Shown here: in pieces, positions 1 through 64,000 of the stretch | How positions within the stretch are numbered: position 1 is the first letter of the stretch | Layout of the letters: each line of letters starts with the position of its first letter | Source of the DNA: Oscillospiraceae bacterium | GTDB taxonomy: Bacteria > Bacillota > Clostridia > Oscillospirales > Ruminococcaceae | DNA length: 64,000 bases | Assembly: GCA_015067175.1 (NCBI GenBank) | Contig: SVMX01000001.1 | Coordinates: 248,001-312,000, forward strand | Direction: 5' to 3' | Notes under the pieces: generated by a model | What the model was told of the DNA's origin: nothing | What the model saw: only the letters and a program-made list of their open reading frames with translations | The model's database searches: none | Translations under genes and position numbers: made by a program

Positions 1-1
1 G

Positions 2-676
2 GAGATCGACTTCCTCGGAAACGCGGTTGAGGATCCCGTTCGTCCTTTCGTTGCTATCCTCGGCGGTGCTAAGGTTGCTGACAAGCTGAACGTTATCTCC
101 AACCTCCTCGACAAGTGCGATACACTCATCATCGGCGGCGGTATGGCTTACACATTCCTCAAGGCTAAGGGATTCGAGGTTGGTACTTCCCTCGTTGACG
201 ACGAGAAGATCGACTACTGCAAGGATATGATCGCTAAGGCTGAGAAGAACGGCAAGAAGCTTCTTCTCCCCATCGATACAACTATCACAAAGAGCTTCCC
301 CGACCCCATCGACGCTGCTGTTGAGGTTTCCGTTGTTGATTCCGACAAGATCCCCGCAGACATGATGGGTCTGGATATCGGTCCCAAGACAATGGAGCTG
401 TTCGCTGCTGAGGCTAAGGCAGCTAAGACTGTTGTTTGGAACGGTCCTATGGGCGTATTTGAGAACCCCATTCTCGCAAAGGGTACTATCGCTGTTGCTA
501 AGGGTCTCGCAGAGGCTGACGCTACAACAATCATCGGCGGCGGCGACTCCGCAGCTGCTGTTGTACAGCTCGGCTACTCCGACAAGATGAGCCACATCTC
601 CACAGGCGGCGGCGCTTCTCTCGAGTACCTCGAGGGTAAGGTACTTCCCGGTATCGACGTAATTCAGAATAAGTAA
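2..676 (+). CDS. pgk: phosphoglycerate kinase, C-terminal part (5' truncated by window)
   Basis: Catalyses ATP formation from 1,3-bisphosphoglycerate and ADP in glycolysis, in the cytoplasm. The reading frame is open from base 2, so the N-terminal half lies outside the window. Visible family hallmarks are [11 protein letters not shown] (start of the nucleotide-binding domain), the glycine run [23 protein letters not shown] and the late [11 protein letters not shown] and [15 protein letters not shown] segments. The last two form the phosphate/ATP loop near the C-terminus, which ends normally at a TAA. Codon use is strongly biased (GCT, AAG, CTC), as expected of a highly expressed gene. It is followed by tpiA and gpmI on the same strand, so this is the usual lower-glycolysis cluster. 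Confidence 0.97.
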
Positions 677-680
677 GCCA

Positions 681-818
681 GCGAACGCAAGCGTTCGCGA
701 GGCGCGAACTCCGTTTCGTTGGCGAAGCGCCACCGATTTCGCTACGCGAAACTACTATGTTCGCCATTCGTGAAAAGATGTAACAAACAATATGTACGGG
801 CGAACATCGTTCGCCCGT
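681..818. repeat. palindrome array between pgk and tpiA
   Basis: A chain of short, perfectly paired inverted repeats with 2-3 nt loops. GCGAACGC/GCGTTCGC is at 681-698, a TGGCG/CGCCA unit near 719-732, a TTTCGC/GCGAAA unit near 737-751, and a 10-bp stem ACGGGCGAAC/GTTCGCCCGT at 796-818. None is followed by a clear T-run on the plus strand, so they look like intercistronic RNA-stabilising or REP-like elements rather than plain terminators. Similar arrays sit at 28252-28490 and 43660-43753. Confidence 0.6.
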
Positions 819-840
819 TACTTAAATAAAAGGATATCTC

Positions 841-1116
841 ATGAACATCAAATGCGAAAACATCACCCTTATAAGCGAATGCAGCTCTAACGACCTGCAT
901 ATTGAACGCAGTGGGCTTCAGAACGCAGCGTTTTCCGAAAACGATATGCGCGGCATTGTTATTGAACAATGCAACCTTAGCAACAACTGCGTTAGACACA
1001 GCGACCTCACGGGCGCTTGTATCGAAAGCTGCAAGCTTGACGGAATGACCATAGACGGCATAAATGTTCAGCAGATGATGGATTTCTACAAAAATAATTT
1101 TAAGGAGAATTTGACA
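841..1116 (+). CDS. pentapeptide-repeat-like segment, in frame with tpiA and without a stop
   Basis: The ATG at 841 is preceded by AAAGGAT and opens 92 codons that run without a stop into the tpiA ATG at 1117. The translation has a pentapeptide-repeat-like pattern with a Leu/Phe/Met every fifth residue (for example AAFSENDMRG, CNLSNNCVRHSDLTG, CKLDGMTIDG) and is rich in Cys and Asn, unlike any part of triosephosphate isomerase. An internal AAGGAG at 1102-1107 lies just before the 1117 ATG. Either a separate small protein has lost its stop, or a 349-aa pentapeptide-TIM fusion is made alongside normal-size TIM. Function unknown. Codon use here is less biased than in pgk or tpiA. Confidence 0.5.
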
Positions 1117-1890
1117 ATGAACAAGGCAACAAGAAAAGCAATAATCGCAGGCAACTGGAAGATGAACAAGACACGTCCCGAGGCTAAGGCTCTGCTGGAC
1201 GAGCTCAAGGGCATGGTTGCTGATATCAAGACAGTTGAGATCGTAGCTTGCGTTCCTTTCACAAACCTCGAGACAGCTCTCGCTGCAACAGAGGGCACAA
1301 ACATCAAGATCGGCGCTGAGAACTGCCACTTTGAGAAGAGCGGCGCTTTCACAGGCGAGATCTCCGCTGATATGCTCGCTGAGATGGGCGTTGAGTATGT
1401 AGTTCTCGGTCACTCCGAGCGCCGTCAGTACTTCGCTGAAACAGACGAGACCGTAAACAAGAGAACAAAGGCCGCTCTCGCTGCAGGTCTGAAGCCCATC
1501 GTTTGCGTAGGTGAGCTTCTCTGGGAGCGCGAGTGCAACATCACAGAGGAAGTTATCGCTCGTCAGATCAAGCTCGACTTCTTCGGTATCAAGGCTGCTG
1601 ACCTCAAGAAGTGCGTTATCGCTTACGAGCCTGTTTGGGCTATCGGCACAGGCAAGACAGCTACCGCTGATCAGGCTGAGGAGGTTTGCGCATTTATCCG
1701 TGCTACTCTCGCTAAGCTCTACGGCGCTGATGTTGCTGAGGCTATCACAATTCAGTACGGCGGCTCCATGAACGCTGCAAACGCTGCTGAGCTCGTTTCC
1801 AAGAAGAACGTTGACGGCGGTCTTATCGGCGGTGCTTCCCTCAAGGCTGCTGACTTCACAACCATCATCAAGGCTGCTGAGAACGGCTGA
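1117..1890 (+). CDS. tpiA: triosephosphate isomerase
   Basis: Interconverts dihydroxyacetone phosphate and glyceraldehyde 3-phosphate. The 257-aa product from ATG 1117 has the usual family length. The active-site Lys lies in AGNWKMNK, the catalytic His in LGHSERR, the catalytic Glu in YEPVWAIGTGK (the mobile loop), and the phosphate-binding C-terminal segment is QYGGSMN...DGGLIGGASL. The start at 1117 is chosen because AAGGAG stands 9 nt upstream and because MNKATRKAIIAGNWKMN matches the family N-terminus. The frame is open further upstream to 841 (see the preceding entry). Downstream a GC-rich hairpin at 1908-1928 separates it from gpmI, which has its own strong ribosome site. Confidence 0.96.
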   Translation: MNKATRKAIIAGNWKMNKTRPEAKALLDELKGMVADIKTVEIVACVPFTNLETALAATEGTNIKIGAENCHFEKSGAFTGEISADMLAEMGVEYVVLGHSERRQYFAETDETVNKRTKAALAAGLKPIVCVGELLWERECNITEEVIARQIKLDFFGIKAADLKKCVIAYEPVWAIGTGKTATADQAEEVCAFIRATLAKLYGADVAEAITIQYGGSMNAANAAELVSKKNVDGGLIGGASLKAADFTTIIKAAENG

Positions 1891-1907
1891 TAAAACACAA
1901 AACCAAA

Positions 1908-1928
1908 AGGGCGGCTGTCTGCCGCCCT
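1908..1928 (+). other. intercistronic hairpin between tpiA and gpmI
   Basis: Stem AGGGCGGC (1908-1915) pairs with GCCGCCCT (1921-1928) around a 5-nt loop. There is no T-run after it and gpmI follows at 1953 with AAGGAG, so it is more likely an mRNA-stability or partial-attenuation element than a full terminator. Confidence 0.5.
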
Positions 1929-1952
1929 ACTATATAACAAGGAGATATAAAC

Positions 1953-3524
1953 ATGGCAAAACCCGTATTATTAGTAGTAATGGACGGTATCGGCTTTTCC
2001 AAGACGGGTCTTGGCGACGCTGTTACCGAGGCTTATACCCCCACTCTTGATTGGCTGATGGAAAACTGCCCTATGGCTAGACTTAAGGCTCACGGCGACG
2101 CGGTTGGACTTCCCACCGACGACGACATGGGTAACTCCGAGGTAGGTCACAACGCACTCGGCTGCGGTCAGATCTATTCTCAGGGCGCAAAGCTTGTAAA
2201 CGAGTCCATCGAGAGCGGCAAGATGTACGACTCCCCCGCTTGGCAGGAGCTTGCAAAGAACGCAAAGGACAAGAATTCCACAATGCACTTCATCGGTCTG
2301 CTTTCCGATGGTAATGTTCACTCCAACATCAGCCACCTTATCAACATGGTCAAGCGCGCAAAGGCTGACGGTGTTTCCAAGGTAAGAGTTCACGCACTCC
2401 TCGACGGACGTGACGTTCCCCCGCTGACAGGTGGTCAGTATCTGAAGCAGCTTGAGGACGTTTTCGCAGAGCTGAACGACGCTTCCTTTAACGCTCGCAT
2501 CGCTTCGGGCGGCGGCAGAATGAAGATCACAATGGACCGCTATCAGGCAGATTGGCCCATGGTAGAGCGCGGCTGGAACACCCACGTTAAGGGTGAGGGC
2601 AGACAGTTTGCTTCCTCTATTGAGGCATTCGATACACTCGTTGCAGAAACAGGCGTAAGCTCCGACCAGGATCTTCCCGCATTCGTTATCGCTGAAAACG
2701 GCGAGCCTGTTGGCAAGATCGTTGACGGCGACAGCGTTATCCTGTTCAACTTCCGCGGCGACCGTGCTATTGAGATGTCTATGGCATTCGATATGGACGA
2801 GTTCAACTACTTCAACCGCGGCAAGAAGCCCGATGTTTGCTACGCAGGTATGCTGCAGTATGACGGCGACCTGAAGCTTCCCGCACGCTTCCTCGTAAAT
2901 CCTCCCGAGATCACAAACACACTCTCCGAGGTATTTGTAAACGCAGGTCTTAAGCAGTACGCTATCTCTGAAACACAGAAATACGGCCATGTAACATACT
3001 TCTGGAACGGCAACAAGAGCGGCAAGTTCAGCGAAGAGCTTGAGGAATACGTTGAGATTCCCTCTGATAACGTAAGCTTTGACCAGCGCCCCTGGATGAA
3101 GTCCGCTGAGATCGTTGACGCTCTCATTGAGGCTATAAAGTCCAAGAAGTATGACTTCCTGCGCTGCAACTTCCCCAATGGCGACATGGTTGGTCACACA
3201 GGCTCTATGCAGGCAACAATGATAGGCGTTGAGTCCGTTGATATCGGTCTTGCACGTCTGAAGGAAGTCTGCGACGAGTACGGCGTTACAATGCTGGTTA
3301 CCGCTGACCACGGCAACGCTGACGAGATGCTAGAGAAAAACAAGAAGGGCGAAGTGAACGTAAGAACTGCGCACTCCCTCAACCCTGTTCCTTTCATCAT
3401 CTACGACAAGGACGTTAAGTACACCATCAAGGACGGTAATTACGGTCTTGCAAACGTTGCTCCCACAGTTGTCAAGATGTTCGGTCTTGAAGCTCCCTCC
3501 TGCTGGGTTGACAGCATGATCTAA
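1953..3524 (+). CDS. gpmI: 2,3-bisphosphoglycerate-independent phosphoglycerate mutase
   Basis: Converts 3-phosphoglycerate to 2-phosphoglycerate without a bisphosphoglycerate cofactor, using two Mn ions and a phosphoserine. The 523-aa length is typical. N-terminal metal ligands are in VVMDGIG, and the nucleophile is Ser62 in GNSEVGHNALG. The phosphotransferase insert carries HALLDGRDVPP and ASGGGRMKITMDR, and the C-terminal metal site is DMVGHTG...VTADHGNADEM...RTAHSLNPVPF. AAGGAGATATAAAC precedes the ATG. It is the third gene of the glycolytic cluster and is closed by the terminator at 3541. Confidence 0.97.
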   Translation: MAKPVLLVVMDGIGFSKTGLGDAVTEAYTPTLDWLMENCPMARLKAHGDAVGLPTDDDMGNSEVGHNALGCGQIYSQGAKLVNESIESGKMYDSPAWQELAKNAKDKNSTMHFIGLLSDGNVHSNISHLINMVKRAKADGVSKVRVHALLDGRDVPPLTGGQYLKQLEDVFAELNDASFNARIASGGGRMKITMDRYQADWPMVERGWNTHVKGEGRQFASSIEAFDTLVAETGVSSDQDLPAFVIAENGEPVGKIVDGDSVILFNFRGDRAIEMSMAFDMDEFNYFNRGKKPDVCYAGMLQYDGDLKLPARFLVNPPEITNTLSEVFVNAGLKQYAISETQKYGHVTYFWNGNKSGKFSEELEEYVEIPSDNVSFDQRPWMKSAEIVDALIEAIKSKKYDFLRCNFPNGDMVGHTGSMQATMIGVESVDIGLARLKEVCDEYGVTMLVTADHGNADEMLEKNKKGEVNVRTAHSLNPVPFIIYDKDVKYTIKDGNYGLANVAPTVVKMFGLEAPSCWVDSMI

Positions 3525-3540
3525 AATCAAATATAATATT

Positions 3541-3575
3541 AAAGCCGCTTTTGAAAACAAAAGCGGCTTTGTTAT
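3541..3575. terminator. bidirectional intrinsic terminator between gpmI and the acyl-CoA synthetase gene
   Basis: AAAGCCGCTTTT pairs with AAAAGCGGCTTT around a 6-nt loop, with T-rich sequence after the stem on the plus strand and A-rich sequence before it. It can serve gpmI (plus) and the convergent gene ending at 3593 (minus). Confidence 0.85.
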
Positions 3576-3592
3576 ATTTTGAAAGCTGTAAA

Positions 3593-5227
3593 TTATCCTC
3601 TGTTCTGCGAAGCAACAAGGCTCTCGCCGCAGTAGATCTCACGAAGCTTGGGCTTTTCGATCTTGCCTGTGGGATTACGCGGAACATCAGCAAAGATTAT
3701 TCTGTGCGGACGCTTGTATCTCGGCAGCTTGTGGCAGAAATCGTTGATATCGTCCTCTGTGCAGGTCATGCCGTCCTTTATTGAGATAATGGCAGCTGCG
3801 ATCTCGCCAAGGCGCTTGTCGGGAAGTCCGATAACGGCAACGTCCTTTATTGCGGGGTGCGCTCTGAGGAAGTCCTCGATCTGAACGGGGTAAAGATTTT
3901 CGCCGCCGCTGATGATAACGTCCTTTTTGCGGTCAACGAGGAAGATAAATCCGTCCTCGTCCTCCTGCGCCATATCGCCTGTGAAGAGCCAACCGTCATG
4001 TATCGTTTCAGCGGTAGCCTTTTCATCGCGGTAATAGCAGGTCATAACGCCGGGGCCGAACACAGCAAGCTCGCCTACGCCGCCCTTCTCTACTTCATTT
4101 CCCTGCTCGTCAACTATCTTGGTCTGCCAGCCATAGCCAGCCTTACCGATAGCGCCTACCTTGTGGATATTCTCAACGCCAAGGTGAACACAGCCGGGGC
4201 CGATAGACTCGGAAAGACCGTAGTTTGTATCATACTGGTGATGCGGGAACTTCTCCTTCCAGCGCGCAATAAGGCTTGGCGGAACAGGCTGCGCACCTAT
4301 ATGCATGAGACGCCACTGCGCAAGCTCATAGTCAGAAAGGCTCAGCTCTCCCCTGTCGAGCGCGTCAAGGATATCCTGCGCCCACGGAACGAGCAGCCAA
4401 ACAATGCTGCACTTCTCCTTAGAAGCTGTTTCAAGTATGTACTTCGGCTTAACACCCTTAAGCAATACCGCCTTGCCGCCTACAAGGAAGCTTCCGAACC
4501 AGTGCATTTTCGCGCCTGTGTGATACAGCGGAGGAATGCAGAGGAACACATCGTCCTTTGTCTGGCTGTGGTGATTTTGCTCTGTCTTGCAGGAGTGCAT
4601 AAGGCTCTCGTGGTTGTGGAGAATAGCCTTGGGGAAGCCTGTAGTACCCGATGAAAAATAAATAGCAGCGTTATCCTCGTCAGTAAGCTTGATATCGGGC
4701 GAGGTGCTGGAGCAGTTTGCAGCAAGGCTGTCGTAGTGCTCGGCAAAGCTGGGGCAGTTTTCTCCTACATAGAAAAGCAGTCGGTTCTTGCTGATCTCGT
4801 CAGCAATACCCTCAACACGGCCGATAAACTCAGGGCCGAACACGAGCACGTCTACCTCGGCAAGATCAAGACAATACTTGATCTCATCGGGAGCATAACG
4901 GAAATTCAGCGGCACTGCAAGCGCACCAGTCTTTAAAATTCCGAAATAGATCGGCAACCATTCAAGGCAGTTCATAAGCAGTATTGCAACCTTGTCGCCT
5001 TTTTTGATTCCGCGCGAAATCAGCAGATTTGCAAAGCGGTTTGCTTTTTCATTGAAAACGCTCCAAGATATCTCGCGGCGATATGTAGAAACAGGATTCG
5101 GCTCGATAAGCTCGTATTCTTTCCATGTAACGCGGCGTGTTTCCTTTATCTCGGGATTTACTTCAACAAGGCTGATATCGCTGCCGTAAAGCTCGGCATT
5201 GCGCTCCAGTATCTCGGTAATTGGCAT
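3593..5227 (-). CDS. acyl-CoA synthetase (AMP-forming), medium/long-chain type
   Basis: A 544-aa member of the ANL adenylating superfamily that would activate a carboxylic acid as acyl-AMP and then acyl-CoA. Core motifs in order are the P-loop-like YFSSGTTGFPKA (about residue 190), NYGLSESIGPG, GWLFTGD, the hinge DRKKDVIISGGENLYP and the C-terminal catalytic Lys in NPTGKIEKP. No signal peptide or membrane span is seen. An insertion between residues 35 and 50 precedes the usual WSVFNEKANRFANLL start of the domain. Exact substrate cannot be read from the sequence. A TTTACT-N17-TAAAAT promoter (5307-5279) precedes it, so it appears to be transcribed alone. It is only distantly similar to the carrier-linked ligase at 18902. 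Confidence 0.85.
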   Translation of the reverse strand: MPITEILERNAELYGSDISLVEVNPEIKETRRVTWKEYELIEPNPVSTYRREISWSVFNEKANRFANLLISRGIKKGDKVAILLMNCLEWLPIYFGILKTGALAVPLNFRYAPDEIKYCLDLAEVDVLVFGPEFIGRVEGIADEISKNRLLFYVGENCPSFAEHYDSLAANCSSTSPDIKLTDEDNAAIYFSSGTTGFPKAILHNHESLMHSCKTEQNHHSQTKDDVFLCIPPLYHTGAKMHWFGSFLVGGKAVLLKGVKPKYILETASKEKCSIVWLLVPWAQDILDALDRGELSLSDYELAQWRLMHIGAQPVPPSLIARWKEKFPHHQYDTNYGLSESIGPGCVHLGVENIHKVGAIGKAGYGWQTKIVDEQGNEVEKGGVGELAVFGPGVMTCYYRDEKATAETIHDGWLFTGDMAQEDEDGFIFLVDRKKDVIISGGENLYPVQIEDFLRAHPAIKDVAVIGLPDKRLGEIAAAIISIKDGMTCTEDDINDFCHKLPRYKRPHRIIFADVPRNPTGKIEKPKLREIYCGESLVASQNRG

Positions 5228-5278
5228 GATATGACTTTCCTTTCATTCATGATTTATTTTAAATAACACACTTCTTAT

Positions 5279-5307
5279 ATTTTACCACAAAAAAGCGCAA
5301 AAGTAAA
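5279..5307 (-). promoter_or_regulatory. sigma-A-type promoter of the acyl-CoA synthetase gene
   Basis: On the minus strand TTTACT (5307-5302), 17-bp spacer, TAAAAT (5284-5279), about 50 bases ahead of the start codon at 5227. Confidence 0.6.
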
Positions 5308-5330
5308 CAGTTTTTAAAAAAATATTACAA

Positions 5331-5362
5331 AAAATCCGCCGAATATAGCTTCGGCGGATTTT
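5331..5362 (-). terminator. terminator of the degV operon
   Basis: AAAATCCGCCGAA/TTCGGCGGATTTT stem with a 6-nt loop, just past the degV stop on the minus strand and followed there by T-rich sequence. Confidence 0.85.
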
Positions 5363-5371
5363 GTAATTCTG

Positions 5372-6220
5372 TCATTCAACCATGTACATAAGTCCAAGTG
5401 CTTTTGCACCGCAGTTACTGGTTATCGTCGCTGATGTCATCGCGACATCGATGCTCTTAAAGCTGCACAGCGATGATATGAGTTCTTTTGCCTGGTTGAG
5501 CACCTTTACAGAGCAATCGGAATGTGTGAGGAAAAGCTTTTTCTTGTTGATACACACAGGATCGGCAAGCTCTTTTTTAACATATCGGATTATGCACTTA
5601 TCATAATCGCCGAAATAAACACGCTTCACCTTTATCTCACCATTCTTTGCACAAAGGACAGGGTGAATACTGAAAGTATCACACATGACCTTTAACGCAC
5701 GCTTTACTCTGCCTGTTATATAAAGGAAATCAACGTTATTAACGATAAAGCTCGCCATTACCTTGCCGCGTATAGTTTCAAGACGCTCTATTATCTTTCC
5801 TGAAGAGATTCCCATTTGCGACATCTCGGCAGCCTCAACAACCGTATGCGCAATTCCCGTGGTAAGATTTTGCGAGTCGAACACCTTGACCTTGCCCTCG
5901 TAAACCTTTGCTGCGCGCATAGCCCTGTCATAGGAGCGGCTCATAGAAGAACCAATCGTGATATGTATGAGCTCGTCATTACTTTTCAGTGCTTCACCGA
6001 AAAACTCCACATATTCATCATATGTCGGCGCAGCAGTAACAATAGATCTTCCGCCGTTTTCGAAATATTCGATGATATTTCCTGCGGTTATCTCAGCCAT
6101 ATCCTTAAAGCAGCCTGTTTCGGTAGTTACATAAAAGTGCAGAAGCTTAACACCAAGTGCATTGCAAAGCTCTTCGGGAAGATCACAGGTGCAGTCTGCT
6201 GTTATTCCAATCTTACTCAT
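5372..6220 (-). CDS. DegV family fatty-acid-binding protein
   Basis: A 282-aa DegV-fold protein. Members bind a fatty acid and some act as the FakB subunit of fatty acid kinase. The N-terminal [16 protein letters not shown] matches the family opening (I-D-S-t-c-D-l-p), [13 protein letters not shown] matches the conserved T-S-qPs block, and [14 protein letters not shown] and [10 protein letters not shown] follow. [11 protein letters not shown] resembles the usual L-d-L-kkGGRI segment, but the second Gly is replaced. The start codon overlaps the end of the hybrid kinase gene by 4 nt (ATGA), so the two are translationally coupled. It is the last gene of a signalling operon. A lipid-linked role there is inference. 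No FakA kinase is present in the window. Confidence 0.85.
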
Positions 6221-8985
6221 TGCAACGCCTCCTTTAGCTCTGCGGCAGCCTTTTCAGCCGCTTCAAGAGCACCGTCATAATCAAAGCTGTCTGCCAGGCT
6301 CTTTACTTTAATGAAATAATCACTGAGCGGCTTTCCATTGAAAATACAAGCACTCAGTTCAACCGCAGCAGCGGATATCTCATCGCCGTCGAAATTGTCA
6401 CAGCCGTTTCTTATGCGCTGTATCTGAGCCTCAAACGCCTCAGCTGTGATCTCGGTAAGTTGATCTGCAGATAGTATCTCGGGCTGCTCTGCGACAAATC
6501 CGTTATCGGAAAGATACTTCGACGCTTCTGCCATTACCTTATCATAAAGGGCTACCGCCGCAGCATGATTGCCGCGGATATACGAATAGTTGCCCTCCTT
6601 GCCCGCAAATTCAAGAGAGCGAGCAAATTCGAACAATGTTTCCGCACCGATACTGATAGATGTGCTCTTCAGTGCGTGGACTTCAATAACGTAATTCGTC
6701 CAGTCCTCGTCCTCAAGGCGCTTGCAAAGCGATTCTCTGTAGCCCTTGCCGTTCTCAACGTACAGACTGAGGTTTTCATAATAGCACTCGTTGCTGCCGC
6801 CTGCGTACATCAGACCCTTTTCAAAGTTGATAAGCTCTGATGCCTCTCCGCTGCTTGCAACGGGAGGATTCTTCGCCGCCTCAGCGAACTCCTCATCGGA
6901 CATTATCTCGATATAGTCATCAGGCAGCCATGTACGAAGCACACGGTCAAGCTGTGACAGCTCGATTGGCTTTGCGAGGAAGTCGGTAAAGCCCGTTTCC
7001 ATAAAGCCCTCGCGCGCGCCGTTGACTGCGTTTGCTGTAAGCGCAACGATAGGAAGATGCTTAAATTCATTGCCGTCCAGCTCGCGTATCTTCTGTGTAG
7101 CCTCAACGCCGTCCATCTCGGGCATCATGTGATCCATAAACACGATGTCAAATTTTTCTGATTTAACAGCCTCGATAGCAAGTCTGCCGCTGTTTACAGT
7201 TGAAATTTGCATCTCATAAGGCTTCATCAGACCCGATGCAACCTTAAGATTTATCGCGTTGTCGTCAACGATAAGTACTTTCGCCTTGGGCGCTTTGAAA
7301 TTCTTAAATCTGCCCCTTGTGCCGTCGTTATGCGTATAGCTCTCATTATTGAGCACCGACGCACAGGTGAGCGAATAGATAGGCTTAAATACGCAGCTGA
7401 TATTCTTAGGAAGCTGCAAAAGTGAAAATCTGTCCTGAATAACAGAGAAGTTCACCTTATCGGCAAGGTTGTCAAAACGGTCGGAATGCTGTGTGTATTC
7501 CTCTCTTGCAGTAAAGCAGAAGCCGTATTCGCCGGTTTGCACTGCTGCACAAAACTCGTCAAGATCACGGAAAAGCTCAAGCTCGATCTTGAATTTGTTG
7601 CTGAAATCGGAAATAAGTTCTTCGTATTCCTTTGCTATTCTCGGGTGCGAATACTTCGACATATCGAGATATACCGCAAGCTTCTTATCATCCGCCTTCT
7701 CAATGCTGAGGAACGGGTCGGAATCGTAAACTTTAAGCGGAATAACAAACTTAAATACAGAACCCTCGCCGTAAACACTGCTTACATTGATAAAGCCGCC
7801 CATTTTCCAAACGAGCCTTTTTGATATCGCAAGTCCCAGACCTGTTCCCTCTATAGCACGGTTCTTTTTGGTGTCTACCTGCTGGAAGTTCGTGAACAGC
7901 TTTTCGATGTTCTCGGGCGATATGCCGATACCTGTATCTTCAATCGAAACATTCAGATTTATGCCATACTCGTGACGGCTGAAGCCAACTCTTATAACAA
8001 CACAGCCCGAATATGTAAACTTCACGGCGTTCGTCACAAGGTTTATCATTACCTGCCTTATTCTCAGCTCATCACCGACAAGACCCTTGGGGATATTCGG
8101 GTCAACATGAGCGATTATCTCGATATTCTTGTCGCCCTTTCTCGTTACCGCCATATTGATAACGTCGTTTATGACGGAAGCAATGTTGAACTCCTCGTTG
8201 ATTATCTCGGTCTTGCCCGACTCTATCTTTGAGAAGTCAAGAATATCATTGATGATCGAAAGCAGGCTTCTACCGGAATTCTGGATATTGAAGCAGTTCT
8301 CACGAACACTGTTGCTGATATCCTCGCGTAGCACAAGCTCGCACATACCGATGATAGCATTCATGGGAGTGCGTATCTCATGCGACATGTTCGCAAGGAA
8401 GTCGTTCTTTATCTGATTTGCGTTTTCAAGCTTTGCAATGAGTGCTTTCTGCCTACGGCGAATACGGAAAAACTGATACTGGATTATCATACACAATACA
8501 GTCAGAAAGAAATATACCACCGGGAAACGCACTTCGTATGTAACAGAATAATCATAGCCCAACTGCTGCAGCGGAGTATACATATACAACAGCAGCGTAA
8601 TGCCGACAAGTGTACTGAGAATACCTCCGTAATACAGGCTGAAGCAGAACATGGCGGCAGGCGGCACGACAAGCACCCATATCAGACTGAAGCCCTCGAT
8701 TCCGCCACTGACGATGAAAAACAGCATCATCAGATAGCCCGCACTGAAAATACCAAGAACTAATAAAAATTGATCTTTGATCTTTGCATACAGAAGCAAG
8801 GCAAGAATAGCACCGAGGCTCAGCACACCTGTAACAAAAGCCATGCTGCTATCGCCTGTGATAAGATTGATGATAGTCATTATGGCTAAAGTTCCGGCAA
8901 AAACTATACAGCCTGACACAAGCATTCTTGGGCTTTGATTGTGCGCTTCCTCACGCAGCAAAGAAAAAGTGGATTCTCTTTTCAT
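6217..8985 (-). CDS. hybrid sensor histidine kinase with receiver and HPt domains
   Basis: 922 aa. Roughly six membrane spans fill residues 15-175 with no large extracellular domain, followed by a HisKA domain with the phospho-accepting His202 in NMSHEIRTP. An HATPase_c domain with N, G1 (DTGIGI) and G2 (GTGLGLAIS) boxes follows, then a degenerate receiver-like stretch. A true receiver with Asp618 in [13 protein letters not shown] and an HPt domain with His770 in VHALKSTS complete the protein. This is a complete His-Asp-His relay in one chain, with no DNA-binding domain. GGGGGATC precedes the ATG. It lies between the REC-HD-GYP-GGDEF gene (16-bp gap) and degV (4-bp overlap). A paralogue with the same architecture lies at 55846. 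Confidence 0.93.
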
Positions 8986-9001
8986 TGAAGATCCCCCCTA
9001 A

Positions 9002-11017
9002 TTACTCTTCGGGTGCTTCCGAAGGTGATGAAAGCTTCTTGATATCGTAGGTCAGAGAAACTCCGATATCGGGACTTGTGGTGTAGAAGCACTCAATAAC
9101 GCGCTCCGCGACACTTCTGCCGTTTTCGGTGTCAGTGCCCACAAGCAAGATAACGTATTGATTTCCCGAATATTTGGTGCCGACATCTGCCCTTCTAAGC
9201 GATGAGATAACAGCACTCTGCAGCACCTTCATCGCCATGTCAAGCACACTGTTATCCACTATGTAGCCATCATGTGTATCGATCAGTGTAAACAGAAGTA
9301 TCTGGATATCCTTTTCGCTTCTTGACGCAAAACGCGCAATATAGCAGTATATCTTCTCAAACTCGCTGTAATCTACGTTGTAGCAGCCTTTTTCAAAGCT
9401 GACGTTTCCCTCTAAAATAGCGTAGATATTGTCTATATCTGCCGCTGTTTCGTCCTTAGGCAGCTTGCTGTCACTGAAAAAGCTGAAAGAGTTCTTTCCG
9501 TTGCGCTTTACATGATACAGCGACTTGTCAGCATTGCTGAACAGCTCTTCAAAATTCGCACCGCTGTCGGGCGCAAGCGCAATACCGATGGAAACCGAAG
9601 AGCTTGTATAATTATGCTCGTTAAGCATCTTATTAACATCGGAAATTATGCTCTGTGCGCAATCGGCAGCCTCCTGCTTATCAAGAGTTCTTGTAAAGAA
9701 TATAACGAACTCGTCACCGCCGATACGACATACGATATCAGTCTTTTCGGTGTTGTTTATAAGGATATTTGCGATCTCTTTAAGCACCATATCGCCAGCG
9801 ATATGACCGTAGTTATCATTTATCGACTTGAAGTTATCAAGGTCAAGAACAAACAGCACACCGCGCTTTCTGGTTGCAATGAAATCGTTTACCATCGCTT
9901 CAATTCCGCGCCTGTTGTAAAGACCGGTCAGGATATCGCGCTTGCTCTCCGCGCTTACACCCGATATGTACTCGTCCATAGCCTTGCGAATAGCCTTGTT
10001 AATATCGCCTGTAGCTTCAACGACGGTTTCATTCTTGATCTTGAAGCCGTTCTCCAGCATATTTATGAAAATATCGGCAATCTGCGGATCGAACTGAGTT
10101 CCGCGGCATCTTTTAAACTCCTCTATAACCGCCTCTGTATTGAGATTATCACGATAAGCACGGTTAGACGTCATAGCGTCATAGGAATCCGCAACCGCGA
10201 TGATACGAGCTATCAGCGGAATCTGCTCGCCTTTCAGACCCAAAGGATAGCCGGAGCCGTCATAGTGCTCATGGTGATACAGTGCACCGAGATGAACATC
10301 AGGGATACTGCGGATATTTTTCAGTATCTCGCCGCCCGTTACAGGGTGCTTTTTGATAAGCGCATATTCCTCTTTGTTAAGGCGTGCGGGCTTGTTGAGG
10401 ACAAGGTCGGGAACTCCGATCTTTCCGATATCGTGCAAAAGAGCCACATGATAAAGATTTCTGCACTTCTCCTCGTCCCAGCCGAGATTTTTGGCGATCT
10501 CCACCGAGCAGTTTGCAACTCTGTTGGAGTGACCGCTGGTGTAGCGATCCTTAGCCTCGATCGTAGTTGCAATGGCCATAATGGAATTTATAGAAACGCT
10601 CTCGACCTCGCGCGTTTTCTCCTCAAGGCGCTCCTCAAGGTCGTTTCTTAAGCTGTTTAGCTCCAAAATACGGCTGATTCTGCTCTTCATGACCTGAGGA
10701 ACAAAAGGCTTTGTGATAAAATCATCGGCGCCCTCTGAAAGAAGCTGACATTCAGCCTCGGGACTGTTGTCCGCAGTAAGGAAGATTATCGGTATCTTTG
10801 CCCACGCAGGATTTTTCTTGATCCTGTGCATAGTTTCCCTGCCGTCCATCTCGGGCATATTTTTATCAAGCAAAATAAGATCAGTCTGCCTTTTCTCCAA
10901 AAACTGAAGCGCCTGAGCACCCGAAAGCACAGGGGTCACCTGATAAAGCTCGGAAAGCTCCTGCTTTGCCATGGCAAGATTGGTCTTGTTGTCATCAACA
11001 ATAAGGATATGTTTCAT
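9002..11017 (-). CDS. response regulator with HD-GYP and GGDEF domains, plus a degenerate C-terminal GGDEF
   Basis: About 671 aa. The receiver domain (1-125) has its phospho-Asp in LILLDKNMPEMDG. An HD-GYP phosphodiesterase domain (145-340) carries HDIGKIGVPD, KKHPVTGGEI, HHEHYDGSGYP and ADSYDAMTSNRAYR. A GGDEF domain (370-510) has an intact RIGGDEFVIFF. A final block around residue 620 reads KYSGNQYVILL where GGDEF would be and is probably inactive. It could therefore both make and degrade c-di-GMP, depending on the receiver. The likely partner is the adjacent kinase. ATG 11017 is preferred. A TTG two codons upstream lies closer to the AAAGGA and is the alternative. Confidence 0.92.
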   Translation of the reverse strand: MKHILIVDDNKTNLAMAKQELSELYQVTPVLSGAQALQFLEKRQTDLILLDKNMPEMDGRETMHRIKKNPAWAKIPIIFLTADNSPEAECQLLSEGADDFITKPFVPQVMKSRISRILELNSLRNDLEERLEEKTREVESVSINSIMAIATTIEAKDRYTSGHSNRVANCSVEIAKNLGWDEEKCRNLYHVALLHDIGKIGVPDLVLNKPARLNKEEYALIKKHPVTGGEILKNIRSIPDVHLGALYHHEHYDGSGYPLGLKGEQIPLIARIIAVADSYDAMTSNRAYRDNLNTEAVIEEFKRCRGTQFDPQIADIFINMLENGFKIKNETVVEATGDINKAIRKAMDEYISGVSAESKRDILTGLYNRRGIEAMVNDFIATRKRGVLFVLDLDNFKSINDNYGHIAGDMVLKEIANILINNTEKTDIVCRIGGDEFVIFFTRTLDKQEAADCAQSIISDVNKMLNEHNYTSSSVSIGIALAPDSGANFEELFSNADKSLYHVKRNGKNSFSFFSDSKLPKDETAADIDNIYAILEGNVSFEKGCYNVDYSEFEKIYCYIARFASRSEKDIQILLFTLIDTHDGYIVDNSVLDMAMKVLQSAVISSLRRADVGTKYSGNQYVILLVGTDTENGRSVAERVIECFYTTSPDIGVSLTYDIKKLSSPSEAPEE

Positions 11018-11076
11018 GTGCAATCAATTCCTTTGCTATATTATCAACATATAACTCAATGTACTATACCAATCTA

Positions 11077-11106
11077 ATTATACAACATTTTTACCCTGTT
11101 TGTCAA
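11077..11106 (-). promoter_or_regulatory. promoter of the HD-GYP/kinase/degV operon, with overlapping palindrome
   Basis: On the minus strand TTGACA (11106-11101), 18-bp spacer, TATAAT (11082-11077). An 18-bp perfect palindrome TCAATGCT-tt-AGCATTGA at 11103-11120 overlaps the -35 box and is a plausible operator. Confidence 0.7.
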
Positions 11107-11170
11107 TGCTTTAGCATTGATAACTATACAAAAAATAGACAACAGACTAAAATTTTTTGTTTTCGAGAAC

Positions 11171-11210
11171 AAAAAAGATGGATATTACACGTTTGAGCAA
11201 TATCCATCTT
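11171..11210 (-). terminator. terminator of the hyd maturation operon
   Basis: A 12-bp stem AAGATGGATATT/AATATCCATCTT followed on the minus strand by a T6 run, 10 bases past the hydF stop. Confidence 0.9.
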
Positions 11211-11220
11211 CAATATGACC

Positions 11221-12420
11221 TTAATCTAATGCAGAAAGTGCCTCAGGAAACAGCTCCACGCTTCTTCGGAGTATTCCTGTCATGTGCGCTATGGCAATTC
11301 CGTAATTTGTTATCGGAACTCCGCTTTCAAGCGTAAAGCGAGTGCGGTACTGCATTTCTCTTTCGTTAAGCATACAGCCGCCGCAGTGTATTACAAGGGA
11401 ATACTGCGAAACATCTTCGGGGAACTGCGTTCCCGATGTGAACTCAAAGCTGATGTCCTTGCCCGTGTGCTTTTTTATCAGCGCGGGAAGCTTCACCGTT
11501 CCTATGTCGCCGCATTGCCTGTGATGTGTGCAGCCCTCAGAGATAAGCACCTTATCGCCGTCTTTGAGCTTATCCAGTGCCGCTGCGCCCCTAGCCGCCG
11601 AAACAAGGTCGCCCTTGTAGCGCGCAAAAAGTATCGAAAACGAGGTCAGCGGTATATCCTCGGGGACGACCTTTGATACCTGCGCAAAAGCCTGCGAATC
11701 GGTTATAACGAGCCTAGGCTTTTTTCCGAGCGCCGCAAGCGTTGCCGAAAGCTCCGTGTCGCGCGTTACAACGGAAGCCGCACCCGAATCGAGGATATCG
11801 CGTATTGTTTGCTGCTGCGGAAGAATAAGTCTGCCCTTTGGCGCAGCCTTGTCGATAGGTACTACCAAAACGACCATATCGTTCGGCTGCAAAAGGTCAG
11901 CAACGACGCGCTTTGTATTCTCCTCCTGCTTTACAAGCCTGCCGATAAGCTCCTTTAGTTCATTGATATTCGTGCCGTTTTTCGCACTCACGCATATCTC
12001 GTTTGCTTGAAGCTTAGGCGGCTCGTTTCTGATATCCGATTTGTTGTAAACAACGATATAGGGGATCTTCTTATCCTGAAACAGCGATATAAGCTCTTTT
12101 TCAGTCACGGAATCCGCCGCGCCCTCGGTTACAAGCACCGCGATATCGGTGTAATTCAACGCCTGACGCGCTTTTTTCACTCGCATTTCGCCAAGCTCTC
12201 CCACATCGTCAAGCCCCGGTGTGTCAATGATAACAACAGGACCGAGTGGAAGCAGCTCCATTGCCTTTTTCACGGGGTCTGTAGTCGTTCCCTTGACATC
12301 TGAAACAAGGCACAGCTCCTGCCCTGTGACAGCGTTCACAACGCTGGATTTTCCCGCATTCCTCAGCCCGAAAAAGCCGATATGCAGGCGCTCTGCCGAA
12401 GCGGTGTCATTAAGTCCCAT
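11221..12420 (-). CDS. hydF: [FeFe]-hydrogenase maturation GTPase HydF
   Basis: Scaffold on which the 2Fe subcluster of the H-cluster is completed before transfer to apo-hydrogenase. In 399 aa the P-loop GLRNAGKS is at residues 18-25, the switch/G3 motif is DTPGLDD and NKSD is G4. C-terminal iron-sulfur ligands fit the family signature CxH...HCxxC: Cys297, His299, then His345, Cys346 and Cys349, with 45 residues between the two halves. The start lies close behind hydG (9-bp gap), so they are cotranscribed. The gene ends at the strong terminator at 11171. Confidence 0.97.
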   Translation of the reverse strand: MGLNDTASAERLHIGFFGLRNAGKSSVVNAVTGQELCLVSDVKGTTTDPVKKAMELLPLGPVVIIDTPGLDDVGELGEMRVKKARQALNYTDIAVLVTEGAADSVTEKELISLFQDKKIPYIVVYNKSDIRNEPPKLQANEICVSAKNGTNINELKELIGRLVKQEENTKRVVADLLQPNDMVVLVVPIDKAAPKGRLILPQQQTIRDILDSGAASVVTRDTELSATLAALGKKPRLVITDSQAFAQVSKVVPEDIPLTSFSILFARYKGDLVSAARGAAALDKLKDGDKVLISEGCTHHRQCGDIGTVKLPALIKKHTGKDISFEFTSGTQFPEDVSQYSLVIHCGGCMLNEREMQYRTRFTLESGVPITNYGIAIAHMTGILRRSVELFPEALSALD

Positions 12421-12429
12421 CGTTCCTCC

Positions 12430-13878
12430 TTAGAAGCGGAAATCTCTGCGGTTTGAGTTCTTGATGTCCTCAATATTCTTTGTTGCGATATCGCGTACCT
12501 TATCGGTAGGAATCTTTTTAAGCTCCTCCTCGATAAGCTTGAAGCCTATCTCCTTTGTTTCGTCGCTTGCGTAGTCAACAAGGTATTCCGTCAGCGTCAT
12601 AAGCGCGTTGGGGTGACAGCAGTTGAGTATCTGTCCGCTCTTGCAAAGACTCATAAAGCGGTCGCCTGTTCTGCCCTCGCGGTAGCACGCTGTGCAGAAC
12701 GACGGGATATGTCCGCACTCCATCAGCCATTTTACGACCTCGTCAAGCGTGCGCTGGTCGGAAACGTCAAACTGCTCACTGTCGTGAGGACGCTCTTCCT
12801 CTGTGTAGCCGCCTACAGATGTACGCGAAGCGCCGCTTATCTGCGAGATACCCATATTGAGCACCTTGCCGCGCACCTCCTCGGACTCTCTTGTGGAGAT
12901 TATCATGCCTGTGTAAGGCACAGCAAGACGTATACACGCGATTATCTTTTCAAACATCTCGTCCGAAATGGAGTTGTCGAAAACGTTGGGGTCTATGTCG
13001 TCTGCACGCTTTATTCTGGGCACGCTGATGGTGTGAGGGCCTACGCCGTGAACTGCTTCAAGGTGCTCTGCGTGCATAAGAAGTCCCGCAAACTCATATT
13101 TATACAGCTCCAGACCGAACAGAACGCCGAGTCCGACATCGTCGATACCGCCCTCCATAGCTCTGTCCATAGCCTCGGTGTGGTAGTCGTAGTCGTGCTT
13201 CGGGCCTGTGGGGTGAAGCTTCAGATAGCTCTCCTTGTGATATGTTTCCTGGAACAGAATATATGTACCTATGCCTGCGTCTCTAAGCTTGCGGTAATTC
13301 TCAACGGTAGTTGCCGCTATATTAACGTTCACGCGGCGGATAGCGCCGTTTTTGTGGTTTATGCTGTAAATAGTTTTGATACATTCAAGGATATACTCGA
13401 TAGGATTGTTTACGGGGTCCTCGCCTGCTTCGATCGCAAGGCGCTTGTGACCCATATCCTGAAGCGCGATTACCTCGGCACGCACCTCGTCCTGTGTGAG
13501 CTTTTTGCGCGCGATGTGCTTGTTCTTCATGTGATAGGGACAGTAAACACAGCCGTTAACGCAGTAATTAGACAGATACAGCGGTGCAAACATAACGATA
13601 CGGTTGCCGTAGAAAGCAAGCTTTATCTCCTCGGCTATCTTGAAGATACGCTCCTGCACGGACTTGTCCTCGCACGCGAGAAGCACGGAAGCCTCGCGGT
13701 GAGTAAGTCCCTTACAGACGCAACCCTTGCCGTTCTTTACGGGACGAGCCTTTTCCAGTATCTCGTTGATAAGCTCCATGTTGTTTTTGTTAGCCTCGGC
13801 GTAAGCAAGAGTGTCAAGTATCTCGCCGTCATTGATAAATTCCTCGGCTTTGAGTGATTTGGGGTCGTAGATTGCCAT
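12430..13878 (-). CDS. hydG: [FeFe]-hydrogenase H-cluster radical SAM maturase HydG
   Basis: Radical-SAM tyrosine lyase that makes the CO and CN ligands of the H-cluster. The 482-aa product has the radical-SAM cluster ligands Cys106, Cys110 and Cys113 in YCVNGCVYC. The C-terminal second cluster lies in CTACYREGRTGDRFMSLCK, as in HydG but not ThiH. The ATG at 13878 is chosen because GAAAGGAC lies 7-14 nt upstream. A longer open frame starts only at a TTG that overlaps that site. It sits between hydE and hydF in the same operon. Confidence 0.96.
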   Translation of the reverse strand: MAIYDPKSLKAEEFINDGEILDTLAYAEANKNNMELINEILEKARPVKNGKGCVCKGLTHREASVLLACEDKSVQERIFKIAEEIKLAFYGNRIVMFAPLYLSNYCVNGCVYCPYHMKNKHIARKKLTQDEVRAEVIALQDMGHKRLAIEAGEDPVNNPIEYILECIKTIYSINHKNGAIRRVNVNIAATTVENYRKLRDAGIGTYILFQETYHKESYLKLHPTGPKHDYDYHTEAMDRAMEGGIDDVGLGVLFGLELYKYEFAGLLMHAEHLEAVHGVGPHTISVPRIKRADDIDPNVFDNSISDEMFEKIIACIRLAVPYTGMIISTRESEEVRGKVLNMGISQISGASRTSVGGYTEEERPHDSEQFDVSDQRTLDEVVKWLMECGHIPSFCTACYREGRTGDRFMSLCKSGQILNCCHPNALMTLTEYLVDYASDETKEIGFKLIEEELKKIPTDKVRDIATKNIEDIKNSNRRDFRF

Positions 13879-13944
13879 GATATTATGTCCTTTCAAATTT
13901 AGTGGGCACCTCTAAGAACCGTTTTGTACAGAGAAAATGAGTTT

Positions 13945-15009
13945 TTAGAAGTGACCTTTTTCTTTTTCCTTGTGGTCGCCGCGGGCGGTGACTATCTCTG
14001 CACCGACCGAAGCCATTTGCTCTTTCAGTTTTTCAATAGCCTGTGCTGATTCTCCGCCTGTGCTGAGCTTATTGTTGTAAAGCTCGTACTTTTTTCGCAC
14101 GGATATCGGAGAGAGGTTTGGCATTACTACATTCGCGCCCGAACGTATTCCCTTTTCACGTCCGCCCTCCAAGATAGTGCCCAGCGCAGTCGTTGCGGGA
14201 AGCAATATTTCGGGGCATATCAGCCGCACTATCGACAAAAGATAGCAGGTAAGCTCTGCTGTTCCTGCTGGGCAGTCTTTAAACGGAGTTGCCTCATGAG
14301 GGATAAACGGGCCTATTCCGCACATATGCGGCTTGAACTCCTCCACGAATTTCAAGTCCTGCGCCAAATTGCGCGAAGTCTGAAACGGCGAGCCTACCAT
14401 AAAGCCGCAGCCCGTCTGAAAACCGATGTCTTTCAGCGCTTTCAGGCATTCCATACGGCGGTCATAGCTCATTTCCTCGGGGTGAAGCTTTTCATAATGC
14501 GCCTTGTCAGCCGTTTCGTGCCTTAGCAGATAGCGGTCTGCGCCCGCGTCAAAAAGACGCTGATAGCTCTCTCTGCTCCGCTCCCCCAGCGATAAGGTTA
14601 CAGCACAGTCGGGGTGAGCGCGTTTTATGCTCTCTATAAGCGGACAAAGCAGCTCGTCAGTGAAATGAGAGTCCTCGCCGCCCTGCATTACAAACGTGCG
14701 GAAGCCCAAAGCATAGCCCTCGTCGCAGCACTGAAGTATCTCCTCTGAAGTCAGACGATAACGATCGCAGGAGCGGTTGCTTCGCCTTATTCCGCAGTAA
14801 AGGCAGTCGTTTTTGCAAATATTGCTGATCTCAACAAGTCCGCGAATGAATACCGCCTTGCCGTAATGCTTTTCCTTTTCCGCCAGGGCAAGCTCCGCAA
14901 GCCTTGCCGCCGCTTTCTCGGTGCGCTGTTCGATAAGCTGTTCATACTCCTCAACAGTAAGAGAGTGCTGCCGCGAAAGCTTCTCTATAAGCGCAAAAAC
15001 GTTATCCAT
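13945..15009 (-). CDS. hydE: [FeFe]-hydrogenase H-cluster radical SAM maturase HydE
   Basis: Radical-SAM enzyme that helps build the dithiomethylamine-bridged subcluster. In 354 aa the CX3CX2C signature is Cys65, Cys69 and Cys72 in ICKNDCLYC. FVMQGGEDSHF and the LRHETADKAHYEKLHP segment are characteristic of HydE and its BioB-like relatives. The start overlaps the end of the upstream regulator gene by 8 nt. A 66-bp gap separates it from hydG. Confidence 0.95.
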   Translation of the reverse strand: MDNVFALIEKLSRQHSLTVEEYEQLIEQRTEKAAARLAELALAEKEKHYGKAVFIRGLVEISNICKNDCLYCGIRRSNRSCDRYRLTSEEILQCCDEGYALGFRTFVMQGGEDSHFTDELLCPLIESIKRAHPDCAVTLSLGERSRESYQRLFDAGADRYLLRHETADKAHYEKLHPEEMSYDRRMECLKALKDIGFQTGCGFMVGSPFQTSRNLAQDLKFVEEFKPHMCGIGPFIPHEATPFKDCPAGTAELTCYLLSIVRLICPEILLPATTALGTILEGGREKGIRSGANVVMPNLSPISVRKKYELYNNKLSTGGESAQAIEKLKEQMASVGAEIVTARGDHKEKEKGHF

Positions 15010-15259
15010 TGCTTATCACGTTGGAATAAGCAGTCTTTACGCTTATCCCGCTCAGCTTTCCTATCTTTCCCGACAGCGCGGAAATAGTATCCTGCGGCGC
15101 GTCAAGCGCTATGCTGACGATGTTGATGTTCCGCTCGCGGTACGGAACGCCCATACGCCCGATTATGTAATTTCCATATTCGTGTAGTATAGAATTGAGC
15201 GCCTCGGTCGAGTTTGTGTCCTCTACGATTATGCCCATAACTGCAACGCGTGTGTCCAT
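15002..15259 (-). CDS. TM1266-type iron-only hydrogenase system regulator
   Basis: An 85-aa ACT-fold/NikR-C-like protein of the family found with hydEFG in anaerobes. Its opening RVAVMGIIVEDTNS and the GRMGVPYRERNINIVSIALDAP and GKLSGISVKTAYS segments match that family. The ATG at 15259 is preceded by AAAGGAAG at a good distance, and longer open-frame versions lack a ribosome site. It is the first gene of the operon, and its stop lies inside the hydE start region. Ligand and target are not known from the sequence. The leader upstream carries a terminator/antiterminator pair. Confidence 0.88.
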   Translation of the reverse strand: MDTRVAVMGIIVEDTNSTEALNSILHEYGNYIIGRMGVPYRERNINIVSIALDAPQDTISALSGKIGKLSGISVKTAYSNVISNG

Positions 15260-15282
15260 AAAACTTCCTTTCAAAACAAAAT

Positions 15283-15354
15283 GTGCCCCTCGCGCAAAAG
15301 CGCAGAAAGGCACAGCAATACGTAATATCATTAATACTATAAGCAGCGCCTTTC
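15283..15354 (-). promoter_or_regulatory. putative attenuator in the hyd operon leader (mutually exclusive hairpins)
   Basis: On the minus-strand RNA a terminator hairpin (15313-15300 with 15295-15283, AAAA loop on the plus strand) is followed by the T-rich run 15282-15272, only 13 bases before the regulator's ATG. Its 5' arm can instead pair with an upstream segment: 15354-15343 with 15316-15305, 11 of 12 pairs counting one G-U. The two pairings cannot coexist, which is the classic layout of a termination-control leader. The ligand or factor is unknown. Confidence 0.65.
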
Positions 15355-15386
15355 ACTCAGATCATTCTTTATGTCAGGGTATAAAT

Positions 15387-15415
15387 ATTATAATATATTA
15401 TGTCGAAAAAGTCAA
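15387..15415 (-). promoter_or_regulatory. promoter of the hydrogenase maturation operon
   Basis: On the minus strand TTGACT (15415-15410), 17-bp spacer, TATAAT (15392-15387). This predicts a start near 15380 and a leader of about 120 nt. Confidence 0.8.
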
Positions 15416-15527
15416 TGGTAATCGCAGCCATAAAACCATGCTTTTCATATTTTTGCTCATTTTTTCCGTTTTTGTTGAATTTCAATTGTAATAGTTCAAC
15501 GAAATTGATGAAAACGCCGCAAATCGG

Positions 15528-15556
15528 TTGCGTTAGTCGCTCGGTTATGCTATAAT
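15528..15556 (+). promoter_or_regulatory. promoter of the NRPS-like operon
   Basis: TTGCGT (15528-15533), 17-bp spacer, TATAAT (15551-15556), about 45 bases before the PPTase ATG. Together with the hyd leader on the other strand it fills the 343-base gap 15260-15602. Confidence 0.7.
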
Positions 15557-15602
15557 ATAATTTGGTGGTTAGTAAAATATAGTATATATCATTGGAAGGC
15601 TT

Positions 15603-16232
15603 ATGCAGATAAGATTAGTTCACACAAATGATGTGCCGCTCAGCAGGCTTGAGCCGCTCACCGCAATGCTCACGCCAAAGCACCGCGAACGGCTTGCTTC
15701 GCTCGGCGACTCTGCCGCAGCAGAGCTTATCATGTCTGAGCTTTTGGTGCGCAACGAGGCGTCAATGGCGCTTTCAATTCCGTTTTGGAAGCTGAACTTC
15801 GGATACTCCGAATACGGCAAACCTTATATCGAGGGCTTTGAAAGCTACAGCTTTTCCGTGTCACATTCGGGCGGGTACGTTGCGTTTATTGACAGCACCG
15901 AGGATATCGGGATAGATATCCAGCTTATACAAGGAAAAAACAAATACGCCGCGCGCTTTTTCACTGAAAACGAGCAGCTCTACGCCGCGCAGAGCGATAA
16001 CGCCTTTTTCGAAGTGTGGACGCGCAAGGAAGCCTACATCAAAATGCTTGGTATCGGGCTTTCCCATGGGCTGAGAAGCTTTGACGTACTGGACGACAGC
16101 CTAGGCTGCTGCTTCACCACAAAAAAACTACAACATCACATAATTTCGGTATGCAGCGAACAAGAAGCTGCGCTTACGACCAAAACGACAAACGCTGAAA
16201 CGCTGCTCAACGCAGCTTTTGCAATAACATAA
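15603..16232 (+). CDS. Sfp-type 4'-phosphopantetheinyl transferase
   Basis: Transfers the phosphopantetheine arm of CoA to the serine of a carrier protein. In 209 aa the conserved Mg-binding Asp105 lies in DIGIDIQ, and W139xxKEA144 (WTRKEAYIK) supplies the catalytic Lys142/Glu143. FSVSHSGGYV precedes these, as in the family. The length fits the Sfp/Gsp class. It is the first gene of a five-gene operon whose fourth gene encodes a carrier protein, so that protein is the obvious substrate. AAGG lies 6-9 nt before the ATG. Confidence 0.93.
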   Translation: MQIRLVHTNDVPLSRLEPLTAMLTPKHRERLASLGDSAAAELIMSELLVRNEASMALSIPFWKLNFGYSEYGKPYIEGFESYSFSVSHSGGYVAFIDSTEDIGIDIQLIQGKNKYAARFFTENEQLYAAQSDNAFFEVWTRKEAYIKMLGIGLSHGLRSFDVLDDSLGCCFTTKKLQHHIISVCSEQEAALTTKTTNAETLLNAAFAIT

Positions 16233-16245
16233 CAGGAGGACTTAT

Positions 16246-17235
16246 ATGAGCGCAATCGTCATCGCATCGGCAATAGTCGGAGGACTTGCCGTTGCAGGAA
16301 CAGTCGGCTCTTTTGTAGGAGCAAACACACTGTACAAAAAGATAATCCCGCGTCAGGACCAGTGCAGAGTTGACGTCAGCGAAATGGCTGACGCAAAGAA
16401 GTGGGAACGCTACATCGAATTTATTCATGAAAACAAGGATTGGCTTTTCAAGCGCGAGATGGAGCATATCACTCTCAAAGCGCGTGACGGCATAACGCTC
16501 CACGGCGATTATATCAAGACAGACGGCGATACTGATACCATTGCGGTATGCGTTCACGGCTACACAACTACGGGCATGGACGCCTGCTCGTCTATCGCAA
16601 CATATTTCCTCAAAAACGGCTATGACTGCCTTATCATGGACAACCGCGCTCACGGCAAGAGCGAGGGAGACTATGTCGGCTTCGGAATACTCGACAGATA
16701 CGACCTAATCAAGTGGCTCGAATACTTAAACGACCGTTTTGAGGGCAAAAAAAATATCATTCTCTACGGCGTTTCAATGGGAGGTTCAACAGTGCTGATG
16801 ACCGCAGGCCTTGAAAACTTCCCGAAGAATGTAAAGGCGATAATCGCAGAGTGTGCGTTCACAACTCCTTATGATGTGTTTGCGCATATCCTCAAAAGAG
16901 ATTATCACATGGCAAAGTTCCCCATCATGAACATCAACGACAGGATGTGCAGAAAAACAGCAGGCTACGGCTTCAAGGACTGCTCAACGCTTGACGCAGT
17001 TAAGTCCACAAGCTGCCCGATACTGTTCGTTCACGGCAGCGAGGACGATTTCGTCCCCACTCACATGAGCCACGAGAACTATGAAGCCTGCACAGCTCCA
17101 AAGGAGCTGCTTATCGTTGAAAATGCGGGGCACGCAGCAAGCTACTACGAAAGCCCCGAATTATATCAAAAAACTATTGAGGAATTTCTCGGAAAACACG
17201 CACCCGAGATCTTACCGGAAAGGACAAGCAAATGA
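16246..17235 (+). CDS. membrane-anchored alpha/beta hydrolase
   Basis: 329 aa with one N-terminal membrane span (residues 4-26, Ala/Gly/Val rich), then an alpha/beta-hydrolase fold. The nucleophile is Ser177 in GVSMGGS, the acid is probably Asp267 or Asp268 in HGSEDDFVP, and the base is His296 in ENAGHAA. The oxyanion segment is VHGYTTTG. It resembles BAAT/DUF1749-like serine hydrolases. In this operon it could act as an off-loading thioesterase or acyl transferase at the membrane (inference). A GGAGG precedes the ATG, and its stop overlaps the next start by 4 nt. Confidence 0.85.
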   Translation: MSAIVIASAIVGGLAVAGTVGSFVGANTLYKKIIPRQDQCRVDVSEMADAKKWERYIEFIHENKDWLFKREMEHITLKARDGITLHGDYIKTDGDTDTIAVCVHGYTTTGMDACSSIATYFLKNGYDCLIMDNRAHGKSEGDYVGFGILDRYDLIKWLEYLNDRFEGKKNIILYGVSMGGSTVLMTAGLENFPKNVKAIIAECAFTTPYDVFAHILKRDYHMAKFPIMNINDRMCRKTAGYGFKDCSTLDAVKSTSCPILFVHGSEDDFVPTHMSHENYEACTAPKELLIVENAGHAASYYESPELYQKTIEEFLGKHAPEILPERTSK

Positions 17236-18644
17236 AAGAGTTTACCATCAACGGCTCTGTAATGAAATGCTATCCCCTTAATTCCGCGCAAAGGCTGCAC
17301 AACTACACCATAAGATACTGTCCCCATCAGGTGCTTAACATCGGCACAGGACTGTATATTCAGGTAGGTGTTGATTTCGATGTGCTGAAGCAGTCCATCT
17401 ATGAGGCGTGCAACCGCCTTGACTCCATGCGTATCCGCTTCATCAAGGACGAGGACGATACAGTCTACCAGTACATCGTTCCGTTTGAGGAAAGAGAGAT
17501 ACCGCTCGTTGACTTCTCCTACTGGAAGGAGGAGGACGCTCACCACGAGATGGAAAAGTGGACAGCTGTGCCGTTTGAGAGATACAATTCTCCTATGAAT
17601 CAGATCGTAATGGTAAAGCTTCCTAACGGCTATAACGGCGTTTATCTTAAAGTAGACCACATGACTATGGACTCAAGCTCCATCATCGCATTCGACCGCG
17701 ACGTGCTTGAGATATACTGTGCAAAGATGTACGGCAGAGAAATGCCGAAGCCTATGATGTCCTACATAAAGCAGCTTGAAAAGGACCTCGCATATGAAGG
17801 CTCCGCCGCTCAGAAAAAGGACGAGGAGTTCTGGCTAAACGAGATCGCATCCAGCGAGCCGATGTACACAGACTTCACAGGCATGGGCAGACTGCTGACG
17901 CAGCGCAGAGAAAACAACAATCCCGACCAGCGCAGCGCACTGGTAGTTTCTAAATCCGTGGCTGCGGGCATCTCCGTTTACCATCTTGAAAAAGAGCCGT
18001 CAGACCGTCTTATGCAGTTCTGCATAGATAATCAGATACCGATGGTTTGTCTGCTTCTGATGGGTCTCAGAACAGTGCTTTCAAAGTTCAACGACAACGA
18101 AAAGGACGTTTCGGTAAAGAGCGTTGTCGCTCGCCGCGGAACGCTTCTCGAAAAGCGCTCGGGTGGTTCCAGAATGCACTTCTTCCCGCTTCGTACCATA
18201 ATCGAGCCCGAAACCACATTTATCGACGCGATAAAGATAATCCAGAACGAGCAGAACAAGCTGTTCCGTCACGCAAACTACGACCCCATCGCTCACACGA
18301 TGAACCGCTCCAAGCACTGGAATCTGCAGCCCGGCGCAAGCTACGAGAGCATGGCGCTGACCTACCAGCCGCTCACTCTGAAGCAGCAGCAGACCTCCGA
18401 GGAGGATATGCCCGATATCCCCTACAAGAGTATGTGGTACACAAACGGAGTTGCGGGTCAGCCGCTCTACCTCACCGTTATGCACCGTGTTGAGGACAAT
18501 GGACTTAACTTCAATTTCGAGTACAGATACGACGTTGTATCCGAGCACGAAATGGAATATCTTTACTACTACCTGTGCCGCGTTCTTTTCAGAGGTATCG
18601 AGGATAAGGACAGAACAGTCGGCGAAATTCTTGAAATGATTTGA
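17232..18644 (+). CDS. stand-alone condensation-domain protein (NRPS C-domain/acyltransferase fold)
   Basis: 470 aa, the length of a single condensation domain, with YPLNSAQRLHNY at the start (compare the C1 motif with its conserved SxAQ). The active-site motif is degenerate: D142-H143-M-T-M-D147 in place of HHxxxDG, so the catalytic second His and the structural Asp remain. FPLRT (about residue 320) matches the late R-p-l/F-N-t region. Members join a carrier-bound acyl group to an amine or alcohol acceptor. It lies between the hydrolase (4-nt overlap) and the carrier protein (18-nt gap), and presumably uses that carrier protein. The acceptor is unknown. Confidence 0.85.
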   Translation: MKEFTINGSVMKCYPLNSAQRLHNYTIRYCPHQVLNIGTGLYIQVGVDFDVLKQSIYEACNRLDSMRIRFIKDEDDTVYQYIVPFEEREIPLVDFSYWKEEDAHHEMEKWTAVPFERYNSPMNQIVMVKLPNGYNGVYLKVDHMTMDSSSIIAFDRDVLEIYCAKMYGREMPKPMMSYIKQLEKDLAYEGSAAQKKDEEFWLNEIASSEPMYTDFTGMGRLLTQRRENNNPDQRSALVVSKSVAAGISVYHLEKEPSDRLMQFCIDNQIPMVCLLLMGLRTVLSKFNDNEKDVSVKSVVARRGTLLEKRSGGSRMHFFPLRTIIEPETTFIDAIKIIQNEQNKLFRHANYDPIAHTMNRSKHWNLQPGASYESMALTYQPLTLKQQQTSEEDMPDIPYKSMWYTNGVAGQPLYLTVMHRVEDNGLNFNFEYRYDVVSEHEMEYLYYYLCRVLFRGIEDKDRTVGEILEMI

Positions 18645-18662
18645 TATACGGAGGAAAAAACG

Positions 18663-18890
18663 ATGTTTGACCAGCTTAAAGAACTTATTTGCAACTATGT
18701 TGAGGTAGACGCAGACTCTATCACCGAGGATTCCAGATTTATCGAGGATCTCGGCTTCAATTCCTATGATTTCATGAGCCTTCTTGGTGAGCTTGAGGAG
18801 ATCCTTGAGGTTCAGGTATCCGAGGAGGAGGTCATCAAGCTCTCCACAGTCGGCGACGCTGTAAAGTACCTTGAATCCCTGAAAAAGTAA
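18663..18890 (+). CDS. acyl/peptidyl carrier protein
   Basis: A 75-aa four-helix carrier protein. The phosphopantetheine attachment site is Ser34 in DLGFNSYDFMSL. The acidic helix II (LLGELEEILEV) and VIKLSTVGDAVKYLE complete the fold. It is a specialised carrier, since the genome should encode a separate AcpP for fatty acid synthesis (family knowledge, not seen here). GGAGG lies 9-13 nt before the ATG. The PPTase at 15603 is the likely activating enzyme and the adenylating protein at 18902 the likely loader. Confidence 0.95.
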   Translation: MFDQLKELICNYVEVDADSITEDSRFIEDLGFNSYDFMSLLGELEEILEVQVSEEEVIKLSTVGDAVKYLESLKK

Positions 18891-18901
18891 GGAGAACTCA
18901 C

Positions 18902-20446
18902 ATGAACAAAGAGCTTCTTAAAACATTACAGGACCTTGTTCGCCTTGCCGCTGAGGAATACGGCGATAAGGCATACATAAAGGAAAAAGCAGGCACCGCA
19001 ATAATCGAAAAGTCTTTCAATGACCTTTACGACAACAGCAGACGCATCGCTTCCTGCCTTACAGAAAAGCTTGGCGGTGAAAAAGTCCACGCTGCTGTTA
19101 TAGGTCCTACAAGCTACGCGTATCTTGCCGCTTATTTCGGAACAGTTATCAACGGCAACGTTACAGTTCCGCTCGACGCACAGCTCGCTTGCGACGACAT
19201 CTGCGAGCTTATGAACAGAGCCGATGTTAATGTATTCTTCTTCGACAAGCGCTACGAGCCTATGATAGCCGCTGTCAAGGAGAACTGCCCGCAGATAAAG
19301 GCATATATTTCTCTCCAGCCTGCCGATTGCGCTGATATCTCCATTAGCGAGATAGTTGAGAAATATCAGCCCACAGAGCTTAAAAACATAGCGGAAAGCG
19401 ATCTTGCTTCCATCGTCTACACTTCGGGTACTACAGGCAAGGCAAAGGGCGTTATGCTCGCACACAGCAACCTTATCGACAACGTTACCTGTCAGGACAA
19501 TGAAAGCTCGCCTGAGGACGTGCTTCTTACTGTGCTTCCCGTTCACCACGTTTACTGCTTCACCTGCGATATACTTCTCTCGCTGAGATACGGCGCTACT
19601 GTTTGCGTAAACGACTCTATGATGAGAATAGCACAGAATTTAAAGCTGTTCCAGCCGACAATTATCCTGCTTGTTCCCATGATAGCTCAGACGATATACA
19701 AGCAGATACAGACCGTTTCAAGCAGCAAGGGACTTCCCCCCGCGGCAGTTGCACAGGCTGTTTTCGGCGGCAGGCTTAAAGGTATCTTCAGCGGCGGCGC
19801 TTACCTCAGCCCCGAGCTTATCAACAATTATCTTGAGCTTGGTATCCCGATCGCACAGGGCTACGGCATGACCGAATGCTCGCCGAGAATATCCACCGCA
19901 AGCTTTGATGAAATAAGCACAGCAGGCGATGTAGGTAAGATCGTAAACCGCTGCGAGGTTAAGATAGTTGACGGCGAGATCGTTGTAAGCAGCCCCTCCG
20001 TAATGCAGGGCTACTACAAGTACCCTGAGGCTACAGCAGAAGCTCTTGACTCCGATGGCTGGCTTCACACAGGCGACCTCGGCTATGTAGGCGACAACAG
20101 ACGTCTGTTCATCACAGGAAGAAAGAAGAACCTCATCATTCTCAGCAACGGCGAAAATGTTTCTCCCGAGGAGCTTGAAAACAAGTTCGCAGGAAAGAGC
20201 ATCGTTGCAGAGGTGCTGGTCTACGCCGAAGAGGGCTTTATCACAGCCGAAGTATTCCCGAACAGCGAGGAATGTCCCGACGCAGATGATGCTGCCGCAA
20301 AGCTTAACGAGATGATAAAGGAGATAAACCTCACTCTCCCCTCCTCCAAAACGATACGCAGACTGCGCGTTCGCGACAGAGAGTTCGACAAGACCACAAC
20401 CAGAAAGATACTCCGCAAGCAGTCCTATCAGGGCGACATCAAGTAA
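18902..20446 (+). CDS. AMP-forming acyl/aminoacyl-carrier-protein ligase (stand-alone adenylation protein)
   Basis: 514-aa ANL-superfamily enzyme. Motifs: A3 IVYTSGTTGKAKGV (about 180), A5 GYGMTECSP, A7 GWLHTGDLG, hinge A8 FITGRKKNLIILSNGENVSPEE and the C-terminal Lys in TRKILRK. The region after A3 reads LPVHHVYCFTCDILLSL rather than the FDxS of amino-acid A domains, so a fatty or aryl acid is a more likely substrate (inference). It follows the carrier gene by 11 nt and a terminator closes the operon at 20466. The short C-terminal domain is present. No carrier or reductase domain is fused. Confidence 0.88.
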   Translation: MNKELLKTLQDLVRLAAEEYGDKAYIKEKAGTAIIEKSFNDLYDNSRRIASCLTEKLGGEKVHAAVIGPTSYAYLAAYFGTVINGNVTVPLDAQLACDDICELMNRADVNVFFFDKRYEPMIAAVKENCPQIKAYISLQPADCADISISEIVEKYQPTELKNIAESDLASIVYTSGTTGKAKGVMLAHSNLIDNVTCQDNESSPEDVLLTVLPVHHVYCFTCDILLSLRYGATVCVNDSMMRIAQNLKLFQPTIILLVPMIAQTIYKQIQTVSSSKGLPPAAVAQAVFGGRLKGIFSGGAYLSPELINNYLELGIPIAQGYGMTECSPRISTASFDEISTAGDVGKIVNRCEVKIVDGEIVVSSPSVMQGYYKYPEATAEALDSDGWLHTGDLGYVGDNRRLFITGRKKNLIILSNGENVSPEELENKFAGKSIVAEVLVYAEEGFITAEVFPNSEECPDADDAAAKLNEMIKEINLTLPSSKTIRRLRVRDREFDKTTTRKILRKQSYQGDIK

Positions 20447-20465
20447 GCCCATCACACAAAAAACT

Positions 20466-20496
20466 ATCCGCCCTGTTACCTGCAGGGCGGATTTTT
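20466..20496 (+). terminator. terminator of the NRPS-like operon
   Basis: ATCCGCCCTG/CAGGGCGGAT stem with a 7-nt loop followed by a T-run. Confidence 0.9.
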
Positions 20497-20549
20497 GTAT
20501 ACAAGCACTCCCCTCGGCGAAATTACCGAGGGAAGCTTTAGTTATTTCA

Positions 20550-22835
20550 TCATATTGTATTTGTACGCTGCGCCTGCTTTTGAGGCTCGGTCGGATTCTT
20601 ATACTCCTTAAAGCAATCAAGCAGATGGGATTCACCATTAGCGTCTATCAGGCTTTTAGGTAACGGCAGGTCACCGCATACAAGCTTCTTAGCGTATTCT
20701 ATAACATCGACCTGTTCTTTTGTACCCTTGATTGTGTCCATTTCGTTAAAAATATTAACGAGCGCATCCCTAAATTCTTTTTTAACAATGCCCGCGCCAT
20801 TTGGCTCAATATGTTCATCTCTTACACTCTTGCTACAATAATCCTTCAATACGAGCGCATTCAACAGATTGTTAACGGTAGACGGAGTAGAAAATACCGT
20901 ACTGAGCGCCGGACTTGCATAATAAGTCGCAATTTTGCTTATTATAGATTTATGCTGACTTTCGTAGCCATAATTGCCGGCTCTGAGAGCGTTGGCGTCT
21001 TTTCTCGTATCAAGTATGCCGCGCGACATAGACTGATAAAGATCGCAGCTTGCAGTTGTAAATAACGAATGCGGAATAACTGCTTTCGCAATAGACATAT
21101 TGTCATCATAATCTACATGCGGCAGATTTCTCTCATGCTCCTGCAGTGCATCGGTAAGCTGAGCATAAGTTTCAGAGATGATCTGAAGCTTCTCTTCTAC
21201 TGCTTCTTCGTATCTCTGTCTTGCAAGCTCATCAGTTTTCAAGGCATTTTTGACAGCCTTGGAGCTATAATTAGGATACATAGCCCTTACTACATCTTCA
21301 TGAGTTGGAACAGTGAACTTATCCACGAACTCTCGGCCGTACTCCTTCATAAGTCTCTTATCTTCTTCACTCGGAGCAACAAGCTGTCCTAAATTCATTC
21401 CCTTTGACAGCATATAGATTGCAGCAAGACTGCCGCGCGAAGTTGCTCTGCCCATAGTTTTGACGATATCTTCCTGACGCTGAAACTCGTTCTCCCCATT
21501 CTTGAAGAACTCATTTTTATAATATTTCGTGTGGTCAGAAAAGTATCTGCCGGGATCATCAAAATTCGACAGAAAGCAATAATTTTCAATGTTTTCATAC
21601 ATTTGATCGCATTGTTCTTTTTCAGTTATGACAGATGCCATACTGTCTGCATAAGAATGGGTCGTATAATCAAAATGTTTTATCGATTCCACAATATCAT
21701 CGTCAAGAAGCTGATTAAACTGTACCGCTTCCTCAAACTTTTTGGTTTTAGATTTCAGCTCAATGCCGAAGAATCTCAAAATCGCACGCCATATGCTGAA
21801 CTTCTCCTCTGCAACAAGGCTCGGAATAACATGCATAGGTTTAAGCTCTCCGTCTTCTCTGGTCATATCGCGCACTGCAAACTGATGTCCGCCGTCGAGA
21901 ACATCTTTCATAAACATACAGCATGAATAGTCTTTATCACCGAAATTGTATGCTAAAGACGCAGGCACACCGTCAACATATACACAATCAAGGAATTGCA
22001 TATTGTCATTGTATTCATTGCGTCCGTAAAAGCTCTTCAGCATATTCTGAACAGCATCTTTTGCCCACCTTACATCCTCCTCGGAAACGGGGCGTTGTCC
22101 AAGACGTTCAGCATAATTTTCCTTAGTAAGTCCATCGGAAGTATGCATATTGACTCTGAGAGTTGCCTCTCTGTAAGCGCGTTTGCCCGAAAACTCCTTG
22201 TACTTTTTGCCGTCGGCATAGCTTTCATAGCCCTTGCCCATAGCCTCCGCAGCTTTCTCAAGGTACTTATTGCTTTCCTCTTTGTAATCCTCCCAATCGT
22301 CGAGCCAAAAATCATCATATTCATCGGCTGTCACGAAACCGCTGTAAGATGTCTCCATATCATGATAGCTGTACCTCTTACCATTGATTACAGCATCAAG
22401 CGCAGACAAATAAACACCAAGCTCTCTGTTCAGCTCCGATGACACCTCAGATGTCTTTTCAGCAGAATTGTAAAGCTCATTTCTTACGCTCTGAGGAACA
22501 TTAAATTTCACACCATCGATCTCCATATCGATCATGTTGTACGCCATGATCTCCGCAACATAGGTGCCGTTAGCCGTTGTAAGCTCCTGGAGGCATTTTT
22601 CCGACAGATCTGTTAAGGTCTTGGCAACATGACGATCATGATCATATTCAAGATTATTATAATTATCAATAAATGCCTGCAGCTGATTTATCTTTCTTTC
22701 ATGCTCTACTTTTTTAACAGGCGCAGGAAGCAGATGCTGAACCAGATCCTCAATACCGGGATCAGCCTTCTGAATGAGATCTGCAGCAATTTTCAGCATT
22801 TCTTCTTTGCTTTGTACATTTATAACCTTTGGCAT
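20550..22835 (-). CDS. large cytoplasmic protein of unknown function (761 aa)
   Basis: Not recognised. It has no signal peptide and no clear membrane span. It is rich in charged and aromatic residues with long helical stretches. An amphipathic segment FSIWRAILRFFGIELKSKTK near residue 355 resembles NIFKRALNSVFGAFQKEID in the unknown protein at 51183, although the similarity is weak and short. The C-terminus is polar (KNPTEPQKQAQRTN). AAAGGAG precedes the ATG. It is a single-gene unit with an ECF-sigma-like promoter at 22919-22894, a type not seen on the metabolic genes here. Helical content and size would fit a scaffold or effector-like protein, but nothing in the sequence fixes a role. Confidence 0.75.
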   Translation of the reverse strand: MPKVINVQSKEEMLKIAADLIQKADPGIEDLVQHLLPAPVKKVEHERKINQLQAFIDNYNNLEYDHDRHVAKTLTDLSEKCLQELTTANGTYVAEIMAYNMIDMEIDGVKFNVPQSVRNELYNSAEKTSEVSSELNRELGVYLSALDAVINGKRYSYHDMETSYSGFVTADEYDDFWLDDWEDYKEESNKYLEKAAEAMGKGYESYADGKKYKEFSGKRAYREATLRVNMHTSDGLTKENYAERLGQRPVSEEDVRWAKDAVQNMLKSFYGRNEYNDNMQFLDCVYVDGVPASLAYNFGDKDYSCCMFMKDVLDGGHQFAVRDMTREDGELKPMHVIPSLVAEEKFSIWRAILRFFGIELKSKTKKFEEAVQFNQLLDDDIVESIKHFDYTTHSYADSMASVITEKEQCDQMYENIENYCFLSNFDDPGRYFSDHTKYYKNEFFKNGENEFQRQEDIVKTMGRATSRGSLAAIYMLSKGMNLGQLVAPSEEDKRLMKEYGREFVDKFTVPTHEDVVRAMYPNYSSKAVKNALKTDELARQRYEEAVEEKLQIISETYAQLTDALQEHERNLPHVDYDDNMSIAKAVIPHSLFTTASCDLYQSMSRGILDTRKDANALRAGNYGYESQHKSIISKIATYYASPALSTVFSTPSTVNNLLNALVLKDYCSKSVRDEHIEPNGAGIVKKEFRDALVNIFNEMDTIKGTKEQVDVIEYAKKLVCGDLPLPKSLIDANGESHLLDCFKEYKNPTEPQKQAQRTNTI

Positions 22836-22893
22836 AACTTTTCTCCTTTAATCTTGATTATTAAGCGTGGTTCTTAGCCGCTTTGTTATTTTA

Positions 22894-22919
22894 TACGCAG
22901 TCAGCGAAAAAACGTAACA
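22894..22919 (-). promoter_or_regulatory. ECF-sigma-like promoter (TGTTAC-N16-CGTATAAA)
   Basis: On the minus strand TGTTAC (22919-22914), 16 bp including a T6 run, CGTA (22897-22894) continuing as TAAA. This compares with the SigW-type consensus TGAAAC-N16-CGTA. It lies about 60 bases before the start at 22835 and recurs almost exactly at 52360-52335. Confidence 0.65.
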
Positions 22920-22936
22920 TAAAAATACCTGTATTA

Positions 22937-22981
22937 CTAAAAAAGCCTGCCCGCAGACTCATGCTTACGGACAAGCTTTTA
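22937..22981 (-). terminator. terminator of the pth-mfd operon
   Basis: AAAAGCCTGCCCG pairs, with one bulge or mismatch, with CGGACAAGCTTTT. On the minus strand the stem is followed by a T-run. It lies just past the mfd stop. Confidence 0.75.
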
Positions 22982-22989
22982 ATTATATA

Positions 22990-25900
22990 TCATTCAGCCT
23001 CAGCCATGGACACTATAAGCGTACGCATCACATCAAGCGGCTTGTCGCCCTTTGCAAGCTTCACCGCCAAATGCGCTTTGCCCATTGTTTCAAGCTTAAG
23101 CTTGCCGCCAAGCTGCTCAGACGCCGCCGCTATACGCTGCATATCAAACCTTGACACAAAGAATTTAAGCAGGTCGCCATTCTGCGTGATCTCCGTTATA
23201 TTCACCGAGGAAGCCATATTGCGCAGCCTTGCAACATCAATAAGCCCCTGCACCGACTTCGGCGGGTCGCCGTAGCGGTCGATAAGCTCGTCTGTGATAT
23301 CAAAGCTGTCCTCCTCGGTCTGGATACGCGCTATCTTGCGATAGCAGTCAACACGCTGTGCCTGATTTGAAATGTAGCTTTCGGGAATAAAAGCGTCTAT
23401 CTGTATATCCACAAGACATTCCTCCTTGTGAACATCGACCTCGCCCTGCTCTTCCCTAACTGCCTCGCCGAGAAGCTGCAAATACATATCATAACCCACG
23501 TTTGCAAGATGTCCCGACTGATTTGCACCGAGGATATTTCCCGCGCCACGTATCTCAAGGTCGCGCAGCGCAATTCTGAAGCCGCTGCCGAACTGCGTGA
23601 ACTCGCGTATCGCGTCAAGTCGCTTCTGCGCAATTTCGGTCAGCACCTTTCCGCGCTTGAATGTAAAATACGCATACGCACGCTTGTTTGTACGTCCGAC
23701 ACGTCCGCGAAGCTGATGAAGCTGCGCAAGTCCCATGTAATCGGCGTCCTCGATTATCAGCGTGTTTACATTCGGAACATCAACACCTGTTTCGATTATC
23801 GTTGTGCAAACAAGGATATCAAGCTCGCCGTCAAGAAGCTGCCGCCAGACCTCAAGCACCTGCTCCTCTGACATTTTTCCGTGCGCAACGCCTATGCGCG
23901 CCTCGGGCAGAAGCTTTTTGATGTTCTCCGCGCAGCCGTAGATAGACTCTATCCTGTTGTGGATATAGTAGACCTGACCGTTTCTGCGCATCTCTTTTTG
24001 TATCGCCTGAACTATAACTCCCCAGTCGTGCTCCAGCACATACGAGGAGATAGGCTGTCTGTCCTGCGGCGGCTCGTCAAGCACGCTCATATCACGAATA
24101 CCGCTCATCGCCATGTTCAAAGTTCGCGGAATAGGCGTTGCCGAAAGCGTCAGCACGTCAACTCCCGCAAAGGCTTCCTTGAACTTTTCCTTGTGCGCAA
24201 CGCCAAAGCGCTGCTCTTCGTCGATTATCGCAAGTCCAAGGTCCTTGAATTTTATATCGTCCTGAATTATGCGGTGAGTACCGATAAGCAGGTCTATACG
24301 TCCGCTTTTAAGTCCGCGCAGTATCTCGCGCTGCTCCGAGGGAGATTTATGGCGCGACAGCAGCGCAACGTTCACAGGAAACGCTTCAAGGCGCTTGCAC
24401 GCTGTCTGGAAATGCTGCCACGAAAGCACCGTTGTAGGACACAGCAGCGCGCACTGCTTTCCTGCCTCAATACACTTGAACGCAGCACGAAGCGCTACCT
24501 CGGTCTTGCCGAAGCCAACATCTCCGCACAAAAGTCGCTCCATCGGAACAGGCTTTTGCATATCAGCCTTAATTTCATCAATACAGCGAAGCTGAGAATC
24601 GGTTTCGATATAGCTGAAATGCGCCTCGAAATCCTCCTGCATGGAGTCGTCCTCAGGAAACTCAAAGCCCTTGCTGCGCATACGCTTGGAGTAAAGCTCG
24701 ATAAGCTCTGCCGCCATCTCCTTTGCCGCAGCTTTTGCCTTTGCTTTAGACTTCTGCCACTGCTCTGAGTTAAGCTTATTGAGCTTCACCGTGGAAGCGT
24801 CGCCCGTGCCGATATAGCGTGAAACGAGGTCAAGCTGTGTTACGGGAACGTGCAGCACGTCCTTTCCCGCATAGCGTATGCGGATATAGTCCTTTGAAAC
24901 TCCGCCGTTCTCTATCTTGTGAACTCCGTCAAAAACGCCGATTCCATGCGAATAATGCACCACAAGGTCGCCGATGGAAATATCCGCAAGGGAACGTATC
25001 TCCTCGCCCTTTTTCTTCTTTGGAACGCGCTTTCTTGCAGCATGAACAGCCGTGTGAGTAAACACGGCAAGGTTATAATTCTGATACTCTATACCTGCGG
25101 TCAGCGTTCCCGCGGTAACGATGACCTTTTTTCTTACAAGCTCGCTCGGCGCGGCGCTGTAAATAACGTCAAAGCCGTCGTCGATAAGGTCGTCGGCAAG
25201 CGTTTTGGCGCCCTTTTCAGTGCCGCCGAAGACAACACAGCAAAAGCCACGTGAAAGATAGCCGCGCAGCTCGTCCTCAAGCAGCTTGTATTCGCCGCTC
25301 CACGGCGATGTCTGTATCGCTCCCTGTGAATCTATTATTGCACCAAGGCTGAGATTTCCGCCTCTTATAAAGGTATCGAAATACACCGCGGCGCGCTCCT
25401 CAAGAAGCGCATAAAACTCGCCCTTTGTGAGCATAAAGCGGTCGATTCCCTTGCAGATGTTATGCTCCTCAAGAAGTATCTTTAAATCCTCTGTGTGCTG
25501 CAGTGAAATACCGCGATAGCCCTCGCGTACCGACACATTTTCGCACACGAAAACAGCCTTGGCATAGTCGAAAACAGTTGCCTCGTTTTCATAGCAGAGC
25601 GGAAAATACTTGTCGGTGCTGTGCAGCTCAATTCCGCCGCGCAGCTTATTTACGTCATCGTTAAGCTTTTCGCGCGCACCCTCTGCGTGCTTTCCGCGAA
25701 GCTTTTTCGCGATAGCCTCTATCCTTTCGCAAAGCACCTCACTGCTGTCAAACAACACCTCTGACGCAGGAGATATGCTTATACTTTCAAGCGAATCGGT
25801 GCGGCGCTGACTTTCGATATCAAACAAAGTAAGGCTGTCTATGGTGTCGCCCCAAAGCTCGATTCTGTAGGGCGTGGAAGCACTCGGCGGAAACACATCA

Positions 25901-26448
25901 ACAATACCGCCGCGCACCGAAAACTGACCCGCGCCCTCTATCATATCACAGCGGCTGTAGCCCGCGCTGATAAGCCGCTTTACAAGCTCGTCCTGTGCAA
26001 TATCCTCGCCCTCGGAAAGCGTCACTGTGCGGTTTTTAAGCTCCTCAGGCGGTACAGTGAGCTGACCTGCCGCTTCAGGCGAACAGATAACGCAGCCGCA
26101 CCTGTTTTGCAGCATAGCCGTCAGCGCATATATCCTCTTGTGCTCATACTCGCGTGAAGCCGCCTCGTAATTGCCGAGCGCAAGCTCCTTTGCCGGATAA
26201 AGCAGCGCCTTTTCCTCGCCGCACATCACGTTTATATCAAGGCACAGGCGCTGAGCCTCCGCCTCGCTCTCTGCGATAACGAGCGCTGGCAGCAGCTCCT
26301 CTCTTGACATAAGCGCCGCGATAAAATGCGCCTTATGGATATGCGAAAGACCCGTCACAAGGGCGGGCAGGGTATTATTCTCGTCGAGATAGCCGCACAG
26401 GCGCTTATATTCGCGGTTTTCCTGTGCAGCCTTTAGAAAAAGTTCCAT
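22990..26448 (-). CDS. mfd: transcription-repair coupling factor
   Basis: Removes RNA polymerase stalled at DNA lesions and recruits UvrA. The 1152-aa length and domain order are canonical. The UvrB-like N-terminal module includes GQFSVRGGIVDVFPP. The RNA-polymerase-interacting domain follows LADISIGDLVVHYSHGIG. The translocase has Walker A GDVGFGKTE, the DEEQ box in IIDEEQRFGV, LSATPIPRT and QLRGRVGR, and the C-terminal TRCF domain follows. GAGGTCAAG precedes the ATG. It is 14 bases behind pth and presumably cotranscribed, a common arrangement in Firmicutes. Confidence 0.97.
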   Translation of the reverse strand: MELFLKAAQENREYKRLCGYLDENNTLPALVTGLSHIHKAHFIAALMSREELLPALVIAESEAEAQRLCLDINVMCGEEKALLYPAKELALGNYEAASREYEHKRIYALTAMLQNRCGCVICSPEAAGQLTVPPEELKNRTVTLSEGEDIAQDELVKRLISAGYSRCDMIEGAGQFSVRGGIVDVFPPSASTPYRIELWGDTIDSLTLFDIESQRRTDSLESISISPASEVLFDSSEVLCERIEAIAKKLRGKHAEGAREKLNDDVNKLRGGIELHSTDKYFPLCYENEATVFDYAKAVFVCENVSVREGYRGISLQHTEDLKILLEEHNICKGIDRFMLTKGEFYALLEERAAVYFDTFIRGGNLSLGAIIDSQGAIQTSPWSGEYKLLEDELRGYLSRGFCCVVFGGTEKGAKTLADDLIDDGFDVIYSAAPSELVRKKVIVTAGTLTAGIEYQNYNLAVFTHTAVHAARKRVPKKKKGEEIRSLADISIGDLVVHYSHGIGVFDGVHKIENGGVSKDYIRIRYAGKDVLHVPVTQLDLVSRYIGTGDASTVKLNKLNSEQWQKSKAKAKAAAKEMAAELIELYSKRMRSKGFEFPEDDSMQEDFEAHFSYIETDSQLRCIDEIKADMQKPVPMERLLCGDVGFGKTEVALRAAFKCIEAGKQCALLCPTTVLSWQHFQTACKRLEAFPVNVALLSRHKSPSEQREILRGLKSGRIDLLIGTHRIIQDDIKFKDLGLAIIDEEQRFGVAHKEKFKEAFAGVDVLTLSATPIPRTLNMAMSGIRDMSVLDEPPQDRQPISSYVLEHDWGVIVQAIQKEMRRNGQVYYIHNRIESIYGCAENIKKLLPEARIGVAHGKMSEEQVLEVWRQLLDGELDILVCTTIIETGVDVPNVNTLIIEDADYMGLAQLHQLRGRVGRTNKRAYAYFTFKRGKVLTEIAQKRLDAIREFTQFGSGFRIALRDLEIRGAGNILGANQSGHLANVGYDMYLQLLGEAVREEQGEVDVHKEECLVDIQIDAFIPESYISNQAQRVDCYRKIARIQTEEDSFDITDELIDRYGDPPKSVQGLIDVARLRNMASSVNITEITQNGDLLKFFVSRFDMQRIAAASEQLGGKLKLETMGKAHLAVKLAKGDKPLDVMRTLIVSMAEAE

Positions 26449-26462
26449 CTTGACCTCGCGTT

Positions 26463-27092
26463 TTAGGAGTTAAATTTATTCATAGCCTCGTTTATTTTAT
26501 CCTGCACGATAAGCTCTATGCTGTCGCAGGCGTTTTTCATGCAGGCTTCAAGCGCCTCGCCGTCCTCTTTTTTGAAGTGACCCAGCACCCAGTCGGCAAG
26601 GCTGTAATCGGGGTGCGGCTTCGCGCCAACACCCATTTTTATACGAGGGAATGTATCCTTGCCCGAAAGATAGATGATATTTTTTATTCCATTGTGACCG
26701 CCGTCGCTTCCTTTTCTGCGGATACGCAGCTTTCCAGGCTCCAGTGAAATATCATCATACACGATAATTGTACGCTCGGGCGGTATCTTATAGAAGCTCA
26801 TAGCCTCTGTAACCGCCTCGCCGCTTTTATTCATAAAGGTCGTGGGCTTCATGATAAGACAGCGCTTGCCGCCTATCATAGCGTCGCACGTCAGGGATTT
26901 GAACTTCACCTTTTTGCAGCTAAGCTTATATCTCTCGCAAAGCGTATCGACCGTCATAAAGCCGATGTTGTGACGTGTGTTTTCATAATCCGTTCCGGGG
27001 TTTCCGAGACCCGCAATAATGTATTCCACTGCGCCCGAAACAGCAGGCTCGCGCTCTGCTTCAAGCTTTTTAAATATATCAAAAACCGACAT
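26463..27092 (-). CDS. pth: peptidyl-tRNA hydrolase
   Basis: Recycles tRNA from prematurely released peptidyl-tRNA. The fold signature is IIAGLGNPGTDYENTRHNIGF with the catalytic His in TRHN. MKPTTFMNKSGEAV, VYDDISLEPGKLRIR and GSDGGHNGIKNI are all conserved. The ATG at 27092 gives 209 aa and has AAAGGAG 6 nt upstream. The longer frame would start at a TTG over that site. An unusual N-terminal extension of about 25 residues (MSVFDIFKKLEAEREPAVSG) precedes the usual start of the domain. First gene of the pth-mfd unit. Confidence 0.95.
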   Translation of the reverse strand: MSVFDIFKKLEAEREPAVSGAVEYIIAGLGNPGTDYENTRHNIGFMTVDTLCERYKLSCKKVKFKSLTCDAMIGGKRCLIMKPTTFMNKSGEAVTEAMSFYKIPPERTIIVYDDISLEPGKLRIRRKGSDGGHNGIKNIIYLSGKDTFPRIKMGVGAKPHPDYSLADWVLGHFKKEDGEALEACMKNACDSIELIVQDKINEAMNKFNS

Positions 27093-27260
27093 AAAAACTC
27101 CTTTTTTCTGTACGCACAAAATCCACTCTCAGCCTTTGGGCAGGAGTGGTGATACTATTCTTCGCTAATATTTTAACACAAGCCGCCCCTTTTGTCAATG
27201 GGAAAAGCGAAAAACCACTTGACAAATCACACAGAATAATGTATAATATTAACGTTATTC

Positions 27261-27349
27261 GGAGACGTATCGAAGTGGTCATAACGGGGCTGACTCGAAA
27301 TCAGTTAGGGAGCGATCCCCCGCGAGTTCGAATCTCGCCGTCTCCGCCA
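27261..27349 (+). tRNA. tRNA-Ser (anticodon CGA), CCA encoded
   Basis: Acceptor GGAGACG/CGTCTCC, D arm, anticodon stem GCTGA/TCAGT around the loop CTCGAAA (anticodon CGA). A long variable arm typical of class II tRNA, T arm with GTTCGAATC, discriminator G and encoded CCA complete it. Confidence 0.95.
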
Positions 27350-27386
27350 AAAATCCGCCGAAGTTTATAGCTCGGCGGATTTTTTT
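27350..27386 (+). terminator. terminator of tRNA-Ser(CGA)
   Basis: AATCCGCCGA/TCGGCGGATT stem followed by T7, immediately after the CCA end. Confidence 0.9.
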
Positions 27387-27410
27387 ACCCGTCTCAGCGT
27401 CAAGAGCAGA

Positions 27411-27453
27411 CATAAAAACAAAAAGCTCCGCAGCTTTAATTCCGCGGAGCTTT
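27411..27453 (-). terminator. terminator of the gene at 27466
   Basis: AAAGCTCCGC/GCGGAGCTTT stem, followed on the minus strand by a T-rich run. Confidence 0.85.
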
Positions 27454-27465
27454 AATATTTTCATA

Positions 27466-28143
27466 TCAGCTTAATCTTTTAAGCTTCTTGTTTCTCTTTT
27501 CAACAAGGTCGATAAGCTTGTTCGCGCTTTCCGCTGCCGCAGCACCGTCGTCCTCGTCAAGTGCGTTTTCTATCTCAACCACCCTTGCCATTATCTCAGC
27601 CTCTATCGTTTTAAGGCTCTTGTCGGACTTCACGGGGCTTGCCTGAAGCAGCTCGCTCGCCTTTTCGATCACTTTTTTCGCTTTTCTGTCGGAAGCCTTA
27701 TCTACCAGCATACTAACACGCGAGGTCGCGTTCTTGATGTATTCGCCGTCAGCCTGCTTCTGCTCGTCCTCGCCCGAATACTCGTTCAAAAGCAGATTTG
27801 CAATAAGCATTATCGCGTAAATTCCCCAGATGATAAGCTGCACGACCAGCGCAGCACCCATTTCAGCGCTTCCTATCAGCACAAAGATTATACCGACAAC
27901 ATACTCGATAAAAAAGTATATCGTTGAAATATTATAAAGCGAAAAACCGAATACCGAAGCACTCTTGCATTTTCTCGTGAGAATAGGCGTTACAACGACC
28001 ATTACATAAGCAATATGAATAAACGCAAACGACACCCACACCGAAGCAGGGTGCGCTCCGCCGCCTACAAAAAAGAAAACCACATCAAAGACAGCAAGAA
28101 AAATAAGGTCCAAAAGCAGCCACAGTACCGACTTTTTGTTCAT
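27466..28143 (-). CDS. membrane protein of unknown function with C-terminal coiled-coil-like tail
   Basis: 225 aa. Four predicted membrane spans lie within residues 7-115 (LWLLLDLIFLAVF..., WVSFAFIHIAYVMVVV, IYFFIEYVVGIIFVLI, LVVQLIIWGIYAIMLIANLL). A charged cytoplasmic tail of about 105 residues, rich in Ala, Lys and Glu, looks helical or coiled-coil. No family is recognised. It has its own consensus promoter (28223-28195) and terminator, so it is a single-gene unit between tRNA-Ser and aspS. Confidence 0.8.
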   Translation of the reverse strand: MNKKSVLWLLLDLIFLAVFDVVFFFVGGGAHPASVWVSFAFIHIAYVMVVVTPILTRKCKSASVFGFSLYNISTIYFFIEYVVGIIFVLIGSAEMGAALVVQLIIWGIYAIMLIANLLLNEYSGEDEQKQADGEYIKNATSRVSMLVDKASDRKAKKVIEKASELLQASPVKSDKSLKTIEAEIMARVVEIENALDEDDGAAAAESANKLIDLVEKRNKKLKRLS

Positions 28144-28194
28144 GATATCTCAAACCTCTCATATTTTTTGCGACAGGTATCGCTTATTATCTTT

Positions 28195-28223
28195 ATTATA
28201 TACAATTATCCGCCAAAAGTCAA
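28195..28223 (-). promoter_or_regulatory. promoter of the membrane-protein gene at 27466
   Basis: On the minus strand TTGACT (28223-28218), 17-bp spacer, TATAAT (28200-28195), about 50 bases ahead of the start codon. Confidence 0.75.
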
Positions 28224-28251
28224 TACATCTGTTACTTTTATCAAACAAATA

Positions 28252-28490
28252 GGGCTGTGCGATACACACAGCCCGTAGACCGTCGAAAAAGTCCCGTTGG
28301 GACTTTTCCGCCGAAACATCCGCCCTGCATGCACTCATTGTCGGCAATGCCGACAATTCGCACACTGGCGCGGATAGAAGTTATTTTTCCGACGCGCATG
28401 TCGTCGGAAAAATTGATTTAAAATGTCCGCTTTGCGGACATAAACATAGTTTTTCGACAGAATAACGGGCTGTGCGATAACACAGCCCGT
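28252..28490. repeat. palindrome array with duplicated flanking hairpins and short terminal inverted repeats
   Basis: Most of the gap 28144-28495 is this array. Two near-identical hairpins GGGCTGTG...CACAGCCC lie at its edges (28252-28274 and 28467-28490). The second also serves as the aspS terminator on the minus strand. Between them GTCGAAAAA (28282-28290) and TTTTTCGAC (28450-28458) form terminal inverted repeats. Inside are AAAGTCCC/GGGACTTT, ATTGTCGGC/GCCGACAAT, TTTTTCCGAC/GTCGGAAAAA and ATGTCCGC/GCGGACAT. No open reading frame of note is present. It looks like a small non-coding insertion inside a duplicated terminator. Confidence 0.65.
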
Positions 28491-28495
28491 AATAA

Positions 28496-30268
28496 TTACA
28501 TTTGCTTTCTGATCTTGATATGAACCTCGCGGAGCTGCTGCTCTGTAACCTCAGTGGGAGCGCCAAGGAGCAGATCCTGCGCATTGGAGTTCAGCGGGAA
28601 TGCAATGATCTCACGAATGCTCTCCTCGCCTGTCAGCAGCATAATCATTCTGTCAACACCGGGAGCCATACCTGCGTGAGGCGGTGCGCCGAACTTAAAC
28701 GCATTGTAGAGCGCGCCAAACTTGGAAGCAACGTCCTCCTCGGAGTAGCCTGCGATCTCAAATGCCTTTATCATTGTGTCAAGGTCGTGGTTACGAACAG
28801 CGCCCGAGGACAGCTCTACGCCGTTGCACACGATATCATACTGATAAGCGAGTATCTCCAGCGGATCCTTGTTCATAAGCGCGTCAAGACCACCCTGCGG
28901 CATAGAGAAAGGATTGTGTGTGAAGATGATCTTACCTGTTTCCTCGTCAAGCTCATACATGGGGAAGTCAACGATAAAGCACAGCTCAAAGCGGCTCTCG
29001 TCGATAAGGTTCATGCGCTTTGCAACCTCAGTTCTGATCTGTCCCGCAAACTTCGGAGCGTTCTTTTTGCTATCAGCGATAAAATACAGAACGTCGTCTA
29101 CCTGAAGCTCACAGCGCTCTGCAAGCTCTTTTCTCTGAGCGTCGTCGAGGAACTTGTCGATAGGTCCGTTATACTTAAAGCCGCCGTTCTCGCCCGCTTC
29201 AACCTTGAAGTAGCCGAGACCCTTCATTCCAACCTCGTTTGTAGCAAATTCCTCCATGTTCTTGAAGAAAGACTTGCTCTGACCTGCCATCTTAGGAACA
29301 CGGATACCTCTTACCACCTTGTTGCAGAAAGGCTTGAACTCGCTGTCAACGAACAGGTCGGACAGCTCCTTGATAACCAGCGGATTTCTGAGGTCGGGCT
29401 TGTCTGTACCGTATGTCAGCATAGCCTCCTCATAAGGAATACGCTTGAAAGGTGCAGAGGACACCTGCTTGTCGGAGAACTTAGCGAATGTTGCGGAAAG
29501 CACTTCCTCAGCTACTGCAAAAACATCCTCCTGCGTTGCAAAAGACATCTCGAAGTCGAGCTGATAGAACTCACCGGGAGAGCGGTCTGCTCTTGCGTCC
29601 TCATCACGGAAGCAGGGAGCGATCTGGAAATACTTATCAAAGCCCGATACCATATAGATCTGCTTGAAGATCTGCGGAGCCTGAGGCAGAGCGTAGAACT
29701 TACCGTGATGCTTACGGCTGGGAATAAGGTAATCTCTTGCTCCCTCGGGAGAAGATGTTGAGAGAATGGGTGTCTGCATCTCGAGAAAGCCCATGTCGCT
29801 CATCTTTTCACGCAGGAAAGAGATTATCTTGGAACGAAGCACGATATTGTCGTGCATCTTCTTATTTCTGAGGTCGAGATAACGGTACTTAAGACGAATC
29901 TCCTCCTTGGTCTCCTTGGAAAGAGCGATCTCAAAAGGAAGCTGCTCGGAAACCTTGCCGAGTATCCTTACGTCCTCAGCCTCTATCTCAACTGTACCTG
30001 TTTCGATCTTGTCGTTATAGGTGCTCTCGTCACGCTTTAACACAGTGCCGCCGATGGATACAGCGCACTCCTTGTGGATACCCTCAAGCAGCGCCTCATT
30101 ATGGAACACCACCTGAACAACGCCGTAGTGGTCGCGAAGGTCGATAAACATGATACCGCCGTGGTCACGGATATTCTCTACCCAACCTGCGGCGCGAACC
30201 TTTTTGCCGATATCCTTTTCACCGACTGCGTTGCAGTATTGGGTGCGATACTCATTTTCAAGAAACAT
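28496..30268 (-). CDS. aspS: aspartyl-tRNA synthetase
   Basis: Charges tRNA-Asp. The product is about 590 aa, the bacterial type. It has an N-terminal anticodon-binding OB fold (KVRAAGWVENIRDHGGIMFIDLRD), class II motif 1 region, QAPQIFKQIYMVSGFDKYFQIAPCFRDEDARADR (motif 2, cut short here only by its own end), the inserted GAD domain and motif 3 GVDRMIMLL. The ATG at 30268 has GAAAGGATTG upstream. A longer frame opens only at a TTG over that site. A perfect promoter lies at 30350-30322 and the short leader leaves no room for a T-box. Confidence 0.97.
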   Translation of the reverse strand: MFLENEYRTQYCNAVGEKDIGKKVRAAGWVENIRDHGGIMFIDLRDHYGVVQVVFHNEALLEGIHKECAVSIGGTVLKRDESTYNDKIETGTVEIEAEDVRILGKVSEQLPFEIALSKETKEEIRLKYRYLDLRNKKMHDNIVLRSKIISFLREKMSDMGFLEMQTPILSTSSPEGARDYLIPSRKHHGKFYALPQAPQIFKQIYMVSGFDKYFQIAPCFRDEDARADRSPGEFYQLDFEMSFATQEDVFAVAEEVLSATFAKFSDKQVSSAPFKRIPYEEAMLTYGTDKPDLRNPLVIKELSDLFVDSEFKPFCNKVVRGIRVPKMAGQSKSFFKNMEEFATNEVGMKGLGYFKVEAGENGGFKYNGPIDKFLDDAQRKELAERCELQVDDVLYFIADSKKNAPKFAGQIRTEVAKRMNLIDESRFELCFIVDFPMYELDEETGKIIFTHNPFSMPQGGLDALMNKDPLEILAYQYDIVCNGVELSSGAVRNHDLDTMIKAFEIAGYSEEDVASKFGALYNAFKFGAPPHAGMAPGVDRMIMLLTGEESIREIIAFPLNSNAQDLLLGAPTEVTEQQLREVHIKIRKQM

Positions 30269-30321
30269 TGTATTCAATCCTTTCAAATGCTTTACGCATA
30301 ATAATACTAATATAACAATTA

Positions 30322-30350
30322 ATTATAACATTATTTAATTCGAATGTCAA
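30322..30350 (-). promoter_or_regulatory. promoter of aspS
   Basis: On the minus strand TTGACA (30350-30345), 17-bp spacer, TATAAT (30327-30322): a full consensus promoter about 55 bases before the ATG. Confidence 0.85.
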
Positions 30351-30562
30351 TATTATTGCTGAAATTTTCCGTATGATTTTTGTAGTTCTGCAAAAGACAT
30401 TGGGGAAAAACATAAAAAGAGGACACATATACGAAATCGAATATAGTAAAGCTGTAACACTCATTATTCGGAATATCCCTTGATGAGTATTATGATCATG
30501 TAGAAAACCAACAACAGCATTCTGATTATCCACTTTTTTATCAATATCTGCACTTTTTTCAA
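30351..30562. other. AT-rich spacer between divergent aspS and regulator promoters
   Basis: Part of the 346-base gap 30269-30614. Beyond the two divergent promoters I see nothing convincing. The only open frame crossing it (105 codons, minus) lacks a ribosome site and runs into the aspS leader. Confidence 0.5.
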
Positions 30563-30591
30563 TTGACTTCGTCACAGATATCCGCTATAAT
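30563..30591 (+). promoter_or_regulatory. promoter of the sensor/AraC regulator gene
   Basis: TTGACT (30563-30568), 17-bp spacer, TATAAT (30586-30591). The start codon follows 23 bases later with a GAGGGGGTGAT ribosome site. Confidence 0.85.
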
Positions 30592-30614
30592 ATATTTAAT
30601 GAGGGGGTGATACC

Positions 30615-32711
30615 ATGCCACGAAAAAGAATAGCGGTAATTACTGCAAGAGCGGACGACGCCGAGCAAAAAGAGATAATCTGCGGAATAGCCGAAGCGGC
30701 ATTTGCCGTTGACACAGATGTTGCGGTGTATTCCAACATCTATAACCACTGGGTCGAGGATAAGCAGCTGAATTTTGAGAATATCATATATTCCCTGTTC
30801 GAGCCTTGCCACTTTGACGGAGCAATCATAACAGCAGAAGCTTTCAGGGATTTTTCGGTTTTGAATACTGTCGTTGAAAAGCTGAGAAAAGCAAAGCTCC
30901 CCACCGTTGTAATAGGAAGAAAACTTGACGGCTTTGTCAGCGTATATTCCGATGATGAAACGGATATGGAAAGAGTAACCGAGCACCTTATCACAACGCA
31001 TGACTATACAGATATCGACATACTAACAGGCTACGAAAACGACGAAGTATCCCACAGGAGGGCCGAGGGCTGCAAAAGAGCCTTTAAACAGCACAGCATA
31101 AAGTTCGATGAAAGCAAGCTGCATTACGGCAACTTCTGGAACGACTCGGGCGAAGCTCTTGCGGCGCGCTATATCAGCGGCGAATTACCTATGCCGCAGG
31201 CGGTGATATGCACTAATGACTTTATGGCATACGGTCTGTGCGACACGCTGACAGCGGCAGGTATTGCAATACCCGACAAGGTCGCCGTCACAGGCTACGA
31301 CTACACAGGCGGCAGGATATATCACTATCCCCTGTTAACCTCATACCGCAGAAACAGACGCACTCTCGGTCACAAAGCGGTAAACGCTGTTCTCGGCTGC
31401 AATTACACACCAGACGATAACGAAAGGCTAGTGCGCGGAAGCACCTGCCCTTGCGAGACTGACCGCACACAGCTTATCGGAGAGCTTGCTGCGGAGAGGA
31501 TAGGTCGGGATCACGCCATGATGAGCAACGCCGCGCAGTTCTCAAGCCGACTTACGATGTGCCGTACACTTGCGGAATATACCACTGTTCTGTCGCAATT
31601 CAAATATCTCCTGCACGGTGCGGACAAGGTGTATCTTTGCCTTGACAAAGAGTGGAGCAGCTCGCGCTATGAGGGCGAGGAGTTTCTTTGTTGTGAGATA
31701 GGAGAGGAGATTTCACCTGTAAGCTTCCGCAAGTTGCCACCTGTATTTGACAAAGAGCGCGAAGCCCCCGCGTTATTCTGCTTCAGTCCGCTATGCTTTC
31801 AGACAAGGCTTTACGGATATACTGTGCTTTCCTATACTTATCCAACCTGCTATGATTTCAGCTTCCGCGACTGGAGCAAGGCTGTCGCTGATACACTGGA
31901 ATTTCTGCGCATGAAAAACGACATACATTATCTTAAGCAGTGCCAGCGCGAGACCTCGCTATATGATTCGCTGACAGGCTTTTACAATCTGCGCGAGTTT
32001 GCTCAGATTACCGAAGCCGCAGGAGACGGGCGCTCAATGCTCGCAGTAAAGCTCAGCTTCCCTGCTGACGGTGAGTTCGTCTACGGCGAAAACTATCGCA
32101 GCGATATCATTTCAGCCACAGCAAAGGCGATAAAACACGCCTGCCGCGACCATGAGGTCTGCTGCCGCGCGAATGATGATCTCTTCCTCGTGCTTTGCAA
32201 AGGTGACAGCAGCGTTTTCGCAGAGCGTGTGCGCATAATGCTGCACAATGAGGTGTGGGTAAGCTACGACGAGCGTCAAGTACTCATCAGCTACGTCTCA
32301 GGCGAATGCACCGCAGAGCTGCTCTGCGCGGCTGCCATTGACCAAAGCAAAGCGGATATTGCGAAGCTATTCGAAAGAAAGGCAATGCAGCATTACGGCG
32401 CACTTTCGGATATCCGCAGCGCTGTCATGAAATCCCCCGAAAAAGCTCCCACACTGCCGCAGGCGGCGAAACGGCTTTGCGTCAGCGAGGGTTATTTCCG
32501 AACAGTTTACAAGCAGTGCTTCGGCGTCAGCTATAACCAGGATTGCATAAACGCAAGAGTGCTGAAAGCGCGCTACCTGCTGTCCGCAACAGCTATGAGC
32601 GTTTACGCGGTGGCGGTAAGCTGCGGTTATGACGATGAGAAATATTTCGCAAGGCAGTTCAAGCAAAGCGTTGGCTGCTCCCCAATGCAATACAGAAGCA
32701 AAGGCGGCTAA
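30615..32711 (+). CDS. AraC-family regulator with LacI-type sugar-sensing domain and degenerate GGDEF domain
   Basis: 698 aa in three parts. Residues 5-275 are a periplasmic-binding-protein-like effector domain of the LacI/XylR type (RIAVITARADDAEQKEIICGI at the start; VICTNDFMAYGLCDTL and VAVTGYDY later) with no LacI helix-turn-helix. Residues about 440-585 start with YDSLTGFYN, the usual GGDEF opening, but the active loop reads RANDDLFLVL instead of RxGGDEF, so it should not make c-di-GMP. Residues 600-698 are a double helix-turn-helix AraC domain (LCVSEGYFRTVYKQCFG...CGYDDEKYFARQFKQ). It lies directly upstream of the GH43 gene, its likely target (inference). Confidence 0.88.
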   Translation: MPRKRIAVITARADDAEQKEIICGIAEAAFAVDTDVAVYSNIYNHWVEDKQLNFENIIYSLFEPCHFDGAIITAEAFRDFSVLNTVVEKLRKAKLPTVVIGRKLDGFVSVYSDDETDMERVTEHLITTHDYTDIDILTGYENDEVSHRRAEGCKRAFKQHSIKFDESKLHYGNFWNDSGEALAARYISGELPMPQAVICTNDFMAYGLCDTLTAAGIAIPDKVAVTGYDYTGGRIYHYPLLTSYRRNRRTLGHKAVNAVLGCNYTPDDNERLVRGSTCPCETDRTQLIGELAAERIGRDHAMMSNAAQFSSRLTMCRTLAEYTTVLSQFKYLLHGADKVYLCLDKEWSSSRYEGEEFLCCEIGEEISPVSFRKLPPVFDKEREAPALFCFSPLCFQTRLYGYTVLSYTYPTCYDFSFRDWSKAVADTLEFLRMKNDIHYLKQCQRETSLYDSLTGFYNLREFAQITEAAGDGRSMLAVKLSFPADGEFVYGENYRSDIISATAKAIKHACRDHEVCCRANDDLFLVLCKGDSSVFAERVRIMLHNEVWVSYDERQVLISYVSGECTAELLCAAAIDQSKADIAKLFERKAMQHYGALSDIRSAVMKSPEKAPTLPQAAKRLCVSEGYFRTVYKQCFGVSYNQDCINARVLKARYLLSATAMSVYAVAVSCGYDDEKYFARQFKQSVGCSPMQYRSKGG

Positions 32712-32735
32712 AACGCTCCGTTCCGCGCCGCAAAA

Positions 32736-32750
32736 GTTCATATTTTGAAC
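32736..32750. promoter_or_regulatory. inverted repeat GTTCA-N5-TGAAC upstream of the GH43 promoter
   Basis: A 15-bp palindrome about 65-75 bases before the predicted transcription start. Its half CATATTTTGAAC recurs in reverse complement at 38963-38974, next to the GH5 promoter. Confidence 0.45.
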
Positions 32751-32778
32751 AATAGGTGGATTTTCCGAATAACCATTA

Positions 32779-32807
32779 TTGACTTCCTATTAAGAAGCAA
32801 ATATAAT
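32779..32807 (+). promoter_or_regulatory. promoter of the GH43/binding-protein operon
   Basis: TTGACT (32779-32784), 17-bp spacer, TATAAT (32802-32807), 35 bases before the GH43 ATG. Confidence 0.8.
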
Positions 32808-32841
32808 TAATACAGAACGATGCAACAAAGGAGTTTTGGTT

Positions 32842-34161
32842 ATGGCTAATCCGTTTCTTCCACTGTGGGAATACATTCCCGACGGCGAGCCGAGAGTTTT
32901 CGGCGACAGAGTGTACATTTACGGCTCACACGACAATGCAGGCTCGGACAGCTTCTGCGACTACAAGCTGAAAGTATGGTCTGCACCCGTGAACGACCTT
33001 TCCAACTGGAGCTGCCACGGAGATATCTTCCACACACGCCCCGACAGAGATCACCCCTCCGACACCGACTGGACGGACAATCCGCTTTATGCGCCCGATG
33101 TGGTTGAAAAAGACGGAAAGTATTATCTCTATTGCTATATTCTGTGGAACAAAGGCTGTGTTGCGGTAAGCGACAAGCCCGAGGGTCCTTTCAAGCTGCT
33201 TTCGCAGTACAAATATGACCTCCCCGATGAGCTTGTTGAGGACGGAGTTTTTGTTGACCCAGGAGTACTGGTGGACAACGACGGACGCGTGTACATCTAC
33301 TGCGGCTTTGAGCGCTCATATATGGCAGAGCTGAAAAGCAATATGTATGAGGTAGTTCCCGACAGCTATGTCCGTGACATTATCCCAGCCGATAAGCAGG
33401 ACGAAAAGGGATTTTTCGAAGCCTGTTCGATGCGCAAAGTTGGAGATACATATTATCTGATCTATTCCCCGAACAAAGGCAACAGGCTCGATTACATGAC
33501 CGCAAGCTCCCCCACAGGGCCATTCACATACAGGGGCACGATAATCGACAACGGCATAGACTACCCCGCAGGCAACGATCACGGCTCGATATGCTGCATA
33601 AACGGACAGTGGTACATCTTCTATCACAGAATGACAAACGCAACTATCACATCAAGACGCGCCTGCGTCGAGCGTATCGAGATACTCCCCGACGGCACGA
33701 TACCACAGGTAGAGATGACCTCGCTCGGCTTTGAAAGCGCCCTCAATCCCTACAGGATAACTCCTGCGGATATAGCCTGCGTGCTTAAAGGCGACTGCTT
33801 CGTGACCGAGATAGACCGCTTTACAAGAATAATAACAAACATAAAACCGAACACCGTTATAGGCTACAAATACTATGATTTCGGTGAAGACTACAGCTCA
33901 AAAACGATGGAGTTTTCCGCGAAAGTGCGCGGCACAGGCTGCAACGCAACAATTAGAATACTTATTGATGGCGAGGACGGCACAGAGATAGGAAAATGCG
34001 TTATCGGTGCAGCAAGCGGCGAGTATTCCGCAATCGTGCAGAACGTTACAGGCAGACACTCGGTCTACTTCGTGATTGAGCATAATTACGAGGGCTGGTT
34101 TGTTGACTGGTATAAGGACAGATGTCTTTTTGAACTAGAAAACTTTGTATTCATGAAATAA
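32842..34161 (+). CDS. family 43 glycoside hydrolase with C-terminal CBM6-like domain
   Basis: 439 aa, no signal peptide, so cytoplasmic. The five-bladed propeller shows PDGEPRVFGDRVYIYGSHD, NPLYAPDVVEKDGKYYLYC, GFFEACSMRKVGDTYYLIYS (probable catalytic Glu) and GNDHGSICCINGQWYIFYHR, all typical of GH43 arabinofuranosidase/xylosidase enzymes. Residues about 300-439 form a beta-rich module (FDFGEDYSSKTMEFSAKVRG...) like CBM6. ATG 32842 is used because AAAGGAG lies 8 nt before it. An in-frame TTG two codons earlier lies too close. The binding-protein gene follows after 13 bases in the same operon. Likely substrate: imported arabinose- or xylose-containing oligosaccharides (inference). Confidence 0.87.
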   Translation: MANPFLPLWEYIPDGEPRVFGDRVYIYGSHDNAGSDSFCDYKLKVWSAPVNDLSNWSCHGDIFHTRPDRDHPSDTDWTDNPLYAPDVVEKDGKYYLYCYILWNKGCVAVSDKPEGPFKLLSQYKYDLPDELVEDGVFVDPGVLVDNDGRVYIYCGFERSYMAELKSNMYEVVPDSYVRDIIPADKQDEKGFFEACSMRKVGDTYYLIYSPNKGNRLDYMTASSPTGPFTYRGTIIDNGIDYPAGNDHGSICCINGQWYIFYHRMTNATITSRRACVERIEILPDGTIPQVEMTSLGFESALNPYRITPADIACVLKGDCFVTEIDRFTRIITNIKPNTVIGYKYYDFGEDYSSKTMEFSAKVRGTGCNATIRILIDGEDGTEIGKCVIGAASGEYSAIVQNVTGRHSVYFVIEHNYEGWFVDWYKDRCLFELENFVFMK

Positions 34162-34174
34162 GGAGGTATGAATT

Positions 34175-35692
34175 ATGAAAAAGCTTAAGACCATAATTTC
34201 AACACTGCTGGTATCTTCCGCGATACTCGGTATGACAGCGTGCGAGGAAGCCGCTCCTTCGGACGGCACAAGCGGTGGAAATGATTCCATCGCCACCACA
34301 GATTCCTCAGTTGCAAGCACTACTACCGACCCCAACTTGAACGCTGCTACCGACGAGGAGATAAAAGACCTTGACACAGGCACCTATGAACCCAGCGGAA
34401 ATGCGGGAACAGTAAAATATTACGGCTACTACGATATCACTGTTGACCAGAAAGGAAAACAGCAGGTAGATGTTTTTGAAACAGAAAAATACGGCGGCAA
34501 GATCGAATGGATCCCCGCCACATTCGGAGACATTTATTTTGACAAGCTTGCCACAATGATATCGGCAGACGACTCCCCCGATCTTCTCACATTAGAGCCA
34601 CAGGCGTTTCCTTACGGAGTGAGCAAGGGACTGTATGAGCCGCTCGACAAGTATTTCGACATTGATGACCCGTTGTGGGCAGATATGAAAGATGTTATCG
34701 AATCCTACAACTACAAGGGCCAGCATTATGTATTTCCGCACAGAATGCTCGCATGGAGAGGTCTTGAATACAACCGCAAAACGATCGCCGACGCAGGTCT
34801 TACCGACCCGTATGATCTGTACAAAAAGAACGAGTGGACATGGGACGCATGGCGTCAGCTTATGATAGAGTTCTGCAATATTTCTGACGAAAACATCGGC
34901 TACTACGCAACAGACGGCGATGTAAATGCGTTTGTATGTACAACAGGCTCGGTATGTATCGACTATCTCCCCGGCGGAAGTGTTATAAACAATCTCAGCG
35001 ACCCAAATGTCACAAGAGCTGTTGAATACCTCTCGGAAATGGGAAGAAACGGTCTGCTCTACCCCACCAGCCACCCCTACGGAGCATGGGTATCTCCTCA
35101 GGTATTCGCACAGCACTGCGATAAGATACTCTTTATCGGACTTGAACCCGAATGGGGCTATATCGCTATGACCGAAAATGTGCAAAACTTCTCAGGTGTT
35201 GAGAACGACATTCACGACACTGTTTCGGATTTTGCGTTTGTGCCTTATCCCCGTGACCCCGAGGCTGACGCTTATTATCAAGGCTCCAACTGCTTTGGCT
35301 ATATGATACCAAAGGGTGCAAAGAATCTCGATGGAGCAGTTGAATTTATCATGTGTAACCGTCTTTTTGATACTGATGAAGCTATTCAGGCTGATGTACG
35401 TAAAGAGCACATTGCACCAGAAAAGATAACCTACACCGCAGGCGACTATGCAGGTATGCAGAAGTGGCGCATAACATGGGACGAAAAGCTCTATGATCTT
35501 TGGGTAGAAATGCGCGACCCCGATGTGTTTGATTTTGTATTTGAAGATCTGTACGGCTTCGGCTCTGATATGCAGAAATACATCGGTCAGTCTATTATTG
35601 ACTGCACCTTCGGCGAGGAGTCATGGACTCAGCGCTCTGCCGAGGTAATGCCTATGGTACAAGCACTGGTTGACGAATATTCAGTCAAATAA
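34175..35692 (+). CDS. sugar ABC transporter substrate-binding lipoprotein (orphan)
   Basis: 505 aa. It has a lipoprotein signal peptide with lipobox LGMTAC (Cys23), a Ser/Thr-rich linker to about residue 65, then a family-1 extracellular solute-binding fold (DIYFDKLATMISADDSPDLLTLE, KGLYEPLDKYF, YYQGSNCFGYMIPKGAKN). Members capture oligosaccharides for an ABC importer, but no permease or ATPase gene lies in this window, so it must use components encoded elsewhere or a shared MsmK-type ATPase. AAGGAGG lies just before the ATG, and it is cotranscribed with GH43. A strong terminator follows. Confidence 0.88.
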   Translation: MKKLKTIISTLLVSSAILGMTACEEAAPSDGTSGGNDSIATTDSSVASTTTDPNLNAATDEEIKDLDTGTYEPSGNAGTVKYYGYYDITVDQKGKQQVDVFETEKYGGKIEWIPATFGDIYFDKLATMISADDSPDLLTLEPQAFPYGVSKGLYEPLDKYFDIDDPLWADMKDVIESYNYKGQHYVFPHRMLAWRGLEYNRKTIADAGLTDPYDLYKKNEWTWDAWRQLMIEFCNISDENIGYYATDGDVNAFVCTTGSVCIDYLPGGSVINNLSDPNVTRAVEYLSEMGRNGLLYPTSHPYGAWVSPQVFAQHCDKILFIGLEPEWGYIAMTENVQNFSGVENDIHDTVSDFAFVPYPRDPEADAYYQGSNCFGYMIPKGAKNLDGAVEFIMCNRLFDTDEAIQADVRKEHIAPEKITYTAGDYAGMQKWRITWDEKLYDLWVEMRDPDVFDFVFEDLYGFGSDMQKYIGQSIIDCTFGEESWTQRSAEVMPMVQALVDEYSVK

Positions 35693-35720
35693 TCGCACGC
35701 AATAAATTAAACATAACAAT

Positions 35721-35750
35721 TGCCCGCAGGCTGAAACCTGCGGGCAAAAC
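35721..35750 (+). terminator. terminator of the GH43/binding-protein operon
   Basis: TGCCCGCAGG/CCTGCGGGCA stem followed by AAAACTTAT. It is one of three closely related hairpins in this locus (also 38843 and 41107). Confidence 0.75.
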
Positions 35751-35789
35751 TTATCTATAATAATATAGCTGATCTGTATCAGCTTCATA

Positions 35790-36584
35790 TTATTCGCTTT
35801 TGCCGCTTCTTATCTGTGTCGGCGTAAGCTCATAGTATTCATGCAGCTTTCTGCTCATGTCGTTTGCACAGCAAAACCCTGTCACAGCGGCGATCTCAGT
35901 GAATTTCATAGCAGTGTGCCGTATCAGGTCATAAGCTCGCGTGCAGCGTATATGTGACAAATATTCCCTCGGAGACATTCCTGTTTCTGCTTTGAATGTA
36001 TGGGAAAGATAGCCCTCGCTTATAAAATTGTCCCTTGCTATCTCGCTGATCTTTATTCCCTCAGCGTAATTCTCCTCAATAAAGCTGCGAACTCTGTCAG
36101 TGAGCTTTTTGCCTGCTTTTTGTGTGCCATGCTCCCTATGCGGCCTCACCTGTTCATGCAGCACAGAAAGAAGCCCCAGTGCTGCGCTAAGCTCCCCGTA
36201 AATATTAGCGCCGTTTTCAAAGATATCTGTCATACGCTCAAAGCATCGCTTTATTTGCGGAACATCACGCAGGATAATTATTCCGTCTTTGCTTATGTCA
36301 GTAAGCATTGCGAAAAGATCGGGACGCACCAGCTGTTTTCGCAGCTCCCACGGGTTTATCATTGCGATATAACGATGGTATTCCATATCAACAGGCACTT
36401 TCGTCATATGGTGCTGTCGGCTTTTTATCAGCACGCAGTCGTTCTTGCATATATGATAGGTCGTATCCTTTACGGTAACGTCAAGCTCGCCCTCTACTAT
36501 GTACATAAGCTCACATGAGGTATGCGCATGGCTTACGCCGAAAAGCGGGTTTTCGTAGTATCTTGAATGTTCGATTATTGCCAT
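35790..36584 (-). CDS. AraC-family transcriptional regulator (cupin sensor)
   Basis: 264 aa. The N-terminal cupin domain contains HAHTSCELMYIVEGELDVTV, the usual H-x-H-x-x-x-E-L-x-Y sugar-pocket pattern. A linker and a C-terminal AraC double helix-turn-helix from about residue 165 follow (IKISEIARDNFISEGYLSHTFKAETGMSPREYL...CCANDMSRKLHEYYELTP). The ATG at 36584 is preferred, with GAGGTGAT upstream. A GTG three codons earlier is possible. It is divergent from the GH30 gene at 36773 and shares its promoter region, so it probably controls GH30 and/or itself. Confidence 0.92.
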   Translation of the reverse strand: MAIIEHSRYYENPLFGVSHAHTSCELMYIVEGELDVTVKDTTYHICKNDCVLIKSRQHHMTKVPVDMEYHRYIAMINPWELRKQLVRPDLFAMLTDISKDGIIILRDVPQIKRCFERMTDIFENGANIYGELSAALGLLSVLHEQVRPHREHGTQKAGKKLTDRVRSFIEENYAEGIKISEIARDNFISEGYLSHTFKAETGMSPREYLSHIRCTRAYDLIRHTAMKFTEIAAVTGFCCANDMSRKLHEYYELTPTQIRSGKSE

Positions 36585-36639
36585 ATTGATCACCTCAATA
36601 ACAGTGTAGCATATTTCTGCACAACATTCAATGCTTTTA

Positions 36640-36676
36640 CAGCAGATTTTCTATATAAATCAGCAGATTATATAAT
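36640..36676 (+). promoter_or_regulatory. GH30 promoter with AraC-type direct repeats
   Basis: CAGCAGATT at 36640-36648 is repeated at 36661-36669, exactly 21 bp or two helical turns apart, and a TATAAT (36671-36676) follows. No good -35 box is present (TTTCTA at 17-bp spacing), as in activator-dependent promoters. Confidence 0.55.
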
Positions 36677-36772
36677 GAGCAGCACACGAAATTGTAATAA
36701 AATATAAGCAACAACAAGCATCGGAAATCAGTCATGTACAGCAGAAAATTTATGATGCACAGGAGGAACGCT

Positions 36773-38830
36773 ATGAAAAGAAAGGTCATTAGCTGCATCA
36801 TCAGCGCAGCAGTAATCACATCGTCCTGCGGCTGCTCAGGCAACACACCGACAAGCTCAGAGGAGCAGCTCACATCTGAAAACACGTCAACATCAACCAC
36901 ATCGGAAACAACCTCATCGACACAGCCCGTTGATGATACTCCTGCGGTCACTCCTGCAGATGTTTCGCTTGACGGACAGGTGCGCGTATCACCGCTCAAC
37001 GCTTCCACAACAAACGGCGGCAGCTTCGAGGGCTGGGGTACAAGTCTTTGCTGGTGGGCAAACAGGATAGGCTACTCCGACAGTCTGTCGCAGCAGGCAG
37101 CAGACCTGTTTTACGGCGACGACGGACTTGACCTCAACATAATGCGATACAATATCGGCGGCGGCGATGATCCAACACATCATCACATCACCCGTACAGA
37201 CTCTGCCGTTCCCGGTTGGCTGGTGCTTGACGAGGCAACAGGCGAGTTCGTTTACGACTACACCGCTGACGCAGGTCAGCTTAATGTTCTCAAACGCTGC
37301 GCGGAAGCCTCGGGCGAGGACGCATGGGTAGAGGTGTTCAGCAATTCTCCGCCCTATTTCATGACAGTGAGCGGCTGCTCTTCAGGAAACACTGACGCAT
37401 CTGTCAACAATATCAAGGACGAATGCTACGGCGATGTAGGCGAATATCTCGCACACGTTTCTGCATACATAAACAACGAGCTTGGCGTAAAGGTCGACAG
37501 TATCTCGCCCATGAATGAAGCCAACACCAATCACTGGGGCGCTTTCAGCAATAAGCAGGAGGGCTGCCATGTTGACGCGGGAGAGTCGCAGTCTACACTT
37601 ATCATCGAGACTGCAAATGCGATGGAAAGATACGGTCTTGGCGATGTTTTGGTCATCGCGAGTGACGAAACTGCGCCCGATAAACAGGTTGAAGAATACA
37701 AGACTTTCTCTGCTGAGGCTCTTGAGAAGATAGACCGCATAAGCACTCACACCTATGGAACAAACGGCATTGAGGAGCTTGGCGCGCTCGCAAAGAAAGA
37801 GGGCTTCAACCTCTGGATGAGCGAGGTTGACGGCAGCGGCACCGCAGGTGAGGAAGCAGGCGAAATGGGCGCGGCACTCTGGTTTGCCCAGAAGATAATT
37901 TATGATATCAACAAGCTCTCCCCCTCTGCGTGGGTAATGTGGCAGGTAATCGACAGCCATATCAGCATCGAGGGATACAACGGCAACAAGGACTCGGGAA
38001 TGCCCGACATAACAGGCGGCTTCTGGGGCACTGCGGTAGCCGACCATGACAATGATACTATCATACTTACACAGAAATATTACGGTTTTGGTCAGTTTAC
38101 GCGCTATATCCGACCCGGCGCAACTCTTATCCACTGCGATGACAACACTCTCGCAGCCTATGACAAAGATAAAGGCGAGCTTGTTATCGTTGCGGTGAAC
38201 CCCTATGCTGACGACAAGACATATAATTTTGACCTTTCGCAGTTTACAGCACTCGGCGAAAACGTTGATGTCACACGCACCAGCGGCGATTCCGCAAGCG
38301 GCGAGCAGTGGGCGCAGCTTGACAGCATAAAGGCGCACTCCGAGGGCTTTGTTGCAGAGCTTAAAGGCAACTCCATCACGACCTTTGTTATGAAAGGTGT
38401 GCAAATGGGAGATGTAAGCGTTAGCGAGATATCTCTTGAAAATGCGACAGTTGAAGCGCCCGCAGGCATTGACGGAAGCTCTGCCGAAAGCGTGATAGAC
38501 GGCGATATGGTGACATATTACGACGGCGATGTTGACAGCTATATCATCATTGACCTCGGAGCAGACACAGAGTTTGACATCATCGGCTATACTGCTGTAC
38601 AAGGACAGGAAAGCAAAATGCAGAGATGCCGCTTCCACGGCTCTACAGACGGCGAAAACTGGGAACAGCTCACAATACTGAGAGCCGACCCGCTAAGCGG
38701 CGAAATGAATGAGCTTATACTCCCCAACACAGTAAACTATCGTTATCTGAAATTCGACTATCCAAAGAGCACAGAAAAAAGGATCTTCGGCTGCTGCATT
38801 GCTGAGATTGCCTTGTACAAAATAGACTGA
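36773..38830 (+). CDS. secreted family 30 glycoside hydrolase with C-terminal F5/8-type (CBM32-like) domain
   Basis: 685 aa from ATG 36773 (AGGAGG upstream). A hydrophobic signal ends in ITSSCGC, possibly a lipobox, then a Ser/Thr linker. The catalytic domain begins at GSFEGWGTSLCWWAN and has the acid/base Glu249 in SPMNEAN and the nucleophile Glu351 in LWMSEVDG. The sequence is closest in style to endo-beta-1,6-galactanase/xylanase GH30 enzymes, but subfamily cannot be fixed by eye. Residues about 560-685 are a discoidin-like carbohydrate-binding module (GDVDSYIIIDLGADTEFD...RCRFHGSTDGENWEQL). It is divergent from the AraC gene at 35790 and closed by a terminator at 38843. Confidence 0.88.
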   Translation: MKRKVISCIISAAVITSSCGCSGNTPTSSEEQLTSENTSTSTTSETTSSTQPVDDTPAVTPADVSLDGQVRVSPLNASTTNGGSFEGWGTSLCWWANRIGYSDSLSQQAADLFYGDDGLDLNIMRYNIGGGDDPTHHHITRTDSAVPGWLVLDEATGEFVYDYTADAGQLNVLKRCAEASGEDAWVEVFSNSPPYFMTVSGCSSGNTDASVNNIKDECYGDVGEYLAHVSAYINNELGVKVDSISPMNEANTNHWGAFSNKQEGCHVDAGESQSTLIIETANAMERYGLGDVLVIASDETAPDKQVEEYKTFSAEALEKIDRISTHTYGTNGIEELGALAKKEGFNLWMSEVDGSGTAGEEAGEMGAALWFAQKIIYDINKLSPSAWVMWQVIDSHISIEGYNGNKDSGMPDITGGFWGTAVADHDNDTIILTQKYYGFGQFTRYIRPGATLIHCDDNTLAAYDKDKGELVIVAVNPYADDKTYNFDLSQFTALGENVDVTRTSGDSASGEQWAQLDSIKAHSEGFVAELKGNSITTFVMKGVQMGDVSVSEISLENATVEAPAGIDGSSAESVIDGDMVTYYDGDVDSYIIIDLGADTEFDIIGYTAVQGQESKMQRCRFHGSTDGENWEQLTILRADPLSGEMNELILPNTVNYRYLKFDYPKSTEKRIFGCCIAEIALYKID

Positions 38831-38842
38831 CATATAACAAAA

Positions 38843-38880
38843 CGCCCGCAGGACTCAAAACCTGTGGGCAAAGCTTTTTA
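38843..38880 (+). terminator. terminator of the GH30 gene
   Basis: GCCCGCAGG...CCTGTGGGC stem (one G-U) followed by AAAGCTTTTTAA. Related to those at 35721 and 41107. Confidence 0.75.
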
Positions 38881-38926
38881 ATATCACACCCAACAAACCG
38901 AGTTTATTCAGCTGACTGAAGAAAGC

Positions 38927-38955
38927 TTGAAAATCCGCCGAGAATATGTTATACT
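38927..38955 (+). promoter_or_regulatory. promoter of the GH5 gene
   Basis: TTGAAA (38927-38932), 17-bp spacer, TATACT (38950-38955). The motif GTTCAAAATATG at 38963-38974 starts at the predicted transcription start. Confidence 0.75.
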
Positions 38956-38995
38956 CATAACAGTTCAAAATATGCCAAGAAAGCGGTAAAACATC

Positions 38996-41023
38996 ATGGA
39001 TAACGAAAACAACAAGCAGATCCCCGAAAAGGTAAAAAACAGCAAATGGCTGATAGCCGCCTTGTGCGTTATGGGAATCGTGATAATCGCACTGGTGATC
39101 GCACTTATCGTGACTAACCTGCCCGAAAGCACTCCCGAAGCTTCCGCAAGCAGCGGCACATCACAATCTAATACCTCCGCGACATCGCAGTCATCTTCTG
39201 TGGCCGAAAACACTTCTGCGCAGTCACAAGGCTCTCAGTCCGAACCAGTGCAAAGCGATGAAAGCACACCTGCCACACAAGGTACAACAGGTCAAAGCGA
39301 CACATCTTCAACCGCACAGGATACCACCGCAAGCAGTCCCAAGCCTGACCCACAGGAGGCTCAAATACTGCTTGAATATTCGATCGATAATTCATGGGAC
39401 AACAGCGGTGAGCTTATGTACGGAATACAGTTCGGCATCACAAATCACAGCGGTCAAAGCATAAGCGGCTGGAAGCTTGTTATCACTGTCGACGGACTTA
39501 GCTCCTGCCAAGGCTGGAACGGTACATACACCGCAAACGGCAGCACGCTTGAGATAACTAACGCTGAATATAACGGAGATATCAGCAATGGAGGTACTGT
39601 TGTGGTAGGCTGTAATCTTGGAACAACAAAAGCGCTCAAAGTAAACAGTGCAACGCTCAACGGAATCGCCTGCACAATAAAAGAGGGACACGTTGATCAA
39701 AATATTCAAAACCAGAACGGACAGCAGAACGATAATAACAACAATAACGGCGATCAAGGCACGATCGCAGATGTAAGCGAGCTGCTCGCTCGTTCCGAAC
39801 ACGCAGTACAGGGTGACGACTGGCTGTATACAGACGGCAACAGAATAGTTGACAAAAACGGCAAACGAGTATGGCTGACAGGCGTGAACTGGTTCGGCTA
39901 CAACACTGGCACCAACACCTTTGACGGTCTTTGGAACAGTCAGCTTGAGCCATCTGTCGAAGCTATCGCTGATCATGGGTTTAATCTTATCCGCGTTCCG
40001 ATATCCGCAGAGCTTATCAACCAATGGGCGAGCGGCGAATATCCGAAAGCGAACTACAACAACGCATACAACACTGCGCTCAACGGAATGAACAGCCTCG
40101 AAATATTCGAATACTTTCTGAAGCTTGCCGAGGAAAACGGTATAAAAGTCATGCCCGATATCCACAGCGCCGAAACTAATGCCTCGGGCCACAACGTAAA
40201 CCTCTGGTACACATCGAAAGTATCTGTTGAGGAGTTCTATTCTGCCCTTGAATGGATGGCAGAGCGCTACAAAAACAACGATACCATCATCGCATACGAC
40301 CTCAAGAACGAGCCGCACGGCAAGCCCTTTGAGGGCGACGGTGCAGCAATATGGAACAACTCCACCGACGCAAACAACTGGAAGCACGTCGCAGAAACTG
40401 CCGCTTCAAGGATACTTGCCAAAAACCCGAATGTTCTCATTCTTGTAGAGGGCACCGAGATATACCCGATAGATCTCAAAAACAATTCCGATTTCCACTC
40501 CACCAACGAAAAAGATTATTACTTCAACTGGTGGGGCGGCAATCTGAGAGGGGTAAAGGACTTCCCCATCGACCTCGGCAAATACCAGAACAAGCTGGTC
40601 TATTCACCGCACGACTATGGCCCTACCGTTTACAAACAGCCATGGTTTGAGGGAAGCTACAACTTCGACAGCCTGATGAAAGACTGCTGGCACGACAACT
40701 GGTTCTATATCCATGAAAACAATACTGCGCCACTGCTCATTGGCGAATGGGGCGGCTTCATGAAAGAGCCTAACCTCACCTGGATGACATATATGCGTCA
40801 GCTCATCAAGGAAAACAAACTCAATCACACTTTCTGGTGCTTCAACGCAAACTCGGGAGATACGGGAGGCCTCGTTCTGGACGACTTCAAGACATGGGAT
40901 GAGGAAAAATACGCTTTCGTAAAAGAAGTGCTGTGGCAGGAGGGCGGAAAGTTCGTCGGCCTTGACCATGCTATTCCCCTTGGCGCAAACGGCATCACTC
41001 TCACTGATGCGAATGGCATATAA
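38996..41023 (+). CDS. membrane-anchored family 5 endoglucanase with CBM2-like module
   Basis: 675 aa. A short positively charged N-terminus precedes a single uncleaved-looking span (residues 19-40, [20 protein letters not shown]), so it is probably anchored with the rest outside. A Ser/Thr/Gln linker (42-120) is followed by a CBM2-like cellulose-binding domain (about 123-225: [33 protein letters not shown]), an Asn/Gln linker and the GH5 catalytic domain. That domain has acid/base Glu439 in YDLKNEPHG and nucleophile Glu584 in [19 protein letters not shown] suggests subfamily 1 (inference). It acts on cellulose or beta-glucan at the surface. The promoter is at 38927; the ribosome site is weak (GCGG). 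Confidence 0.9.
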
Positions 41024-41106
41024 TTTTATAAGATAAAAAATAGATGAGGTTTAGATTTAAGATTTGGACGGAGATCGAGGAACAAAAACATAAGCTAATA
41101 TGACAA

Positions 41107-41140
41107 TGCCCACAGGACACAAAGTCTGTGGGCAAAACTC
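41107..41140 (+). terminator. terminator of the GH5 gene
   Basis: TGCCCACAG...CTGTGGGCA stem followed by AAAACTCTCT. Third member of the related terminator set. Confidence 0.7.
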
Positions 41141-41151
41141 TCTATAAAACA

Positions 41152-41190
41152 AAAATACCGTGACTGAATTTATCAATCACGGTATTTTTG
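41152..41190 (-). terminator. terminator of tRNA-Ser(GCU)
   Basis: AAAATACCGTGA/TCACGGTATTTTT stem, T-rich on both sides. Very similar to the terminator at 60620. Confidence 0.85.
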
Positions 41191-41191
41191 T

Positions 41192-41281
41192 TGGCGGAGA
41201 ATGAGAGATTTGAACTCTCGCGCCGGTTACCCGACCTACTCCCTTAGCAGGGGAGCCCCTTCACCACTTGGGTAATTCTCC
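41192..41281 (-). tRNA. tRNA-Ser (anticodon GCU), CCA encoded
   Basis: On the minus strand: acceptor GGAGAAT/ATTCTCC, anticodon stem with loop CTGCTAA (anticodon GCT), long class II variable arm, T loop TTCAAAT, discriminator G and CCA. Confidence 0.95.
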
Positions 41282-41409
41282 AAATGCCGATAAAAAGTTA
41301 TTACAAACTACGCATATTATTTTATCACAATATTACTGTTTTGTCAAGCACTTTTTAATATTTTTTTCGAAATTTCTTTGACCCACCGCAAAACAGCAGG
41401 TCAAAGAAA

Positions 41410-42618
41410 TCACTCATAAAGCTTTGCGTATTCGTTAAGTATCTGCTCCGACAAGGCACCATAAGCATTTTCATTCTCACCGCACAGCTGCGCAAAAACA
41501 AAATTCTTACTGCTCTGCTGCTCGCACAGTTTACCTGTGCAGTTGACATATACAAGCACGACTGTACCCGACAGCCTCTCACCTGCCGCTTCGGCAGCCA
41601 AAAGTATCTCCTCATTCAAAACAGGAGTGATCAGAAACATCGCCGCCGCACCGCACATAGAATATTTCTCGGCAAGCCTCGAAAAATCCGCAGTCTGCGT
41701 ACGAACAGGAACGACCGACATAAGCTCGTAAAAACGTTCAAAGCCATGCTTATCCGAAAACTCAAATGTCGGAACATCAGCGCAGCCTGCATCAAAAACA
41801 GTTTTTATCTCCGCTCTCATCGCAGACATTCCAACCGCTACAGCCGCCTCAACAACAGCGTCAGACTGCTTTATCGCAGCTGCATTTGTAGCCGCAGCAC
41901 AGTCAAAGTTACACAAAACAGCGGCCTTTCGGTCATTGTCAGCGTCATACTGCTTTATCATCATGTCGTCATGCTTTGCCGTAAGCTTCCAATGCACAAG
42001 CTGCAAAAGGTCGCCTGTGAGATACTCGCGCACATGAGAAAACTCGTCCCTGTTGCCTGCGGAATTAGTTTTTTCATTAGCCGCGCCCTGCTCGCCGCCG
42101 AAAACAAACCCAAGGTCGCTCATCAACATTTTTCTCGGCAGGATAACAAGCTGCGATGAGCTGTCGATGCGGCGCGAAAAACGTATCAGCTTCAGCGGGT
42201 CATACACCCTTATGCGCATTATATGCGCTTGATAAGAGCCGCGATATCTGTGCATACACGGAATGAATATCCTCATTCTCTTAAGCGGCGCTACCGATAC
42301 AAAGACCTGCTTTCTCACAAAAAGTCCCACTTCCGCATCGGGGACTATACAATCAAGCTCCGCGGGAGCGTATGGAAACAGGAAATTATTGCAGACATAA
42401 ACAGGCAGCTCGAAGCTTTCGTTCTTTTCATAAACGCCTCGCTTTTCGGGGAATTCCACCTTCAGCACAAAAAGACTTACGGCCGTCAACACCGCGGCAA
42501 GCAAAGGATAAGCTACCGCAACAACAAGCAGCACCGACGCTATCCTGCTTTGATACGCTGCCGAAAAAACAACGCACGCTAGCACAAACAGCACATACAA
42601 AAATCTGTTCTTCGCCAT
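41410..42618 (-). CDS. DUF58 domain protein
   Basis: 402 aa with two N-terminal membrane spans (residues about 5-55) and the DUF58 core REYLTGDLLQLVHWKLTAKHDDMMIK, followed by a von Willebrand-like region. DUF58 proteins are regularly encoded next to MoxR ATPases and are thought to be their substrate or adaptor at the membrane. That is the case here: the MoxR gene ends 12 bases upstream. GAAAGGC precedes the ATG. The transglutaminase-like gene that often completes the set is absent. Confidence 0.92.
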   Translation of the reverse strand: MAKNRFLYVLFVLACVVFSAAYQSRIASVLLVVAVAYPLLAAVLTAVSLFVLKVEFPEKRGVYEKNESFELPVYVCNNFLFPYAPAELDCIVPDAEVGLFVRKQVFVSVAPLKRMRIFIPCMHRYRGSYQAHIMRIRVYDPLKLIRFSRRIDSSSQLVILPRKMLMSDLGFVFGGEQGAANEKTNSAGNRDEFSHVREYLTGDLLQLVHWKLTAKHDDMMIKQYDADNDRKAAVLCNFDCAAATNAAAIKQSDAVVEAAVAVGMSAMRAEIKTVFDAGCADVPTFEFSDKHGFERFYELMSVVPVRTQTADFSRLAEKYSMCGAAAMFLITPVLNEEILLAAEAAGERLSGTVVLVYVNCTGKLCEQQSSKNFVFAQLCGENENAYGALSEQILNEYAKLYE

Positions 42619-42630
42619 AAGCTGCCTTTC

Positions 42631-43584
42631 TTAGCGGCTTCTGACAGGCGGCGCTACAGACATCAGCACGTCCTTCAGTACAGTGGTAACATTCTGCTTT
42701 TTCATACGCATCTCCTGTCTGAGCGCTATTCTATGGGAATACACAGGCATTATCAGCCTTGCGATATCCTCGGGTATAACATAATCCCTGCCGTTTATAT
42801 AAGCATATGCGCGGCACGCCTGCATAAGCGCGATGGAAGCGCGCGGACTTGCCCCAAGCTCCACACCGGGGTGAACACGGGTTGCCGCCGACAACTGCGC
42901 GATATAAGTGCACAAGCTTTCTGCAACATTTACATTCTTTACTTCCTCAATGCACTCTTCAAGCTGCTCCGCCGTCATAACGGGAACCACATCATCAGCG
43001 GGATTTCCGCCAAGTCTGTCCATCATGATGTCCGTTTCCTCCTCGACAGTTGGATAGCCCATGCTTATCCTTATCTGGAAACGGTCAAGCTGTGCCTCGG
43101 GCAGGGGGAATGTTCCGACATAGCCCTGCGAGTTCTGCGTAGCAATAACGATAAACGGGTGCGGAAGTGGTCTTACGATACCGTCAACGGTAACACGCTT
43201 TTCCTCCATAGCCTCAAGCAGCGCGGACTGCGTTTTAGGCGAGGTACGGTTTATCTCATCGGCAAGCAGGATATTGGTCATAGCAAGGCCCGAACGATAT
43301 TCAAACCGATTTTCTTCCTTGTTGAACATTGTAAAGCCTGTGATATCCGACGCCATTACATCAGGCGTAAACTGCGCCCTGCGGAACGAAAGACCCGTTG
43401 CCTTTCCAAGAGCCATAGCAAGAGTTGTTTTGCCAACTCCGGGAACGTCCTCAATAAGGATATGTCCCTCTGATAAAAGCGCCGTAAGTATCATTGTTAC
43501 AGCGTCGCTCTTTCCTCTGATGACCTTTGATATTTCGGCGGCGAGTTTGCCTATAAGCCGCCTGTTGCCGCTATCATATGACAT
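42631..43584 (-). CDS. MoxR-family AAA+ ATPase
   Basis: 317 aa. Walker A EDVPGVGKTTLA (Lys52), Walker B ILLADEINR, sensor 1 IATQN and the lid ASPRASIALMQACRAYA define the MoxR group of AAA+ chaperone-like ATPases. It forms a two-gene operon with the DUF58 protein. The ribosome site is modest (AAGGACTG 11 nt upstream). Its promoter (43779-43751) opens into a leader of about 160 nt packed with inverted repeats. Confidence 0.93.
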   Translation of the reverse strand: MSYDSGNRRLIGKLAAEISKVIRGKSDAVTMILTALLSEGHILIEDVPGVGKTTLAMALGKATGLSFRRAQFTPDVMASDITGFTMFNKEENRFEYRSGLAMTNILLADEINRTSPKTQSALLEAMEEKRVTVDGIVRPLPHPFIVIATQNSQGYVGTFPLPEAQLDRFQIRISMGYPTVEEETDIMMDRLGGNPADDVVPVMTAEQLEECIEEVKNVNVAESLCTYIAQLSAATRVHPGVELGASPRASIALMQACRAYAYINGRDYVIPEDIARLIMPVYSHRIALRQEMRMKKQNVTTVLKDVLMSVAPPVRSR

Positions 43585-43659
43585 CTTTTCATCAGTCCTT
43601 CCACATTTTTGTCAATGTCTTTTATTATTAAACCATGCCCTCAAACACGCAGTGTTCGA

Positions 43660-43753
43660 CAGCTGCGTAAGCAGCGCTGCCGCACAGCGGCAAGGTCAGC
43701 CGTTCAATAAATTTGGCGCAAAAGCGCAGCTTTTGTAATAAGCCAAATTTATT
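43660..43753. repeat. palindrome array in the moxR leader
   Basis: AATAAATTTGGC (43706-43717) and GCCAAATTTATT (43742-43753) are perfect 12-bp inverted repeats enclosing CAAAAGC/GCTTTTG. Further stems TGCCGC/GCGGCA and CTGCGTAAGCAG lie toward the gene. The outer repeat overlaps the -10 box. This fills most of the gap 43585-43795. Confidence 0.6.
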
Positions 43754-43779
43754 ATACCACATCATCAAAAAATTAACAA
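43751..43779 (-). promoter_or_regulatory. promoter of the moxR-DUF58 operon
   Basis: On the minus strand TTGTTA (43779-43774), 17-bp spacer, TATAAT (43756-43751). Confidence 0.65.
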
Positions 43780-43795
43780 CAGGTTTTTCAAAAAG

Positions 43796-45016
43796 TTATG
43801 GCTGCTTACAAATATCTTCAAAAAAAACGTGCAGCTCCGACGCGATATTTCCCGCATTAACCTCTCGCATAGTGCAGTTGGTCAGCGCTATCGTCACAAA
43901 TCCATCCGGATAAAACGCGATAAAGCCGTTGAAAACATCGGTATTTCCGCGATGAAAATAAATATCGCCGTCTGTGCGCATACCGAGTCCATAGTTATCT
44001 ATAGCGCTAAGCATCTCACGAAGTGAGCGCTTGCTGATAACATCGCCTGCAAAAAGGTGCGTTCCCCACTGATACAGGTCGTAGACGCTCGCATTTACCG
44101 AGCCGCAACCAAGAGAGGTGCTGAGGCTCATAGAAAGCGAGGTATCGTCATCATAGTAGCCGCGCGCAGTTGTATTGCGGAAATCATTGTTTGCTGTCAG
44201 CATATCGCAGCGCCCGAATATCTCACGCGACATATATTCCTGAAAGCTCTCGCCTGTCACCTGCTCCATGATAAGACCGAGCAAGTAATAATTGGTGTTG
44301 CTGTAGTTAAATCCATCGCCAGGAACATTGTGCAGACTGGGGTAGTTCAGATATTCTAGCAAAAACTCTCTTTCAAGCACTTCCTCGCTATCATCGCCTG
44401 TATCGGCAGCCGCCATATATTCCTCAAGATAATCCTCAGGGAAATACAAGGCGGGATTATTGATAAAATCCACCATGCCTGAGCGCATCTGCAGCAGATG
44501 TCGGATAGTAGTCATGCTTCCGTATTTGTAGTCGGGGAAATACTCGTCTATCGTATCGTCAAGCCCGAGCTTCCCCTGCTCTGCTAGCTGCAAAACAGCA
44601 GCCGCAGTCATCTGCTTTGAGATAGAGCCTATCTCGAAAGTGTCGTATGCCTTGCACTTTCTGCCCGTATTCTCATCAGCATAGCCATAACCCGAGGCAA
44701 GTATAATCTCATCGTTATAAGCCAGCAGCACAGCGCCCTGGAACTCGTTTTCGATGAGGTATTCCTCGGCTGCGTCAATAAATTCATCATAGTCGGAATT
44801 CGTCACGCATTCCGCTTCAAAGTCGCAGAAAAGCTTCGGCTCAGGCTCAGGTTCAGTTTCTATCACAGTTGCCTGTGTCTGTGTAAACTCCGACACAACT
44901 GCCGAGGTATGCACGCTCTCTGCGGCTTCGACTGTTTCCTGCTTTACGATATCAGCAGTATTGCTGCACCCTGAGAGTGCAATTATTATAAAAAATAATG
45001 CAATGCTTCTTTTCAT
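43796..45016 (-). CDS. serine hydrolase lipoprotein of the class C beta-lactamase/esterase fold
   Basis: 406 aa with a lipoprotein signal (lipobox ALSGC, Cys17), then an acidic linker and a beta-lactamase-like domain. The SxxK motif is Ser131-I-S-Lys134 in FEIGSISKQMT, the YxN motif lies in FNYSNTNYYLLG and HxG in FHRGNTDVFNG. Such proteins act as D-Ala-D-Ala peptidases, esterases or related enzymes outside the cell. True beta-lactamase activity is not implied. It is a single gene between moxR and the DHH gene. Confidence 0.87.
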   Translation of the reverse strand: MKRSIALFFIIIALSGCSNTADIVKQETVEAAESVHTSAVVSEFTQTQATVIETEPEPEPKLFCDFEAECVTNSDYDEFIDAAEEYLIENEFQGAVLLAYNDEIILASGYGYADENTGRKCKAYDTFEIGSISKQMTAAAVLQLAEQGKLGLDDTIDEYFPDYKYGSMTTIRHLLQMRSGMVDFINNPALYFPEDYLEEYMAAADTGDDSEEVLEREFLLEYLNYPSLHNVPGDGFNYSNTNYYLLGLIMEQVTGESFQEYMSREIFGRCDMLTANNDFRNTTARGYYDDDTSLSMSLSTSLGCGSVNASVYDLYQWGTHLFAGDVISKRSLREMLSAIDNYGLGMRTDGDIYFHRGNTDVFNGFIAFYPDGFVTIALTNCTMREVNAGNIASELHVFFEDICKQP

Positions 45017-45058
45017 TTATACCTCATATGCCGAATTGCTGAAAGCGCTAATATTATA

Positions 45059-45094
45059 AAAGCCGTCCGAGCACGAAAGTACACAGACGGCTTT
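45059..45094 (-). terminator. terminator of the DHH phosphoesterase gene
   Basis: AAAGCCGTC/GACGGCTTT stem with a weak T/A run on the minus strand. Confidence 0.6.
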
Positions 45095-45102
45095 GATGCC
45101 GT

Positions 45103-46122
45103 TTATTTTGCGGTAGCCTCTTCTTTGGCGCTTTCCTCTTTTTCGTTTCTTATATCGTCGATAACGTTAAGGAAAAGATTTTGAATAACGCGATTGAAAT
45201 CAATACTTATATCAAGCACCTTGCTCTCTACAGCAAAGCCGCCCGCCATTGATTTGTGTCCGCCGCCGCTGCCAATGCCTTTGAGTGCGGCAAGCACTAT
45301 CTGACCTGCGTTAAGCTCGTCCAACTCGGAACGAACAGAAAATTTAAATCCGTTTTCCTTGCGCGAATAAACAACGCAGAAATTAACAACATCGAGATTT
45401 AAAATAAAGTCGGACACCGTAGCAACAAACGCGTCGGCGCACGAGAAATTCAAAAATGCAAACGCAACGCCGTTGTAGATGTCGATATTCTTCATCGAAT
45501 CAACGAACGCCTCCAGCTCGTCATACTGGATAACGCCCGATTGGAAACGCCTTATCTGCTGGTTGTTAGCCTTCGGGAAAAGATACTTGTATATCTCAAC
45601 ATCAAGCTCTGTAACACCTCTGTTGAAATCCTTGGTATCCATCTTAAGACCGTAGAGCAAAGCAGTCGCAACATCCTGCGGCATTTCAATGTTGTAAAGA
45701 CGATAGTAGTCTGCGATTATGGTCGCACAGCTTCCAACGATACGGATATCCTTATACTTGCAGCTGACATTCTCATTGAAAACAGGATGATGGTCAATAC
45801 AAGCGATCTCGTCACCTACAAGATCAAGTATATTCGCGTTACCCTTCTGCGAGTCAACGGTGATAATGTAGTCATCGGGCTTCATATCCTTGAGATCCTT
45901 ATCGGTCGTCATGGATATACCGAACTCTGAAACCATGTTTGCGGTCGCCGTACGCTCAACATTACCGTGATGGCAGATGGTCGTGGGGATATTGAATTTA
46001 CCGAGAAGCACCTGCAGACCGAATGCGCTGGCAATAGCGTCAGGGTCGGGGAAGTTATGCGTCTGGATAAACACGCGATGTCCTTTTAACAGGGTGACAA
46101 GCTCACTGAGTTTCGGGGGCAT
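45103..46122 (-). CDS. DHH/DHHA1 phosphoesterase, NrnA-like
   Basis: 339 aa. It has the DHH-superfamily metal motifs: THNFPDPDAIASAFGL, TVDSQ, CIDHHPVF and the C-terminal DHHA1 signature GSGGGHKSMAGGFAV. NrnA-like proteins degrade nano-RNA and 3'-phosphoadenosine 5'-phosphate, and related ones cleave pApA or pGpG, the products of c-di-nucleotide breakdown. That would fit this phosphodiesterase-rich region, but the substrate is inference. AAGGAG lies just before the ATG. The C-terminus is a Lys/Glu-rich tail. Confidence 0.88.
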   Translation of the reverse strand: MPPKLSELVTLLKGHRVFIQTHNFPDPDAIASAFGLQVLLGKFNIPTTICHHGNVERTATANMVSEFGISMTTDKDLKDMKPDDYIITVDSQKGNANILDLVGDEIACIDHHPVFNENVSCKYKDIRIVGSCATIIADYYRLYNIEMPQDVATALLYGLKMDTKDFNRGVTELDVEIYKYLFPKANNQQIRRFQSGVIQYDELEAFVDSMKNIDIYNGVAFAFLNFSCADAFVATVSDFILNLDVVNFCVVYSRKENGFKFSVRSELDELNAGQIVLAALKGIGSGGGHKSMAGGFAVESKVLDISIDFNRVIQNLFLNVIDDIRNEKEESAKEEATAK

Positions 46123-46307
46123 TTAATACTCCTTCTGACAATTGAAGTATTGTCATTGTGATAACGCTGTCAGCCTTTCAGACCGACAAGCATAAATTAC
46201 CTAACACAATATTATTATAACATAATATCAGACAATAATCAATAGCAAAAATAAATATTTTTCACAAACCGCCACAAATACACAGTAAGTGATTTAGTGT
46301 GCAATTA

Positions 46308-47615
46308 TCAGGCTAAAGGATAATACACCGCGCAGCTGCCGTTTCTCTCAATTAAAATTCCGCCGTCATCATATATATCATAATTAAAACCATTATAGGC
46401 AGCAATAAGAGTGTAGACCTCATTTTTTCCAAGATCAAGAACGAAAAACGCATCTTCATCACAGCATAACCGTCCATATACAATATTGCCTTCTGCCGCT
46501 GCCCAATAAATACGCTCATATTTATTTTCAGAACATAGCTTCTGCAACGAATACACCATCTCACCGCCGTCAGTGTTATCGGTAATTCTCAGCTTAACCC
46601 CTCCCGCTTCGACCGTGAAGCGTTCATCATTTTCTCTCGCTTCATGTTCCCACTCCACATCTTCATAATATGGAGCATATTCACGAGTTTTCAGATCAAG
46701 CACAATGCGTTGGTTTACAGGGTATTGCTCGATCGCACTACACCAATTTTCGAAGATGATATGATCATCATAAATGCGATAAGGAACACCCTCTTGAATG
46801 CTGTAATAAATTACAGTATCAAAAACCTCTCCGCTGTCGAAATAATACACATTAATGTGTCCTTCATCGTCAAAGAAAAAGAGATGGTCCTCGTTCACAT
46901 AAAGAATACTGCCCAGACGTGACACATCACATATCCTTGTGACATCATCGGTCTCGATATTGATGCTGTAGACAGCGTCGTCATCAACACAGAAAAACAC
47001 CTCGTCGGCGTAGCACTTAAAACGGCGATAACTGCCGCCCTCAAACTCTGCGAGCATTTCAGCGACCTTTCCGTCCTTTACATAAAAGACCTTAGTGTAG
47101 TAACCCTCATACATAGGACCTGCAGCAACTAACTGATATGTCGCAATATAAAGCCAATCTGCTTTTTCGCTACCGATAAAATGGCAGTTATAATTAAGAT
47201 ATGTATAATTTGTTGATATCAGCTCTTGTCTTTCTTCCTCGTCAAGCTCCTTTACATAATCCAACACCCATTCGTAGTCATCAAGCTTCGTCACGTCAAC
47301 AGGCGTATCATAGCCTATCTGCGCGGTTATGTCATCTTCGTCAGCTTCATACTTTATCTGCCATTCTATCTCCTTATATGTCGGATAAATAACATCTTTC
47401 TCTTCGGGCGAGTAAAGATCAACACCCGATGATGTATCCTCCGTTTCGGAGTTCGTTGGTTTCTGCGCTCCGTCAGTAACCGCCTCCGAAGCTGTCGGTA
47501 CTGTCGTTGCAGAAGCAGTCGTGCTCTGAGAAATGCTATCCTGTGGTGTAAGAGCTTCGCCCGAACAGCCTGTAAGCAGTACTATCGAAAGCAAAAACGC
47601 ATATCTCTTTTTCAT
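46308..47615 (-). CDS. lipoprotein of unknown function, probable beta-propeller
   Basis: 435 aa from ATG 47615 (AGGAGG upstream). Lipoprotein signal with lipobox LLTGC (Cys17), a Ser/Thr/Glu linker to about residue 75, then an acidic region with repeated beta-strand units of the type VYSINIETDDVTRICDVS and INVYYFDSGEVFDTVIY, as in DUF5050-like propellers. No catalytic motif is seen. Probably a surface-exposed sensor or binding protein. It has its own TTGTAT-N17-TATAAT promoter just upstream. Confidence 0.78.
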   Translation of the reverse strand: MKKRYAFLLSIVLLTGCSGEALTPQDSISQSTTASATTVPTASEAVTDGAQKPTNSETEDTSSGVDLYSPEEKDVIYPTYKEIEWQIKYEADEDDITAQIGYDTPVDVTKLDDYEWVLDYVKELDEEERQELISTNYTYLNYNCHFIGSEKADWLYIATYQLVAAGPMYEGYYTKVFYVKDGKVAEMLAEFEGGSYRRFKCYADEVFFCVDDDAVYSINIETDDVTRICDVSRLGSILYVNEDHLFFFDDEGHINVYYFDSGEVFDTVIYYSIQEGVPYRIYDDHIIFENWCSAIEQYPVNQRIVLDLKTREYAPYYEDVEWEHEARENDERFTVEAGGVKLRITDNTDGGEMVYSLQKLCSENKYERIYWAAAEGNIVYGRLCCDEDAFFVLDLGKNEVYTLIAAYNGFNYDIYDDGGILIERNGSCAVYYPLA

Positions 47616-47740
47616 GACATTTCCTCCTAGTTTTTGTGAGTTAATTATATCACTTAACAAAGTCGAATACAAGCGTTTTTGCCGAATTGTAACCGCTACG
47701 TAACCAAACTGTAATAATTTCTGTTTTTCGTCCGCGCCGT

Positions 47741-47769
47741 TTGACTTTCCCCTGCCATGGTGCTATAAT
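47741..47769 (+). promoter_or_regulatory. promoter of the APH-like kinase gene
   Basis: TTGACT (47741-47746), 17-bp spacer, TATAAT (47764-47769), 23 bases before the ATG. Confidence 0.8.
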
Positions 47770-47792
47770 GAAAAAACAAGGAGCTGATAAAA

Positions 47793-48800
47793 ATGCAGAG
47801 CTATTCAAAAAACAGTGAGGAAGCAAAAGTCATAGGATTGTTCTTCAGTGACGAGCCTGTCGGCTATGAAATAATACCTTTCAGCCGCGGCGATGAGGAT
47901 TACAGAGAGGTTATAATCGCACAGTGGGCTTCGGGAGAGAAAAAAGTTATCAAGCTTGCAGATAACGGGTTTACCTCACCAGAAAGAATAAAAGTATGGC
48001 AGCGCTGCGCCGAGGAGCACCGCAGGCTCGGCTACTACTGCCCCGAATTCATATGCGATAAAAACGGCAGCTTTCCTGTCATTGATTATAAAGGACACCG
48101 CTGCACGGTATTTGCAGAGGAGTTTTCAAAATATCCCACGGCTGAGCAGCTCGAAAAAGACAAAGTCGAGTTCCAAAACTGGTGGGACGACGCCATTACG
48201 ATGGTAGCAAGGATAGCGGCGGAAAAGCTTGATTTTGCCGAGTTTCCGTCGGGCTATTGCCTTTTTGAAAGGTTCTGCGAGACCGATAAAACCGACGAGG
48301 TGATAGAAGTAGCGCTTGACTGGAAAAAATATGCCGATACGCTGCCTGTGGAGTTTCACGAGCAGATCGAAAGAATATGGAAGCTGTGGAACGACAACAG
48401 AAACGCGCTTGAGCCGATATACAAAACGCTGCCGACCTCGGTATTTCAGGCTGACATAAACAATACCAACATACTTATGGACGAAAACGGAAAGTTTGTC
48501 GGAATACTCGACTTTAACCTCTGCGGCAGAGATGTGTTTTTGAACTATCTTTTCAGGGAGTGTCGGATCGAAATTTCTTGTTTTCAGCAGACGTTAAAGA
48601 CCGTAAGCGCGGTATACAAATTTTCCGATATAGAAAAGCTTGCCGCACCGCTTATATTCAGATGCGTTGAGCCGCTGTTTTACAACGCTCTCGACTATCT
48701 GAAAGAGGCAGGTGAGGACAAGGAAAAGATAAAACTATGCCTTGACAGAGCGGAGCATGAGCTTACGGCGGACTTTGATTTTGCAGCTTATATGGGATAA
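47793..48800 (+). CDS. aminoglycoside phosphotransferase (APH)-fold kinase, substrate unknown
   Basis: 335 aa. The catalytic loop reads VFQADINNTNIL (Asp and Asn in the H/Q-x-D-x(4)-N pattern, with Gln-Ala for the usual His-Gly) and the metal-binding segment is VGILDFNLCGRD. The N-terminal lobe is degenerate. The family includes antibiotic, choline and homoserine kinases, and nothing here indicates drug resistance. AAGGAG precedes the ATG. It is a single-gene unit, followed by an IS-like relic. Confidence 0.78.
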   Translation: MQSYSKNSEEAKVIGLFFSDEPVGYEIIPFSRGDEDYREVIIAQWASGEKKVIKLADNGFTSPERIKVWQRCAEEHRRLGYYCPEFICDKNGSFPVIDYKGHRCTVFAEEFSKYPTAEQLEKDKVEFQNWWDDAITMVARIAAEKLDFAEFPSGYCLFERFCETDKTDEVIEVALDWKKYADTLPVEFHEQIERIWKLWNDNRNALEPIYKTLPTSVFQADINNTNILMDENGKFVGILDFNLCGRDVFLNYLFRECRIEISCFQQTLKTVSAVYKFSDIEKLAAPLIFRCVEPLFYNALDYLKEAGEDKEKIKLCLDRAEHELTADFDFAAYMG

Positions 48801-48819
48801 AAAAGACCTGAGAGTTATA

Positions 48820-48926
48820 TGGACTGAACCAGTAAAAACGGACAATGACAAAAAAGACCTCCTATGGTATAATGAAAATATGGACTGAACCACTTTGTGC
48901 AGACAGCACAAAGTGGTTCAGTCCAT
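48820..48926. mobile_element. relic of an IS3-like element end and long palindrome
   Basis: TGGACTGAACCAGTAAAAACG at 48820 resembles the terminal inverted repeat of IS3-family elements, and TGGACTGAAC recurs at 48881 inside a 47-base palindrome with two 21-bp perfect arms and a 5-base loop (48880-48926). A TATAAT-like box lies between them. No transposase frame remains. Confidence 0.5.
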
Positions 48927-48947
48927 GTCATCGGAGGAGCATACTTT

Positions 48948-50882
48948 TTATACAGCCTTGCTGTTATTGTTTGAGATAAACTCAACAAAATCGCGCTGAG
49001 GAATAGGCTTTGAGAAATAATAACCCTGAATATAGTCGCAGTGCAGGTCTGAGAAACGCTTCACCATCTGTTCGGTCTCTATACCCTCAACAACTATCTC
49101 CATTTCCATCTGCTTGAACATTCTGATAAAGTTCTCGAGGAAAACGCTCATATGAGGGTTGTCCTGATTGTTTACGAATGTGCGGTCAAGCTTTACTATC
49201 TTAAGCGGAAGTGAAGCAACACGCTCGATGTTTGAATAGCCTGTTCCGAAATCGTCAAGCGAGAAAGAAATTCCCGCTTCGCTCAGCTTGCGGAGATTCT
49301 CCGACATAGCCGACATATCATAGTTTGCAGCAGTTTCGGTTATCTCAAGATTTATCTGCGAGACCGATACGTTGTACTTTTCAAGCATTGCAAGGATATC
49401 ATCGGCAAGAGTGCTCTGCATACACTGAGCTACCGAAAGGTTTATCTCTATGTATTCAAGCCCCAGCCGCTCGAACTCATCGCTCGCAATAAAACGGCAC
49501 ACCTCTTCAAGCACGATGCTACCTATCTTATGGATAGTACCGTTTCTCTCTGCCGCCGTAATAAACAGATCAGGCGGCACAAAGCCGTGAACATCGTCTA
49601 TCAGACGAAGCAGCGCCTCAGCCGAGGTAAACCTCTGCTTAGCTACCGAATATATCGGCTGATAGTATACCTTAAAACTTTCATTCTGCAGTGCTCTGTC
49701 AAGGATATCGTCCATCTCGTTCACAAGGCTGAACTCTCTTTGAGTAAACAGCTCCTCAGCGTACACTACATCACCGGTTCTCGGCACTTTTTCGTGGAAA
49801 TCATTGCCGAAAGAAATAAGTGAGTTGAAATCGTGCAGATCCTCGGGAAGTCGCGCAACGCAAATCACCGCATTCAGCGAGACCTCGATATTTTTAGAAT
49901 ACAGCTTCTCTTTCAGCAGCTCATTAACCTCAAATGCGTATTTTCTCACCTTATCGGTGTTGAAGCCGTTGATAACAACGCGGAAGCGTCCTCTGTCAAG
50001 GTAATAAACATTCGCATAAGCATTAAGTCTGCGGTTTATTCCCTCAATATAATTGCCTATTCTTCTGAGCAGCTGCGTCGTTTCATCGTAGCCTAGAATA
50101 TGATAGATAGAATTATAGCTTGAGATATTTACAAGGATCATCGTCACATGATTCTTGTTCATAAACGCCTTTTTCATGTTATCGGCATAGAAGCTATACT
50201 TCTTCTGCTGTGAAAGCGTATCGATAAAAAGCTCGGGGCGCTGTATAACGGTAGACATGATAAGTATACCGAGCGCATTTGCAAATATTGCAACGAGCGA
50301 GTGCGGATAGAACTGTCTTACAATAAAGGAAGCAATAGTCAGGGGCAACATAGATGCCAACGCAAGCATCTGGTGCTTTTTGAACAGCTCCTTGTTGTCA
50401 ATAACATAATAAATAGAAACAAGAATGTAAACGCCTGCACCCAGGTAGTGAATCCAATTCGAATGAACGGTCTCAATACCATTCTCAAATGTAAACATCC
50501 AGCCATTGAACACATTAACAACAACACAAACGATATTTACAAGGTATGGAATACACATCAGCATCGAGCATATAGGATACTGCCTCATCTTATGCCATGT
50601 CTGCGCAAGGCTTATTACATATAAGAAATACATCACCGCAGCAAAGTCATGCGACAGCACATACAACGACTTCACTATCATAAACGCAACGTCATTTCGA
50701 CAGCCTGCGGCATACATAATTATCTGTGCACATTCAAAAACAGCGGCAAGCAGCGTCGTGCCGACCATAGAAAGAAAAACAACGCTCGACATATCCTTAT
50801 ACATCTTGCGGTAAATACTGGTGAGCAGCACTATGAGCAAAATAGCAAGCGCCGCAATATCAAAATGCACCAACAGTCCCAA
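48948..50882 (-). CDS. membrane c-di-GMP phosphodiesterase (7TM-degenerate GGDEF-EAL)
   Basis: 644 aa. Residues 1-215 hold about seven membrane spans of the kinase-type 7TM sensor. A degenerate GGDEF follows (YYLDRGRFRVVI in place of the signature). The EAL domain from about residue 395 has all key residues: SAEALLRL, the Asn in EINLS, EITETA, LDDFGTGYSN, KLDRTFV, VEGIET and QGYYFSKPI. It should therefore hydrolyse c-di-GMP to pGpG. The only possible start is a TTG (an in-frame TGA lies three codons upstream) with GGGAG 9 nt before it. Confidence 0.92.
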   Translation of the reverse strand: MGLLVHFDIAALAILLIVLLTSIYRKMYKDMSSVVFLSMVGTTLLAAVFECAQIIMYAAGCRNDVAFMIVKSLYVLSHDFAAVMYFLYVISLAQTWHKMRQYPICSMLMCIPYLVNIVCVVVNVFNGWMFTFENGIETVHSNWIHYLGAGVYILVSIYYVIDNKELFKKHQMLALASMLPLTIASFIVRQFYPHSLVAIFANALGILIMSTVIQRPELFIDTLSQQKKYSFYADNMKKAFMNKNHVTMILVNISSYNSIYHILGYDETTQLLRRIGNYIEGINRRLNAYANVYYLDRGRFRVVINGFNTDKVRKYAFEVNELLKEKLYSKNIEVSLNAVICVARLPEDLHDFNSLISFGNDFHEKVPRTGDVVYAEELFTQREFSLVNEMDDILDRALQNESFKVYYQPIYSVAKQRFTSAEALLRLIDDVHGFVPPDLFITAAERNGTIHKIGSIVLEEVCRFIASDEFERLGLEYIEINLSVAQCMQSTLADDILAMLEKYNVSVSQINLEITETAANYDMSAMSENLRKLSEAGISFSLDDFGTGYSNIERVASLPLKIVKLDRTFVNNQDNPHMSVFLENFIRMFKQMEMEIVVEGIETEQMVKRFSDLHCDYIQGYYFSKPIPQRDFVEFISNNNSKAV

Positions 50883-50942
50883 GCACGATCACTCCCATAT
50901 ATTTTTTTGCACTTAATGTCATGCATTTAACAACCTAAATTA

Positions 50943-50971
50943 ATTATAACACAGATTTGACATTTAATCAA
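50943..50971 (-). promoter_or_regulatory. promoter of the EAL gene
   Basis: On the minus strand TTGATT (50971-50966), 17-bp spacer, TATAAT (50948-50943). Confidence 0.7.
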
Positions 50972-51111
50972 CAGCTTTTATTCGTCAAAACAACTATTTT
51001 TTCAACGCTTTTTTGTTTATGTTGAATAATTTTTTGTGTAACACATGAAATCGTTACACAAAAATTTCCATATTAAATTATCGACAAACTTAACAAACTA
51101 TCGAATATAAA

Positions 51112-51143
51112 ATATCCCGCAAGGCAACTTCCTTACGGGATAT
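51112..51143 (-). terminator. terminator of the unknown gene at 51183
   Basis: ATATCCCGCAAGG/CCTTACGGGATAT stem (one mismatch). The rest of the 300-base gap 50883-51182 is AT-rich, with the EAL promoter at its left end. Confidence 0.7.
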
Positions 51144-51182
51144 CTCTATGAAGTATAATACTGTAACAGCAAACCTGACCTA

Positions 51183-52295
51183 TCAACGTCCGCCTGACAT
51201 CTCATGGCCTTTCTTTTCAGATTCAGCCAATTTAGCTTTCTGCGCTCTTGTCATCAGCTTAGGTCTTAATGGAGTCTTTTGTGCAGGCTTTTTCGTCACC
51301 TGCTCCTCAGCCTGGATATCACTGAAATCCATACGCTCGTTTATCTCCTCGGAGGTTTTGACCGGTTCCTCGACCGCCTTAGGTACCTTCTTTTTACCCC
51401 AATCAGCCGCAGAAGCGTTCAGAGCGTCCACGCGATCATTCTCTAAAGTGCCGTTCTTATATGCTTCCATACGCCACAAGGTATCAGCGTGTTCAAGCTC
51501 CGCCTCTTCAAAACGCTTTGTGATCTCAGCTGCTTCTACTGCAACATCGTCAAGCAGCTTATCTTTTTCATTTTTTACAGTGTCAAGAAACTCTTCTCTG
51601 GTTGGGACATCCGCTGCGAATATAGCACAATTCTCCTCATATTTTCTATAATTATCGTTATAAAAATCGATTTCCTTCTGAAAAGCGCCAAACACAGAAT
51701 TCAATGCACGCTTAAAAATGTTGGGCTTCTTGGGAGGCTGAGGCTCGAACACACCATACGCATTAAAAGTGAGCGGTTCGCCTGTATAGCTCGTCAGCTG
51801 CAAAGGCTTATTATGTTTATCTTTTGTGCCATAGCCTGTGAAGCTGTATATACGGCTGTCTGTCATATCCGCACCGATGGCCATGAGGATATGAGCGGCA
51901 ACGCCGAGGTAATTCTTTTCGTTGATAGCTTCACCCTGATGGGGATAAGGCACAAGGTTTCCCTTCTTGTCTGTCTCCTGCACACGCTGAGCAAGAGTGC
52001 GAACATCGTCTACAGTAAGAGTATAAGAGTTTACTATCTTACCGAGCGTGTGGAAAAGAGGCATCGCCATATTGTCGATATGATACCTCGCGGAAAACTC
52101 CATTCCCTCACGCGCGTTGAAATCCACGCCGTCAATTCCATTATCTGCATATTCCCGCATATCATAAAACTGCGTATCACTCAGCAGTGTTGTCAAATGA
52201 GGCGTATAAGTATTGGGCTTAAGATTGTTAAGATACAAATATAATTTCTTATGGGAATCTTGATTTTTATCAAAATTAATATCAACTATTGACAT
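51183..52295 (-). CDS. unknown cytoplasmic protein sharing an ECF-like promoter with the gene at 20550
   Basis: 370 aa, no signal peptide or membrane span, family not recognised. The N-terminal half has aromatic/Asp motifs (TQFYDMREYADNGIDGVDF, GVAAHILMAIGADMTD). The middle has FEPQPPKKPNIFKRALNSVFG, resembling a segment of the 761-aa protein at 20550. The C-terminal third is charged, helical and ends with a basic, proline-dotted tail (KTPLRPKLMTRAQKAKLAE). AGAGGTG precedes the ATG. The promoter at 52360-52335 matches the TGTTAC-N16-CGTATAAA type. Role unknown. Confidence 0.75.
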   Translation of the reverse strand: MSIVDINFDKNQDSHKKLYLYLNNLKPNTYTPHLTTLLSDTQFYDMREYADNGIDGVDFNAREGMEFSARYHIDNMAMPLFHTLGKIVNSYTLTVDDVRTLAQRVQETDKKGNLVPYPHQGEAINEKNYLGVAAHILMAIGADMTDSRIYSFTGYGTKDKHNKPLQLTSYTGEPLTFNAYGVFEPQPPKKPNIFKRALNSVFGAFQKEIDFYNDNYRKYEENCAIFAADVPTREEFLDTVKNEKDKLLDDVAVEAAEITKRFEEAELEHADTLWRMEAYKNGTLENDRVDALNASAADWGKKKVPKAVEEPVKTSEEINERMDFSDIQAEEQVTKKPAQKTPLRPKLMTRAQKAKLAESEKKGHEMSGGR

Positions 52296-52334
52296 AATGC
52301 ACCTCTCTGTTTGATTTGAGCTTCTGTACCTTTA

Positions 52335-52360
52335 TACGCAGATGCCGAAAAAAAGTAACA
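52335..52360 (-). promoter_or_regulatory. ECF-sigma-like promoter (TGTTAC-N16-CGTATAAA), second copy
   Basis: On the minus strand TGTTAC (52360-52355), 16 bp beginning with T7 and CGG, then CGTA (52338-52335) continuing as TAAA. Spacing and flanks match the copy at 22919-22894. It lies 11 bases past the GH2 stop. Confidence 0.65.
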
Positions 52361-52370
52361 CGATCTATAA

Positions 52371-55300
52371 TTATTTATTGAAGCGCAGTGACATAAAGTC
52401 AAAATCACTGCCAGGCAGGAACGCAAACGACACCTTGCATTTGCCGCTGACACCCTCGACGGGGAAGCTTCTTTCCGTGTAATCCTCAGCGCCTTTAAAT
52501 TCAGCAATAATGCGTTTCTCTGTATCTCCGCTGAAGATGATATTTATACTGTTCAGAGGAAGCTTTGATCTTCCCTTTATAATAAGTGACGCAGGCTGTT
52601 CCTCGGTAAAATCAAACTCGCCGAAATCAAGAATTACATTGTTGCCGATTCCCGTGACATCTTCGGCATTTACAGTAAACTTATCGCCGTAGATATTCTC
52701 GTTGTTCACCGCATAAAGCTCTGTAAATTCCTTTTTGCGGCGCTCAAAGCTGAAGCCGTGTATATCATAGCCGTCAGAGGACTCAAAGCATATAGTATGC
52801 ACTCCGCGAAGCGTCTTTGTGAGCTTGTATGTTTCGGGAATATAAGTAAGCCATATTGATTTCTTCTGATAGCTGAAATCTCCGATAAGCTCTCCGCCAT
52901 CATCGGGTATTCCGTCATATACCTTTATACCAACGGCATTTGTGCAGTTGGCGAATATCGGGAATGTCACCGTATCACTGCCCACAGCGCCGAAATCCAC
53001 GCTTTCAAAGCCGAACCAGCTTCGCTCATGCGCGAATTTTGCACCATGCTTGATTCCGTTGCCTATGTTAGCGCTTGCTACAGTGTGAAGTCCGCCGAGA
53101 ACAAGCTCGTAAGGGTTGAATGTTGCCGCGCCTATTCCCTCACCCGTAAGCCTCAGAACGGAAATTATGTGATATTTATCCGTGCCGTTTTTGCACAATG
53201 CGCGCAGATAAAATTCTCCGTCACCCTTACAGCGCACGGTAACTCTGCCGTTATCCACAGCGGTTATCTCGGCAAGATTTGAAGCAATGCCAAGCACCGT
53301 AGTTATGCGATACTCTATCTCTCCCGCATAAGAAGCGTTTCGAGGGCAAATAACAGTATCGAAGCAAAGCTCTCTGCACTCCGCAGTGAACTTTGTGCTT
53401 TGCGCAGTAAGCTCGATCTTTCTTACGGGTATATCATTTTCTGCACAGGTGCAGTCGAACTCCCTCGGCTCGTTCTCCGCCTGCGCCGAGATACCCTCCT
53501 CGATATCAGCGGGAACTGCTCTGAGTGTCAGTCTGCTGTCAGGAAGTTCGGGCGACGATACGGTTATATCAATTTCTCCCGCAGTCGTCTTTGCCGCGAT
53601 GATTGCCAAAAGCTTTCCAGAAAACAGTCTGCGCGATGTGCCCTTGTACTGCTCATAATCGGTAGAATCGCCGTTATCCAGACCCACAAGCCTGCCCGCG
53701 CCGCTTACATTCACAAAAACGCGGTTATTGGCGTTTGCAACGAACTCTCCGTCCTTATCATAAGCTGAAATATCAACAAAGATAAGGTCAGTGCCGTCAG
53801 CTTTCAGTTCGTTTTTATCGGGAGCAAGGCGAAGCTCCGCGGTATCCCCGAATGAACGCTTTATATCCCGTGCGATCTCACAGTCGTTTTCGTCATACGC
53901 GACTGCGCAAAGCTCGCCCTTTTTGTATTTAATCACAGTATCAAGAGTAAGCTCCTTGCCGTGAGCGTGGTCGATATACTTCTCGCCTATCTCCTCGCCG
54001 TCAAAGAAAAGCTTTACCCTCGGCGCATTTGACGTCACTCGAACATCTATATCCTGTCCCTCGTTGAAATCCCAGTATGGGAAGATATGAACGAACGGCG
54101 ATTTTTTATAGTCAGTCCATTCCGCACGGAACACAAAAGCACTGTCTTTCGGGAAGCCTGCCGTGTCATACTGACCGAAATAGCTGTTTTTGGTAGAATA
54201 CGGCGTAGGCTCTCCTATGTAGTCAAAGCCCGTCCAGATAAACTGACCTGCGCTGAACTCCGCGTCACGGTCGGCAATTATACAATATTCCGAGCTTTTT
54301 GCGCCCCAGCCTGTTGTGCAGTTTCCAAGCGAAGAGCACTGCTCGTCGTCATCTGCAAGCACAGACTGAGAAAGCGGAAAATGATAAATTCCGCGGCTTT
54401 GTATCACGGAAGCCGTTTCGCTTCCGTAAATACACCAGTCGGGGTGAGCATTGTGGTGCTCCTCATAAAGCCGCTCCGCATAGTTGTAGCCCGCAAGCTT
54501 TACGATATCCGCGCATTTCTGCGCGCTCTCTATCTGCATATAATTCGAGCCGATGGTAACATATCCGTTGCTGCGCGGGTCGTGCTCGCGCACAAGCTTC
54601 AAAAGCAGAGAAGCTATCTCCTGTCCGCGCTCGCCTGCGGCAGTGTCGTATATCTCGTTGCCGATGCTCCAGCCGATGAGCGACGGGTGATTTCTGTCAC
54701 GGCGCACCCACGACGCAACATCGGTGCTCACCCATTCGCGGAAAAACCTTGCGTAGTCATACTCGGTCTTGGGCATTTCCCACATATCAAAGCCCTCGGA
54801 GAGGATAAGAAAGCCCATCTCATCTGCAAGCTCCATAAGCTCAACGGCAGGCATATTATGGCTAGTTCTTATGGCGTTTACGCCCATCACGCGCAGTGTT
54901 TCAAGCTTGCGCTTTATCGCCGTTCTGTTCACTGCCGCACCGAGAGCACCGAGGTCGTGATGCTCACAACAGCCGTACAGCTTTACGCGCCTGTTATTAA
55001 GTAAAAATCCCTTGTCGGGAGTAAATTCAGTCTTTCTGAAGCCAAAACGGTTCTCCTCGCGCTGAATGACCTCGCCGTTTCTGATAAGCTCGGTCACAAG
55101 CGTATAAAGCTTCGGGCTTTCCATATCCCACAGAACGGGAGCCTCTATTTTCAGCGTATCGGTGTTCACCGTGTAGGAATTACCCTCGCGGACTACTGAA
55201 ACACAGCTTTTGTCAGCGGCACAGCATAAGCAACCGACCTGCGCAAGCGCCGTTTCACCGTCCATAACAGTATGACGCAAAGACAGCTCCGCCGCATGAG

Positions 55301-55811
55301 TGCCATCGGGACGCTCCGTTTCAGCGGTAACTTTGACAGTTCCGTCAATGTCTGCGCTTATGTATATACCATCGGAAACGAGGTGACAGTCGGGATATTT
55401 TTTCAGCCATACTCTGCGGTATATTCCCGCGCCCGAATACCATCGGGAGTTAGGCTCGCGGTAGTCGACCCTCACAGAAATAAGATTTTCGCCCTCATGA
55501 AGAAGTTCGGTGATATCAAACTCAAAAGTGGAATAACCATACTTCCACTCACCCGCCTGAACTCCGTTCACATAAACGCGGCTGTCCATATAAACGCCTT
55601 CAAAGCGCAGAACAGTGCGGCTTCCGTCGGGTGTATGGCAAAGCCTGCGCCTGTACCAGCCAGTAGAGGTCTCATAAAGGTTTTTCGTATCGTTAATAAG
55701 CCAGTCGTGCGGAATGTCTACGCGCTTCCAGCATAAATCTTCGGAATATTCCGTTCCTATGGGATTTTTTGAAAACTCCCAGTTGTCGCACAGCAGTCTT
55801 TTATTGCTCAT
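52371..55811 (-). CDS. family 2 glycoside hydrolase, beta-galactosidase type
   Basis: 1146 aa from ATG 55811 (CGGAG upstream), no signal peptide. Domain order: sugar-binding jelly roll (to about 180), Ig-like domain, TIM barrel with acid/base Glu386 in WSIGNEIYD and nucleophile Glu465 in YGSETAS. A DUF4982-like Ig domain (VKLFFDGEEIGEKY), a Big/invasin-like domain (about 660-750) and C-terminal beta-sandwich modules resembling CBM6 follow. Substrate is probably a beta-galactoside or related beta-glycoside released from plant or host glycans. It starts 34 bases behind the hybrid kinase and may be in the same transcript. Confidence 0.9.
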   Translation of the reverse strand: MSNKRLLCDNWEFSKNPIGTEYSEDLCWKRVDIPHDWLINDTKNLYETSTGWYRRRLCHTPDGSRTVLRFEGVYMDSRVYVNGVQAGEWKYGYSTFEFDITELLHEGENLISVRVDYREPNSRWYSGAGIYRRVWLKKYPDCHLVSDGIYISADIDGTVKVTAETERPDGTHAAELSLRHTVMDGETALAQVGCLCCAADKSCVSVVREGNSYTVNTDTLKIEAPVLWDMESPKLYTLVTELIRNGEVIQREENRFGFRKTEFTPDKGFLLNNRRVKLYGCCEHHDLGALGAAVNRTAIKRKLETLRVMGVNAIRTSHNMPAVELMELADEMGFLILSEGFDMWEMPKTEYDYARFFREWVSTDVASWVRRDRNHPSLIGWSIGNEIYDTAAGERGQEIASLLLKLVREHDPRSNGYVTIGSNYMQIESAQKCADIVKLAGYNYAERLYEEHHNAHPDWCIYGSETASVIQSRGIYHFPLSQSVLADDDEQCSSLGNCTTGWGAKSSEYCIIADRDAEFSAGQFIWTGFDYIGEPTPYSTKNSYFGQYDTAGFPKDSAFVFRAEWTDYKKSPFVHIFPYWDFNEGQDIDVRVTSNAPRVKLFFDGEEIGEKYIDHAHGKELTLDTVIKYKKGELCAVAYDENDCEIARDIKRSFGDTAELRLAPDKNELKADGTDLIFVDISAYDKDGEFVANANNRVFVNVSGAGRLVGLDNGDSTDYEQYKGTSRRLFSGKLLAIIAAKTTAGEIDITVSSPELPDSRLTLRAVPADIEEGISAQAENEPREFDCTCAENDIPVRKIELTAQSTKFTAECRELCFDTVICPRNASYAGEIEYRITTVLGIASNLAEITAVDNGRVTVRCKGDGEFYLRALCKNGTDKYHIISVLRLTGEGIGAATFNPYELVLGGLHTVASANIGNGIKHGAKFAHERSWFGFESVDFGAVGSDTVTFPIFANCTNAVGIKVYDGIPDDGGELIGDFSYQKKSIWLTYIPETYKLTKTLRGVHTICFESSDGYDIHGFSFERRKKEFTELYAVNNENIYGDKFTVNAEDVTGIGNNVILDFGEFDFTEEQPASLIIKGRSKLPLNSINIIFSGDTEKRIIAEFKGAEDYTERSFPVEGVSGKCKVSFAFLPGSDFDFMSLRFNK

Positions 55812-55845
55812 ATTTTGCTCCGTTCCAATAGATATCATCTATGTA

Positions 55846-58479
55846 TCATAAATCCAGCAGTTTTTTTAGCGCGCAGAGTATCTCGTTGTAAAGCTCCATC
55901 ATGCCGTCATTCATTTTCTTGATAGTATCGATATCGCTTCGTTCTGCGGCATATTGAAGCTTCTCCGCAGCATCTGCCAAATCGTCAAAGCCTAAAGTCC
56001 TAGAACTGCTTTTCAAAGTATGAACTTCTATTTCATACTTCTTGATATCCATATCCCGATACGCATCAGAGAGTCTGCCATATCTTCCGTCTGTGACATA
56101 ATCCTCCAGAAACTCAATATACAGCTCCTCGTTTCCTGCGCAGTAGTGAATAGCCATTTCCAGATTAACGTCAGGTATCAGCCCTTTAAGCTTTTTCAGC
56201 GTGTTCTGCGTATCGTCGGCGCTTGATAAAGAAACGCTGTCTTCCTCGGTGATATAATCACTCTCAGCCGCATAGACCTTTTTATCATCTGACAGATAAC
56301 GTTCTATCACCTTGTCAAGCTTATCAGAAACGATAGGCTTCGACAAATAATCAGTAAACCCCTTTTCCAGATACATTTCTTTCATGCCTATCAGCGCATT
56401 GGCTGTAAGCATGATGACCGCTGTATTCTTATTCGGATTATCTGAATCAGCCTTCAAATTCTGCAGTGTTTCGATACCGTTCATTTCGGGCATCATGTGA
56501 TCCATAAATATAATGTCATACTGCTTCTGCTTCGTAAGCTTCAAGCACTCCTGTCCGCTTGAAGCAGTATCTAACTGCATCTTAATATCCTTTACCAAAT
56601 TCGTGAACACACTGAGATTTACAGGAACATCGTCCACTACGAGGATTCTTGCCTGCGGTGCAGTAAAGCTGCGCTTATGCTTATATGCTGCCGCTTCTGC
56701 CGCAAGCGAACCGATATCTATCTTTCCGATCTCTGTGGGGTCTACTATCTTCTGAGGGATACAAACTGTAAATTCAGAGCCGTTTCCGTATTCGCTCTCA
56801 ACAGAGATAGTTCCGTTCATAAGCTCGACAAAGCTTTTCACGATATTAAGGCCCAGACCCGTGCCCTCTATATTGCGATTTTTCTGCAGATCAAACCGCT
56901 CGAATTTTTCAAAAAGCTTGTCGATATTTTCTTTCGCAATACCAATGCCTGTGTCTTTGATCATGATCTTAAGCAGCCATTGATCTCTTTGCTTTCTTCC
57001 TGTTATGCGGAAATAGATGTCGCCTTGTTCTGTGTATTTCACGGCATTTGTCAGAAGATTCATGACGATTTGCCGTATGTGCGAGATATCGCCGTAAAGC
57101 AAACCGGGATTGTGCTCATTGCAGTCTATATGCAGCGTAAGATTATTCTCTCTCACTCTCTCGATTATCATGTTATAGCAATCAACAACAAGAGAGGATA
57201 ATTCATAATTGGATTCCACGATCTCAATTTTTCCCGATTCGATCTTGGAGATATCCAACACGTCGTTTATGATAGACAAAAGAGAATGTGAAGAAGAGCG
57301 TATCGAGTTTGCGTATTCCAGTATATTTTCATCATTCGATTCTCTCAGCACCATCTCATTCATACCGATTATCGCATTAATAGGCGTGCGTATCTCATGC
57401 GACATATTGGAAAGAAAATCGCTCTTCGCTTCGTTTGCTTTTTTGAGGTCTTCAAGCATTTTTTCTTCTTTGGTCAGATCGTATACGAAAATGACAATGC
57501 AATACGCCGTATCCTTTTTATCGCGTCCCACGGTAAAGTGCAGGGCACAGCTTTTGTTGTCCTTTTTTGTGCGAAGCTTTATCTCGCTTATCGTTCCCGC
57601 GAGAACATCATCTAAGCACTTCTCCGCTTCCTCGGCGGATATGTCGAACAGATCGGATATGCCGATATCGGAATTTTCTTCAATTGCAAAAAATTTATTC
57701 GCAGAGTCGTTTCCCATGTAAAACTTCTTCGCCATATCAAACACGAGAATATTCACATTTGTTCCCTGATAGACATAGGAGCTTACATTCTGCAAGGTGA
57801 TGGTAAGCGCGTTGTTATGCACGCAGTTATACCATGTGATAAGGTAGGAGACCATAACGCCATAGCAGGTAGACGGAAAATAGGGTATGCCAAACATGGT
57901 GAGAATGGTATCGGGTATCATAGATACCATAAGGCTAAGATGCGCGCACACCATTACAAGAACAAGCTTTCTGTTTTGCGTCGTCTTGCGGCTGAACAAC
58001 CATGTAAAGCCCACAAGGAACAGCATAAGCACCGCGACGGTCAGAAATATTTTGTGATAAGTACTGCCGAACCAGGAGTCTGCCACAAATGAAGTTCGCC
58101 CGTCGATCTCTATAAAATGATAATGCTCCAACGGTGAAAACAATACAATATCCCCGAATGCAAGTATTGAATAAATAACAGTGAACGCAATAGTGATATA
58201 TTTTTTGAAATGTATCATATTCGCGATAAGGAGCATAAGGCAAAGCAAGTATCCGTCTATAGCGATCAATCCTATCAAACGGCTGACAAAAATACCGTTC
58301 ATATCCGAACACATTCCCATAAAACCGTATCCATAGCACCACAAAGCCGCAAAACAGCCCGACACCAAGAGGTAGATACGAATGATACCCGCCTTTTTCT
58401 CTTTTTTAAAAAAGGTAACACCTGCCAATATCGCTATTGTGCCCAATATCATCAGGCTGGCATTTATCAATTGTCCCAT
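55846..58479 (-). CDS. hybrid sensor histidine kinase (7TM-PAS-HisKA-HATPase-REC-HPt)
   Basis: 877 aa. Seven membrane spans fill residues 5-220 (the histidine-kinase N-terminal 7TM type), then a PAS-like domain (about 225-340). HisKA carries His361 in NMSHEIRTP, then HATPase_c with DTGIGI and GTGLGLNIV. The receiver has Asp660 in [13 protein letters not shown] and HPt has His820 in VHTLKSSS. Architecture parallels the kinase at 6217. It follows the dCache-HD-GYP-REC gene by 28 bases, which supplies the likely output partner, and precedes GH2. Confidence 0.93.
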   Translation of the reverse strand: MGQLINASLMILGTIAILAGVTFFKKEKKAGIIRIYLLVSGCFAALWCYGYGFMGMCSDMNGIFVSRLIGLIAIDGYLLCLMLLIANMIHFKKYITIAFTVIYSILAFGDIVLFSPLEHYHFIEIDGRTSFVADSWFGSTYHKIFLTVAVLMLFLVGFTWLFSRKTTQNRKLVLVMVCAHLSLMVSMIPDTILTMFGIPYFPSTCYGVMVSYLITWYNCVHNNALTITLQNVSSYVYQGTNVNILVFDMAKKFYMGNDSANKFFAIEENSDIGISDLFDISAEEAEKCLDDVLAGTISEIKLRTKKDNKSCALHFTVGRDKKDTAYCIVIFVYDLTKEEKMLEDLKKANEAKSDFLSNMSHEIRTPINAIIGMNEMVLRESNDENILEYANSIRSSSHSLLSIINDVLDISKIESGKIEIVESNYELSSLVVDCYNMIIERVRENNLTLHIDCNEHNPGLLYGDISHIRQIVMNLLTNAVKYTEQGDIYFRITGRKQRDQWLLKIMIKDTGIGIAKENIDKLFEKFERFDLQKNRNIEGTGLGLNIVKSFVELMNGTISVESEYGNGSEFTVCIPQKIVDPTEIGKIDIGSLAAEAAAYKHKRSFTAPQARILVVDDVPVNLSVFTNLVKDIKMQLDTASSGQECLKLTKQKQYDIIFMDHMMPEMNGIETLQNLKADSDNPNKNTAVIMLTANALIGMKEMYLEKGFTDYLSKPIVSDKLDKVIERYLSDDKKVYAAESDYITEEDSVSLSSADDTQNTLKKLKGLIPDVNLEMAIHYCAGNEELYIEFLEDYVTDGRYGRLSDAYRDMDIKKYEIEVHTLKSSSRTLGFDDLADAAEKLQYAAERSDIDTIKKMNDGMMELYNEILCALKKLLDL

Positions 58480-58507
58480 CGCGTTCTCCTTGTAAAGGGT
58501 TGTATAG

Positions 58508-60415
58508 TTAGTTCAAAATACTGCGCATTATCTCTTTCAAAGCCAACGGCAAAAAGGGCTTTGTCACATAATCCTCCACTCCGTATTCCGTCGCTTTGTT
58601 TATGGTCTCGATATTTTTATCGCCTGTCATAAACACAACGGGAATATTGTATTTCTCTTTGATACGGGAAAACGTTTCAAATCCGTCCATCTCAGGCATT
58701 ACCACATCTAACAGGATAAGATTTATCTCCTGCTGTTCAAGTATCTTCAAAGCCCCTGCACCGCTGTTTACGCCTGTGATCTCATATTTCGGCTCGTCTT
58801 TCATGATGTGCTCCACCATTTTCACATTCATCGGCTCATCATCGACCACAAGAACACGCTTCATCACATATTTCGACTCTTTAAGAGAATACGATCTATC
58901 CTCATCGATCATCTGCAGCATAATATCTGCTATCTCAGGATCAAACTGTGTACACTTTCCCTTTTCTATCTCAGAACGGACTATATCCTGCGGCAGCGCC
59001 TTGCGGTAGCTTCGGTTGCTTGCCATAGCGTCATAGGTATCGGCTACACTGATAATTCTAGCGATCTCAGGGATATTCTCTGCCATCAATCCGTTAGGAT
59101 ATCCCTTTCCGTCGTAGCGCTCATGATGGAATTTCGCACCGAGAGCGATAGTCTTGTCGTCGTAGATATCCTTAAGAATGTGATAACTGGTAACAGGGTG
59201 TATCTTTATCTTCTCATATTCCTCGTCAGTAAGCTTTCCCGCTTTATTTATAACAGCGGCGGGTACACGTATCTTGCCGACATCATGCAGCAAGCCCGCA
59301 TAAAAGATCTCTTCCTGCTCCTTTTCGCTTTTGTTCATGCGCTTTGCTATCTCTCTGGAATACTCCGCAACTCGCAAGGAATGTCCATTTGTATAGCGGT
59401 CTTTTGCATCTATCGTCTTTACCAATGCGCGAATGATCTTCTTATTCATTTCATCAACGCGCTTGTTGCTGTCATTTTCAAGCTTGATCGAATAGCCCAT
59501 TCGAACAAATGTGATAACAAAGAACACGATTATGAGAAAGGAGATCGCACTGCACACAACGATATTGTTTCTCAGTGTTGTTTCCGAGCCTGCAAAAAGT
59601 TTGTCGTTGTTTACGATCATCACTACATTCCAGCTGTCCATAACAGTGTCGGAAAATACAGTAACGTTTTCGCCGTTTAACGCTGTCTCAAAGAAACGGC
59701 TGCCATTGCGGCTGATATTTTCTGCAAGCGCCCTCATTTCAGACTCAGCAGAGAGATAGTTCTTTCCCTTTTCGCCGATATCCTTATGAGCAACTACCAG
59801 ACCGTTACTATCGATAACAAATCCATAGCCGATGTCATCAAGATTAATGCTTTCGGTTATCTCCTGAATACGATCAAGCGCAACATCAAGCGAGATCACG
59901 CTGTCGCCATCGGGAAGCATCTGACTGACAGAAACCATCACGGTGTTGGTCTGTGCATCAAGATAGGGAGATACTATAACAGGCTCGCCGTTTGCTTTTG
60001 AGGCTGCAGTGTACCAATCTCTGCTTCTCGGGTCATAATCAGCGTCAGGCACCCAGCCAACGCCGTCGATATATACTCCGTTGAACAAACCATAAATGCC
60101 AGTGAAATTCTCGTCGATATCTTCCGTATATCGCTTGGATTCATATACAAGAAATTCCTCTATCTCCTCAGACGACGCACCATTATCCATCACATATTCC
60201 ACAGCGACTGCCGTAGTCTCAATAGCATTTTTGCCGATGTCAAGATATGCTTCCAGTTCCTTCGCAACTAACGACAGGTTGCCCGTTCCGATATCGGTAA
60301 CAGTCGATCTTATACTGGAGTTAAAAACAATGTGATTATATGCAACCATAACGACCAATGCTGCTATGATTGCCAATAACGCGAATATGTACCAGCGCCT
60401 GTTCAAGGTATTCAT
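58508..60415 (-). CDS. dCache-HD-GYP-REC c-di-GMP phosphodiesterase
   Basis: 635 aa. Two membrane spans (about 8-28 and 290-312) enclose an extracellular dCache sensor. It shows YDPRSRDWYTAA, SPYLDA and SLDVAL, which fit the amino-acid-binding dCache pattern (Y...R-x-W-Y...Y...D). The cytoplasmic HD-GYP domain has LLHDVGKIRVP, KIHPVTSYHIL, FHHERYDGKGYP and ADTYDAMASNRSYRK. A C-terminal receiver has Asp570 in LILLDVVMPEMDG, unusual in being C-terminal. It would break down c-di-GMP in response to an external ligand and to phosphorylation by the adjacent kinase. AAAGGGA precedes the ATG. Confidence 0.92.
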   Translation of the reverse strand: MNTLNRRWYIFALLAIIAALVVMVAYNHIVFNSSIRSTVTDIGTGNLSLVAKELEAYLDIGKNAIETTAVAVEYVMDNGASSEEIEEFLVYESKRYTEDIDENFTGIYGLFNGVYIDGVGWVPDADYDPRSRDWYTAASKANGEPVIVSPYLDAQTNTVMVSVSQMLPDGDSVISLDVALDRIQEITESINLDDIGYGFVIDSNGLVVAHKDIGEKGKNYLSAESEMRALAENISRNGSRFFETALNGENVTVFSDTVMDSWNVVMIVNNDKLFAGSETTLRNNIVVCSAISFLIIVFFVITFVRMGYSIKLENDSNKRVDEMNKKIIRALVKTIDAKDRYTNGHSLRVAEYSREIAKRMNKSEKEQEEIFYAGLLHDVGKIRVPAAVINKAGKLTDEEYEKIKIHPVTSYHILKDIYDDKTIALGAKFHHERYDGKGYPNGLMAENIPEIARIISVADTYDAMASNRSYRKALPQDIVRSEIEKGKCTQFDPEIADIMLQMIDEDRSYSLKESKYVMKRVLVVDDEPMNVKMVEHIMKDEPKYEITGVNSGAGALKILEQQEINLILLDVVMPEMDGFETFSRIKEKYNIPVVFMTGDKNIETINKATEYGVEDYVTKPFLPLALKEIMRSILN

Positions 60416-60619
60416 GAGTTACATTCCCTTTCAAACACTCTATAAAAATACTAACTATATATAATACGTTAATTATATATTATAACACAAAACGAAACTT
60501 CCTGCAAGGATTTGGCTGCCTCATGAATTATAATCAGACGTTTAAACAAATTTCACAAACCCAATGCGGAATATTTAGTAATTTTAACAAACCGAAACAA
60601 TCATCAAATAGCAATATAA

Positions 60620-60654
60620 AATACCGTGACCAAATCTTTATCGATCACGGTATT
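60620..60654 (-). terminator. terminator of the esterase/DUF3237 operon
   Basis: AATACCGTGA/TCACGGTATT stem, followed on the minus strand by TTTATATT. Nearly the same as the tRNA-Ser terminator at 41152. Confidence 0.75.
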
Positions 60655-60662
60655 TGAGATGA

Positions 60663-61046
60663 TTATAAAACGAATATGCTGACTATAACTCCGTTTTCAA
60701 CGCACTCCACGCTTGCTTTAAGCTCCGCGTTTTCGAGAAAGGCCAGTTCCTTGCTGTCTGTAAATATCTTAGGCTTGCAGTTATCCAGCGATGTGCCGTT
60801 ATTCTCAATAAACACTCTGCACTTATTGCCGCCGCAGTCAACGCCCTCAAGCATATAACGCGCAGAAAGAGAAAAGCTCTCCTTTGTCGCTATCTGCGTA
60901 TCCACGCCGTTTGCAACTGTTTTTCCGCTGAAATACTTTCCCGTTGCCTCGGCGCTGAAAGGCACCATTGCTACCCTTGAAGCCTGTCCCTCAAGCGCCT
61001 GCGCCTCGTATACCGTGACATTGATAGTCATAATAAGTTCACTCAT
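60663..61046 (-). CDS. DUF3237-like small protein
   Basis: 127 aa. The pattern GKYFSGKTVANGVDTQ...LSARYMLEGVDCGGNKCRVFIENNG fits the DUF3237 beta-barrel family, whose function is unknown. No signal peptide. A ribosome site (AAAGGCGG) lies 8-15 nt before the ATG. It starts 59 bases behind the esterase gene and a terminator closes the unit, so it is probably cotranscribed with that enzyme. Confidence 0.7.
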   Translation of the reverse strand: MSELIMTINVTVYEAQALEGQASRVAMVPFSAEATGKYFSGKTVANGVDTQIATKESFSLSARYMLEGVDCGGNKCRVFIENNGTSLDNCKPKIFTDSKELAFLENAELKASVECVENGVIVSIFVL

Positions 61047-61105
61047 TTTGTCCGCCTTTCTGCAATTCCCTGCACCATGCTTTGAATTGCCTTATTCTCA
61101 AAATA

Positions 61106-62110
61106 TCATTTGAACAGCATTTTCAGATAGTTGTAAAGATGAGGTTTAACACTGGTGTGATCGTGACCCGTACTCTCCATAACATGAGAAAGATGCTCCA
61201 CACCGTTCTCCGTCATTATTCTGCGATAATTGTCAGGATTGCTTCCAACAACACCGTCAGCCTTTGAGGAGCTTATAAACACTGCATACGGCTCATTTTC
61301 ACTGAACACCATATCCTCGGCTTTCATCTGTCCGAGGTGCATGCCCGAGCCCGCTATCTCAACAAGACCGGGCGCAGGACAAACCGCTCCGATATAGCCA
61401 AACAGGTCAGAGCGCTCAAAGCCTATGAAAAGCGACTCTCTGCCGCCCATAGAGAATCCCGTTATAGCGGTATTATCTCTGCCTTTAGCAACCGAAAACT
61501 CACTTTCGATAAAAGGCATAAGATCAGTAGTGAGATCATTGATAAAATTATCGTATGCAAGGCAGTTTTTGAGATCCATTCCCGTGCAGTACGGCATATC
61601 CTTGTCGCAAAAAATATAAGGAAGCACGATTATCATTTCCTCTGCTTCCCCGTCCGAAAGCAGATTATTGTATATCGTGCTTAAATTCACAACAGACCGT
61701 GCCATCCATGTTTCATTATCGTAAAAGCCATGCAGAATATACAGCACAGGATACTGCTTTTCCTCGCTGTAATCGGGCGGAAGCAGCACATTCACGTTTG
61801 TATCACGCCCTGCGGTAGAAGAATAATATGTATATTTCTGAAAGTCAGGATATGCCATACCCTCACGCTGATCTTCCGCGCCATCAGGCATAAGCTCTGT
61901 TATATTATTTTCAAACTGCTTCATATAAGGCTCCTCCTGTATTGCTTCCTGTGTTTCGACAGCTGACTCCGTTGTTATTTCAGTGCTTATCTCCGTTATA
62001 GATGTTACTGCAGATGCTGTGGTCTGCGCCTGCTCTGTCGGCTTCACGGCACAGCCCGACAACAGCAATGCTGTCATTATCGACATTAACTTCAAAGCTT
62101 CCTTTTTCAT
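61106..62110 (-). CDS. CE1/esterase D-like alpha/beta hydrolase lipoprotein
   Basis: 334 aa with a lipoprotein signal (lipobox LLSGC, Cys20) and a Thr/Ser/Glu linker, then an alpha/beta hydrolase of the feruloyl/acetyl-xylan esterase type. PVLYILHGFYDNE is the oxyanion segment, GFSMGG holds Ser220 and STGHDHTSVKPHL holds the catalytic His. The family removes ferulate or acetate from hemicellulose, consistent with the CAZymes nearby, but the true ester is not known. It lies outside the cell, anchored by lipid. Confidence 0.87.
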   Translation of the reverse strand: MKKEALKLMSIMTALLLSGCAVKPTEQAQTTASAVTSITEISTEITTESAVETQEAIQEEPYMKQFENNITELMPDGAEDQREGMAYPDFQKYTYYSSTAGRDTNVNVLLPPDYSEEKQYPVLYILHGFYDNETWMARSVVNLSTIYNNLLSDGEAEEMIIVLPYIFCDKDMPYCTGMDLKNCLAYDNFINDLTTDLMPFIESEFSVAKGRDNTAITGFSMGGRESLFIGFERSDLFGYIGAVCPAPGLVEIAGSGMHLGQMKAEDMVFSENEPYAVFISSSKADGVVGSNPDNYRRIMTENGVEHLSHVMESTGHDHTSVKPHLYNYLKMLFK

Positions 62111-62204
62111 ACAGCACCTCCTACTGTGCGTTTTCTTTTATTATACAGAAACAAAACAAAGTTTTCAATAATATATTGCAATTTATTATTGTATTTTTGC
62201 CGTT

Positions 62205-62236
62205 AAAAAAAGAGGACTATTCTCATAGCCCTCTTT
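62205..62236 (-). terminator. terminator of the S41 peptidase gene
   Basis: AAAGAGG-CTAT/ATAG-CCTCTTT stem followed on the minus strand by a T-run. Confidence 0.75.
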
Positions 62237-62243
62237 CGGTTCA

Positions 62244-63887
62244 TCACTCATACATCTCCAACGCCTTTAGCAGAAGATGATCCTTTCCTTCGTCAAAAAT
62301 AATGTGCAATGCTTCCTCGTCAAAGGGCACTCTGATGTCAATGTCATTGCCGCTTTCGTGATCGCTTCCCGAATCGACCGACACATCGCCGTTTTCATCA
62401 AGAAGCAGTGAGCCTGAAAAGCTCAGCACATAATCGTTATCAAACATCAAGCCTCCCACGCCCTGCGCAGAGCCGTTTGGCTCGGTAAAGCCTATGATAG
62501 TAACATCAGGCATACCCTGCATTACTTCAACAAGATGGTCAGCAGCACTTACGCTGTTATGATTTACAATAATAGTGAGCTTTCCGTCCCAAAGGTCCTC
62601 GCCTGTGACGTAATTATCCTTATCCTTTATAAATCTGCCGTTTTCGTCTGTCACATAACCGCCTGCCGCGTCGCTCCAGAGCGCGTCTGTGCAGTAGTAG
62701 TGCTCACCGACAGGCGCAAATATGGAAGCTATAGCCTTGACCATTCCGCCGTCGCCGCCCGAGTTGTCCCTCATATCAAGGATAACATGATCCTTGCCCT
62801 GTGACTTCAGCTCCTCAAGCTTTGATGTGATATCATATTTCAGACCTCTGTAGTCGCCGCTTTCCATAGACGTGCTGTCAGCCATCATCATCTTAATACG
62901 AAACGCTGAGGTCTTTTCATCTATGTCCTCCCACATGAGATGTCCTGTTTCAATTCCGCCTGTGATCTTTGCAAACGCGCTTTCCAGTCTGCCGCTGTAA
63001 TATGCACCAAGCTTAGTAAGCTCAGCCGTCTTTTCCTTGCCGCTTTCATCAATAAAGCCTATTGTAATGCTGTCGCCTCCTGTGCCGCCGCAAAGCAGAG
63101 TTCTGAAAAATTCCTTATTATCCTTGTCGGCAAAAGAGAAGTATTTCATAGCCTCATCGCTGATGTTTTCGGGGCTTACTCCGTCCCAAGATGTGATTAT
63201 CGTACCATTGCGTATTCCCGCCTTGTAGGCCTCGCTGTCAGGCTCAACATTTACCGCGGCAGTCCTGCCGTCAGAAAGCGTCATCGGAGCCAGACCGTAG
63301 TCATTGCCGAGCACCTTGTCATACATATCAGTCATGGCTTTCTCATGATCCTTGCTGCTTATATATCCTACGTGTCCGTCATTGAAGCGCGCGCACAATT
63401 CAGTCCAGACTATAAGGTTTTCCTGCTCGTCCTGTGAGCTGTTTACTGCCTCGAAACGGGGCAAAAACTCATCATAAAGCGCGTCAAAATCGATCTCCTT
63501 GTGGTCGGCAAGAACATAATGGCTCTCCATCGACTTGATACTGTCCTTGAAATCCTGCACATAGTCATAAGCACGGTAGCCTTTAGACATGGTGCAGACA
63601 GGTATTGTTACTATAGCAAGCGCTGCCGCTATGACAGAAGCAACTCTGCGAAGCCTGCCATTGTCCACGAAAAAGCCTGCAAGCAGTACTATAGCGGCAA
63701 GGTAAGCAGTAAGCATATAGCTGTCAAAGCCTGCTATTCCGACGATAACAAGTCCTGCCATCACAGGCGCGGCATAGCAGATACGCCACTTCTGCGTCAC
63801 TCGCTTTTCTGCGGCTTTTGAAATCACAAACAAAGCCGCAGAGAATACAATAAGGAGTAGCGCCAAGACAAGATCAAGATTTTCCAT
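62244..63887 (-). CDS. membrane S41-family (C-terminal-processing-like) serine peptidase
   Basis: 547 aa. Four hydrophobic spans fill residues 5-105. A helical N-terminal domain, a PDZ-like part (YKAGIRNGTIITSWDGVS) and the S41 core follow, with ILDMRDNSGGDGGMV and the nucleophile serine in NHNSVSAADHLVE. The Lys of the dyad is not clearly placed. The four-span N-terminus is unusual for Ctp peptidases, which have one span or a signal peptide. GGAGG precedes the ATG. The upstream gene ends 12 bases before, so it is in an operon with a membrane protein. Confidence 0.85.
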   Translation of the reverse strand: MENLDLVLALLLIVFSAALFVISKAAEKRVTQKWRICYAAPVMAGLVIVGIAGFDSYMLTAYLAAIVLLAGFFVDNGRLRRVASVIAAALAIVTIPVCTMSKGYRAYDYVQDFKDSIKSMESHYVLADHKEIDFDALYDEFLPRFEAVNSSQDEQENLIVWTELCARFNDGHVGYISSKDHEKAMTDMYDKVLGNDYGLAPMTLSDGRTAAVNVEPDSEAYKAGIRNGTIITSWDGVSPENISDEAMKYFSFADKDNKEFFRTLLCGGTGGDSITIGFIDESGKEKTAELTKLGAYYSGRLESAFAKITGGIETGHLMWEDIDEKTSAFRIKMMMADSTSMESGDYRGLKYDITSKLEELKSQGKDHVILDMRDNSGGDGGMVKAIASIFAPVGEHYYCTDALWSDAAGGYVTDENGRFIKDKDNYVTGEDLWDGKLTIIVNHNSVSAADHLVEVMQGMPDVTIIGFTEPNGSAQGVGGLMFDNDYVLSFSGSLLLDENGDVSVDSGSDHESGNDIDIRVPFDEEALHIIFDEGKDHLLLKALEMYE

Positions 63888-63899
63888 TGCGATACCTCC

Positions 63900-64000
63900 T
63901 TAATGCATATCGTCGTTCTTAAAGAACGTGTATCCGAGAAGCAGAGCTGCCGCTCCTACAACTACCGAAACAATGATAGTAGGCAGCACAAAATCCGCCG
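63900..64000 (-). CDS. C-terminal end of a membrane protein (truncated by window)
   Basis: On the minus strand an open frame enters at 64000 and stops at 63902-63900. The 32 visible residues contain one hydrophobic span (VLPTIIVSVVVGAAALLLGY) and end FFKNDDMH. Family not recognisable. It is directly upstream of the S41 peptidase gene and likely cotranscribed. Confidence 0.55.
   Translation of the reverse strand, partial: ADFVLPTIIVSVVVGAAALLLGYTFFKNDDMH

What the first reader, a model, noticed from the sequence alone, without database searches (positions are those of the whole stretch)
15528..20496. Compact five-gene stand-alone NRPS-like operon of unknown product
PPTase, membrane-anchored hydrolase, free condensation protein, free carrier protein and free acyl-adenylating enzyme are packed with gaps of -4 to 18 bases between one promoter and one terminator. 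Seen directly: all active-site motifs, with the condensation motif degenerate (DHxxxD). Known: these families load an acid on a carrier and join it to an amine or alcohol. Inference: a small lipo-amide or ester is made, possibly released by the hydrolase at the membrane. No modular NRPS or PKS is present, so standard cluster finders may miss it.
Basis: partly seen in the sequence, partly recalled or inferred. Interest (0 to 1): 0.8.

Follow-up and report, generated by a model that had tools for sequence, protein, structure and literature searches.

The report
Gut-bacterial fatty-acid-amide gene cluster
This five-gene operon most likely joins a fatty acid to a small amine to make a lipid signal-like molecule, as already described for other gut Clostridia, with an extra membrane-anchored lipase-like enzyme that accompanies many clusters of this type and whose job is not yet known.

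Summary
Five co-directional genes (15603-20446) encode a PPTase, an N-terminally anchored alpha/beta hydrolase, and free condensation, carrier and acyl-adenylating proteins. The condensation protein matches PDB 12KH = OaaC of Coprococcus eutactus (E 1.9e-112; 40% identity), the amide-forming enzyme of a gut-Clostridia fatty acid amide (FAA) cluster (PMC13142362). The operon is best read as a new member of that class. Carrier and adenylating genes follow C in 90 of 102 related loci with enough sequence, the hydrolase precedes it in 72 of 105. The close form of the hydrolase occurred only in genomes with this C: 26 of 26 in the family draw. The described oaa cluster has three proteins, none a hydrolase. 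An invariant Ser-Asp-His triad and an esterase/monoglyceride-lipase-like fold suggest that it supplies the fatty acid; editing or product turnover remain open. The PPTase is an occasional partner. The carrier is not the sole AcpP. Acyl chain and amine are unknown. Whether the hydrolase link is already published could not be checked: the founding paper is not held.

The parts
15528..15556 (+). possible promoter, TTGCGT-17-TATAAT with extended -10 TG
   Evidence: read by eye; not listed by the scan (first hexamer 3 of 6)
15603..16232 (+). Sfp-type 4'-phosphopantetheinyl transferase, 209 aa
   Evidence: ACPS 54 bits; AASDHPPT_N 29.5; one of 4 ACPS-family matches in the genome
16246..17235 (+). 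alpha/beta hydrolase with N-terminal hydrophobic helix, 329 aa; Ser177-Asp267-His296
   Evidence: only close copy found in the genome
17232..18644 (+). free-standing condensation protein, 470 aa, DHMTMDS motif; relative of OaaC
18663..18890 (+). free-standing acyl carrier protein, 75 aa
18902..20446 (+). acyl-adenylating enzyme, 514 aa; fatty-acid activation and carrier loading inferred
20466..20492 (+). intrinsic terminator

Best explanation
A fatty acid amide operon. The PPTase primes the carrier (inferred from its family). The adenylating enzyme activates a free fatty acid with ATP and loads it on the carrier (inferred from family, synteny and the OaaA/OaaACP/OaaC system). The free condensation protein transfers the acyl group from the carrier to a small diffusible amine; the amide leaves with that step, so no thioesterase is needed (shown for OaaC by others, inferred here). 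The anchored hydrolase most likely frees the fatty acid from lipid esters at the cytoplasmic face of the membrane (inference; about 40% for this role). The confidence below is for the FAA reading of the core, not for the hydrolase role.
Confidence: 0.8

Rival explanations
1. Same FAA synthesis, but the hydrolase edits: it clears wrong or stalled acyl groups from the carrier (type II thioesterase-like), or it cleaves the finished amide to recycle or tune it.
Against: The N-terminal helix (mean hydropathy of 1.6 or more over 19 residues in 30 of 46) is not usual for editing thioesterases (recalled); lipases and esterases make up most of the 50 rows shown.
Confidence: 0.35
2. The product is not a simple amine amide but an N-acyl amino acid or an ester, made by the same free C protein.
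For: Window C is 40% identical to OaaC and sits in another subclade; the acceptor pocket was not compared.
Against: FAA condensation domains are reported to exclude amino acids (citing Chang et al.); motif DHxxxDS is kept.
Confidence: 0.12
3. An ordinary fatty acid activation and recycling set, with the condensation protein doing something else.
For: The adenylating enzyme resembles CoA ligases.
Against: C-ACP-A synteny across families; a separate carrier beside acetyl-CoA carboxylase genes; patchy presence, 15 of 43 congeners.
Confidence: 0.04

Closest known systems
oaa cluster of Coprococcus eutactus (OaaA, OaaACP, OaaC; oleoyl aminovaleric acid), PMC13142362; OaaC = PDB 12KH
   Same: free A, ACP and C proteins; C homologous end to end (E 1.9e-112; 40% identity); DHxxxDS motif; the stretch around OaaC's extra helix (about 214-224) aligned without gap
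   Different: window C in another subclade; the window operon adds a hydrolase and a PPTase, while the paper describes three proteins and its main text does not contain the word hydrolase
other FAA clusters of gut Clostridia, Chang et al. 2021 Nat Microbiol (title and citing text seen; the paper is not held; its abstract recalled)
   Same: class of cluster; gut Clostridia as hosts
   Different: gene content could not be compared; the hydrolase may or may not be in their clusters
Pf2001 esterase (5G59) and monoglyceride lipases (Rv0183, human MGL), for the hydrolase
   Different: 16-24% identity in the alignments; activity here untested

Membership tests
FAA gene clusters of gut Clostridia | free-standing adenylation, carrier and condensation proteins encoded together | tested here: met
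   C-ACP-A in 90 of 102 related loci with at least 2200 bases downstream
FAA gene clusters of gut Clostridia | condensation protein homologous to OaaC rather than to modular C domains | tested here: met
   E 1.9e-112 against 12KH, next 5.6e-7; class search: 20 genomes at 237 bits or more, the other matches at 103 or less and mostly in frames over 1000 aa
FAA gene clusters of gut Clostridia | one FAA clade apart from CStarter and other C classes | tested here: inconclusive
   one clade against 8 modular C domains not rejected, p-AU 0.713; modular rows fell in two places in the free trees; no CStarter or VibH rows included
FAA gene clusters of gut Clostridia | (D/H)HxxxDS active-site motif | tested here: met
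   DHMTMDS in the window; over 107 FAA-like rows His2 and Asp6 in 107, DHxxxDS in 59, [DH]HxxxD[SAG] in 92
FAA gene clusters of gut Clostridia | no acceptor carrier and no modular NRPS | tested here: met
   one carrier in the operon; one PF00668 match in the genome as assembled
FAA gene clusters of gut Clostridia | makes an amide from acyl-ACP and a free amine | not testable with these tools
   needs an enzyme assay
FAA gene clusters of gut Clostridia | C protein is a homodimer opened by holo- or acyl-ACP (shown for OaaC) | not tested
   no complex prediction was run
monoacylglycerol lipase-like alpha/beta hydrolases | alpha/beta hydrolase fold with Ser-Asp-His triad | tested here: met
   S177, D267, H296 invariant in 46 of 46; model pLDDT 92.4; fold matches
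monoacylglycerol lipase-like alpha/beta hydrolases | hydrolysis of acylglycerol | not testable with these tools
   needs an assay

The most novel reading that the evidence does not exclude
A widespread branch of the FAA pathway carries its own membrane-anchored lipase that cuts fatty acids out of membrane or dietary lipids and hands them to the adenylating enzyme, so that the operon turns lipid plus free amine directly into a lipid amide; the cassette hydrolase-C-ACP-A sits at differing genomic sites in gut Clostridia of several families, with PPTases joined at different positions.
Probability: 0.35. Interest if true: 0.55.

Novelty: new member of a known kind. Interest (0 to 1): 0.35.

Why it matters
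FAA clusters make lipid amides that act on human receptors (PMC13142362, citing Chang et al. 2021). This member extends the class to a hydrolase-bearing branch found in 39 named relatives, all MAGs, 10 of them with titles that name deer, goat, sheep or rabbit. If the hydrolase supplies the acyl donor, it helps decide which fatty acids end up in the signal, and gives a clear, testable fourth component for a pathway reconstituted with three proteins plus a PPTase.

Tried and rejected
Sole AcpP: rejected; 3 PP-binding matches in the genome, one beside accA-, accD- and accC-like genes. Hydrolase as a chance neighbour: rejected by co-occurrence and gene overlap. PPTase as an obligate part: rejected; a same-strand PPTase near C in 6 of 93 loci with at least 2300 bases upstream, plus two congeners, L221 and L231, with it right after A. 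Conserved genomic site: not supported; none of the window's flanking genes (ThiH/HydG-like, HydE-like, TM1266-like, 761-aa ORF, Mfd) was found in 117 of 119 loci (L125 has a ThiH/HydG-like piece at its far end, L106 a 43% identical Mfd), nor in the 14 congeneric loci; many of these contigs are short. Rfam found two tRNAs in the window and nothing else at the gathering score. A search for OaaC's own genome gave no copy above 56% identity in 299 genomes. The fold search of the adenylating enzyme did not tell CoA ligase from carrier ligase. Families absent from the fold lists are not thereby excluded. antiSMASH was not run.

Rows dropped: one search kept loci with C proteins of 430-560 aa without stops and 9 of the 10 modular loci (L033 left out); one search left out L028, L106, L107, L109, L129 and L217 as long branches; one search used 119 loci and dropped 3 as duplicates. 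L219 repeats L054.

Full report
What is there. The window holds five + strand genes between 15603 and 20446 with gaps of 13, -4, 18 and 11 bases. Pfam gives ACPS, alpha/beta hydrolase, Condensation, PP-binding and AMP-binding, each over its cut-off. A terminator closes the unit. The promoter is plausible by eye but was not in the scan list. Upstream, on the other strand, lie radical-SAM genes and a TM1266-like regulator; downstream, also on the other strand, an ORF without Pfam match and Mfd (the names ThiH/HydG and HydE are recalled). So the five genes look like one transcription unit of their own; no transcript was seen.

What it is. The condensation protein matches one solved structure far above all others: 12KH, E 1.9e-112, over nearly its whole length; the next is 5.6e-7; identity is 40% over 463 columns. 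The preprint PMC13142362 (seen: outline and abstract, introduction, sections 6 and 9, discussion, methods part 1 of 2, figure legends, and found passages) states that 12KH is OaaC of Coprococcus eutactus, which forms a fatty acid amide from an acyl-ACP and a free amine. It says that FAA systems consist of free A, ACP and C proteins, that the C proteins often carry DHxxxDS, and that the class was found by Chang et al. 2021 in gut Clostridia. The Chang paper is not held; what I know of it beyond these citations is recalled. The window has DHMTMDS where OaaC has DHRLMDS.

How common. In 391 genomes drawn from the class, 52 match at E 1e-10: 20 (the window's own included) at 237 bits or more, the rest at 103 bits or less and mostly inside frames of over 1000 aa. 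In the family draw 45 of 297 match, 37 of them by a 160-bit line that I drew. In the genus it is 15 of 43, or 7 of 27 among the more complete genomes; four of the 15 are partial. So presence is patchy, though incomplete genomes will hide some. The named-genome scan, whose patterns reach close relatives only, gave 39 loci, all MAGs, nearly all titled Oscillospiraceae, Ruminococcus or Clostridia; 10 titles name deer, goat, sheep or rabbit ('Lapin'). A family labelled f31, searched with OaaC, has 42 of 299; that it is Lachnospiraceae is my inference.

Gene order. I compared 119 loci (L054-L132; L179-L218), of which 116 are distinct. They were chosen for a C match, so the counts are given C. With at least 2200 bases held downstream, ACP and A follow C in 90 of 102. 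With at least 1300 upstream, the hydrolase precedes C within 300 bases in 72 of 105. With both, the four-gene order holds in 61 of 93. By identity of C to the window's: about 65% or more, 31 of 32 have the hydrolase (the one without, L092, has only a piece of C); 40-64%, 38 of 52; below 40%, 3 of 21. A same-strand PPTase lies near in 6 of 93: upstream in L054, L056, L086 and, further off, L211; between ACP and A in L113; after ACP in L217. In the congeners L221 and L231 it comes right after A. So C-ACP-A is the core, the hydrolase a frequent and tightly linked partner, the PPTase an occasional one.

The hydrolase is a specific partner. It is the only close copy found in its own genome; the next match has 30.5 bits. 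In the family draw 26 genomes have a hydrolase of 337 bits or more; all 26 are among the 37 with C, and each lies on the C contig by the coordinates. The next, 279 bits, is not on the C contig, and more distant ones occur widely without C. Fisher p is 5e-29, which ignores kinship between genomes. In the genus, 11 close ones, all with C; a fragment in G989, with C; a distant one (181 bits) in G1005, without C. Hydrolase and C overlap by four bases in the window and in 16 of 116 other loci. In L104 and L105, OaaC-like loci without it, a different hydrolase of family Hydrolase_4 follows A directly. Against this, of 40 loci without an adjacent hydrolase (7 with too little upstream sequence), only 4 have any hydrolase that my two searches could see within 5 kb.

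Tree. With 116 rows the window sits in a supported set of 35 rows, the other 34 all with the hydrolase; OaaC sits in a set of 22 rows: 16 without it, 3 with more distant hydrolases, 2 not tellable. The modular outgroup fell in two places, which I take as long-branch trouble. After six long rows were left out it still did, but holding all 102 FAA-like rows together gave a higher likelihood than the free search and was not rejected (p-AU 0.713). CStarter domains were not included, so the placement reported in the preprint was not retested.

Sites. The window's flanking genes were not found around C in 117 of 119 loci nor in 14 congeneric loci, even in L054, whose C is 91% identical. Between window and L054 the hydrolase is 68% and the PPTase 41% identical, so the parts have had unequal constraint or history. 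Movement as a unit is a possible reading, not shown.

Verdict. A new member of the known FAA class with a clear accessory that the papers I could read do not describe. Searches for print on such clusters gave the preprint as the only listed paper on this enzyme class that I opened in sections; of three other listed papers I saw passages. The preprint's main text does not contain the word hydrolase. This does not show that the link is unpublished.

Noticed in passing
L135:7100-12263 (own genome, contig C6): Another carrier protein lies beside a ketoacyl-synthase-like frame, a short-chain reductase, a PPTase and a flavodoxin-like protein: a possible small type II PKS/FAS-like cluster.
   Followed up: partly
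window 20550-22835, - strand: 761-aa ORF without any Pfam match at E 0.001.
   Followed up: no
L104:4354-5304 and L105:10302-11255: A Hydrolase_4 protein follows A directly in two OaaC-like loci; its best BLAST match to the window's hydrolase is E 0.004 over 37 residues.
   Followed up: partly
L101, L103, L190, L191: Free FAA-like C proteins without an adjacent carrier or adenylating gene.
   Followed up: no
window 15603-20446 against L054:6349-11228: Unequal identity of the five proteins: PPTase 41, hydrolase 68, C 91, carrier 75, A 80%.
   Followed up: no
L072: Record titled Alistipes senegalensis, but its C protein nests among Ruminococcus MAG rows: perhaps a misnamed bin.
   Followed up: no
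L108 (G416): Only about residues 2-176 of C are matched, in two frames, next to hydrolase and A, and no carrier was found: the cluster looks broken there.
   Followed up: no
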